From NCBI GenBank assembly GCA_919903025.1, contig CAKKSE010000031.1, positions 1,680-45,608 on the forward strand: 43,929 bases of DNA. The letters run 5' to 3'. Both the position numbers and the translations under genes were made by a program. Origin of the DNA: Nitrospiria bacterium. GTDB taxonomy: Bacteria > Nitrospirota > RBG-16-64-22. The notes beneath the pieces were generated by a model that saw nothing but the letters and a program-made list of their open reading frames with translations, searched no databases and was not told the origin of the DNA. Positions 1-43,929 of this stretch are shown here, piece after piece; position 1 is the stretch's first letter; every line of letters starts with the position of its first letter.

Positions 1-122
1 GCGACCCGCCCTACGAAAAGCCCTCGTAGGGCAGCACACCGTGCCTGCCCTGCACTTAGGCGGGTTCGGCGACCCGCCCTACGAAAAGCCCTCGTAGGGC
101 AGCACACCGTGCCTGCCCTGCA
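1..122. repeat. Tandem direct repeat, ~54 bp unit at period 68 (1-54 and 69-122), each containing the hairpin CCCTACGA-N7-TCGTAGGG
   Basis: gcgacccgccctacgaaaagccctcgtagggcagcacaccgtgcctgccctgca occurs identically at 1 and at 69. Confidence 0.9.
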
Positions 123-172
123 CCCGCCGCGGTCCGCGTTCAACCCTCTTCCTCTGCAAGTGTCAAACGGGC

Positions 173-1813
173 ATGAAACGGAATCGTGACCGCTTCACCG
201 TCCCTGTTCTGATCCTGTTCCTCCTCCTGGCCCTAACCTTCTCTTTTGCCCATGCGGCGGAAACCCCGCGGAACGACGTCCTTCCCTCCGACGACGCCGC
301 GATCGTCCACTTGCTGAACCGGCTCGGGTACGGCCCCCGCCCGGGAGACGTGGCCAAGGTCCGAGAGATTGGCATCGAGACATTCATCGATAACCAGCTC
401 TCGCCGAATGCGATCCCCGACCCGGACATCGAGCGACGTCTCACCGGCTTCAAGACCCTCACAATGAGCACCACCGAGCTCATAGAGGCATTCCCGCCGC
501 CCGATCCTAAGAACCGGAAAGAGAACGCCCAGCCCCGAGGGCGCCGCCCCGGTCACGAGATCATCCTCGAGCTTTCCAAGGCGAAGCTCCTTCGGGCCGT
601 CTACTCGGAGCGACAGCTTCAGGAAGTCATGACCGATTTCTGGTTCAACCACTTCAACGTTTTCACAGCCAAGGGAATCCTTCCATGGGTCGTCCCGTCG
701 TACGAGCGGGACGTCATCCGCCCCCGCGCCCTGGGGAAGTTCCGCGATCTCCTGGGCGCCGTCGCCGAGTCGCCTGCAATGCTCTTCTACCTGGACAACT
801 GGATGAGCGCGGGGGACTCACCGAACGCGAACGCTGACGATCCAGGCCGCCGGGCCCTCCGGGCGCGCCATCCGCGCTGGTTCCGGGACCTCCCCCCGCC
901 ACGCCCGCAAGCCCGTCCGGCGAAACGCCGGGGGATCAACGAAAACTACGCCCGCGAGCTCCTCGAGCTCCATACGCTCGGCGTAGACGGAGGATACACC
1001 CAGGAAGACGTCCGCCAGGTCGCTTTGGCCTTCACGGGCTGGACGATCGCCGAACCGCGCAGAAATCCGCGCGCCGTCTTCAACGGCCGGATGCACGACG
1101 GGAGCCAGAAGACCGTTTTGGGACGGACCATTCCGCCCGTCGGCGGCGCCCATGAGGGCGACTTCCTCCTCGACCTCCTGGCCCGGCATCCCAAGACGGC
1201 TGAACACGTCAGCCGGAAGCTCGCCCTCCGGTTCGTCTCGGACGATCCGCCGCCCGCTCTCGTGGCCCGGCTCGCGGACACGTTTCGGCGGACAGATGGA
1301 GACGTCCGTGCGATCCTTGCGGCGCTTTTCCGTTCGCCCGAGTTCTGGTCCGAAGAAGCCCGCCGGGCGAAGATCAAGACGCCGCTCCAACTCGTCGTAT
1401 CGTCGCTTCGCGCGACGGGCGCGGAGACCGACGCGGGCCTCCCGCTCCTGCGCGTCCTCAAGGAGATGGGCCAGCCCCTCTACCTCTGCCAGCCGCCGAC
1501 CGGATACAAGGAGACGGCGGAGACGTGGTCCGGGACAAACGCGATCGTTCAACGCGCCAGTCTCGCCGCGGGCCTCGCCGCCAATCGGTTCCCCGGAACG
1601 AAGACGGACGCTCGCTTCCGGGCGGACGCGCCGAGGGATGCCCCCACCGAGCAAGCCATCGAGGAAATCGGCCGCGCCCTCCTGGGGATTCCTGTCTCGA
1701 AGGAAAGCGTCCAGAGGACGGCGCTCGCCGCCGGCAGGCAGGGGACCTCCCCCGGCGATGTTTCGGCCCTCACCGCCCTCCTTCTGGGCTCCCCCGAGTT
1801 CCAGAGGCGGTAG
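173..1813 (+). CDS. DUF1800 family protein, probably exported
   Basis: 546-aa ORF with N-terminal signal-like segment; motifs HLLNRLGYGPRPGDV, MTDFWFNHFNVF, NENYARELLELHTLGVDGGYTQEDVRQVALAFTGW typical of DUF1800. Confidence 0.9.
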   Translation: MKRNRDRFTVPVLILFLLLALTFSFAHAAETPRNDVLPSDDAAIVHLLNRLGYGPRPGDVAKVREIGIETFIDNQLSPNAIPDPDIERRLTGFKTLTMSTTELIEAFPPPDPKNRKENAQPRGRRPGHEIILELSKAKLLRAVYSERQLQEVMTDFWFNHFNVFTAKGILPWVVPSYERDVIRPRALGKFRDLLGAVAESPAMLFYLDNWMSAGDSPNANADDPGRRALRARHPRWFRDLPPPRPQARPAKRRGINENYARELLELHTLGVDGGYTQEDVRQVALAFTGWTIAEPRRNPRAVFNGRMHDGSQKTVLGRTIPPVGGAHEGDFLLDLLARHPKTAEHVSRKLALRFVSDDPPPALVARLADTFRRTDGDVRAILAALFRSPEFWSEEARRAKIKTPLQLVVSSLRATGAETDAGLPLLRVLKEMGQPLYLCQPPTGYKETAETWSGTNAIVQRASLAAGLAANRFPGTKTDARFRADAPRDAPTEQAIEEIGRALLGIPVSKESVQRTALAAGRQGTSPGDVSALTALLLGSPEFQRR

Positions 1814-1847
1814 GCCTTGAGTCCGAAGAGCGCTTGGCATTGAATTC

Positions 1848-1889
1848 CCCTCTCCCCCTTCTTGGGGGAGAGGGCCAGGGTGAGGGGGA
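1848..1889. repeat. Dispersed palindromic repeat (CCCTCTCCCCC-N5-GGGGGAGAGGG plus agggtgaggggg)
   Basis: Perfect 11-bp stem 1848-1858/1864-1874; the same family recurs several times in the window. Confidence 0.85.
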
Positions 1890-1900
1890 AAGGATCAGGC

Positions 1901-3133
1901 ATGATCAGTCGAAGACGTCTCTTGAAGATCTCCCTCGCGGCGGGCGGCATCTTCGCCTCCCGCTGGTCCGGCACCGTTCCCCCTTCCTTCGCGTCCACTG
2001 AAACACCCCGCCGCGGCAAGACGCTCGTCGTCGTCTTCCAGCGCGGCGGCGCGGACGGCCTGTCGATGGTCGTCCCCCACGGCGATCCGGCGTACGCAGG
2101 ACTTCGCCCCGGGATCGGAATCCCTCCCCCTGGACGGCCGGATGGCTCGGTCGATCTCGATGGTTTCTTCGGCCTGCATCCGTCGCTCGAACCCCTCCAT
2201 CTCTACTGGAAGGAGAAACGGCTCGCCGCGATCCACGCCGTCGGCTCGCATGACCCCACGCGGTCGCACTTCGACGCCCAGGACCACATGGAAACCGGCA
2301 CGCCAGGGAACAAGCAGACATCCGATGGCTGGCTCGGACGCATGCTCCGGGCGTATGACCCTCAGACCCCGCCAGGGCTCAGGAGCCTTGCCATCGGATC
2401 GACGATGCCGCGAATCCTGCGGGGCGACCCCAGCGCCCTCGCTCTGCCCTCCGTCACTTCCCCCCGCGCCAAGGCGCTCTTCGGCTCGGCACTGGCCTTC
2501 GAACCGCTCTATGCTGGCGCCCCTTCATCTTCCGGAGAAGGCGACTACGCCTTCCGCCTCTTCGACCGGCTTCGCCGGTTCGATTTCTCCTCTCTTCCCC
2601 TCGCAAGTAACGCGAATTATCCCAGGTCGCCCTTCGGCCAGGCCATGCGGGAAATGGCAACGGTCATCAAAGCGAATCTGGGACTCGTCGCTGGCTTCGC
2701 CGATTCCGGCGGATGGGACACGCATGTGAACCAGGGCGGCTCGATCGGCCAGCTTGCCACGCGCCTTTCGGACCTTGCCGCCGGGATTGCCGCGTTCTCG
2801 AAGGACCTCGGACGCAAGCTCGACGACGTCGTCCTTCTCACGATGACGGAGTTCGGACGGACGGCCCGGGAGAACGGGAACCGCGGAACCGATCACGGCC
2901 ACGGGAGTGCGTTTTTCGTCCTGGGCGGGAGCGTGCGCGGAGGGAAGGTCTACGGGAAGTGGCCCGGCCTTCGGCCGGAGACCCTTTACGAAGGCCGCGA
3001 CCTCGCCGTCACCTCGGACTTCCGCGACGTGGTCTCTCGGATCCTTTCCGGCCACTTGGGGCTTCAGCGGCTCGACGGCGTCTTCCCCCAGCATCCCCCC
3101 GCCCAGGAAGAACTCAGGCATCTCCTGAACTGA
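1901..3133 (+). CDS. DUF1501 family protein with Tat-like signal
   Basis: ORF 1862-3133; ATG at 1901 gives MISRRRLLKISLAAGG; VVFQRGGADGLSMVVPHGD, HDPTRSHFDAQDHMETGTPG, TMTEFGRTARENGNRGTDHGHGSAFFVLGG motifs; follows DUF1800. Confidence 0.9.
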   Translation: MISRRRLLKISLAAGGIFASRWSGTVPPSFASTETPRRGKTLVVVFQRGGADGLSMVVPHGDPAYAGLRPGIGIPPPGRPDGSVDLDGFFGLHPSLEPLHLYWKEKRLAAIHAVGSHDPTRSHFDAQDHMETGTPGNKQTSDGWLGRMLRAYDPQTPPGLRSLAIGSTMPRILRGDPSALALPSVTSPRAKALFGSALAFEPLYAGAPSSSGEGDYAFRLFDRLRRFDFSSLPLASNANYPRSPFGQAMREMATVIKANLGLVAGFADSGGWDTHVNQGGSIGQLATRLSDLAAGIAAFSKDLGRKLDDVVLLTMTEFGRTARENGNRGTDHGHGSAFFVLGGSVRGGKVYGKWPGLRPETLYEGRDLAVTSDFRDVVSRILSGHLGLQRLDGVFPQHPPAQEELRHLLN

Positions 3134-4043
3134 ACGAAGAGCGGGCGGGGGGAGTCTGCTCCGGGGTGGAAGTCAGTCGGTCTCGGAGCCGACGGGCCTC
3201 CGCGTCGTGGCGGTCTGTTTTCCGGAACGCCAGCCAGATTTCGTTGACCACGCGTTGGGGTGGTTCCCAGAGAACACGCGCGCTCTTCGCCTTCAGGGCA
3301 GCCCTGCACAAGTAGTCGGGCAACAGACTGATCCCGATGCCCAGCTCAACCGCCCTCAGAATGGCGTGGAGATTCGGTATCACAAGCACGGGCCGGATAT
3401 CCGGCCGTCGACCGAAGCACTCCTGCCAGAATCGGCGAATGATCGGCAACTCCGTGCCATAGCTGATCCACTCCTGGGCCGCAAGCCATTTCTCCGCCTG
3501 GCTCAGGTTCCCGCGGCCTGGCCCGCCTCGCGGACTCTTGCCGGGAGGCCCGACCAGAATGAACCGCTCGTCCGCTAGCTTGCTGTATTCAATCCCGCTC
3601 GTGGATAGGCGCTGCGTGGCGATGACCATGTCAAGGTCACCGCGATCCAGCTTTTCCAGCAGGTCGCGCGCGTGACCGAACCCCACCCAGTAGCGAAACT
3701 GCAGGCCGAACAGCCGATCCATCACCCTTTCGACGAAGTACTCGACTGGAGAGCCGATCCGGAAGACGCGGTCTTCTGACGGCGCCTGAAGCTTTGTTCC
3801 TCGCAACGCTTGCCCCAACCTGTCAACGGCCTGGGCCACTTCGCTGTAGAGCGCCTTGCCGGGCTCGGTCGGAACCATCCGACGGGGCGTCCGGAGAAAA
3901 AGCGGATGGCCCGCTTTCGCTTCCAGGGCCAGGATATGCTGGCTCACGGCCGGCTGCGTGAGGAACCGCACCCTCGCGGCGGCCGAGACCGTCCCTGAGC
4001 GGTAGACCGCGACAAAACTACGGAACCATTCGAGGTCAACCAT
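3114..4043 (-). CDS. LysR family transcriptional regulator
   Basis: N-terminal HTH MVDLEWFRSFVAVYRSGTVSAAARVRFLTQPAVSQHILALEAKAGHPLFLR; 309 aa; divergent from the next gene. Confidence 0.92.
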   Translation of the reverse strand: MVDLEWFRSFVAVYRSGTVSAAARVRFLTQPAVSQHILALEAKAGHPLFLRTPRRMVPTEPGKALYSEVAQAVDRLGQALRGTKLQAPSEDRVFRIGSPVEYFVERVMDRLFGLQFRYWVGFGHARDLLEKLDRGDLDMVIATQRLSTSGIEYSKLADERFILVGPPGKSPRGGPGRGNLSQAEKWLAAQEWISYGTELPIIRRFWQECFGRRPDIRPVLVIPNLHAILRAVELGIGISLLPDYLCRAALKAKSARVLWEPPQRVVNEIWLAFRKTDRHDAEARRLRDRLTSTPEQTPPARSSFSSGDA

Positions 4044-4189
4044 AATTATAATTATACATGATCCGATGATTTTTTATTTTCCTTATGCCTCGCCAATGTT
4101 TATCGTCACGTCCATACAAGGCGCAGCCGCCGGGTGTCCATGACGGACGCCCGGGAATCGACTCGACGTCAACTTGAGGAGGAGACGCC

Positions 4190-4864
4190 ATGAACAAGCG
4201 AAAAGGAAGCAGGATCCTGATCATCGTGACCAGCCATGACCGCATTGACGCGGACCGCCCGACTGGCCTGTGGTTCGAGGAGTTCGCCGTGCCTTACAGC
4301 AGGTTCAGGTCCAGCGGCTTCGATGTCACGGTGGCCAGCCCTCTCGGCGGGAATGCCCCCGTTGATCCTCGCAGCGAGCCGAAAGAGGACGCAGGCAAAA
4401 TCTGGCCGGACGCGTGTCGGGTCCTCCAGAGCACCGTCCCGATCGCGACGGTCAACGCCGCGGACTTCGATGCGCTGTTCCTGCCCGGCGGACATGGGAC
4501 GATGTTCGACCTGCCTCAGAATACCGTTCTGCGCGAGCTGATCGGCGAGATGGCAGACGCGGGCAAGGTCATCTCGGCGGTGTGCCACGGTCCCGCCGCG
4601 TTTGCCGGCGTCACGCTGCGGGATGGAACCCCCATGGTCGCGGGAAAAACGATGACATCTTTCACGGACGACGAGGAGCGCGCGGCGGGACTCGATGGGA
4701 AAATGCCCTTCATGCTTGAGACGCGGATGCGCGAGTTGGGCGCCCGGTTCGTCCCCCGCCCGAACTGGTCCGATCACGTTGAGTGCGACGGAAAGCTCAT
4801 CACGGGACAGAACCCGCAGTCCAGCGAAAGCGTGGCCGCCGCCGTCATGAAAGCACTCGGGTAG
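4190..4864 (+). CDS. DJ-1/PfpI family (type 1 glutamine amidotransferase-like) protein
   Basis: FLPGGHGTMFDLPQN and VISAVCHGPAAFAGV nucleophile elbow; 224 aa. Confidence 0.92.
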   Translation: MNKRKGSRILIIVTSHDRIDADRPTGLWFEEFAVPYSRFRSSGFDVTVASPLGGNAPVDPRSEPKEDAGKIWPDACRVLQSTVPIATVNAADFDALFLPGGHGTMFDLPQNTVLRELIGEMADAGKVISAVCHGPAAFAGVTLRDGTPMVAGKTMTSFTDDEERAAGLDGKMPFMLETRMRELGARFVPRPNWSDHVECDGKLITGQNPQSSESVAAAVMKALG

Positions 4865-4908
4865 CCCGCCGGCCGAAACCTCCGCCCGCCCCTGCCGGGC
4901 GCACCAAC

Positions 4909-4954
4909 AAGAAGGGCGAGAGGGGAACTCACGCCCCTCTCGCCCCTTGTTCTT
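4909..4954. terminator. Bidirectional intrinsic terminator between convergent genes
   Basis: Perfect stem GGGCGAGAGGGG (4914-4925)/CCCCTCTCGCCC (4934-4945), flanked by caacaagaa and cttgttctt. Confidence 0.8.
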
Positions 4955-4978
4955 AGGCCGCCCAGCCGTACGGTCGGC

Positions 4979-6637
4979 TTAGTAGATGTCCTTCATCGTG
5001 TTGTAGACGTTGAACTTGCCCGTCGGCGTGACGAGCCGCGGGTCCTTGAGCCGGGCCACTTCCTTGAGCGTCTTGTCGTCGTAGACGACGATCTCGCTCT
5101 GCTTGTCCTTTCTGTCCCAGATCGAGACCCAGACCTCCGTCCCCTCCTTGTTGTACTCGAAGTGGACGGCGCGCCCGTGATCGGCCGCTTCCCAGCATTT
5201 GGCCGTCTTGTCGCCCGTCTTCTTGTTGATGACGCAGATGCTTCGCTGGACCTTGGGATCCGGATTCAGGGCGTGGTCCACCCAGATCCAGTCGCTCTTC
5301 GGATGGGTCTTCATGAAGAGACTGCCGCCCCCCAGGAGCGTCACGTCACGGACGACCTTCCAGGCGTACTGGGGATGCTTCTGCGGGTCGGTCCCCCATA
5401 CGGAGAGCTTCCCCTCGCCCAGGTGGACCGTCCCGTTCACCGGACCGTACTTCGGGTCGAGCCAGTTGCCGCCCCGGCCGGGATGAGGCTTCGCGCCGAC
5501 GTTGATGACCGCCGCGAGCTGTTTGGTCTGCGAATCGACGACGACCATCTTGTCCCGCATGTTGGCCGCGACCATGAAGTACCGCTTCGTCGCGTCCCAG
5601 CCCCCGTCGTGCAGGAACGGAACGCCTTCGATCTGCGTGATCTTGAGGTTGATGAGGTCGGCGTAGTCCACGATCCAGATCTGTCCCGTCTCCTTCACGT
5701 TCACGATCCATGATGGATCCCGGTGGGAGGCCACGATCGAGGCCACGCGCGGCTCGGGATGGTACTCGTGCGTGTCGACCGTGTATCCGCGGGTCGAAAC
5801 GATCTTGAGCGGCTCGAGCGTCTCGCCGTCGAGGATCGAGAAGTTCGGCGGCCAGTAACAGCCGACGATGGCGTACTTGTCCATGAAGTTGCCCTTTGGC
5901 CCCTTGTACTTGCTCGTGTCGATCGACCGGGCGTCGGCGCACGCCTTGATCTCGGCGACCTTGTCGGGCTTCTTCAACCAGAGATCGATGACCGTCGCCT
6001 TGCCGTCGCGGCCGATCGTGTAGACGTACCGGCCCGAGCCGGACATCCGGGAGATATGGACGGCGAAGCCCGTGTCGACGACGCTCACGATCTCCTTGGA
6101 CTTCGAGTCGATGATCGCCACCTGCCCCGCGTCACGGAGCGTGACCGAGAAGAAGTTCTGCCAGTCCAGGTTGTGCTCGGGCTTTTTGGGGCGCTGGGCG
6201 GGCGGAACGATCAGCTTCCACGATTTCTTCATGTCGCCCAGCGACATCTCCGGCGGCTGGGGCGCGTCGATCTGAATATAGCGGGCCATCAGGTCGCTCT
6301 CCGCCTCCGTCAGGATTCCCTGCTGTCCCCAGTTCGGCATCCCGCCCGGCGTCCCGTAGGTGATGAACGCCTTGAGCGTCTCCGTCCCCATCTTCCGGGT
6401 CTTGTCCGGAAGAAGGCTCGGGCCCGTCGCTCCCTTGCGGAGCGTGCCGTGGCATCCGGCGCAGCGGTCGAAGTAGATCTGTTTGGCCTTTTCGAATTCC
6501 TGGGGTGCGACTGTGGGGACGGCCGGGGCCGGGGCCGGGGCCTGGGCCCCGGCGGGGACGGACGGCATCAGGGCAAGCAAAGCGGCCCCCAGCACCCCTC
6601 CCATTACCGCGGACATCCGCTTTCCTCTGCGATCCAT
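4979..6637 (-). CDS. nirS: Cytochrome cd1 nitrite reductase
   Basis: ORF 4979-6787; likely ATG at 6637 with upstream AGGAGG and signal peptide; RCAGCH heme c site, MPNWG, VHISRMSGSGRYVYTIGRD, YHPEPR and FLHDGGWD (the two active-site His regions), C-terminus TPTGKFNVYNTMKDIY as in NirS. Confidence 0.93.
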   Translation of the reverse strand: MDRRGKRMSAVMGGVLGAALLALMPSVPAGAQAPAPAPAVPTVAPQEFEKAKQIYFDRCAGCHGTLRKGATGPSLLPDKTRKMGTETLKAFITYGTPGGMPNWGQQGILTEAESDLMARYIQIDAPQPPEMSLGDMKKSWKLIVPPAQRPKKPEHNLDWQNFFSVTLRDAGQVAIIDSKSKEIVSVVDTGFAVHISRMSGSGRYVYTIGRDGKATVIDLWLKKPDKVAEIKACADARSIDTSKYKGPKGNFMDKYAIVGCYWPPNFSILDGETLEPLKIVSTRGYTVDTHEYHPEPRVASIVASHRDPSWIVNVKETGQIWIVDYADLINLKITQIEGVPFLHDGGWDATKRYFMVAANMRDKMVVVDSQTKQLAAVINVGAKPHPGRGGNWLDPKYGPVNGTVHLGEGKLSVWGTDPQKHPQYAWKVVRDVTLLGGGSLFMKTHPKSDWIWVDHALNPDPKVQRSICVINKKTGDKTAKCWEAADHGRAVHFEYNKEGTEVWVSIWDRKDKQSEIVVYDDKTLKEVARLKDPRLVTPTGKFNVYNTMKDIY

Positions 6638-6790
6638 GGACGTTCCTCCTCTGCCTGGGGCGGCGGCCGCGCTACGGCGGGCGACAGACACCGGGTTAGT
6701 CATCACGTGATGATGATGGCGCATGGGGGGAAGCAATCGTCCCCTCTTTTCGCAGAAAGCCCGTGAGATCGCCATGACACAGATCATAAC

Positions 6791-8062
6791 TCAGAAACGC
6801 GACAATCGGATCGACGCGGACGACATCCCGTCGTCGCGCCGCCATCGTCCTTCAAGATTCTTCCCATCGGCCGCGACGATCATGTAGCCCGAACCCGAGA
6901 CCCCGTCCGCGTCACGCCCCTGGAAGTCGACCCGGTTCCCCTTGTACGACCCCGTCATCACCGATCGGAATCCCGGTCCGTAGCGGAAAACGATCTTTCC
7001 CTGCGTCTGCGAAACGTGCGCCGGACCGCGCCTCTCGTCCGCGGACTGCTCGTTCCGGATCGTGATCGCCCACGTCCCCGAAAGATCGAACGCGGGCTTC
7101 TCCTCCACCGCCTTCCGGGGGGCCGCCCGGACCAGATCGAGCGACCACCGGAGGCCCGAGGCCTCCACCTCGATCTTGTCGTCGTCCACGACGAAGTTCG
7201 CCGCGCGCCATTCCTCCTCGGAGCGGCCGATCCTCATTCGGTGGCCGCCCGCGAACCCGTGCGATTTCCCCGTCGGCCACATCCGGAAGATCAGCTCGCC
7301 CGGCGCGAACGCGAACTTCCCTCGTCCCGGCGCAGGAGCGCTCATGACGCCCTGGAACATCCCGCCCTTCTCGTGCGACACGTCCACCTCGTATGGAACG
7401 TCTGTACCTTTGGACCGGTAGCGCCCCGCCGTCACGGCGTGCTCCGGAACGACCGATGGATCGAGGACGAATCCGGCCGGCTGTGTCTCGACCGTCCGTT
7501 GCCGGGCGTCGCCTCCTTCGGGAACGACCCACGCCGTCGTGGTGAAACGGAACGGGATCTCGCTCAGCCACTCTCCCCGAACGGAGCAAAGACCTTCTGT
7601 CATCCCGCTCCTCGTCCGGAACGCCATCCCCGTCCCCCGGATCGTGACAGCGAGCTCTCCGTCCCGCGAGACGGCATCGGTTTCGGTCGACGGGACGCCC
7701 GGAAGACGCTTGCGGACGCGGACCTGAACCTCGCCATTCTTCAAACCCTTCGAAGTGACTTGAATGATCGACCGGCCGCGAACCATCTTTGTCGGCGGAA
7801 ACAGGTTGCCCGCCACCTCGTAGGCGCATTCGGGAACGGCGGGATCCAGGATGATCGAATACGTCCCCTCGGGAAGAATGCGAACCTGAACGGTCAAGGT
7901 GCCCGTCCCGCCCGTTTCGATCGGGAGAACGCTTTCGAGGATCTGGCCTGGACTGAGGCGGACGCCGGCGGGGGCTTTCGCCTCTCCAAAGACTGGAGCG
8001 ACGGCCGCAAAAGGGAGACCGGCGGCAATAATGACGGCAAGTCGGGAAGCGCTGAGATTCAT
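6791..8062 (-). CDS. Secreted protein of unknown function
   Basis: 423-aa ORF with signal-like N-terminus MNLSASRLAVIIAAGLPFAAVAPVFG; no family recognised. Confidence 0.7.
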   Translation of the reverse strand: MNLSASRLAVIIAAGLPFAAVAPVFGEAKAPAGVRLSPGQILESVLPIETGGTGTLTVQVRILPEGTYSIILDPAVPECAYEVAGNLFPPTKMVRGRSIIQVTSKGLKNGEVQVRVRKRLPGVPSTETDAVSRDGELAVTIRGTGMAFRTRSGMTEGLCSVRGEWLSEIPFRFTTTAWVVPEGGDARQRTVETQPAGFVLDPSVVPEHAVTAGRYRSKGTDVPYEVDVSHEKGGMFQGVMSAPAPGRGKFAFAPGELIFRMWPTGKSHGFAGGHRMRIGRSEEEWRAANFVVDDDKIEVEASGLRWSLDLVRAAPRKAVEEKPAFDLSGTWAITIRNEQSADERRGPAHVSQTQGKIVFRYGPGFRSVMTGSYKGNRVDFQGRDADGVSGSGYMIVAADGKNLEGRWRRDDGMSSASIRLSRF

Positions 8063-8073
8063 GGGAAGGGCTC

Positions 8074-8730
8074 TCAGGATTTCGACGCAGACGGACGGAC
8101 GACCTCTCCCTCGGGGATGTCGCGCATCGCGGCTTGCGGAACGCTTGGAAATGGACCCGGAACCGGCCGGCCGGCTCCCCGGCAGGCGTCATGGACGACG
8201 GCCTCGAGATGCGCTAGCGCCTTGTCCAGGACACGGGCGTGGATCGGGGGAAGGAAGAAGACCAGATCCAACCCCGGAACCAGCCCCATCCCTTCTTCAA
8301 GGATCCTCTTGAGGACCGTTCCGGACACCTCGTCGAAGCCTTCTTCAGCCAGCCGGGCGAACTCTTTTTTCTTGTCGCGCGTCAGGACGGCGACGCACGG
8401 AACGATCCCGACCCGAAAGTCCGCCGGCGATGCGTTTCCCTCGGGAATCGGGATAGATCTCGCTTCCCCGTGCGTGTTCACGACCTCCGAGGGCCGGTTC
8501 TTGAGATCCCACGCCGCGTAGTCTCGAACGTCCATCGCGCGATTCCCAGCCAGGATCGAAAGGCCGAAATGCTCGTCAAAGAAATCCGTCAACCGCCAGG
8601 ATGGCGAAACCGAACCGAACGGCGCGGCCTTCCTGCCTTCCCCCGCCACAACGGCCAATGGAAGAACCATGGGAAAAGCCATGAGCGTCTCGGACGTTAT
8701 CTCGACTCTGCGGCGGATCTTCTTGACCAC
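8074..8730 (-). CDS. Hypothetical protein
   Basis: 218-aa ORF directly upstream of and codirectional with 6791-8062 (11-nt gap). Confidence 0.65.
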   Translation of the reverse strand: MVKKIRRRVEITSETLMAFPMVLPLAVVAGEGRKAAPFGSVSPSWRLTDFFDEHFGLSILAGNRAMDVRDYAAWDLKNRPSEVVNTHGEARSIPIPEGNASPADFRVGIVPCVAVLTRDKKKEFARLAEEGFDEVSGTVLKRILEEGMGLVPGLDLVFFLPPIHARVLDKALAHLEAVVHDACRGAGRPVPGPFPSVPQAAMRDIPEGEVVRPSASKS

Positions 8731-8778
8731 TCGACCTCCCGGAAGGACTCGAAGTGTAAAGGAATGTCAGGTTCCCGG

Positions 8779-9954
8779 TCAACCGGTCTGCGGGGCGAGC
8801 GCGGCCGCGACTTCCAGGATCACGCTGTCGGCGACCGGCCGCCCCCGTGAACCCAGCCGAATCATTCCCCCCGCGGCCTCAAGAAACTCGTCGGCCACGA
8901 GGGTGCGGATCGATTCCGCAAGCCGCTCGTCCCCGTCCGGAAGGATCGAGAGCGGAATCCCCTCGTCAAGCCTCAACCCGCGGAGCAGGCGCTCCAGGAG
9001 CTCTCCTTCCTCGTCCACACGATGGGTTCCGACGGCCCCCGATTCTGTCTCCTCGACGGCTTTCATGTACGAATCAACATCCGCAACGTTCCGCCACCGC
9101 CACCCGGAAACGAGCGAATGCGCCGCCGCGCCAAGACCCAGGACGTCCCCTCCCCGCCAGATCCGAAGGTTGTGCAGACAAGCGGCTCCGGGGCGCGCGG
9201 CGTTGGATATCTCGTAGTACTCGTATCCGGCCGCCGCCAGCCTTTCCCTCGCGGCCTCATCCATGGCGAGGAGTGCCTCCTCCCCAGGCAGACCCAGCCG
9301 GCCATCCCGGACCGCGCCGTCAAAATACGTCCCCGGCTCCCGCGAAAAAGCGTAAATGGAGAAATGGTCGGGCTCGATCGAAAGAGCGCGGTCAAGCGTT
9401 CGGCGCCACCGGCCCATCGTATGACCCGGAAAACCGTAGATCAAATCGAGGCCAGCTTGCCGGAATCCCGCCGACCTCGCCCATTCGACGGCACAGCCAG
9501 CCTCGTCTGATGTATGGATCCGTCCAAGAAACGAAAGCTCCTCGTCATCGAGGGACTGGACGCCAAGACTCAGCCGGTTGAAACCCGCGGCCGCGAGACG
9601 TTCCAGATCCCCGCGGATCAGGACGCCGGGATTGGCCTCCAGGGTGGCCTCCACGCCGTCTTCGAACGAGAAGATCCCCCGCATGTCTTCCAGGATCCTA
9701 CCGAGGACCGCCGCCGAGAGCGTGAGGGGCGTTCCCCCGCCGAAATAGATCGATCCGAGACTGGAAGGCGGCCGGCGGGCGGCGGCCGCTTCGCGCCGGA
9801 GCGCGTCCCGATACCGTTCCGCCGGAGGAATGGCCGTCACGCGCGTGGGAATCGCGCAATACCGGCACTTCCCTCTGCAAAACGGAATGGAAACGTACAA
9901 GCCGGGGATTTCGGGTTGACACTCTTTGATCTCATCCATAAGATTGCGCGCCAT
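8779..9954 (-). CDS. hemW: HemW-like radical SAM protein (coproporphyrinogen III oxidase-like family)
   Basis: GLYVSIPFCRGKCRYCAIPT (CxxxCxxC), YFGGGTPL, EANPG, NRLSLGVQSLDDEELSFLGRIH; start ambiguous (9954 or 9939). Confidence 0.85.
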   Translation of the reverse strand: MARNLMDEIKECQPEIPGLYVSIPFCRGKCRYCAIPTRVTAIPPAERYRDALRREAAAARRPPSSLGSIYFGGGTPLTLSAAVLGRILEDMRGIFSFEDGVEATLEANPGVLIRGDLERLAAAGFNRLSLGVQSLDDEELSFLGRIHTSDEAGCAVEWARSAGFRQAGLDLIYGFPGHTMGRWRRTLDRALSIEPDHFSIYAFSREPGTYFDGAVRDGRLGLPGEEALLAMDEAARERLAAAGYEYYEISNAARPGAACLHNLRIWRGGDVLGLGAAAHSLVSGWRWRNVADVDSYMKAVEETESGAVGTHRVDEEGELLERLLRGLRLDEGIPLSILPDGDERLAESIRTLVADEFLEAAGGMIRLGSRGRPVADSVILEVAAALAPQTG

Positions 9955-10258
9955 GGAAAAGGATCCCGACACGCCCTCGCCCGACGAGCGGCTCAAGTCC
10001 CTCGTTCATGACCTTGCCATGACGCTCAACGAGGTCTTTTCGGAAAGCGACGCCGTGCGCGAGGCGATCTCCCGGATCGAGCAGGAGGGATACGAAGTCG
10101 AGCTCATCATGGCCTCTATCACCCGCATTCTGCGGAAGAACAAGGAAACCGGCGAATCGTTCCTCGCCTACGAATTCAACGCCTTCGACCACGATTTCCT
10201 GAGGGAAATGAAAATCCTTCCACCGGAAGAAAAAGGCGGCCAGCCTGGCGGAGAATAA
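9953..10258 (+). CDS. Small hypothetical protein, ~101 aa, divergent from hemW
   Basis: MEKDPDTPSPDERLKSLVHDLAMTLNEVFSESDAVREAISRIEQEGYEVELIMASITRI; start overlaps the hemW start at CCATGG. Confidence 0.6.
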   Translation: MEKDPDTPSPDERLKSLVHDLAMTLNEVFSESDAVREAISRIEQEGYEVELIMASITRILRKNKETGESFLAYEFNAFDHDFLREMKILPPEEKGGQPGGE

Positions 10259-10276
10259 GCCGCCCGCCGCCACCCC

Positions 10277-10318
10277 CATTCACCGCTTCACCCATTCACC
10301 CATTCACCGATTCACCTG
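10277..10318. repeat. Octad repeat (NATTCACC)n
   Basis: cattcaccgcttcacccattcacccattcaccgattcacc. Confidence 0.85.
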
Positions 10319-10783
10319 TTTTTCCCAAATCATCGCCGCCTCGTCGCAATCCGGGAACTTCACGCACTTCACGCAATCGCCCCAGACCTTGTGAGGCAGC
10401 TCCGACTTGTCGGCGATCCTGAACCCGAGCTTACGGAAGAACTCCGGCACGTACGTCAGGACGAAAACCATCTGGATTCCCATCCGGTCGGCGTCGGCCA
10501 GGCAAGTGCCGGCGAGAGTCCGGCCGATGCCCCGGCCCGTGAATCCCTCAGCCACGGCGAGCGATCGGAGTTCGGCCAGCCCTTCCCACGTCACGTGGAG
10601 GGCCGCCGTCCCGATGACTTGCCCCTCTTCCTCGGCCACGAGGAAGTCCCGGACGGAGTCGTACAGCTCGCTGAAAGAGCGCGGAAGGAGGAGCTCCTTC
10701 TCGGCATACCCCCTGAGAAGGCTGTAGATGGCGGGAATGTCCCGGGGCAGGGCAGGGCGAATGGACATACGGTAGGATACCAC
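10304..10783 (-). CDS. GNAT N-acetyltransferase, short ArgA-type
   Basis: IRPALPRDIPAIYSLL, LRSLAVAEGFTGRGIGRTLAG, VPEFFRKLGF; ~159 aa. Confidence 0.85.
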   Translation of the reverse strand: MVSYRMSIRPALPRDIPAIYSLLRGYAEKELLLPRSFSELYDSVRDFLVAEEEGQVIGTAALHVTWEGLAELRSLAVAEGFTGRGIGRTLAGTCLADADRMGIQMVFVLTYVPEFFRKLGFRIADKSELPHKVWGDCVKCVKFPDCDEAAMIWEKQVNR

Positions 10784-10852
10784 AAAAACGAGGGGGCACG
10801 GCAGACCGTGCCCCCTCGAATGAGTTGATGCAAACAGACGCCGACGCTTTCC

Positions 10853-10951
10853 CCCTCACCCCATCCCTCTCCCCACAGGGGAGAGGGGGAACCAACGAAT
10901 CGTCCTATCCTTTTCTCCTCGCCCCCTTTAGGGGGAGAGGACAAAGGTGAG
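10853..10951. repeat. Two copies of the CCCTCACC/CCCTCTCC...GGAGAGGG palindromic repeat
   Basis: cccctcaccccatccctctccccacaggggagaggggg and cctcgccccctttagggggagaggacaaaggtgaggggg. Confidence 0.8.
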
Positions 10952-10966
10952 GGGGTTTGAGACCAG

Positions 10967-12199
10967 CTAGAACTTGTAGATTCCCTGAACGTGAAGCCCG
11001 TGCTGGTGCATGCTCGTCGTCGTGTTCGATCCGAACATGCCCGTCGTATTCGTGTACGTGACCTCTTTCTCGAGGCCGTAGGCGTATCCCACGTCCACCG
11101 TGTAGGGCCCCGTCGTCCAGCCGAACCCGAGCGTCAGGTGCTGTTCCTGGATCGCCGGGAAGAGCGGGTTCATCGAATCGTTCGGAACCGGGTTCTTTCC
11201 GTAGTTGTACCCGGCCCGGACATTGTAGTTCATGATATTGTAGTCGAGACCCAGCGCGTAAACGGTCTGGTTCTTCCAGTTCAGGTTGAAGGCGTATCCG
11301 TCGTTCGTAAACCCCGGAGCGCTCTTGGGAACCACGTTGACCGTCTTCACGGCGTTCTTCCAGTTCATCCGTGAAACATCCACGGCGACCGTCAGGTTGT
11401 CGATCGGCTTGACGCCCACGCCCACGCCGTACTCGCTCGGCCAGCCGAAGCCCCTGACCTCCGCGTCGTACTCCCCGAGCCCCTTGACGGCGATCTTCCC
11501 GCCGTCGTACGTGAACTTCGTGGCCGACGTGTACTGCGCGCCGATGGACACCATTTTGTTGACCTGGTAGTTCACGCCGACCTTGCCGTTGTATCCCATG
11601 TCATCGACCGTCTTCAGGTCGAATCCCATGAACCCCGCGGCCATGACGACCGTGTTTGGAAACAGCTTCGCTTGGAGGCGGGAGTATCCGATCCCGACCG
11701 AAGCGCCGACCGAGAGCTCCGGCGTCGCCCGGTAGGCCACGGCCGGGACGAGCTTTCCGAACTCGATCTTGGAGTAGGTCTCGTCCGTCGTGCCGAAGAC
11801 TGTCTTGATATCCTTGAAATGCGCCCCCATGCCGCCTTGGGCGAATATCCCGACGCCATACACAAGCGGGGATTTCTTGTCGTTCTTCACGTACCCGACG
11901 TTTGCCATGTAGTAGTTGATCGACTCCGCGTCCTTGTCGTTCCCGAGCTGGTCCTTGTGGTGGAGCCGCGGCATCAGGATGGCGAAGTCGAGGCCCGCCT
12001 GCGTGCCCGTGAGCGTGAGGTTCGCCGGGTTCTTGTTCATGGCGTTGAAGTCATCGAGCGTCGCGACGCCCGCGCCGCCCATTCCCTCATTCTTGGCGCC
12101 CACGCCGATCATGTTGACGCCGTTCGTCGCGAACGCCGGCGCGCCCGCGAGCGAGAGCCCCAGGAACAGAACCACACACCCCCCGATCCTTCTCTTCAT
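10967..12199 (-). CDS. Outer membrane transport protein, OMPP1/FadL/TodX family (copy 1)
   Basis: ATG at 12199; signal peptide then FATNGVNMIGVGAKNEGMGGAGVATLDDFNAMNKNPANL (FadL NPA motif); C-terminal aromatic YKF. Confidence 0.9.
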   Translation of the reverse strand: MKRRIGGCVVLFLGLSLAGAPAFATNGVNMIGVGAKNEGMGGAGVATLDDFNAMNKNPANLTLTGTQAGLDFAILMPRLHHKDQLGNDKDAESINYYMANVGYVKNDKKSPLVYGVGIFAQGGMGAHFKDIKTVFGTTDETYSKIEFGKLVPAVAYRATPELSVGASVGIGYSRLQAKLFPNTVVMAAGFMGFDLKTVDDMGYNGKVGVNYQVNKMVSIGAQYTSATKFTYDGGKIAVKGLGEYDAEVRGFGWPSEYGVGVGVKPIDNLTVAVDVSRMNWKNAVKTVNVVPKSAPGFTNDGYAFNLNWKNQTVYALGLDYNIMNYNVRAGYNYGKNPVPNDSMNPLFPAIQEQHLTLGFGWTTGPYTVDVGYAYGLEKEVTYTNTTGMFGSNTTTSMHQHGLHVQGIYKF

Positions 12200-12356
12200 A
12201 CACGGCCTCCTATGCAAAAAGGTGGACGAAACTCTTCCAAACCCCGTTTGTGGGCGATAAGAATACCAGACCTCGCGGGAATTCCCACTGTTTTTTTCAG
12301 GAGAGAGAGACGGTCCGGCTCCCCGGGGGGAGGAGCCGGACCGCGGAAGGAAAGGC

Positions 12357-12830
12357 CTAAACAAACAAGGAGATGTTCGCGTCCACCGCGTACTCGAGGA
12401 ACGCCGCCGCGCCGCAGACTTCGACGCCGGGGACGAGATCGGTCTTTTTGACGCCCATCACGTCCAGCGTCATCTGGCAGCCGAAGAGCCGCACGCCGCC
12501 TTCCCGGCAGATGTCGAGGAGTTCGGGGATCGTCGGGACTTTCTGCTTGCCCATCCACGACTTCATCATCATCGTGGCCATCGCAGTCATCCCCGGAAGC
12601 ATCCCCATGATGTTCGGCATGGGAACGGGCATCGCCGGGTTGGCGATCGGCGGCACCTTGAGCGACCGGTACTTGTTCTTGTTGATGATGTCCAGGCCGT
12701 AGAACGTGAAGAAGATCCCGGCCTCCATGTCCATGGAAATGGCCGTGGACGCCAGGATCAACGGCGGGTAGGCCATGTCCATTGTCCCTTTCGAGGCGAT
12801 GATCGCAAGACGTTTCTTCTTTTCTGTCAT
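12357..12830 (-). CDS. DsrE/DsrF/DrsH-like (DsrE2-type) protein
   Basis: KKRLAIIASKGTMDMAYPPLILASTAISMDMEAGIFFTFYGLDII; VRLFGCQMTLDVMGV and VEVCGAAAFLEYA; 157 aa with Met-rich loop. Confidence 0.88.
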   Translation of the reverse strand: MTEKKKRLAIIASKGTMDMAYPPLILASTAISMDMEAGIFFTFYGLDIINKNKYRSLKVPPIANPAMPVPMPNIMGMLPGMTAMATMMMKSWMGKQKVPTIPELLDICREGGVRLFGCQMTLDVMGVKKTDLVPGVEVCGAAAFLEYAVDANISLFV

Positions 12831-12921
12831 TGAGATTCTCCTTTGTTAACCCGAGGGCAGGGTACGCTCCCGGATCGGTTGTCGTCCTCTGATCGAATCG
12901 CTCATCCGCTCAGACAGCCGG

Positions 12922-12965
12922 CAAAAAAGGGGTCTTTCCCCCATCAGAGCCGTGGGGGAAAGACC
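12922..12965 (-). terminator. Rho-independent terminator downstream of the SCP2-like gene
   Basis: Perfect 13-bp stem GGTCTTTCCCCCA (12931-12943)/TGGGGGAAAGACC (12953-12965), 9-nt loop, then CCTTTTTTGCC on the minus strand. Confidence 0.9.
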
Positions 12966-13042
12966 AGAGCGTTCTCCGGAGGGTGCTGCCTGGGAGAACA
13001 TGCGAGCCGCCTGCTTACTTCAAACCGGAATCCCCAGCTTGT

Positions 13043-13603
13043 TTACTTATTGCACTTCTTCATGTCGGAAGGCACCTTCCCCACGAGCTTGAGGAAGTTC
13101 TCGAACGGCCCCATGTTGTTCATCGCTTCCCACTTGGGACCGTCGAATTTCAGCCGCCCGAACATCATCGCCCTCATCGGGCCGTATTCGCCCTTTCCCA
13201 TCTGCTCCCAGCGATACGTTTCCGCGTGCATAATGTAGTCGACGGACGTATCAGGCGTGACCGTGGTCGCGCCGCCGGCGGTGCAGATCGCCTTCTTGTC
13301 CTTGCTCTGGATCTTGAGCTCTACGCGCGGATCGTTGGGGCAGTTCGTCCGGTAGATGTGGAGCGCCTTGTACCCGCGCCCCTTGTCGTTCTTGATCCAC
13401 CCGCCCTTCTCGAGATCCTCGGTGAGGACCTTGTCCTTGTTCCACGCCTCGCAAGCCTGCGCCGCCCACTCGGCGGACATCAGGACAGGCGGCCCCGCCG
13501 GAGCGGGAGCGGCAGGCGCCTGCTGTGCCTCGACCTGCCCGGCCACGAAGCTTAGAGCGAGCCCCGCGGCCAATCCTGCCATTGCTGCTCTCTTTCTCGT
13601 CAT
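13043..13603 (-). CDS. Exported SCP-2 (sterol carrier)-like protein
   Basis: ATG 13603 gives signal peptide MTRKRAAMAGLAAGLALSFVAGQVEAQ; C-terminal AMMFGRLKFDGPKWEAMNNMGPFENFLKLVGKV resembles the SCP2 domain core. Confidence 0.7.
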   Translation of the reverse strand: MTRKRAAMAGLAAGLALSFVAGQVEAQQAPAAPAPAGPPVLMSAEWAAQACEAWNKDKVLTEDLEKGGWIKNDKGRGYKALHIYRTNCPNDPRVELKIQSKDKKAICTAGGATTVTPDTSVDYIMHAETYRWEQMGKGEYGPMRAMMFGRLKFDGPKWEAMNNMGPFENFLKLVGKVPSDMKKCNK

Positions 13604-13686
13604 CACTCTCCTCCATCCGCGGGCAAGCAACCCGCCTTCCTAGTTCGAGGAAAAGTCACAAGGTGATGCAACGGTATCGGCAAACC

Positions 13687-13799
13687 GCCCCCCTCACCCA
13701 GCCCTCTCCCCCGCACCGGGGGAGAGGGGAAAAAACAGGGTCCCCCTCCTTCATCTCTCCTCTCCCCCTCTGGGGGGAGAGGATCAAAAGGTGAGGGGG
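13687..13799. repeat. Two copies of the palindromic CCCTCACC/CCCTCTCC repeat
   Basis: cccccctcacccagccctctcccccgcaccgggggagagggg; tcctctccccctctggggggagaggatcaaaaggtgaggggg. Confidence 0.85.
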
Positions 13800-13838
13800 T
13801 TGATGAGGATGTCATGGATACCATGCTTCCAGCAGCAG

Positions 13839-15239
13839 CTAGAACCGGTAGCTGTACATCAACTGCGCGCTGGTCTGGCTGTGCGTGTTCGTCACGCCCG
13901 AGCCGGCCGTCGCCTTCACCTCCGGCGCGTAGATCACGGCCGCGTCGACGCCGGAGGCCTTGTCGATGGCGAATCCCGCGCCGACCGTGTAGTGGTTCTT
14001 CACGATCGCCGGGAATAGCGCGTTCAAGTACGTGTCCGGAATCGGGTTGTTGCCGATGTTCGCCCCCACCCGCACGGTGATCGGATCGGACACCTTATAC
14101 CCGAGACCAAGCATGAAGACGTTCTGGTCCTTCCAGTTCTGATACATGGTCGCGTCCACGGCGGCGCCGGCGAAGCCCGCCGCCGCGGCGTTCGACTGCG
14201 TCGAGTCGGCCGTGAACGTCATCGCGAAATTCTTCATCGTGTTCTTCCAGTTGATCCACTTATAGTCGGCCACGACGAGGAGTTCCTTCGTCGCCTGGTA
14301 CGCGGCGCCCAGGCCGATCATCTGCGGCCACTCGAAGTTCTTCACGGCGATCTTCCCGGTTACGGGGATCGTCATCGTCGCGCCGCCCATGACCACGTTG
14401 AACGTGGCGCTCGCCTTGTCGCTCTCCAGGTCGGAAAGCGCCGTCTTACTGTGGTAAGCCGCGCCGAGCGTGAGCTGGTCGTTAACCTTGTGGACCCCGC
14501 CGACCTTCGCGGCCACCCCGTACCCGCGGGCCTCGCCGGTGAAGTCGCTGGAATTGGAGAAGTCGAACCGGCCCCAGTTGAGTCCCGTGATGATTCCGCC
14601 CGCCATGTAGCTCTGGAAGCCGCTGATCATCGTCCCGGAGACGGTCCCGAAGGTATTGCTCTGTCCCGGCATCATGTTCATGAACTGCGACCCGCTCATG
14701 GGCATCTTGAGATCCATCCCGGCCCAGACGCCCTCGAGGCTCACCCCAACCTTAGTCTTCTTGTCCACTTCCATGACGAACGGAATGACGAGGCGCCCGA
14801 CGGAGAGCTCCGATCGGGCCTTGTCGCCCGAACCGGCCGCCATGAACGAATCGGCCGCGTACTCGGTCCCCATGCCGCCCTGGGCGAAGATCCCGACGCC
14901 GTAGGCCATCATCCCGACGTTCTTCACGTAGCCGAGCCCCGGCATGATGAAGAGATCGGCTGAGGACTTGGCGTCCGGCATCCCGGTCATCTTGGACGTT
15001 ACGTTGGGCCCGAGAAACGACAGGGCGATGTCGAGCCGGTCGCCCTGTGCCCCGAGGCCGAGCGTGGCGGGATTGTTCATCATGCCGAACGTCCCGTTGT
15101 CGTAGGCCATGGATGCACCGCCCGCGCCCGTCGCGATGGGGCCGTACCCTTCGAGGTTCATGCCGTTCGTCGCGAAGGCCGGCGGTGCGACGATCATGAT
15201 TCCAAGTACCGCGAACCCTAACCACTTCATCGTCTTCAT
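13839..15239 (-). CDS. Outer membrane transport protein, OMPP1/FadL/TodX family (copy 2)
   Basis: ATG 15239 preceded by ggggagggga; MKTMKWLGFAVLGIMIVAPPAFATNGMNLEGYGPIATGAGGASMAYDNGTFGMMNNPATL; C-terminal MYSYRF. Confidence 0.9.
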   Translation of the reverse strand: MKTMKWLGFAVLGIMIVAPPAFATNGMNLEGYGPIATGAGGASMAYDNGTFGMMNNPATLGLGAQGDRLDIALSFLGPNVTSKMTGMPDAKSSADLFIMPGLGYVKNVGMMAYGVGIFAQGGMGTEYAADSFMAAGSGDKARSELSVGRLVIPFVMEVDKKTKVGVSLEGVWAGMDLKMPMSGSQFMNMMPGQSNTFGTVSGTMISGFQSYMAGGIITGLNWGRFDFSNSSDFTGEARGYGVAAKVGGVHKVNDQLTLGAAYHSKTALSDLESDKASATFNVVMGGATMTIPVTGKIAVKNFEWPQMIGLGAAYQATKELLVVADYKWINWKNTMKNFAMTFTADSTQSNAAAAGFAGAAVDATMYQNWKDQNVFMLGLGYKVSDPITVRVGANIGNNPIPDTYLNALFPAIVKNHYTVGAGFAIDKASGVDAAVIYAPEVKATAGSGVTNTHSQTSAQLMYSYRF

Positions 15240-15336
15240 TTTCCCCTCCCCGCTTGTGATGTCTTCAACATCCCCTGGGAAACTACTCCCCAGGGACACT
15301 GGAATACTGAGCCGATTGTCCTTCCCGCCGCGCCAG

Positions 15337-15391
15337 AAAAACAAAACGCCCTCCCGAACGGACCTGCTAGAGGTCCGGACAGGAAGGCGTT
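15337..15391 (-). terminator. Intrinsic terminator inside the fadL2 leader
   Basis: Minus strand AACGCCTTCCTG-TC-CGGACCT-ctagc-AGGTCCG-TT-CGGGAGGGCGTT followed by TTGTTTTT. Confidence 0.85.
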
Positions 15392-15484
15392 CATGACCTT
15401 CCACCGAGAATCACCGCCAGCCATGAGCGGTGAGAGATATAGCGTTGGACGCTTCAACGGCCCGCCCAAAGGCCGCGTAGAGTG
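15337..15484 (-). ncRNA. Candidate structured leader or sRNA upstream of fadL copy 2
   Basis: Starts downstream of a sigma-70-like promoter; ordered hairpins, then a strong intrinsic terminator before the fadL start. Confidence 0.6.
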
Positions 15485-15490
15485 GGAGGC

Positions 15491-15519
15491 TTTTATCAGT
15501 GTGGGACGGCGTTTGTCAA
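15491..15519 (-). promoter_or_regulatory. Sigma-70-type promoter, TTGACA-N17-ATAAAA
   Basis: -35 TTGACA at 15519-15514 and -10 ATAAAA at 15496-15491 on the minus strand, 17-nt spacer. Confidence 0.75.
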
Positions 15520-15546
15520 GAGGATTTTTCGGGAACTTCGGGAGGT

Positions 15547-16608
15547 CTAGCCACCCTCGTCGAAGCCTCGGACCCCTCCCCCTTCGGCTCTGGCCAGGGA
15601 CAGCGCTTCGTCAGCCCTCCGAATGAGCGAGGACGTGGTCGCGGCGTCGTCCGGGAGGGTCGCGATCCCGAAGCTCACGACCAGCCTGTTCTTCTTCCGC
15701 CCGAAGGCCGGGTCCTCGGCGATCAGCCCCGAGAGCTTCTTCGCCGCCCGGAGAGCGGTGGCCTTGTCGGCTTCGGGGAGGAAGAGGCGGAAGACGCCGT
15801 TCCCGCCCGAGCACGCGACATCGTACTCCCGGAGATTCGCCTCGACCAGACGGGCCAGGGCGCGGATCACACCCTCCGACGATTGCTCCCCGAGAACGGC
15901 CAGGAATGATTCCTCGTTGTCCGGGGCCGCTACGATGACGGAAAGCGTCCTCTTGTACCGCATCGCCCGCTTCACCTCCCGGCGAAGGACGTCCCGGAAG
16001 ACTGCATCGTCGAAGAGCTGGCTCGTCGGATCGCGCCGCGCCAGGAGACGGATTGAGAGACCCAGGGCGATCACCCGCCCTGCGAGGCGGAGGTACCCCT
16101 CATCGGCCGCCGAGGGGCTCGATCCCGCCGCGCCCTTTCGTCCCGATCCCGGGGACAGATCGAAGACGAGAAGCCCTCTGAGATTTCCCTCCCAATGAAG
16201 GGGAAGCAGAACAAGGCCGCCCGAGGGCGAAGAGGACCCCAAAGAGGGAGCGAGCTGGAGAAAGCCCTCCACGCCGTTGCCCGAGACCGCCGGCCCCCGA
16301 TGCAGAAGCTGAAATTCCGGACGCAGGAGAAATGCTCTTGTCTCGTCATCCAGCCTGATCGGGGCGAACAATTCGACTCGCGCGCTTCCGGCGGCCGCTG
16401 TCGGAACCATTCCCTCGTCCGTCCTGTCCGACAGAAATCCGACGGCGGCCTGGGCCTTGAGGACCCGCGAGAGGATGTCGAGCGATGACCGGACGGCCTT
16501 TTCGGGACTCGCCGGCCACTCCAAGCCTCCCATGATTTCCCGGATGGCTCCGAACCAGTCAGGAGTCTTTGGCATCTTTCCCGCCCTTGTTTTGCCTTGG
16601 CGATTCAA
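15547..16608 (-). CDS. Degenerate GGDEF-like domain protein with N-terminal GAF-like region
   Basis: C-terminal VIRALARLVEANLREYDVACSGGNGVFRLFLPEADKATALRAAKKL...VVSFGIATLPDDAATTSSLIRRADEALSLAR; GGNGV at the signature position; true start may be internal (MPKTPDW). Confidence 0.75.
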   Translation of the reverse strand: MNRQGKTRAGKMPKTPDWFGAIREIMGGLEWPASPEKAVRSSLDILSRVLKAQAAVGFLSDRTDEGMVPTAAAGSARVELFAPIRLDDETRAFLLRPEFQLLHRGPAVSGNGVEGFLQLAPSLGSSSPSGGLVLLPLHWEGNLRGLLVFDLSPGSGRKGAAGSSPSAADEGYLRLAGRVIALGLSIRLLARRDPTSQLFDDAVFRDVLRREVKRAMRYKRTLSVIVAAPDNEESFLAVLGEQSSEGVIRALARLVEANLREYDVACSGGNGVFRLFLPEADKATALRAAKKLSGLIAEDPAFGRKKNRLVVSFGIATLPDDAATTSSLIRRADEALSLARAEGGGVRGFDEGG

Positions 16609-16665
16609 ATCCGTCAGAAAAAGTATAGGCCGCCGGCCGGATCGTGTAAAGCCGGCGGCTTCAGA

Positions 16666-17520
16666 CTACCTTCCCGGAAACGCGGGCAGACCGCTCTTGG
16701 CCGGATGCCGGTGGCGATGAACAGTGAGGATTTCGCTCGCGACTTCCTCCACCGCCTTTCGCGTAACGTCCAGGCGCGTCCAGCCGCCGTGCTTCCTCAA
16801 AACGTCTTCATAATGAGCCAAATCGCCATCGATCGATTCGGCGTCGGCGTATCCTCCCAAGCCGGACCGCCCGAACCGGTCCAGGCGCTCGCGCCTCAGG
16901 TCGGCCAGGCGGACCGGTTCGATCATCAGCGCATAGACCCGCGAGGGATCGATGGTGTCCAGCATGGCCGGAGGCTCTATTCCCCTCACGATCGGGACGT
17001 TCCCGACCTTGAGGCCCGCCTGATTGGCCAGATAGATCGACAGCGGCGTCTTGGAGGTGCGTGACACGCCGACGAGCACGACGTCGGCCGAGCCGAGCGT
17101 CGCGGTATTCCTGCCGTCATCGTGCTGGACCGTGAATTCGATCGCCTCGATCCAGCGGAAGTACGAGGAGTTGACCCTGTGCAGAAGCCCCGGGACCCCG
17201 CCGGGGACCGTCTCCAGGTATTCCGAAAGACCGAAAAGGAGGGAGCCGATGACGTCGACCGCCGGCACGCCCGCCGCCGCCGCTTCGCGCGAGATCTCCT
17301 CGCGCAATTCCATCGAGACGATCGTGTGGACGATCATCCCTCCTTCCTCGCGCGCGCGCCGGGCCACGTCCCGGATCCCTTCGGCGGTCCGCACGTTCGC
17401 CACGCGCTCCAGCGCGACCCGCCTCCCGGGAAACTGCTGAAGGGCCGCCCGTGTCACCCTCTCGACCGTCTCCCCAGTGGCATCCGATACGACGAAGACC
17501 ATGTACTCGCGTTCGCTCAT
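16666..17520 (-). CDS. Pyruvate, phosphate dikinase regulatory protein (bifunctional kinase/phosphorylase)
   Basis: FVVSDATGETVERVTRAALQQF, VGVSRTSKTPLSIYLANQAGLKVGNVPIV; 284 aa. Confidence 0.92.
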   Translation of the reverse strand: MSEREYMVFVVSDATGETVERVTRAALQQFPGRRVALERVANVRTAEGIRDVARRAREEGGMIVHTIVSMELREEISREAAAAGVPAVDVIGSLLFGLSEYLETVPGGVPGLLHRVNSSYFRWIEAIEFTVQHDDGRNTATLGSADVVLVGVSRTSKTPLSIYLANQAGLKVGNVPIVRGIEPPAMLDTIDPSRVYALMIEPVRLADLRRERLDRFGRSGLGGYADAESIDGDLAHYEDVLRKHGGWTRLDVTRKAVEEVASEILTVHRHRHPAKSGLPAFPGR

Positions 17521-17526
17521 ATTTAT

Positions 17527-17775
17527 CTAGCTCCCCTTCAAATCGTCGTCATTGAAATAGAACGATGAATCGACGAACTTTTCGACGGAGGAAGCAGGCG
17601 CCTCATCCACGCCCCGGATCTCGCTGACGGCCGCGACCGGGACCGAGACCCACTGCATCTCCGTCTTCAAGTGCACGGTCTCCTCCGACACCTCGATCAG
17701 GACGCCCCGATACGTGACGCCCGAAGCCACCACCTCGACTTCCTTTCCCTGAAGAGCGTAGATCTTGTCGATCAT
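17527..17775 (-). CDS. Small (82 aa) protein with Sm/Hfq-like beta pattern
   Basis: MIDKIYALQGKEVEVVASGVTYRGVLIEVSEETVHLKTEMQWVSVPVAAVSEIR; ATGA overlap with the MATE gene. Confidence 0.65.
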   Translation of the reverse strand: MIDKIYALQGKEVEVVASGVTYRGVLIEVSEETVHLKTEMQWVSVPVAAVSEIRGVDEAPASSVEKFVDSSFYFNDDDLKGS

Positions 17776-19151
17776 CTCTCCCCTCCCTGGCTTGGAAAGC
17801 CCAGCGAAACCTTCGTGACCAGGCCGCGCCGCGAAAGCCGACGAACGATGAGAGCGGTCCGGACGATCCAGTCGACGATCATCGCGCTCCAGACGGCGGC
17901 GATCGGCGCTCCCGCGAAGGCGGCCGCAACCGCGGCCGGAATCCGGACGCCCCACATCCCCCAAATGGTGACAAATAGATTATACCTTGTATCTCCCGAT
18001 CCGCGAAGGGCCGCGGCCAGAAGAAGGGTCAGGGCCAGCGGAACCTGGAGCAGAGCCACGATCCGAAGATAGAGGATGCCTGGTTCAAGGACGCCTGGAT
18101 CGTCCGTGAACGCGCGGATCAGGGGGCCGGGAACGGCGAAGAAGATCACTCCCATCAAGGCCATGAATACCACGGCCAGCCTTGCCCCTTCCCTCATGAC
18201 GGCGTTCGCCCGCCTCGCGCGGCCCCCGCCCAACGCCTGGCCCACGAGGGTCGTGACGGCGAGTCCCGCCCCAAGGGCCGGCATGAACGAGAATGCCTCG
18301 ATCGCGAGACCGACTTGGTGGGCGGCGTATACCGACGTCCCGTAAAGGAGGACGATCTTCGCGTACGTCATCTGGCCCGCCTGCTGGAGGAGACGGTCGA
18401 AGAAGACCGGCAGGCCGACTCGTAACGCCTCCAGAATCATTCCTCCCGATCCGCCGCGCCACCGGATGAGCCCTCCCTTGAGAGCCAGGACGAAGAGGAA
18501 CGCGACGGCCGCGCCGTCCGAGACAACGACCGCCAGGGCGGCGCCCCGGACGCCCATCGGTTCGACAGTTCCGACGCCGTAGATGAGAGGGATGGCGAGA
18601 GCGACGTGAAGGAGATTCGCCCCGGCGTACGCGATCAGCGGAACGCGCGTGTTCCCGGCGCCGTGGAAGACCGCCGCGAGGACGGACAGGGCGGCTGTGA
18701 CGGGGAAGAAGAGGAACAGGAGGCCCAGATAAGCCGCGGCAAGGTCGACGACGTCGGGAGCGGCCCCCATCAGCCGGGCGACCCACGTCCTCCCCAAGAG
18801 TCCCAGGACGGCCAGGACCGCCGCGATCCCGATCCCCGCGGCGAAAAGACGGCCCGCGACGCCAGCCGCCCGCTCCGGGTCCTTCGCGCCGCGCAGGTGC
18901 GCCGTGACGACGGTCGTCCCCGCCGAGATTCCCCAGAGGGCCGTCGTCCAGAGAAAGACGTGGAGCTGTCCGACGCCCACGCCCGCGATCGCCGCCGCCC
19001 CGAGGCGGCCGACAAGAAAGACATCAAGGATCCCGCCCAGCCGGAGGAGAAGGTGAGAAAGGACGGCCGGCCACGCCAGGGCCGCGATGTGGCGGCGAAC
19101 ACGGCCGGTGTAAAAGAGGTGGGAAAGGAAGGACCCGCGGCGCCGGCTCAC
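17772..19151 (-). CDS. MATE family efflux transporter
   Basis: HIAALAWPAVLSHLLLRLGGILDVFLVGRLGAAAIAGVGVG; ~12 TM; probable GTG start at 19151 overlapping the anti-sigma stop (GTGA). Confidence 0.9.
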   Translation of the reverse strand: MSRRRGSFLSHLFYTGRVRRHIAALAWPAVLSHLLLRLGGILDVFLVGRLGAAAIAGVGVGQLHVFLWTTALWGISAGTTVVTAHLRGAKDPERAAGVAGRLFAAGIGIAAVLAVLGLLGRTWVARLMGAAPDVVDLAAAYLGLLFLFFPVTAALSVLAAVFHGAGNTRVPLIAYAGANLLHVALAIPLIYGVGTVEPMGVRGAALAVVVSDGAAVAFLFVLALKGGLIRWRGGSGGMILEALRVGLPVFFDRLLQQAGQMTYAKIVLLYGTSVYAAHQVGLAIEAFSFMPALGAGLAVTTLVGQALGGGRARRANAVMREGARLAVVFMALMGVIFFAVPGPLIRAFTDDPGVLEPGILYLRIVALLQVPLALTLLLAAALRGSGDTRYNLFVTIWGMWGVRIPAAVAAAFAGAPIAAVWSAMIVDWIVRTALIVRRLSRRGLVTKVSLGFPSQGGER

Positions 19152-19972
19152 CGGCCGGCCGCGGCAACCGTGAAGATCTCGCGCATGCGTGCGTGAGGAA
19201 GATCGGAGACGGCCCAGCAGATCCCGCCGCGGGCGTCTTTCCACGCGACGGCGTTCCGGCCCTTGACGCGGACGGACTTCCATCCCTCGCGCCCGATTCC
19301 GTCGGCGCCCGGCTCGATCATCCCCGACGGGGGGATGAAGAGCGTGACCGGCTGGCCCTCGACGTCGTAAACGACGGCCCCGTGCCCCTGGGTCAAAAGC
19401 CGGCACATCTGGGCGCCCACCATGCGGGCTCCCTTCGGGCGAAGGTCGGGAACGGGAACGGGAGAGCCGGCGGCCGCGGAAAGCCACGCCGCCGCGGATT
19501 TCGGATCGGACTCGCGGATCGCAAGGTCCAATCCCTGGGCGAATCGGGCATGCTCATCCACGAGCGCCTCCGCCAGGACCGGCTCGACTCCCGGCCTGAA
19601 CCAAACGAGAGTCCCCGCCACCGCGAGAAGTCCCACTGCCGCCGCCAGCCAGCGGCTGTATGCCCGGGGGGCTCCTCCCTCCCGCCAGGACGGGACTCGC
19701 CGAACGGCCCTCGGCGCCGGACGGGACGCCGGCACGGGACGCGCGGCGTCATCACCCGGCAGGGAGGCCCGTACGCGCTCGGCGAACCCGTACGGGAGCG
19801 CCATGTCCGCGCATCGTTGTCGGACGAGCCTCTTGAGGTCCCGTTCTCTCTCTTCCGCCGCTCTGCAGGACGGGCACGCGCGAAGATGCTCGAAAAGGCG
19901 GACCGATTCTTCCCCGTCCACTTCGCAATCGACAATTGCAGTGATGCGTTCCTGGATTTCGCGGCAGTCCAT
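19148..19972 (-). CDS. Anti-sigma factor with zf-HC2-like zinc finger and one TM
   Basis: MDCREIQERITAIVDCEVDGEESVRLFEHLRACPSCRAAEERERDLKRLV; TM WLAAAVGLLAVAGTLVWF; immediately downstream of an ECF sigma gene. Confidence 0.85.
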   Translation of the reverse strand: MDCREIQERITAIVDCEVDGEESVRLFEHLRACPSCRAAEERERDLKRLVRQRCADMALPYGFAERVRASLPGDDAARPVPASRPAPRAVRRVPSWREGGAPRAYSRWLAAAVGLLAVAGTLVWFRPGVEPVLAEALVDEHARFAQGLDLAIRESDPKSAAAWLSAAAGSPVPVPDLRPKGARMVGAQMCRLLTQGHGAVVYDVEGQPVTLFIPPSGMIEPGADGIGREGWKSVRVKGRNAVAWKDARGGICWAVSDLPHARMREIFTVAAAGR

Positions 19973-19980
19973 CCCCAACC

Positions 19981-20562
19981 TCACGCGCCCGCCGAAAGAA
20001 CGCGAACCGGCTTCGCCCGCCTGAGAAGAAACTCGCGCAGGGCGCGCCGGCCCCGGTGAATCCGGGACATGACCGTCCCGACCGGGACCTGCGTCATCTC
20101 CGCGATCTCCTTGTACGAAAACTCCTCCACGTCGCACAGAAGAACGGCGGCCCGGAACTCCAGCGGCAGAGCGCGGAGCCCTTCCATGAGATCGCCGTCC
20201 AGCATCCCGGCGAAGACCACTTCCTCCGGCGTAGGCGGAAGAGCCGCGATCGTCGGGTCCGCCCGGCCTTCCAGCGTGCTCATCGTCTCGTCCAACTCCA
20301 TCATCTGCGGTCCCCGGACGCGTTTCCGATACTCGTTCACAAACGTGTTCATGAGAATTCGGAAGAGCCAGGCCCGGCAGTTCGTCCCCGGCTCGAAAGA
20401 ATCGAAGAAGCGGTACGCCCGGAGGACCGTCTCCTGAACGAGATCCTGGGCGTCGGCCTCGTTCCTCGTGAGGTGAAGCGCCGTGCGGTAGAGCGGACCC
20501 AGGTGAACCAGGGCCTCGGCCTCAAACCGCTCGGAGCGCGATGGAGAGGCGGACGGGTTCAT
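19981..20562 (-). CDS. RNA polymerase ECF-type sigma factor
   Basis: LTRNEADAQDLVQETVLRAYRFFDSFEPGTNCRAWLFRILMNTFVNEYRKR and VLLCDVEEFSYKEIAEMTQVPVGTVMSRIHRGRRALREFL. Confidence 0.95.
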   Translation of the reverse strand: MNPSASPSRSERFEAEALVHLGPLYRTALHLTRNEADAQDLVQETVLRAYRFFDSFEPGTNCRAWLFRILMNTFVNEYRKRVRGPQMMELDETMSTLEGRADPTIAALPPTPEEVVFAGMLDGDLMEGLRALPLEFRAAVLLCDVEEFSYKEIAEMTQVPVGTVMSRIHRGRRALREFLLRRAKPVRVLSAGA

Positions 20563-20599
20563 CGAATGAAAACCCCCTCGACCGTCCGCCCACAAATCC

Positions 20600-20629
20600 T
20601 AGAACCGGACGGCCGGCGGAAAAATTCCC
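20600..20629 (-). promoter_or_regulatory. Candidate ECF autoregulated promoter
   Basis: GGGAATTTTTCC...CCGGTTCTAGG about 40-65 nt upstream of the sigma gene ATG; resembles ECF GGAA(C/T)TT-type -35 elements. Confidence 0.4.
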
Positions 20630-20642
20630 TCTTGTCGACATT

Positions 20643-21071
20643 TCAGGCGGGACGGGTCTCGACCTGGATCTCGATCGGGACGGCCTTCTTGAGCATCCCG
20701 CCCACCGAACAGTATTTCTCCTGCGAAAGCTCGACCGACCGCCTCGCGGCTTCCTCGGACAGATCGCGGCCGTAGAAGACGAATCGGACCTCGATCTTCG
20801 AGTATACCTTCGGATGGTCCGCGACCCGCGTCCCCTTGAGGTGAATCGAGAACCGCGCCACGTCTTGTCTCTTCTTCCGCATGATCGAGACCGCGTCCAT
20901 GGCCGTGCACGTCCCGAAAGAAATCAAAAGGAGCGCCATCGGTTTGAAGCCCGCCCCTTCCCCGCCGTGCTCGGGGGCCGCGTCCATGACGACCTCGTGA
21001 CCGTCGGCGTCTCGCCCGATGAATTTCATCCCGGAATCGAGGCTCACGTCGACTTCGACGATCTCGTCCAT
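20643..21071 (-). CDS. OsmC family protein
   Basis: PMALLLISFGTCTAMDAVSIMRKKRQDVARFSIHLKGTRVADHPKVYSKIEVRFVFYG; 142 aa. Confidence 0.9.
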   Translation of the reverse strand: MDEIVEVDVSLDSGMKFIGRDADGHEVVMDAAPEHGGEGAGFKPMALLLISFGTCTAMDAVSIMRKKRQDVARFSIHLKGTRVADHPKVYSKIEVRFVFYGRDLSEEAARRSVELSQEKYCSVGGMLKKAVPIEIQVETRPA

Positions 21072-21155
21072 GTCTCCTCCGCTCCCATTGCTCCACTCTC
21101 TCCCCCTGGTCCGAAGGACTCCGACATCCTTCGAAGGAGAGCGCCTCTTCTCTTT

Positions 21156-21194
21156 TTCCCCTCTCCCCTGGCGGGAGAGGGTCAGGGTGAGGGG
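21156..21194. repeat. Palindromic CCCTCTCCC...GGGAGAGGG repeat copy
   Basis: cccctctcccctggcgggagagggtcagggtgaggggga. Confidence 0.8.
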
Positions 21195-21204
21195 GATCTC
21201 TCGC

Positions 21205-21696
21205 CTACCACAAGACGCTCTTCGGCGCGGCCTTCTTCAGAAACGCGTCCACGCCAAGAGCCCGTCCCGCGCCGGTCAACAGCAGGACAGCCTGGCAGAC
21301 GATGAAGAGGCGGTTGATCCCCGACGACGCCGGGGCGGTCCAGCCGCTGGCGAAGTAGAAATTGAGGTTCATGAATATCCCGGCCAGCGCCGCCGCGCGC
21401 GTCATCAATCCGGCGATCAGCAGGCCGCCCACGGCGATCTCTCCCGTCACGACAAGGTACGAAAACAGGTCGGCGTTGGGGATCGCCGTCTCGATGAGGA
21501 AATCCTTGTACCACCCGTGCGGGTTCTTCTCCGCCCATCCCTTCAGAATGCCCGCCAGGATCGGCTTCGAGAGAAACCCGCCCGAGAGCTTGTTGATCCC
21601 CGCCGCGAGGAAGTAGTACCCGATGTATATCCGAAGGAAGGCGAGGTAGATCATCGACGTCTTCTCGCCCGTCAGCTCCTTGAGAAACCCGGCCAT
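21205..21696 (-). CDS. DoxX family membrane protein
   Basis: YLAFLRIYIGYYFLAAGINKLSGGF, AVGGLLIAGLMTRAAALAGIFMNLNFYFASGW. Confidence 0.85.
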   Translation of the reverse strand: MAGFLKELTGEKTSMIYLAFLRIYIGYYFLAAGINKLSGGFLSKPILAGILKGWAEKNPHGWYKDFLIETAIPNADLFSYLVVTGEIAVGGLLIAGLMTRAAALAGIFMNLNFYFASGWTAPASSGINRLFIVCQAVLLLTGAGRALGVDAFLKKAAPKSVLW

Positions 21697-21864
21697 CGCG
21701 CCTCCTTTTCAGACCGGCCTGATCGTAACCGAGCACGCCCCAAAAATCAATCGGACGACGACAATCGCGGCATTCTGGTCTACGGCCTGACAGCCTTGAT
21801 TCGCCGTCGCGGGCCGGTGTAGACTATCCAACAGTCTTCACTTGGACCTCTTTGGAATTCCCCG

Positions 21865-22683
21865 TTGCTCGAACGGACCTTTATCCATATCCCCAGAATC
21901 GGCGAGAAGCGGGAGACTGCGCTTTGGGCGCGGGGGTACACGAGCTGGGACCGCTTCCGGGAAGCGTATCCCCCGGGGGCCTTCCGAGAGCACGCCGTCA
22001 GCTACCTCGACCGCGATCTCGCCGCCCGCTCATTGCCGCGGGCCCAGGCCTGGCGGCTCTTCCCGGAGTTCGCCGGACGGGTCCTCTACCTCGACATCGA
22101 GACGACGGGGCTTCATCCGGGACCTGATTCCGTCACCTGTATCGGGACGTACGACGGGAGGACCGTCCGCGCTTTCGTCGCCGGCGCGGACATCGACGAA
22201 TTCGAGCACACCCTGAACCGCGCCGAACTTCTGGTCACCTACAACGGCGCCTGCTTCGACCTCCCGTTCCTCAAGACCGCTTTCCCCCGTCTCGATCTGG
22301 ACCGCCCGGCCCACATCGACCTCATGTACCCGCTCAGGAAGCTAGGCTTCCGCGGCGGCCTCAAGGGCGTCGAGCGCCAGCTTTGCATCCGGCGGGACGA
22401 ATCAATCTCCGGGGCCGACGGCTATACCGCCGTCCTCCTCTGGCGGGCCCACGAGCGGGGCAACCCGAACGCCGTCGAGACACTTGTGCGCTACTGCCTC
22501 GAGGACGTCGTAAACCTCGAGCCGCTCATGATCGAGGTCTTCAATCGCTTCGTCGGAACGTATCCGCTTGACGTCCCGGGCCTCCCATGTCCGCCCCGCC
22601 CGAAGATCGCGGCCCAGGCGGACGCCGATCTCGTCCGACGCCTCACCGCGCACCGCGAGCCCCCTCCCGGCGCCGTGACGTGA
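21865..22683 (+). CDS. RNase H-like (YprB-type) exonuclease-domain protein
   Basis: RVLYLDIETTGLHPGPDSVTCIGTYDG, LVTYNGACFDLPFLK, RYCLEDVVNLEPL; TTG start. Confidence 0.8.
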   Translation: MLERTFIHIPRIGEKRETALWARGYTSWDRFREAYPPGAFREHAVSYLDRDLAARSLPRAQAWRLFPEFAGRVLYLDIETTGLHPGPDSVTCIGTYDGRTVRAFVAGADIDEFEHTLNRAELLVTYNGACFDLPFLKTAFPRLDLDRPAHIDLMYPLRKLGFRGGLKGVERQLCIRRDESISGADGYTAVLLWRAHERGNPNAVETLVRYCLEDVVNLEPLMIEVFNRFVGTYPLDVPGLPCPPRPKIAAQADADLVRRLTAHREPPPGAVT

Positions 22684-22684
22684 C

Positions 22685-23482
22685 TCAGGGCTTCCTCTTG
22701 CAGACCTCATCCCTCACCCGGTCGATGACGCTCCCGGCAGGGATCTCGCCTTCCTGCTCCTTGTGCTTGACCATGCCGATCACCTTCCCGTCCTTCGTCA
22801 TGTGCAGCGTTTCCACGAGCTTGAATATGTTCCGGGCGCAGTCGACCTCGTACAAGTCCGCGTTGAACTCGTAGCCCGCGTATTCCTTCCCCAGCTTCTC
22901 GACCGTCTTCCGTCCCTCCTCGGTCGCCTTGCATCCGGGCCCGACGGAAGTCCTGACCCACACCAAGACCCGGCTGGCGGACCCATAGGAGATCCTGTTC
23001 GCGTCGTACTCGAACCGGCACGGGCCCCCGGTCTGGCTGACGGTCTTCCAGTCCTCCTTCGGCGCATAGACCCCTCTCGCCCGCGCGACGTCGGCGAGCA
23101 TGATCAGGCTGGCTTTGTGTCCCCAGGCCCGCCGCTGGTAATTGATGAGATCGACCAACTCCTTGTCGCTGAGGCGGCCGGCCGAACCGATCGGCGGCAT
23201 CGTGCCCGTGTACACCTCCCCTCCCACGACCAGGCCCCCGTGATACCCGAAGATCACCCGGCGCAGATACTCCTCGATCTTCCAAGGGTCCTCCGAGACC
23301 GTAAGCGGGTTCCCCGCGAGAGGAGGGAAGAACCCAGGAATTCCCTGGCCGTTCCACTGGTGGCAGGCCGCGCAGTGCTGGAGGTGCAGGGCCTCTCCGC
23401 GGGGGCTGGCCTGCGCCTCCCCGGCCGACAGGATAACCGCAAGGACCACAGCCGCCGCGCCCCTTCTGCTCACAGATCGCAT
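22685..23482 (-). CDS. Exported c-type cytochrome with a C-terminal region of unknown function
   Basis: Signal MRSVSRRGAAAVVLAVILSAGEAQA; CAACHQW heme site, TMPPIG distal Met region; ATG at 23482. Confidence 0.85.
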   Translation of the reverse strand: MRSVSRRGAAAVVLAVILSAGEAQASPRGEALHLQHCAACHQWNGQGIPGFFPPLAGNPLTVSEDPWKIEEYLRRVIFGYHGGLVVGGEVYTGTMPPIGSAGRLSDKELVDLINYQRRAWGHKASLIMLADVARARGVYAPKEDWKTVSQTGGPCRFEYDANRISYGSASRVLVWVRTSVGPGCKATEEGRKTVEKLGKEYAGYEFNADLYEVDCARNIFKLVETLHMTKDGKVIGMVKHKEQEGEIPAGSVIDRVRDEVCKRKP

Positions 23483-23600
23483 TTTGCGTCTCCTTTCGAG
23501 AGTGATGACAGCCCGCGCAGGGCCGGCGTTCGTCAAATCGCGGATTCCCGCGTCTCGGGTCCGCGAAAATCCGGGCTTCCAATTCTCGCACATCAAGACA

Positions 23601-24263
23601 TCACCTGCAAACCTGACCACGGTCCTCCCGTCTCGACTTTCTCTCCCTCCCGCGCTTCAAGTGCTTCAACCGAAAGAGGTCTTCGCGCTCCCGTTCCTCC
23701 AGCGTCTGCCGGATGAAGCGAGCGTCGGCTTGGAGCCCGGGAATCACCCGCTCCGAGAGGGCGTTCACGCGCCGCGTGACCCGCTTGATCTCGTCTCCCA
23801 CCCGCTTCAGGCGCATCTCCCGCGACGTCATCTTCACGAGCGTCTCCACGGCCTTCTCGAAGTCGGTCACCGTCTCGTCAGCCGCGACGGGAACGCCCAG
23901 CGGGGAGTACCCCCGCGCCCACGATTCCCGCACGATCGGCTTGACCGTCTCTATCTCCGGAAACCTCGTGCCCCAGATGTTCCTCTCCGTCACGCTGATC
24001 TCGCCCTCCCGTCCCGTCCCCAGGGCCAGGGCCTTGAGCCTCTCGGGACCGAGCAATGACGAAGCCGTATCGAGCGAGAGGCCGGCCCTCTTGAGATCGC
24101 CCGTGAGCGACTCGCGGGCCGCGATGGCGTGCTCCATGATCCGGAAGAATTCCTTCATGAGCGCCTCGCGCTTGGCGCGGAGAAGAACCAGCCCCTCCGC
24201 GGCGGCCTGGATCTCCCGCCTCCTCGCGAGGAGGTTCATCCGGGTAGGACTCACGCGGGACAC
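23601..24263 (-). CDS. atpD: V/A-type ATP synthase subunit D
   Basis: GTG at 24263 gives [19 protein letters not shown]; ends in a region with RRVNALSERVIPGL typical of subunit D. Confidence 0.92.
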   Translation of the reverse strand: MSRVSPTRMNLLARRREIQAAAEGLVLLRAKREALMKEFFRIMEHAIAARESLTGDLKRAGLSLDTASSLLGPERLKALALGTGREGEISVTERNIWGTRFPEIETVKPIVRESWARGYSPLGVPVAADETVTDFEKAVETLVKMTSREMRLKRVGDEIKRVTRRVNALSERVIPGLQADARFIRQTLEEREREDLFRLKHLKRGRERKSRREDRGQVCR

Positions 24264-25656
24264 TATTCCTGCCTGCCGCCGTACCGATCGATCAGCGCGT
24301 CGGAGAGACGAACCAGGCGTTCGCGCTGGACCGTTTGAAGAAGCCGCCATCCGATGGCGAGCGACTCCTCCACCGTCCGGTTCGCTCCCCCTTGCCCCAC
24401 GAACTCCCGCTCGAACGCCTCCGCGAACCCCAAGACCTGCCGGTCCTCCTCCGACAAGCCCGCTTCTCCCACGATCGCCTCCAGCCGCCGGAGTTCCCTT
24501 CCCCGCGCGTACAGGGCGTACAGCTGATCGGCCACGGGACCGTGGTCTTCACGGGTTTTTCCCGGACCGATCCCCCGTTTCATCAGGCGCGAGAGGGACG
24601 GAAGAACATCGATGGGAGGGAACACCCCCCGCCGATGGAGCTCCCGCGAAAGAACGATCTGACCTTCCGTGATGTACCCCGTCAGGTCGGCGATGGGGTG
24701 CGTCATGTCGTCGTCGGGCATCGTCAGGATTGGAAGCTGGGTCACGGACCCGGGCCTCCCGGCGATTCGTCCGGCCCGTTCGTAGATCGTCGCGAGGTCC
24801 GTGTAAAGGTAGCCGGGATACCCCCGCCGGCCGGGGACTTCTTCACGGGCCGCCGCGATCTCGCGGAGCACCTCGCAGTAGTTCGTCATGTCCGTGAGGA
24901 TCACGAGGACGTTCATTCCCCGGTCGAACGCGAGATACTCGGCCGCCGTCAGGGCAACCCTCGGCGTGAGCAGGCGCTCGATCGTCGGATCGTCGGCCAG
25001 GTTCAGGTAGACCACGGCGTTCGAGAGAGCGCCCGTCTCCTCGATGACCTCTTCGTAGTAGGCGGCGTCGCGGTGCGTGATTCCAATCGCCGCGAAGACG
25101 ACCGCGAACTTTTCGGACTCGCCCGCCACGGTCGCGTGCCGGAGGACCTGGGCGGCGATCTCCTTCGCCGGAAGGCCGGCCCCCGAAAAGATGGGGAGCT
25201 TCTGTCCCCGCACAAGCGTGTTCATCACGTCGATCGCGGACATCCCCGTCTGGATGCAGGCCGTGGGCACGTCGCGCCGGACCGGATTGATCGGGACGCC
25301 GGTAACCGGGACTCGTTTCTCCGGAACGGGCGCGGGGATTCCGTCGATGGGATCTCCCGTCCCGCTGAACCGCCGGCCGAGAATTCCGGGGGCCAGCGAA
25401 ACGCGGGCCACGTCCTCCGAGAAATGGACGACCGTGTCCCGGTTGTCGAGGCCCGCCGTGCTCTCCAGGACCTGGACGACGACGTACCGCTCCGAGATCT
25501 CGATCACCTGGCCGCGCCGCCGCTCCCCGCCCGGGGCTTCGATCGAAACCCGTTCTCCGAGGACGACATGGGGCGCCCTCTCAAGAAAGACGAGCGGCCC
25601 CATGACGCGCGTCACGGCGGCGGAAGAGCGGAGCAAGAGGTCTTTGAGCCCGGGGA

Positions 25657-25660
<4 letters not shown>
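24263..25660 (-). CDS. atpB: V/A-type ATP synthase subunit B
   Basis: GTG 25660 (GTGA overlap with A); [59 protein letters not shown]. Confidence 0.95.
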
Positions 25661-27421
<1,761 letters not shown>

Positions 27422-27429
<8 letters not shown>

Positions 27430-27446
27430 CTATTCACCGATTCACC
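27422..27446. repeat. Octad repeat (NATTCACC)n overlapping the atpA start
   Basis: ctattcacctattcaccgattcacc. Confidence 0.85.
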
Positions 27447-27450
27447 CAAT

Positions 27451-27490
27451 CCCCCCTCCCCCCCCCTTTGTCAAAGGGGGGGGAGGGGGG
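27451..27490. repeat. Homopolymeric palindrome between atpF and atpA
   Basis: ccccccTcccccccccTTTGTCAAAggggggggAgggggg. Confidence 0.85.
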
Positions 27491-27509
27491 ATTCTGCGCA
27501 ATTGCGGAT

Positions 27510-27839
27510 TCACCGCCTGATTCGAAGCTGGTACCCGACCGCCCGCCGGATCATCCGGATAATGTAGTCCTCGCGGCCCGAGACCCGCTCCCAGCCGAAT
27601 AGAGAGGGGATCGGCACAACGGCGGGACGGTTCGATCCTTCCGCCTTCTTCTGGAGACGTTCCGGGAGCGATTGGAAGATCCCCTCGTCGATCGCGATGA
27701 GCCCCACGGCTGGATCGCGCATCAAAGATTCCACGGCCTGTTGGGCGCCGGGACCTGCCTCCGCGACGACGCATGGATACCCCGCGAGCCGGAACCCGAG
27801 AGACTCGTCGGGAGGGGAGAGAAAGACGAGGCGAGGCAT
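27510..27839 (-). CDS. atpF: V/A-type ATP synthase subunit F
   Basis: LVFLSPPDESLGFRLAGYPCVVAEAG, VGLIAIDEGIFQSLPERLQ, VPIPSLFG; position in locus. Confidence 0.88.
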   Translation of the reverse strand: MPRLVFLSPPDESLGFRLAGYPCVVAEAGPGAQQAVESLMRDPAVGLIAIDEGIFQSLPERLQKKAEGSNRPAVVPIPSLFGWERVSGREDYIIRMIRRAVGYQLRIRR

Positions 27840-28918
27840 CAGGCGATCCCCAGGGCGAGCGCTTCGATCTGAACGCCCTTGGGCATTCCGTGTTCCTTCG
27901 ATCTGGCCAGGGCGCGGATCCGGGCCGCCTCGTGGATCTTTGAATGAACGAACGACGCAGTGAGAAACGCCGACAGCGGATCGCGGCGGGCCGCCGCATC
28001 GACGAACCGGGCGCGCCAGAGGGCCGCCAGGCGCTCCACCTCCGCCGCGGGACGCGGGTGATCGGGGCGAAGGCCGCGAGCCACGAACCCCGGAAGCCCC
28101 AACCGGTTCTTGAGCCCGTCGATCGCTTCTTGAAGCGTCGGGGCGTTTCTGACAAACAGGAGATCGGCCGCCCTCAACCGCCCGCCGGAAATCGGCGCGA
28201 CTTCCGCCTCCGTCCCCCGGGACCGAAAAGCCGAAACAAGGCCGAGTCCGTCGGCCACCATCGAAAGGTACGCCGCCAGGCCCTTCCCGTCCCCCTCGAT
28301 CGAATCGAGACGCGACATGACGGAGGCGAGACTTTCTCGCGTCAGGACCTCCTCCATCACGATGGGATCCCCCGTCCGGGCGTATCCTTCCAGTCCTCGC
28401 CGGAAGGGGAGAGAGAAGGGATCTTTCCAGAGGGAAAGAACGGCGGAAATCGCGTCAAGGTCGGCCAGCCCCGCGAGATGCGCGAGAACGGCTTCGGAGA
28501 ACCTGGGAGTGGGAACAGCGCCATCGAGGACTTCGGCGGCCGGACGTCCGTGATGAATCCCCCGAATCACGCCCAAAAGAGAAGCCAGGTCCCACTCGAA
28601 GAAGAGCGCCTCGACCATCTCCCCCGCCCGGCCGCGCGCCGCCCGCCCCAGAGCGTCCCATGTCCGCCCCAGGTGTCGCCGGACGGCCTCGTCGATCCGG
28701 GGGATGCTCGGCGCGTCCTGTTTCACCGCGGCTATCTCGCTCCCATAGTCCGACGCCTGCAATGCCTGGACGAATCTCGCGAGATCCGCCGACTCGATCA
28801 GCCGCCCGAAGTCGGAGGCCGAGAGAAGCCTGGACATCATGCCTCGCACGCGCGCGGCGAGATAGGGGTACGCGGGATCCGGGTCCGCCTCTTTGAGTCG
28901 GGCCTTCAACGCGTTCAT
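27839..28918 (-). CDS. atpC: V/A-type ATP synthase subunit C
   Basis: YPYLAARVRGMMSRLLSASDF, FFEWDLASLLGVIRGIHHGRP, RAADLLFVRNAPTLQEAIDGL; overlaps the atpF start. Confidence 0.88.
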   Translation of the reverse strand: MNALKARLKEADPDPAYPYLAARVRGMMSRLLSASDFGRLIESADLARFVQALQASDYGSEIAAVKQDAPSIPRIDEAVRRHLGRTWDALGRAARGRAGEMVEALFFEWDLASLLGVIRGIHHGRPAAEVLDGAVPTPRFSEAVLAHLAGLADLDAISAVLSLWKDPFSLPFRRGLEGYARTGDPIVMEEVLTRESLASVMSRLDSIEGDGKGLAAYLSMVADGLGLVSAFRSRGTEAEVAPISGGRLRAADLLFVRNAPTLQEAIDGLKNRLGLPGFVARGLRPDHPRPAAEVERLAALWRARFVDAAARRDPLSAFLTASFVHSKIHEAARIRALARSKEHGMPKGVQIEALALGIA

Positions 28919-28957
28919 GCTTCTTCACCCATTCTCGGATTCAACCATTCCCGTAGA

Positions 28958-29010
28958 CCCCCTCACCCTCCCCTCTCCCCCTTTGAGGGGGAGAGGGGAG
29001 GGTGAGGGGG
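28958..29010. repeat. Perfect 24-bp palindrome between atpE and atpC
   Basis: CCCCCTCACCCTCCCCTCTCCCCC-tttga-GGGGGAGAGGGGAGGGTGAGGGGG. Confidence 0.95.
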
Positions 29011-29014
29011 TGAT

Positions 29015-29599
29015 TCACCTATTCGCCGCCTCTTCCAGTTCCCGGACGATCTCGGGAACCAGGTGGATCCAGGCCTTCTCCAGGCGGCCCTCGGCCGTGT
29101 TCCGGACAATCAGACGGCCGCCCTCAACGCGAATCTCGACGCCGGCCTCGGACACCGCCTCCGGCACGACCCGGGCCGTCCGCTTCCACCGCGCGAGAAG
29201 ATGTTCGCACTCCTTCGCTTTGGAAGGAGGCACGCGGACCTCAACCTCGGCCGCGGAAACCGCATCAACGGCCTCCCGAAGAAGCGCCTCAAAGGCTTCC
29301 TGAGAGCCGGCCCTCTCGACGAGAAGTCTTTCCGTCTCCCGACGGAGCGAGGCCAGAACCTCTTCGAGGACCAGCAGGCGGACCTTCTCCGATTCCCGCC
29401 GAGCATGGCCGAGGACGCGCTCGCGCGTTTCCTCCGCCTCCCGCGCCATTCTCGATCGCGATTCTTCGCGCAGGGCCGCGGCACGCCGGCGCGCCTCCTC
29501 CCGGATCCGCGCCGCCTCGCTCTCGGCGTCCGCGAGGCGTTCCCGGCGCCGGGCTTCCCCTTCCGCGCAAAGGGCCGCGATCAACTCCTGATATCCCAT
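29015..29599 (-). CDS. atpE: V/A-type ATP synthase subunit E
   Basis: Glu/Arg-rich helical N-terminus, RLIVRNTAEGRLEKAWIHLVPEIVRELEE; position in locus. Confidence 0.85.
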   Translation of the reverse strand: MGYQELIAALCAEGEARRRERLADAESEAARIREEARRRAAALREESRSRMAREAEETRERVLGHARRESEKVRLLVLEEVLASLRRETERLLVERAGSQEAFEALLREAVDAVSAAEVEVRVPPSKAKECEHLLARWKRTARVVPEAVSEAGVEIRVEGGRLIVRNTAEGRLEKAWIHLVPEIVRELEEAANR

Positions 29600-29678
29600 A
29601 TCCCCGCTCTCGGCTCTCGGCTGTCAGCCATCGGCCCCTGTTAGCGCAGGCCCGCGCTGAATGCCGGCCACCCGCCGC

Positions 29679-29891
29679 TCACAAGAACAGGATCAGGATC
29701 GCCACGACGAAACCGAGGATGACCAGCGTCTCCGGAATCGCCAGCAGGATGATGACCGTCCCCGCCGATTCCGGCTTCTCGGCGATGACGCCGGCCCCCG
29801 CCGCGCCGATCTTCGACTGGGCCCATCCCGTCGCCAGGGCCGAGAGACCGACGGCCAGCGCCGCCGCGAGTGCAATCAGTGCCTTTTCCAT
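29679..29891 (-). CDS. atpK: V/A-type ATP synthase membrane ring subunit K (single hairpin, 70 aa)
   Basis: MEKALIALAAALAVGLSALATGWAQSKIGAAGAGVIAEKPESAGTVIILLAIPETLVILGFVVAILILFL. Confidence 0.93.
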   Translation of the reverse strand: MEKALIALAAALAVGLSALATGWAQSKIGAAGAGVIAEKPESAGTVIILLAIPETLVILGFVVAILILFL

Positions 29892-29915
29892 ATTGTCCCT
29901 CCTCGCTTTTGAAAA

Positions 29916-29998
29916 CCCCTCCTTTGTAAGGAGGGGCAAGGGGAGGTAGAGATAACCAAGGCATCTACCCCTCCCTACCTCCCCTTACAAAGGGGAGG
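29916..29998. repeat. Complex palindromic element between atpI and atpK
   Basis: CCCCTCCTT-tgt-AAGGAGGGG and CCTCCCCTT-aca-AAGGGGAGG, plus mutual pairing GGGGAGGTAG/CTACCTCCCC. Confidence 0.9.
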
Positions 29999-30006
29999 AG
30001 TTCTTT

Positions 30007-30047
30007 TCCTATTCACCTATTCACCTATTCACCGATTCACCGGCTCA
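30007..30047. repeat. Octad repeat (NATTCACC)n running into the atpI 3' end
   Basis: ctattcacctattcacctattcaccgattcaccggctcacc. Confidence 0.9.
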
Positions 30048-31954
30048 CCGGCCCGCCTGAGCGGCGCGAACGGGCGGCCGCCGGGTTGATAGAACTTTCC
30101 GAAGAACTCCACATAATGAAGACGAAGCGATTGGATCGCGGGGTCCACGATCCCCACGACGAGCCCGAGCGTGTGAAAGAGAAACCCGACGAGAACGCCG
30201 AGCGCCGCGTACTCGATCCTCGCCGCCAGTGTGTTCGCCACGAAGGCGATGTACACGGAGGCGACGCCGAACGCCATGATCCGGGCGTACGAAAGAACGT
30301 TGCTCAGAAGCCCAAGCAGTTCGATTGGGGCGACGAACCCGGCCGACAGAACGAGAACGACGAGAAGAACGAGCGATCCCGCCGCGCCCGCCTGGAAAGC
30401 CCACTGAGACCATATCCGCAGGTCGTACCCGGCGGCGATCACGCCCCACATGACCACGAACAGGATCTTCGCGCCCCTGCCGACCGCCTCAGCCCTATCG
30501 CCCTCCCGGACCGACGCCACGAAACCCAGCGAAAGCCCCAAGACCAAGTGAACGACTCCGATGACGATCGAGACCTTGAGAAAGAGCAGGATCGCTTTCG
30601 ACCGGTCGAACAAGACGGGCTCCAGCCCCGCCCGGCGGCCCAGCTCGCCGAAGAACTCTCCGAACAGGAGGCCGAAGACAGCCGCGGAAACGGCGCAGAC
30701 GGCGAGGACGAAGAAGGCGTCCCGGGCCAGGGCGCTCTTCCTGTAGCGGCGCCGAAGGACCAAGGCAAGGGCAAAGGCGAGGAGGCCGTGGCCGATGTCG
30801 CCCAGGATCAGGCCGAAGAAGACGGGAAAGAATACGGCGAGAAAAGGCGTCGGGTCGATCCCGCGATACCGCGGAAGCGGGAGAATCGAGAGGAGGACCT
30901 GGAAAGGCCGGATCATCCGCGGATTCCTGAGGAGCACCGGCGCCCGAATCGAGTCCCCGCGGACGAACGGAAGGGTTTCGAGGACGACCCGCCCTCCGAA
31001 CGCGGCGGCCAGCGCGCGCCGAAGCGGCTCGACCGATTCCGAAGGGACCCATCCGTTCGCCACGAAAGCGCTCCGCGTCTCGAGGAACGAAGCCTCGGCC
31101 CTCAGCATTTCCAACGCGTTCTCCACTTCCCGGCGGAGGGCCGACACCCACCCTCGATGCCGCTCGCCGATAAGCCGGATCTCGCCCTCGACCCCCGCCA
31201 GCATCGCGGGAAGCTCCGCCTGCCGGACGGCGAGGTATTGGAGCGCCTCCACCAGAGGCTTGTCCGCCACCGTCCCCGGGAGCCTTAGCTCCGGAATGCT
31301 CTCTTCGAGCAGAAACCCGCGAATCTTCGCGACGTCGCTCTTCGAGACGACGATCAGGACGGCGGCCGTGCCCGCGTCCAGATCCACGGTGAACATCTCG
31401 TATTCGCCCCGCGTGAGGCGCCCGAGCCTTTCCTCGATGAGATCCAGCACCGCGGCCTGATCGCGCCGGACCGTGAGGCCGACGTACGCCACGTCGCGGG
31501 GAGCGCTCAGCGCGGAAAGGATGGGACCGAGGGCCGTGAGGATCGCCTGGTATCGGGCCAGGATCTCCATCTCGTCGCGGTACGCGGTTCGGAGGTTGGA
31601 GAGCGAGACGGCCTCTTCAAGGAGGTCTTCGGCCGATCGGACGAGCGGCTCCAGATCGGCCGCGAGGTCCAGCAATTCTTCGGCCCTTCGGAGCGGCGGG
31701 CCCAACTCTCCACGCGACAGGGAGGGGAGCAGGAGCGAGAGCCGGCGAAGGGTGTCGCCCAGCCGCTCGAGCTGGACCCGGCGGTTTCGGGCCTTCTCGT
31801 CCGGCTCGGCCGGCACGAGGTGCCGGTCCTCCGGCGAAAAACGAAAGGAGGGGGATTCCAGGTGGACGATTCCCGCCGCCTGGAGGAAAGCCGCGGCATG
31901 GTCCCTGAGCGACTTTGGCCCGATGACTCGCGTCTTTGCCATGGGAACGATCAT
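30029..31954 (-). CDS. atpI: V/A-type ATP synthase subunit I (a-type)
   Basis: 641 aa; LAVFFPVFFGLILGDIGHGLLAFALALVLRR, LLGLLSNVLSYARIMAFGVASVYIAFVAN. Confidence 0.95.
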   Translation of the reverse strand: MIVPMAKTRVIGPKSLRDHAAAFLQAAGIVHLESPSFRFSPEDRHLVPAEPDEKARNRRVQLERLGDTLRRLSLLLPSLSRGELGPPLRRAEELLDLAADLEPLVRSAEDLLEEAVSLSNLRTAYRDEMEILARYQAILTALGPILSALSAPRDVAYVGLTVRRDQAAVLDLIEERLGRLTRGEYEMFTVDLDAGTAAVLIVVSKSDVAKIRGFLLEESIPELRLPGTVADKPLVEALQYLAVRQAELPAMLAGVEGEIRLIGERHRGWVSALRREVENALEMLRAEASFLETRSAFVANGWVPSESVEPLRRALAAAFGGRVVLETLPFVRGDSIRAPVLLRNPRMIRPFQVLLSILPLPRYRGIDPTPFLAVFFPVFFGLILGDIGHGLLAFALALVLRRRYRKSALARDAFFVLAVCAVSAAVFGLLFGEFFGELGRRAGLEPVLFDRSKAILLFLKVSIVIGVVHLVLGLSLGFVASVREGDRAEAVGRGAKILFVVMWGVIAAGYDLRIWSQWAFQAGAAGSLVLLVVLVLSAGFVAPIELLGLLSNVLSYARIMAFGVASVYIAFVANTLAARIEYAALGVLVGFLFHTLGLVVGIVDPAIQSLRLHYVEFFGKFYQPGGRPFAPLRRAGEPVNR

Positions 31955-32322
31955 CGCTTCTTACCCGGGGAGAGGTGGGAGCTGGAACTGGGGGAAATAG
32001 GAGGGAGAATGCGATCGGCGAGCCGCGCCGCGAGATCGGGGATGAGGCTCCGCGCCCGGTCGCGGAACGCCGACGCCTCGGCCTCCGCGCGCGCGACCTC
32101 TTCGGCCGCCGCCTCCCCGGCGCCGCGCGCCGCCTCCTCACGGGCCCGCGCCTCTTCGCCGCTCGCGATCTCGCGCGCTCGGGAGAATTCACGCGCCGCC
32201 TCGGTCCGAGCGGTCTCGATCAGCAGGCCGGCCTCGGCCTCCGCGCGCTTCAGATCTTCCTCGACCTGGCGCTCGGCTTCGCGGATCTTCCGGATGATCT
32301 CGCCTTCGGGTGTCTCGGTCAT
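31951..32322 (-). CDS. V/A-type ATP synthase G/H-like peripheral stalk subunit
   Basis: EIIRKIREAERQVEEDLKRAEAEAGLLIETARTEAAREF; ATGA overlap with atpI. Confidence 0.75.
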   Translation of the reverse strand: MTETPEGEIIRKIREAERQVEEDLKRAEAEAGLLIETARTEAAREFSRAREIASGEEARAREEAARGAGEAAAEEVARAEAEASAFRDRARSLIPDLAARLADRILPPISPSSSSHLSPGKKR

Positions 32323-32345
32323 CGAAGAAGCCCAGAATGGGACAT

Positions 32346-32466
32346 GGGTGAATAGGTGAATCGGTGAATGGGTGAATAGGGAAGGACAGGAAAAGAGCGA
32401 GTCCTCGTCTTGTCTTCCGATTCACCGATCGACCGATTCACCGATCGACCTATTCACCGATTCACC
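32346..32466. repeat. Long imperfect inverted repeat of octads between trpS and the V-ATPase locus
   Basis: (GGTGAATN)4-GGGAAGGACAGG ... CTTGTCTTCC-(GATTCACC/GATCGACC/TATTCACC)7. Confidence 0.9.
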
Positions 32467-32485
32467 GTTTCCCCGATTCAGCTTT

Positions 32486-33481
32486 TCATGTCAGTCCCAT
32501 CGCCTCCCGCACTTCGCGCATCGTCTCCCGGGCGACGCCGCGAGCCCGATCCGTCCCGGCCCGAGCCGCTTCCTCCACGTCGGACCAGCGAGAGGCGAGC
32601 GACCGGCGGCGCTCCACAAGGGGCCCGATCCCGCGCTCGATGCCTTGAATCAGGATCTTCTTGCAGTCGACGCACCCGATCCCCGCGCGCCGGCATTCCT
32701 TGTCGATCACGGCGCGATCCTCTTCACCCGTGAAGATCAGGTGGAGGCCGAACGCGGGACAGACATTCGGGTCTCCCGGATCGTTTCGCCGCTTCCGGGC
32801 CGGATCGGTCACCATGACCTTGATCTTCGCGCCCATCTCCTCGACCGTCTCGGAGAGGTAGATCGCGTTGTCGTAACTCTTGCTCATCTTGCGCCCGTCA
32901 AGACCCGGCACCTTGGGGTACGCCGTGAGCAGCGCCTCCGGCTCCGGGAAGACGGGCCGGTAGAGGTGGTTGAACCGGCGGGCGACTTCCCGCGTGAGCT
33001 CCAAGTGCGGAAGCTGGTCGATCCCGACAGGGACGGCGTCGGCTTTGTAGATCAGGATGTCCGCGGCTTGGAGCAGGGGATACCCGAGAAAGCCATAAGT
33101 CGTCAGGTCGCGGTCGGCAAGCGCTTCCTGCTTCTCTTTGTACGAGGGAACACGCTCCAGCCAGGGCGTGGGCGTGAACATCGAGAAGAGAAGATGAAGC
33201 TCGGCGTGCTCTAGGATCCGGGACTGGACGAAGATCGTGCACCGGCCGGGATCGAGACCCGCCGCGAGGAAATCGATCAGGATCTCGCGCGTCGCCGCCG
33301 GAATGTCGGACGGGTTCTCGTACGCGGTGGTGAGAGCGTGCCAGTCGGCCACGAAGAAGAAAGAATCGTACTCATCCTGGAGCCGGACCCAATTCTGGAG
33401 CGCGCCCAGGTAGTTCCCCAAGTGGAGCCGGCCCGTGGCCTGCATTCCGGAGAGAATCCGGCGGCGGGACGCGCCGCTCAT
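32486..33481 (-). CDS. trpS: Tryptophan-tRNA ligase
   Basis: ATG 33481: RRRILSGMQATGRLHLGNYLGALQNWVRLQ, GRKMSKSYDNAIYLSE (KMSKS). Confidence 0.95.
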   Translation of the reverse strand: MSGASRRRILSGMQATGRLHLGNYLGALQNWVRLQDEYDSFFFVADWHALTTAYENPSDIPAATREILIDFLAAGLDPGRCTIFVQSRILEHAELHLLFSMFTPTPWLERVPSYKEKQEALADRDLTTYGFLGYPLLQAADILIYKADAVPVGIDQLPHLELTREVARRFNHLYRPVFPEPEALLTAYPKVPGLDGRKMSKSYDNAIYLSETVEEMGAKIKVMVTDPARKRRNDPGDPNVCPAFGLHLIFTGEEDRAVIDKECRRAGIGCVDCKKILIQGIERGIGPLVERRRSLASRWSDVEEAARAGTDRARGVARETMREVREAMGLT

Positions 33482-34182
33482 CCCAAGACCGCCCAAACGA
33501 CGATATGGACCGCCATGCCCAGAATCCCGATGGATCGGTCGAGGTAGATGATGCCGATGAGAACGAAGATCCCGTACGGCTCGACCCGGGCCAGGGTCTC
33601 CGCCGGGCCCGGAGGGAGAAGACCGACCGCGATCCGGCCGCCGTCCACTGGAGGAATGGGAATCAAGTTGATGACCAGCAGGATCGCATTCACCACCACG
33701 GAAGCCTTGAGCATCAGAAGAACGGGGATGAGAACGGCCGAGACCGGGTCTCCCCCTTCGAAAAGCGCCGGGGCCGGTCCGATCCCCACGGCCGCGGGAA
33801 GGAGGTCGGGACGGACAGCCAGGATCCCCTTGAAAACGAGGCCGCAGGCGACGGCGAGCGCCAGGTTCGTGGCCGGTCCCGCTCCGGCCACGATGGCCAT
33901 GTCGACCTTCGGCCGGCGCAGATTGCTGAAGTTGACCGGCACGGGTCTGGCCCACCCGAAGACGAACCCCGTCGTCACGTAGAGAAAGAGCGGAAGAAGA
34001 ACGGTCCCGATCGGATCGATGTGAGAGAAGGGGTTGAGGGTGATCCGCCCGAGAGCCCGGGCCGTCGGATCGCCGAGCTTGTCCGCCACCCAGCCGTGTG
34101 CCGCCTCGTGGAACGTGATCGCCACGAGGATCGGAAGCGCCCCGATCGCCACCTGCTGGATGATGCCGCTCATCTCCATCAT
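33478..34182 (-). CDS. Site-2 protease (M50) family membrane metalloprotease
   Basis: ATG 34182 (ATGA overlap with pycB); ITFHEAAHGWVADKLGD (HExxH), NPFSHIDPIGT, VNLIPIPPVDGGRI. Confidence 0.92.
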   Translation of the reverse strand: MMEMSGIIQQVAIGALPILVAITFHEAAHGWVADKLGDPTARALGRITLNPFSHIDPIGTVLLPLFLYVTTGFVFGWARPVPVNFSNLRRPKVDMAIVAGAGPATNLALAVACGLVFKGILAVRPDLLPAAVGIGPAPALFEGGDPVSAVLIPVLLMLKASVVVNAILLVINLIPIPPVDGGRIAVGLLPPGPAETLARVEPYGIFVLIGIIYLDRSIGILGMAVHIVVWAVLG

Positions 34183-36023
34183 CGGACGACCACCAGAACC
34201 TCGTCCGGATTGACGCTCTCCCCTTCCTTGGCGTGGACCGCCTTCACCTCCCCGTCGATCGGCGTGTGGATCTCGTTTTCCATCTTCATCGCCTCGACGA
34301 TCAGGACGGTGTCCCCCCGCTTCACCCTGTCCCCCGGCTTGACCTTGACGGAGACGACCGTTCCCGGCATCGCCGTCGTCACGTCTCCCTCCTCCATCGC
34401 GCGGGGCCGGCGCGAGACGCCGCCCACGCTGCCGTCGATCCGGCCGGCAACGCTCGGGACGATCTCCACGAGGGATTCGACGAGGACTTCCTCCAGGTGG
34501 TCGTCGACGTAGAGGAAGTACGGCCGTCTTCCCCCGACCGGATGGCCCGCTCCGCCCACCTTCACGTGATACGTCTCGCCGTGGACGTGGATGTTGAACT
34601 CCGAGGGCGCCAGGAGGGGCCCCGGCGCGGCGGCGGCTTCGGGGGCGGCCGCCGGAAGAGGCTCGGGGGGAATTCCCTTTTCGCGCGCGTCGAAGAACTC
34701 CAGCGCCACCTTCGGAAAGAGGATATAAGATAGGACGTCTTCCGCTATCCCGCCCCGGGTCCCCATCTCGGCCGCCGCCTTCTCCCACTCCGGCGGAATG
34801 AGATCGGCCGGGCGGACGTCCACGCGCTCCTCGTCGGACACCGCTTTCTTCTGGACGTCGGGGTTGATCGGCGCGGGAGGACGGCCGTACAGGCCCCGCA
34901 GGTAGTTCTTCGTCTCGCTCGTCAGGACCTTGTAGCGCTCCCCGGTCAGGACATTCAGCGTCGCCTGGGTTCCCACGATCTGGGAACTCGGCGTCACGAG
35001 CGGAGGAAAGCCGAAGTCCTCCCGGACGCGCGGCACCTCGGCCAGCACCTCCGGCATCCGGTGGAGGGCGTTCTGCTCCTTGAGCTGGTTCGCCAGGTTG
35101 CTCGTCATGCCCCCCGGCACCTGGTAGAGGATCACGTTCGGGTCGATTCCCGCGTAGTCCGTCTCGAACGCCCTGTACTTCTTCCGGATTTCCCGGAAGT
35201 GTTCGGCGACCTCGGTCAACAGCGGCAGGTCCAGCCCGGTCTCCACACCCGCCGCGCTCAGGATCGCCGCCATCGTCTCCGTGGGAGGATGCGACGTCCC
35301 GCCGGCCATCGAGGAGGCGGCCGTGTCGATGATGTCGACGCCCGCCTCGACCGCCTTGAGGTGCGTGGCCGCGGCCATGCCCGCCGTATCATGGCTGTGC
35401 AGGTGGACCGGCAGGCGGATCGCTTTCTTGAGCTTCTTCACCAGGTCGTACGCCGCCTGAGGAGTCAGCAGGCCGGCCATGTCCTTGACGCAGATCGTGT
35501 CGCACCCCATGTCTTCCAGGCGGCGCGCCAGGTCCACGAACCCGTCGAGCGTGTGAACGGGCGACGTCGTGTAGCAGAAGGCTCCCTCGACCCTGCCGCC
35601 CGCCTTGATCGTCGCCTTGACCGCCGTTTTCAGGTTGCGCAGATCGTTCAGGGCGTCGAAGATCCGAAAGATCTGGATCCCGTTCTCCGCCGCCTTCTCG
35701 ACGAACCGGGTCACCGTGTCGTCCGCGTAGTGGCGGTACCCCACGAGGTTCTGGCCTCGGAGGAGCATTTGGAGCGGCGTGTTGGGAAGCGCCTTTTTGA
35801 GGCGCCGCAGGCGCTCCCAGGGGTCCTCGCGGAGGAAGCGCAGGCAGGTGTCGAACGTGGCCCCGCCCCAGACCTCGAGGGACCAGAACCCCGCCCGGTC
35901 GAGCTTCTCGCAGACGGACAGCATGTCGTCCGTCCGCATCCGGGTCGCGAGGAGGCACTGGTGGGCGTCCCGCAGGGTAAGATCGGTGAACCGGACGGTC
36001 CGCGTCTTGGTCGTCCCCGGCAT
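34179..36023 (-). CDS. pycB: Pyruvate carboxylase subunit B / oxaloacetate decarboxylase alpha-type, with C-terminal biotinyl domain
   Basis: FTDLTLRDAHQCLLATRMRTDDML, VHLHSHDTAGMAAATHLKAVEAGVDIIDTA, VEAMKMENEIHTPIDG. Confidence 0.92.
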   Translation of the reverse strand: MPGTTKTRTVRFTDLTLRDAHQCLLATRMRTDDMLSVCEKLDRAGFWSLEVWGGATFDTCLRFLREDPWERLRRLKKALPNTPLQMLLRGQNLVGYRHYADDTVTRFVEKAAENGIQIFRIFDALNDLRNLKTAVKATIKAGGRVEGAFCYTTSPVHTLDGFVDLARRLEDMGCDTICVKDMAGLLTPQAAYDLVKKLKKAIRLPVHLHSHDTAGMAAATHLKAVEAGVDIIDTAASSMAGGTSHPPTETMAAILSAAGVETGLDLPLLTEVAEHFREIRKKYRAFETDYAGIDPNVILYQVPGGMTSNLANQLKEQNALHRMPEVLAEVPRVREDFGFPPLVTPSSQIVGTQATLNVLTGERYKVLTSETKNYLRGLYGRPPAPINPDVQKKAVSDEERVDVRPADLIPPEWEKAAAEMGTRGGIAEDVLSYILFPKVALEFFDAREKGIPPEPLPAAAPEAAAAPGPLLAPSEFNIHVHGETYHVKVGGAGHPVGGRRPYFLYVDDHLEEVLVESLVEIVPSVAGRIDGSVGGVSRRPRAMEEGDVTTAMPGTVVSVKVKPGDRVKRGDTVLIVEAMKMENEIHTPIDGEVKAVHAKEGESVNPDEVLVVVR

Positions 36024-36024
36024 C

Positions 36025-37536
36025 CTACAACCCCGCCCGCGCGACGATCGCGGCGACGATCGCCAGCACGCGGTCAACCTGATGCCGGTCGTCCACGTAG
36101 GAGAGCTCGTTCATCCGTTCGTCGATGTATCGCGTCGTGAACTCACCGCGGCGAAACACGGGGTCCTCCATGACCCTGCGGTGGAAGGGAATCGTCGTCT
36201 TGACGCCCCGAATGACGAATTCGTCGAGACAGCGGATCATCCGGTCGACCGCCTCGTCCCACGTCCGCGCCCGGACGGTCAGCTTGGCGAGCATGGAGTC
36301 GAAGTGCGGCGGGACGGCGTACCCCCTGTAGACGTTCCCGTCGATCCGGACGCCCGGTCCGCCCGGCGAGTAGTAAGCCGTGATCCGGCCTGGCGTCGGG
36401 AGGAAATCGTTATTGGGATCCTCGGCGTTGATCCGGCACTCGATGGCGTACCCGTTCCACCGGACGTCCTCCTGCCGGATCGGGAGGGGCAGGCCGGCGG
36501 CTATACGGATCTGCTCCCGGACGATGTCGACGCCCGTCACCTCCTCGGTCACCGTGTGCTCCACCTGGATCCGGGTGTTCATCTCCATGAAGTAGAAGTT
36601 GCGGTCCTTGTCCACGAGGAACTCGACCGTCCCGGCGTTCGTGTATCCCGCCGCTTTCGCGGCCCGGACGGCGGCCTCGCCCATCCGCCCGCGGAGTTCC
36701 TCGTCCAGAAAGAGGGACGGGGCGATCTCGACGAGCTTCTGGTGCCGGCGCTGGATAGAGCAGTCCCGTTCCCCCAGGTGGATCACGTTGCCGTGGTGGT
36801 CCGCCAGGATCTGGAACTCGATGTGCCGGGGCGCCTCGACGAACTTTTCGATGAACATCTCGTCGTTGCCGAACGCTGTCTTCGCCTCGGACTTGGCGAC
36901 GGGGAAGAGGCGGGCGATCTCCTCGGCGTCACGGCACACGCGAAGGCCTCGGCCGCCTCCGCCCGCGGCCGCCTTGAGCATGACCGGGTACCCGATCCGA
37001 TCGGCCCAGCGCTTGGCCTCTCCCGGCGTCTCGACGATTCCATCGCTTCCCGGAATAATCGGCACGCCTTCGGCCCGCATCAGGTTCCGCGCCTGGGTCT
37101 TGTTCCCCAGGGCCCGGATCGCCTCCGGTCCCGGACCGATGAACGTGATTCCCTGCTCCCTGCAGATCCGGGCGAACTCGGGATTCTCGGCCAGGAAGCC
37201 GTAGCCCGGATGGATGGCGTCCACGCCTTTCTGGAGAGCGAGATCGACGATCAGGTAGGGATTCAGGTAGCCTCGGACGGGGCCGGGGCCGACGAGGCAG
37301 GCTTCATCCGCCTTCTTGACGTACAGGGTCGTAGTATCGGCTTCCGAGTAGATCGCGACGGTCGGAATGCGAAGCTCCTTGCACGCGCGGATGATCCGCG
37401 ACGCGATCTCGCCCCGGTTCGCGATCAGGATCTTGCGGAAGGGAGGCGGCGCGGCCCCCACAGCGGAAAAGGGACGCCGCTCCGCTTGCGCCGCGCCCGG
37501 GTCGGTCCTGGATTCCTTCAAATCCGACTCCTTCAC
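36025..37536 (-). CDS. pycA: Pyruvate carboxylase subunit A / biotin carboxylase
   Basis: FRKILIANRGEIASRIIRACKEL, KAAAGGGGRGLRVC, YFMEMNTRIQVEHTVTEEVTGVDIVREQIRIAAG. Confidence 0.92.
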   Translation of the reverse strand: MKESDLKESRTDPGAAQAERRPFSAVGAAPPPFRKILIANRGEIASRIIRACKELRIPTVAIYSEADTTTLYVKKADEACLVGPGPVRGYLNPYLIVDLALQKGVDAIHPGYGFLAENPEFARICREQGITFIGPGPEAIRALGNKTQARNLMRAEGVPIIPGSDGIVETPGEAKRWADRIGYPVMLKAAAGGGGRGLRVCRDAEEIARLFPVAKSEAKTAFGNDEMFIEKFVEAPRHIEFQILADHHGNVIHLGERDCSIQRRHQKLVEIAPSLFLDEELRGRMGEAAVRAAKAAGYTNAGTVEFLVDKDRNFYFMEMNTRIQVEHTVTEEVTGVDIVREQIRIAAGLPLPIRQEDVRWNGYAIECRINAEDPNNDFLPTPGRITAYYSPGGPGVRIDGNVYRGYAVPPHFDSMLAKLTVRARTWDEAVDRMIRCLDEFVIRGVKTTIPFHRRVMEDPVFRRGEFTTRYIDERMNELSYVDDRHQVDRVLAIVAAIVARAGL

Positions 37537-37761
37537 TAAGCGCCTCCACGGAACGTCCGATGGAACATATCCTTGGCAAGATGAATTTGCGACTGGGAGA
37601 CCAACCCCGTTTCCGGGCCGGCGTATCCCGCGCTCGACGGAAGGTGATAAAGAAAACCGGCGCTATCTTATGGAAGGGGCAAATTGGAGTCAAGAATAAA
37701 CCTTGTGAGTCGAGCGAATATTCCGTATATTTTTCCAAAGGATACGGAGGAAACAGGGATC

Positions 37762-38649
37762 GTGGATACCGCCGTCGACGCTTTCCTTTCGTACCTCTCG
37801 GTCGAGAAAGGGCTCTCCCAGTCGACGCTCGACGCCTATTCGCGCGATCTCGTCTCGTACGCGAGGTTCCTCTCGGACGCCGGCGCCCCGATAGATCGAG
37901 GCGTCGAGAGACGGCTCGTCGCCGAGTATGTCGCCAGAGGGCGAAGAGCCGGTCTCTCCTCCGCGACGGTGTCCCGGCGTCTGTCGGCCATCAAGGGCTT
38001 CCACCGATTCCTCGTCCGCGAAGGGCTGGCCGCGAGCGACCCCACGGACCAGGTCGAGAGCGTCCGGCGGCGGCTCCCCCTTCCCAAGGTGCTCTCGCTC
38101 AACGAGGTGGAGCGGCTGCTGAGTGTCCCCGATCCGGCCACGCCCGCCGGCCTCCGGGACCGCGCCATGATCGAGATCCTCTATGCCTCCGGCCTTCGCG
38201 TCAGCGAGCTGGTCGGGCTCGACCAGAGATCGGTCAACCTCGAAGCCGGCTACCTGATGGCCAGGGGAAAAGGCTCCAAGGAACGTGTCGTGCCCCTCGG
38301 GGAACATGCCGTCCGCTGGGTCAAGACCTACCTTGACGAAGCCCGACCGCGGTTCGCCAAGGGGAGGGTCTCGCCCGCCCTCTTCATCACGTCCCGCGGA
38401 AAGCCGATGTCTCGCCAGCGGTTCTGGGGGCTGATCCGTTCCTACGCGCGCCGCGCGGGGCTTAAGCAGGTCCCCTCGCCGCACACCCTCCGACACTCGT
38501 TCGCAACCCACCTCCTGGAGCGGGGATCGGACCTCCGGTCCGTCCAGGCGATGCTGGGTCACGCGGACATCTCGACGACGCAGATCTACACGCACGTGGA
38601 CAGGGAACGGCTGATCGCCATCCATCGGAAACATCATCCGAGGGGATGA
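37762..38649 (+). CDS. xerD: XerC/XerD-type tyrosine recombinase
   Basis: FLSYLSVEKGLSQSTLDAYSRDL, ILYASGLRVSELVGL, SPHTLRHSFATHLLERGSDLRSVQAMLGHADISTTQIYTHV; start GTG 37762 likely (ORF opens at 37684). Confidence 0.9.
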   Translation: MDTAVDAFLSYLSVEKGLSQSTLDAYSRDLVSYARFLSDAGAPIDRGVERRLVAEYVARGRRAGLSSATVSRRLSAIKGFHRFLVREGLAASDPTDQVESVRRRLPLPKVLSLNEVERLLSVPDPATPAGLRDRAMIEILYASGLRVSELVGLDQRSVNLEAGYLMARGKGSKERVVPLGEHAVRWVKTYLDEARPRFAKGRVSPALFITSRGKPMSRQRFWGLIRSYARRAGLKQVPSPHTLRHSFATHLLERGSDLRSVQAMLGHADISTTQIYTHVDRERLIAIHRKHHPRG

Positions 38650-38655
38650 AAGAAA

Positions 38656-38782
38656 GCGATCAGCGATCAGCAGTCAGCGGTCGGCTTTCAGCTAAAAGAG
38701 CTCTGCATTTCGTTCTTGCTGACTGCTGATCGCTGAGTGCTGAATGCTTCCCTATCTTGCTGACCGCTGACGGCTGACCGCT
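38656..38782. repeat. Heptad-repeat element (NNTCAGC)5-core-(GCTGANN)n, left arm of a large inverted repeat
   Basis: Core 38660-38771 is the reverse complement of 41457-41568 with one mismatch seen (38737). Confidence 0.95.
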
Positions 38783-38795
38783 CCGGAGCTGTTCA

Positions 38796-41444
38796 TTGGA
38801 AATCATCACAACCCATACGAACGCCGACTTCGATTCCCTGGCCGGGATGGTGGGGGCCCAGAAGCTCTACCCGGACGCCCGGATCGTCTTCTCCGGATCG
38901 CAGGAGAGGCCGCTTCGCGACTTCTTTCTGCGGTCTCCCGCCGCAAGGGCTGTCTTGCCCGCGCGGCTCAAGGATATCGACTTCTCGGCCGTCACGCGCC
39001 TCGTCCTCGTCGACACCAAGTCCCGGAACCGCATCGGCCGCTTCGCCGAGATGCTGGACCGGCCCGATCTTCTCGTCCACATCTACGACCACCATCCGTA
39101 TCTCGAGGACGACATCCGCGGCGAAGTCGAACGGGTCGAGCCGGTCGGCGCGACGGCCACCTTGATGGCTGAGATACTGGCGGAAAGAGGGATCGGCTTG
39201 ACACCCGACGAGGCGACGATCCTCATGCTGGGAATCTACGAGGAGACCGGCTCGCTCACCTTCGCGTCGACGACCCCGCGCGACCTGGAAGCGGCCGCCC
39301 GGCTCCTTCGCCAGGGGGCCGACCTCAATGTCGTGGCCGACTTCATCATCCACGAACTCGACGCGGAGCAGGTCGACCTGCTGAACGACTTTCTCCACAG
39401 CGCCCGGACGATCGCGGTCGGCGGCGTCCCCATCCTGGTCGCCACGGCCGAGCGGGCCCACTACGTCGGCGACATGGCCCTCGTCGTCCACAAGCTGCGC
39501 GACACGGTGGGGGCGGGCGTCGTGATCGCCATCGCCCAGATGGAGGACCGGGTCCACGTCGTGATCCGGAGCCGGATGCCGGAGGTCGACGCGGGGACAC
39601 TGGCCGCCGTCGTCGGAGGCGGAGGGCATTCAACGGCCGCGTCGGCGACCGTCCGGGACGCCGCGCTCTCCGGCGTCGAGGCCCGTCTCCTGGACCGGCT
39701 CCGGGCCACGGCCCGGCCTCTCATCCGCGCTCATCAGATCATGACCGCCCCGGTCAAGACGATCGAGGCCCATCGGACGCTTGCCGAAGCCAACGATCTC
39801 ATGACCCGGTACGGCGTCAATGTCTTTCCCGTCGTCGAACCCGCCGGGAACGGCGGCCGGCTGATCGGCCTGATCTCGCGCGAGACCGTCCAGAAATCGA
39901 TCTTCCACGCCCTCGGAAACGAGCCCGTCGAGACGTTCATGCGGACGGACGTCCGGACCGCCTCGCCGGACACGCCCCTCTCGGAGATCGAGGAGAGCAT
40001 GATCGAGCACAACCAGCGCTTCATGCCCGTCCTCGGGAACGGACAAGTCATCGGCGCGATCACGCGCACCGATCTCCTTCGAGCCATGCACGATTTCTTC
40101 CTCCGGGCAACGACGCCCGAGGGCCTCCCCTTGGAGGAAGGGTTCCCCTCACGGGCGATCCGGCGGAACGTCGCCTCGCTCATGGCCGAGCGCCTCCCCG
40201 GCCCTCTCTTTCTCTTCCTTCGCTCGATCGCCGCCCTCGCCGACCGCATGGGAACGCGGGTCTACCTCGTCGGCGGGATCGTCCGGGACCTTTTTCTCGG
40301 CATCGAAAACCTCGACGCCGATCTCGTCGTCGAGGGAGACGGAATCGCGTTCGCCGAGGCGATCGTCCGGGAGGTCCCCGGCCGCGTCCGTCCGCACAAG
40401 CCGTTCGGCACGGCCGTCGTCGTCCTCGATTCGGGCCTGAAGATCGACGTCGCGTCCGCCCGGACGGAAGTCTACGAGACGCTCGCCGCTCTTCCGACGG
40501 TCGAGCTCTCGTCCATCAAGAAGGACCTCTACCGCCGCGACTTCACGATCAACACGCTCGCCATCCGGCTGAGCGAGGGCGAATTCGGCCAGCTCCTCGA
40601 CTTCTTCGGCGGACGGCGGGACCTCAAAGAACGGACGATCCGCGTTCTGCACGATCTCTCTTTCGTCGAGGACCCGACGCGCGTCTTCCGGGCGATCCGC
40701 TTCGAACAGCGCTTCGACTTCAAGATCAGCCGCCACACGAAGCGGCTCGTCGAGACGGCCGTCGCGATGGACATGTTTCACCGGCTGTCCGGCCCCCGCC
40801 TTTACGGTGAGCTCTGGCTCATCTTCGAGGAGGCCGACCCGGCGAAGACCGTCCAGCGGCTCAGGGACCTCGATCTCCTGAGGTTCATCCACCCGCGCCT
40901 CGACGTCTCCGCGGAGAAGATTCCCCACCTGGCGCGCGTCAAGGAGGCTCTCGCCTGGTACGCTCTCCTCTTCCAGGAACCGCCCGTCCGGGCTCCCATG
41001 GTCTACATGACCGCTCTCTTGGACCAACTGGAGGAAGCCGACGTTCTGGAAGTCGCGGCCCGGCTCTCCATCTCTCCGACGGACGGGGGAATCCTTCTCC
41101 TGCCCCGGCGAACGGCCCCATCCGTTCTCAGGACGCTCTCGCGCCGTCCTCCGCCCGCCCCGTCCGTGGTTTACGAGGCCCTCTCCCCGGTCCCGATCGA
41201 AGGGCTTCTCTATCTCCTCGCCAGCGCCCGGCCGAAGAGCGCGCAGAAGACGATCTCCGAGTTCATCACGCACGGCCGGTTCGTTCGCCCGCCGATCTCC
41301 GGCGACGATTTGACGGCGATGGGACTCGCGCCCGGACCGATCTACCGACAGATCATGGCCGAACTGCGCGCCGCGGCTCTCGATGGGCAATTGAAAGGGC
41401 GCGACGAGGCAATCGCGTGGGTAAAGGAGAAATACGGTCAATAG
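38796..41444 (+). CDS. DHH phosphoesterase-CBS-CCA/poly(A) nucleotidyltransferase fusion protein (882 aa)
   Basis: HTNADFDSLAGMVGAQKLYP, HIYDHHPYLEDD, two CBS-like repeats after RAHQIMTAPVKTIEAH, VYLVGGIVRDLFLGIENLDADLVVEGDG, RRDFTINTLAI; TTG start. Confidence 0.93.
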   Translation: MEIITTHTNADFDSLAGMVGAQKLYPDARIVFSGSQERPLRDFFLRSPAARAVLPARLKDIDFSAVTRLVLVDTKSRNRIGRFAEMLDRPDLLVHIYDHHPYLEDDIRGEVERVEPVGATATLMAEILAERGIGLTPDEATILMLGIYEETGSLTFASTTPRDLEAAARLLRQGADLNVVADFIIHELDAEQVDLLNDFLHSARTIAVGGVPILVATAERAHYVGDMALVVHKLRDTVGAGVVIAIAQMEDRVHVVIRSRMPEVDAGTLAAVVGGGGHSTAASATVRDAALSGVEARLLDRLRATARPLIRAHQIMTAPVKTIEAHRTLAEANDLMTRYGVNVFPVVEPAGNGGRLIGLISRETVQKSIFHALGNEPVETFMRTDVRTASPDTPLSEIEESMIEHNQRFMPVLGNGQVIGAITRTDLLRAMHDFFLRATTPEGLPLEEGFPSRAIRRNVASLMAERLPGPLFLFLRSIAALADRMGTRVYLVGGIVRDLFLGIENLDADLVVEGDGIAFAEAIVREVPGRVRPHKPFGTAVVVLDSGLKIDVASARTEVYETLAALPTVELSSIKKDLYRRDFTINTLAIRLSEGEFGQLLDFFGGRRDLKERTIRVLHDLSFVEDPTRVFRAIRFEQRFDFKISRHTKRLVETAVAMDMFHRLSGPRLYGELWLIFEEADPAKTVQRLRDLDLLRFIHPRLDVSAEKIPHLARVKEALAWYALLFQEPPVRAPMVYMTALLDQLEEADVLEVAARLSISPTDGGILLLPRRTAPSVLRTLSRRPPPAPSVVYEALSPVPIEGLLYLLASARPKSAQKTISEFITHGRFVRPPISGDDLTAMGLAPGPIYRQIMAELRAAALDGQLKGRDEAIAWVKEKYGQ

Positions 41445-41450
41445 GGAAAG

Positions 41451-41573
41451 TCAGCGGTCAGCGGTCAGCAAGATAGGGAAGCATTCAGCATTCAGCGATC
41501 AGCAGTCAGCAAGAACGAAATGCAGAGCTCTTTTAGCTGAAAGCCGACCGCTGACTGCTGATCGCTGACAGCT
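41451..41573. repeat. Heptad-repeat element, right arm of the large inverted repeat
   Basis: Reverse complement of 38660-38771 at 41457-41568. Confidence 0.95.
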
Positions 41574-41664
41574 ATTTTCAGGGGGGTTGGGGTGCGGGCT
41601 AACCGTCCAGGACGAACGGCCCGCCCGCACCCGAGGGGGACTTGCGGAGAGGGTTGTCTAGTCT

Positions 41665-42531
41665 TCAACTCTTCTTCTTGTGGTCATCGTCATCGTCATC
41701 GTCATCGTCGTGGTCGTCGTCTTTCTTCGCCGTCTCGCTCTTCTTGACCTCGACCTCCTTCGCGAGGATAGCCGTCGGTCCGGTAAGCGTCCCCTCGACC
41801 TCGACGGTCGCTCCAACGATAGGCGTCCCTTCGAACTTCGTCGATGAATCCGTCGTCACGGTGTACGTCGTTCCGCCCGAAGACACGGTGAGAGGCGAGA
41901 GCGAGGTGATGGTCCCCTTGATCTCGATCTTCCCAGAGCCCGACTTCTTCTCGCCGCTCTTCTCGTGGCAGTCGCTGTACGTCCCCTTCTGGCTGAACGC
42001 CTCCATGTGGAGGATCAGACCGCCCGACGCGCCCGCGACCGTGATCTTTCCTTCCACTTCGAGCTTGCCGTCCTCTTCGGTCGCCGTGACCGGGTTCGAG
42101 AGGAACATCCACGATCCGCTGGACGTCGTCTTCTCGAACTTGAGCTGGTACTGCCCGGCCGCAACTCCCGAGAACTCGAACTTGCCGTTCGGGCCTGTCG
42201 TCGCCGTTCCCGCCAGTGCGCCGCCGGGGTAGCCGAGCAACGTAACGGTGATCCCCGACGCCGGCTGGGACCCGTTCATCTGGACACACCCTTTCTTGTC
42301 GGCGATCGCCTCGCTCGGCGAGAGGAGGCCGCCTACGAACGTTCGGGCAAGCTGGTAGTACCGCTCGGGCGCAGGAGTCAGGCCGGCGACCGATGAATCC
42401 TGCGTGACCGTGCCGCCGATCGCCGCGTTGCCGCCGGACGGACCGGCTGGAGAAGACCCGCCCTTCCCGCCGCAAGCGCCCAAAGCCAGCGCCATCCCGA
42501 CGACCGTAACCGGCATTGCAAACCGCTTCAT
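41665..42531 (-). CDS. Lipoprotein with carboxypeptidase-regulatory-like and DUF5666-like segments and Asp/His-rich C-terminus
   Basis: Lipobox-like MALALGAC; VTLLGYPGGALAGTATTGPNGKFEFSGVAAGQYQLKFEK; IKGTITSLSPLTVSSGGTTYTVTTDSSTKF; tail KKDDDHDDDDDDDDDHKKKS. Confidence 0.75.
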   Translation of the reverse strand: MKRFAMPVTVVGMALALGACGGKGGSSPAGPSGGNAAIGGTVTQDSSVAGLTPAPERYYQLARTFVGGLLSPSEAIADKKGCVQMNGSQPASGITVTLLGYPGGALAGTATTGPNGKFEFSGVAAGQYQLKFEKTTSSGSWMFLSNPVTATEEDGKLEVEGKITVAGASGGLILHMEAFSQKGTYSDCHEKSGEKKSGSGKIEIKGTITSLSPLTVSSGGTTYTVTTDSSTKFEGTPIVGATVEVEGTLTGPTAILAKEVEVKKSETAKKDDDHDDDDDDDDDHKKKS

Positions 42532-42627
42532 CATTCCGGAGCTAAACCCACGGTGAGACATAGACCCTCCACCTCCTCGACATGGACAAGGACCAGGGAT
42601 CCCGCGTGGAATCAGTTCCCGCGACCT

Positions 42628-42729
42628 TCAGGTGGCGAGGAACGATCCAAGGATCATCAGCAACGAAACAACTACGATGTAACCGGCTCTCATTTTCTCG
42701 TCCCACCTTCTCATGGGCCATCGCCGCAT
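42628..42729 (-). CDS. Small single-TM peptide (33 aa)
   Basis: MRRWPMRRWDEKMRAGYIVVVSLLMILGSFLAT; AAGGAGGT 5 nt upstream of ATG. Confidence 0.6.
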   Translation of the reverse strand: MRRWPMRRWDEKMRAGYIVVVSLLMILGSFLAT

Positions 42730-42777
42730 ACCAAACCTCCTTGTCTCGGTCGGGATGATCGGTTCGATTACTGAAGA

Positions 42778-42793
42778 AGCAATGCAAATGCCA
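42778..42793 (-). promoter_or_regulatory. Sigma-54-type -24/-12 promoter
   Basis: Minus strand TGGCA-TTTGCA-TTGCT; GG and GC dinucleotides separated by exactly 10 nt. Confidence 0.6.
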
Positions 42794-43039
42794 CGAAGCC
42801 CCGCTGGAGGTTCCGGGCCGAGAATCAAAGCGTTACGAACGCAGGTCATCCTGAAGACTGGCAGAGGAACCCCCAAGGCTGTATGGGGTCCAATACACCC
42901 GCAAACACGGAATGTCGGTCGGATGTCAGGAAAGGCTTGTCATGTGAGCTTGCAAAGGGGAGAAAAGAGGTGAAAGGAGGGGGAGGCCTGTCGGTAAATG
43001 GGTGAACGTAAACGGGTGAACTTGCGGGGAATGAGCCTG

Positions 43040-43849
43040 CTAGGATTTGCGTTGGCGGGGAGATGGTCCTCCCGATCTGTCGCGGCTCTGCGGCCGTCCG
43101 CCGGAGGCGGGTTCCTCGGCGCGGTCCGTCTCGGCCTCCCAGGCTTGCAGAAGCGTCCCGCAGAGATCCTTCATGGACATTCTCTCGTCCATGGAGAGGC
43201 GCCTGAGCCTGGCAAACGCCTCGTTCTCCGTCAGCCCCTCGCGCTCCATCATGATCCCCTTGGTCCTCTCGATCGTCTTGCGGGCCGCGAGGGCCTCCTG
43301 GGCCTCGGCAAGCTCTTTTCGAAGACGGGCGATCTCGCGTGTCTGGTTCAAGACCATCTCGATCGCCGCCGAAAGGCAGATGTCGCAGGAGGGGGACTTT
43401 GGCGAAACGAGGTAGCCGGCCGCCTGCGCCTGAAAGGCGTCGTGCAGACCCGCAAGACTCGCCATGTTGCTGTCTGAGAGAACGATAGAGGGCGCGGCCT
43501 GGAGCAGAACGGGATCGGGGTGACGGGTCAACACGACACCGACGTCGAGACCGACAAGGCTGGTCACGGCCTCGGCGGGATTGGAGCATTCTCCCGCAAC
43601 CGAATATCCCAGACGCTCGGCGACGCACCGCAACGGGCCGCTGACGGATTCTTCCTTCGGGTCCTCGACGATGAAGACGGACCTCGGCGGCGCCTCCCCC
43701 GATGAAGCGGCGTGCCGAGGCAAGCCGGTGCGAGCGGCTTGGCCCGATGGTTTCTCCGTATTCGTTTGCCTGGAATCCTTTTCGATTCGGGGGGAAGAAA
43801 AGGAGCCGCGGCGTTGCGGTCGACCCGTGTTCATCATTCTATGTTCCAT
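43040..43849 (-). CDS. ANTAR-domain response regulator with degenerate receiver
   Basis: C-terminal ALAARKTIERTKGIMMEREGLTENEAFARLRRLSMDERMSMKDLCGTLL; N-terminal receiver-like region RSVFIVEDPKEE. Confidence 0.85.
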   Translation of the reverse strand: MEHRMMNTGRPQRRGSFSSPRIEKDSRQTNTEKPSGQAARTGLPRHAASSGEAPPRSVFIVEDPKEESVSGPLRCVAERLGYSVAGECSNPAEAVTSLVGLDVGVVLTRHPDPVLLQAAPSIVLSDSNMASLAGLHDAFQAQAAGYLVSPKSPSCDICLSAAIEMVLNQTREIARLRKELAEAQEALAARKTIERTKGIMMEREGLTENEAFARLRRLSMDERMSMKDLCGTLLQAWEAETDRAEEPASGGRPQSRDRSGGPSPRQRKS

Positions 43850-43929
43850 GCCCGGCGGAAACAGCGGCTTCGCTAGCTGAATAAAATCTTATCAGAACGA
43901 TTCCCCCTGTCAAGAACAAACAGGACAGT

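Follow-up and report, generated by a model that had tools for sequence, protein, structure and literature searches.

The leader that precedes fadL2 in the window (the whole 43,929-nucleotide stretch of Nitrospiria DNA analysed here) is very probably, as judged from sequence, a transcription attenuator under the control of an ANTAR protein, with a variant loop in its two hairpins. The observations behind this reading are the structure of the leader, its conservation, compensatory changes, copies elsewhere, and a link both to ANTAR genes and to one residue type in their products. Beyond this leader, we think there is a reasonable case for a second ANTAR-RNA code, in which ANTAR domains carrying Arg172 and Asn175 would read U-[C-N-N-G-A-N]-G and not C-[A-N-N-G-N-N]-G, loop and contacts having changed together, and which would serve multi-gene Nitrospirota regulons transcribed from sigma-70 and sigma-54 promoters.

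The leader begins 28 nt from the stop codon of the GGDEF gene and consists, on the minus strand, of a promoter, hairpin 1, an 8-nt linker, hairpin 2 and a terminator with its T tract, in that order. The initial annotation had drawn attention to this region, and all its coordinates on the minus strand, including the fadL2 ATG at 15239, were verified in the sequence. Its promoter stands as to the -35 element, TTGACA at 15519-15514, but the proposed -10 element ATAAAA has 2/6 consensus matches and GATAAA at 15497-15492 fits better (4/6), giving a promoter at 15492-15519 with 16 nt between the two hexamers. A promoter scan of the leader did not accept this sub-consensus pair; 25 of the 29 columns of the promoter box are identical in three congeneric species. 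Hairpin 1 (P1, 15411-15433) pairs CACCGC with GCGGTG (15432-15427 with 15417-15412) around the loop UCAUGGCUG (15426-15418), and hairpin 2 (P2, the antiterminator, 15382-15402) pairs GGAAGG with CCTTCC (15402-15397 with 15387-15382) around the loop UCAUGAACG (15396-15388); both helices lie as first proposed. The 3' strand of hairpin 2 is also the 5' strand of the intrinsic terminator (15337-15391, with its hairpin at 15391-15345 and the T tract running to 15337), and the two structures are mutually exclusive; the sharing of this strand and the location of the terminator had likewise been described correctly. On folding, the terminator by itself reaches -33.6 kcal/mol (z -7.1), and the 150-nt leader transcript has a z of -4.5. 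The terminated fold has an energy of -69.8 kcal/mol, compared to -59.2 kcal/mol when hairpin 2 is enforced, and termination is therefore the expected default. In a custom scan, the leader was the sole place in the 43.9-kb window with a tandem pair of such hairpins. The leader structure is real, beyond chance, and looks functional.

Two congeneric genomes (RBG_16_64_22 and NC_groundwater_891) contain the leader at 76-78% identity. In the genus alignment hairpins 1 and 2 are fully identical (23/23 and 21/21 columns), compared to 21 of 48 columns (44%) in the 5' leader, and they are more strongly conserved than the start of fadL (87/100); the 3' half of the terminator is identical in 29 of 32 columns, and the post-terminator leader in 60 of 97. 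The GGCC-type and GUUG/CAAC hairpins that had been proposed at the 5' end, and two more ahead of the RBS, fall in stretches of low conservation (44% and 62% of columns identical, respectively), and we place them outside the conserved element. In G001, two changes in the terminator are confined to its 3' strand, leaving the 5' strand common to hairpin 2 unchanged, as expected if hairpin 2 itself is under selection. A conserved leader peptide was considered and rejected: an ATG inside loop 1 opens a frame, in which the core substitutions within the genus are nonsynonymous or stops. Kissing of the two hairpin loops (UCAUG/CAUGA) was also set aside, being possible in the genus but not retained in other families. 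Judged by eye, more distant FadL homologues from a protein search (L006-L013) have no such leader.

Searches with covariance models in as many as 396 Nitrospirota genomes revealed about 27 copies of the element in 14 genomes, with at most six in one genome. A model built from the three genus cores found full-length copies in the distant family f7, where retrained models gave six copies in G052, five in G067, four in G040 and two each in G062 and G083. Copies were also found in G003 (same class), four f5 genomes and G279 (f35), which are the six of the 14 RNA-bearing genomes not used in model training; among the 23 training rows of model R3 are two antisense fragments of terminators as well as two duplicates. 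In a free alignment, 20 copies share a common layout, a pair of hairpins followed by a terminator, while the linker varies from 2 to ~12 nt in the parsed copies; the terminator is retained in the copies outside the genus. Hairpin 1 shows compensatory changes: its stems have 90% of their positions paired, compared to 13-47% in slid controls, two-sided changes number 17, and among 17 distinct copies the covariation score of this hairpin was reached by none of 500 shuffles. Hairpin 2 varies little across copies, which is what its sharing of a strand with the terminator would predict. The compensation in hairpin 1, the constraint on the shared strand and the recurrence in 14 genomes give good support to the attenuator with competing helices that had been postulated.

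Other searches delimit this distribution. A held-out set of 100 further genomes contained no copy, a screen of 296 genomes with a hairpin 1 pattern gave matches outside the genus at about chance level, and searching 21 genomes with the exact pattern of the f7 hairpin 2 was uninformative. Weak model matches in f10, f11 and elsewhere (E 0.05-1) were discarded, being mostly plain terminators. G001 has a second element (L129, C57:44205-44303) ahead of a DsrE-like gene, with one 8-nt loop of the f7 type (UCGCGACG) and one 9-nt loop of the genus type (CCAUGACCG); G000 and G002 have no orthologous copy of it. A decayed-looking copy (L136, G017 C39:2746-2846) occurs in an f7 genome without an ANTAR gene and resembles the first of the G083 copies, also in the sequence upstream of it. 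Family f16 (G071, G206 and G078; L128, L144, L125, L139, L140 and L130) has repeated leader hairpins, GGUCAUGAAGGCC, with terminators, ahead of TonB-receptor-like and methyltransferase-like genes; these leaders are weak model matches (E 0.002-0.02), two that were tested had no Rfam match, and no ANTAR domain was detected in those genomes. They may represent a further family of regulatory RNAs.

Predicting ANTAR targets is difficult, as their known signature amounts to a few bases. Their published plan, seen in targets of EutV, NasR and AmiR, is that of two similar stem-loops, the second stem overlapping a terminator (PMC3369931, PMC7496416, PMC8934654). The leader has two consecutive similar stem-loops joined by a short linker, within the 2-25 nt used to define such targets, and its second stem-loop is exclusive with an intrinsic terminator. 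Both hairpins carry the loop U-C-N-N-G-A-N-G, in a 9-nt form in the window's genus and an 8-nt form elsewhere. The G at loop position 4 expected of an ANTAR target is present: in the free alignment of hairpin 1 it is invariant, with the C and A nearly so, and the aligned copies of hairpin 2 repeat the pattern. A further tally of loops, made on copies found by a search, is partly circular in that pyrimidines and the G were among its criteria. The A1 and C:G closing pair of known targets are absent; loop position 1 is C (rarely U) and the closing pair is U·G (rarely C:G). NasR selection prefers the C:G pair, A1 and G4 (PMC7496416), while in the EutV-RNA crystal structure only G4 is base-read, A1 is without contact and Met172 plugs the loop (PMC8934654). 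Because A1 and the C:G pair are absent here, and A1 is not contacted by EutV, we file the leader RNA as a variant and not as a canonical ANTAR target. The missing A1 and C:G pair do speak against the ANTAR reading, as do the genus loops of 9 nt instead of 8. Searches of open-access full text turned up no account of such targets in Nitrospirota.

All 14 RNA-bearing genomes have an ANTAR gene, compared to 117 of 296 Nitrospirota genomes overall (p = 1.4e-6; this and the p-values below overstate the support, since related genomes are not independent), and the window's genome has two. Within family f7, five genomes have both the RNA and an ANTAR gene and nine have neither (5/5 vs 0/9, p = 5e-4). 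The RNA adjoins an ANTAR gene in seven genomes, lying behind it in G006, G015, G031, G038, G040 and G052 and on both sides of it in G083. Tabulating the residues at EutV positions showed that Met172 is replaced by Arg and Arg175 by Asn in 15 genomes, namely the 14 with the RNA and G202. In all 97 remaining genomes with a resolved ANTAR domain, Met172 and Arg175 are retained and the RNA is absent (p = 6e-17, or by genus 9/10 vs 0/32, p = 2e-8). In the held-out set all 27 ANTAR domains (from 26 ANTAR-bearing genomes among 80 of the 100) are of the Met172 type, and of the genomes checked whose ANTARs are all of this type, 0/123 have the RNA. G202 has two Arg172-type ANTAR genes (L234, L235) with no RNA copy detected, and is the sole exception to the association. 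This exception counts against the ANTAR reading, as does the lack of an adjacent ANTAR gene in the window's genus; association by genome is, moreover, not the same as binding.

Both ANTAR types occur in the window's genus, which raises the question of which protein would act on the leader. The Arg172 type is represented by a REC-ANTAR protein whose gene lies on contig C70 of this genome, with the gene of a GAF-HisKA_2 kinase as its neighbour; the Met172 type by a protein encoded in the window itself (43040-43849, minus strand; PF03861, E 2e-18), which has a degenerate receiver-like N-terminal part, is related to Rv1626, EutV, NasR and AmiR and keeps most EutV RNA contacts. Its N-terminal part gives no Response_reg match, is receiver-like by sequence search (Rv1626, EutV, AmiR) and is conserved in the genus. 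That the Met172-type protein, and not the C70 protein, acts on an ANTAR target here would fit its place on the same contig, the presence of an orthologue in each of the three species that make up the genus here, the retained contacts and the differing 9-nt genus loops. However, in f5, f7, f35 and G003 this loop type occurs with Arg172-type ANTARs only (bar a weak partial match in G062), the 97 Met172-only genomes have no copy, and the genus does possess an Arg172-type protein. We thus regard the Met172-type protein as a possible but less likely regulator, with perhaps a minor share of the probability, and the C70 protein, the better candidate, as most likely the regulator of the leader. Directly behind the C70 gene lies a glutamate-synthase-large-subunit-like gene (L107 3-2345, minus strand), a neighbour that hints at nitrogen control. 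Elsewhere, in three genomes of f7 (L065, L058 and L051/L112; G052, G040 and G083), the ANTAR gene and the RNA copy are followed by a small protein that contains Cys residues (CKLF.DRV.E.LC...FSCEGC) and is possibly a conserved partner.

The initial annotation had named a new riboswitch among its candidates. As a ligand-sensing switch of a new class, the hairpins would form a small-molecule aptamer competing with the terminator. The mutually exclusive helices and the several copies per genome before different genes would suit such a switch, and the statement that no known class applies holds: Rfam gave nothing credible in the window at curated or permissive thresholds, and at the curated score neither the window nor any of 10 loci with copies or weak matches was hit by an Rfam 15 covariance model. 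Conservation is nonetheless limited to the two loops and the stem ends, with the linker free to vary and the same loop repeated twice, so that nothing resembling an aptamer core exists beyond two small hairpins; the copies, moreover, track ANTAR genes, since every genome with a copy encodes an ANTAR protein, always of the one residue type, and the copy is often next to that gene. We consider a ligand-sensing riboswitch very improbable.

A similarly small chance attaches to the view that the element is a plain terminator of the GGDEF gene or a stand-alone sRNA, possibly an ANTAR sponge like EutX/rli55, with fadL2 left uncontrolled. The GGDEF stop lies only 28 nt away, the element has its own promoter, a short terminated transcript of ~150 nt is expected from it, and RNAs that sequester ANTAR proteins do exist (PMC8934654). 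But hairpins 1 and 2 are conserved above the coding start, a constraint that a plain terminator does not call for, and in G003, G279 and f5, too, the genes behind the copies are same-strand FadL, DsrE or SCP2 genes. The sRNA reading, also among the initial proposals, is not supported as the main function, since the examined copies lie mostly ahead of same-strand genes.

We favour the ANTAR-controlled attenuator, and propose that it works as follows. RNA polymerase would start near 15484 and produce the two hairpins in turn, hairpin 1 first. In the default state, the CCUUCC strand would leave hairpin 2 for the more stable terminator, and transcription would stop near 15337. An ANTAR regulator, dimerised (probably by phosphorylation), would bind the U-C-N-N-G-R loops of both hairpins and hold hairpin 2, and with the terminator blocked, fadL2 and the genes behind it would be expressed. 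Protein binding, antitermination, the identity of the acting ANTAR, the signal involved and how far the operon extends are all parts of this scheme that we infer.

The first gene behind the switch, fadL2 (13839-15239, minus strand; PF03349, E 6e-23), encodes a FadL/TodX-type outer-membrane transport protein. On the same strand follow an SCP2-like gene (13043-13630; PF02036, a marginal match at E 1.7e-4) with a homologue behind the G279 copy, a DsrE_2 gene (12357-12830; PF13686, E 6e-49) with homologues behind copies in f5, G279 and G001, and a second FadL/TodX-type gene, fadL1 (10967-12364; PF03349, E 6e-27). The SCP2-like and DsrE_2 genes probably share an operon with fadL2, and fadL1 possibly belongs to it as well. 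Behind copies in other genomes we find a FadL-like gene (G003), DsrE-like and FadL-like genes (f5), and DsrE-like and SCP2-like genes (G279), named by sequence likeness to the window's genes. In f7, the genes that follow the copies encode exported proteins, a protein with CxxCH motifs of the haem type and response regulators; eight of the f7 copies have a sigma-54-type GGCAY-N5-TTGC box 39-71 nt upstream, and sigma-70-type boxes are found at the copies of the window's genus, G003 (TTGACA-N17-TATAAG) and G279 (TTGACA-N17-TAGAAA). The RNA thus most likely regulates FadL/SCP2/DsrE-type genes here and other genes elsewhere, which suggests control of such genes, as well as multi-copy secreted-protein regulons, in uncultured Nitrospirota.

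The ANTAR system is known; an altered loop that tracks changed protein residues points to a new recognition rule. About 27 copies in one phylum have a different loop, tied to two ANTAR positions that touch RNA in the EutV complex. A specificity code can thereby be tested directly through the exchange of a few residues and bases, and ANTAR regulons would become findable where the A1/G4 search model fails.

Among known systems, the E. faecalis eut targets of EutV/EutW (PMC3369931, PMC8934654) are alike in having two small similar stem-loops with a conserved G4, a second stem overlapping an intrinsic terminator, several target sites per genome and a REC-ANTAR regulator beside a histidine kinase. 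They differ in the loop, which is C-[A-N-N-G-N-N]-G in eut and U-[C-N-N-G-A-N]-G here, in the associated ANTAR domain, with Met172 and Arg175 in EutV compared to Arg172 and Asn175 here, and in the genes regulated. The NasR target in the nasF leader (PMC7496416) shares the tandem stem-loops and a leader with transcription attenuation; NasR, in contrast, is a one-component NIT-ANTAR protein and, by alignment, has Met at the position of EutV 172. Actinobacterial ANTAR target RNAs, in those parts of their description that we consulted (PMC8164766), also have dual stem-loops with a 2-25 nt linker and some variability at loop positions 1 and 4; there, no C1/U·G loop class tied to a residue change is described, and, unlike the element reported here, few of these RNAs overlap terminators and many overlap the RBS.
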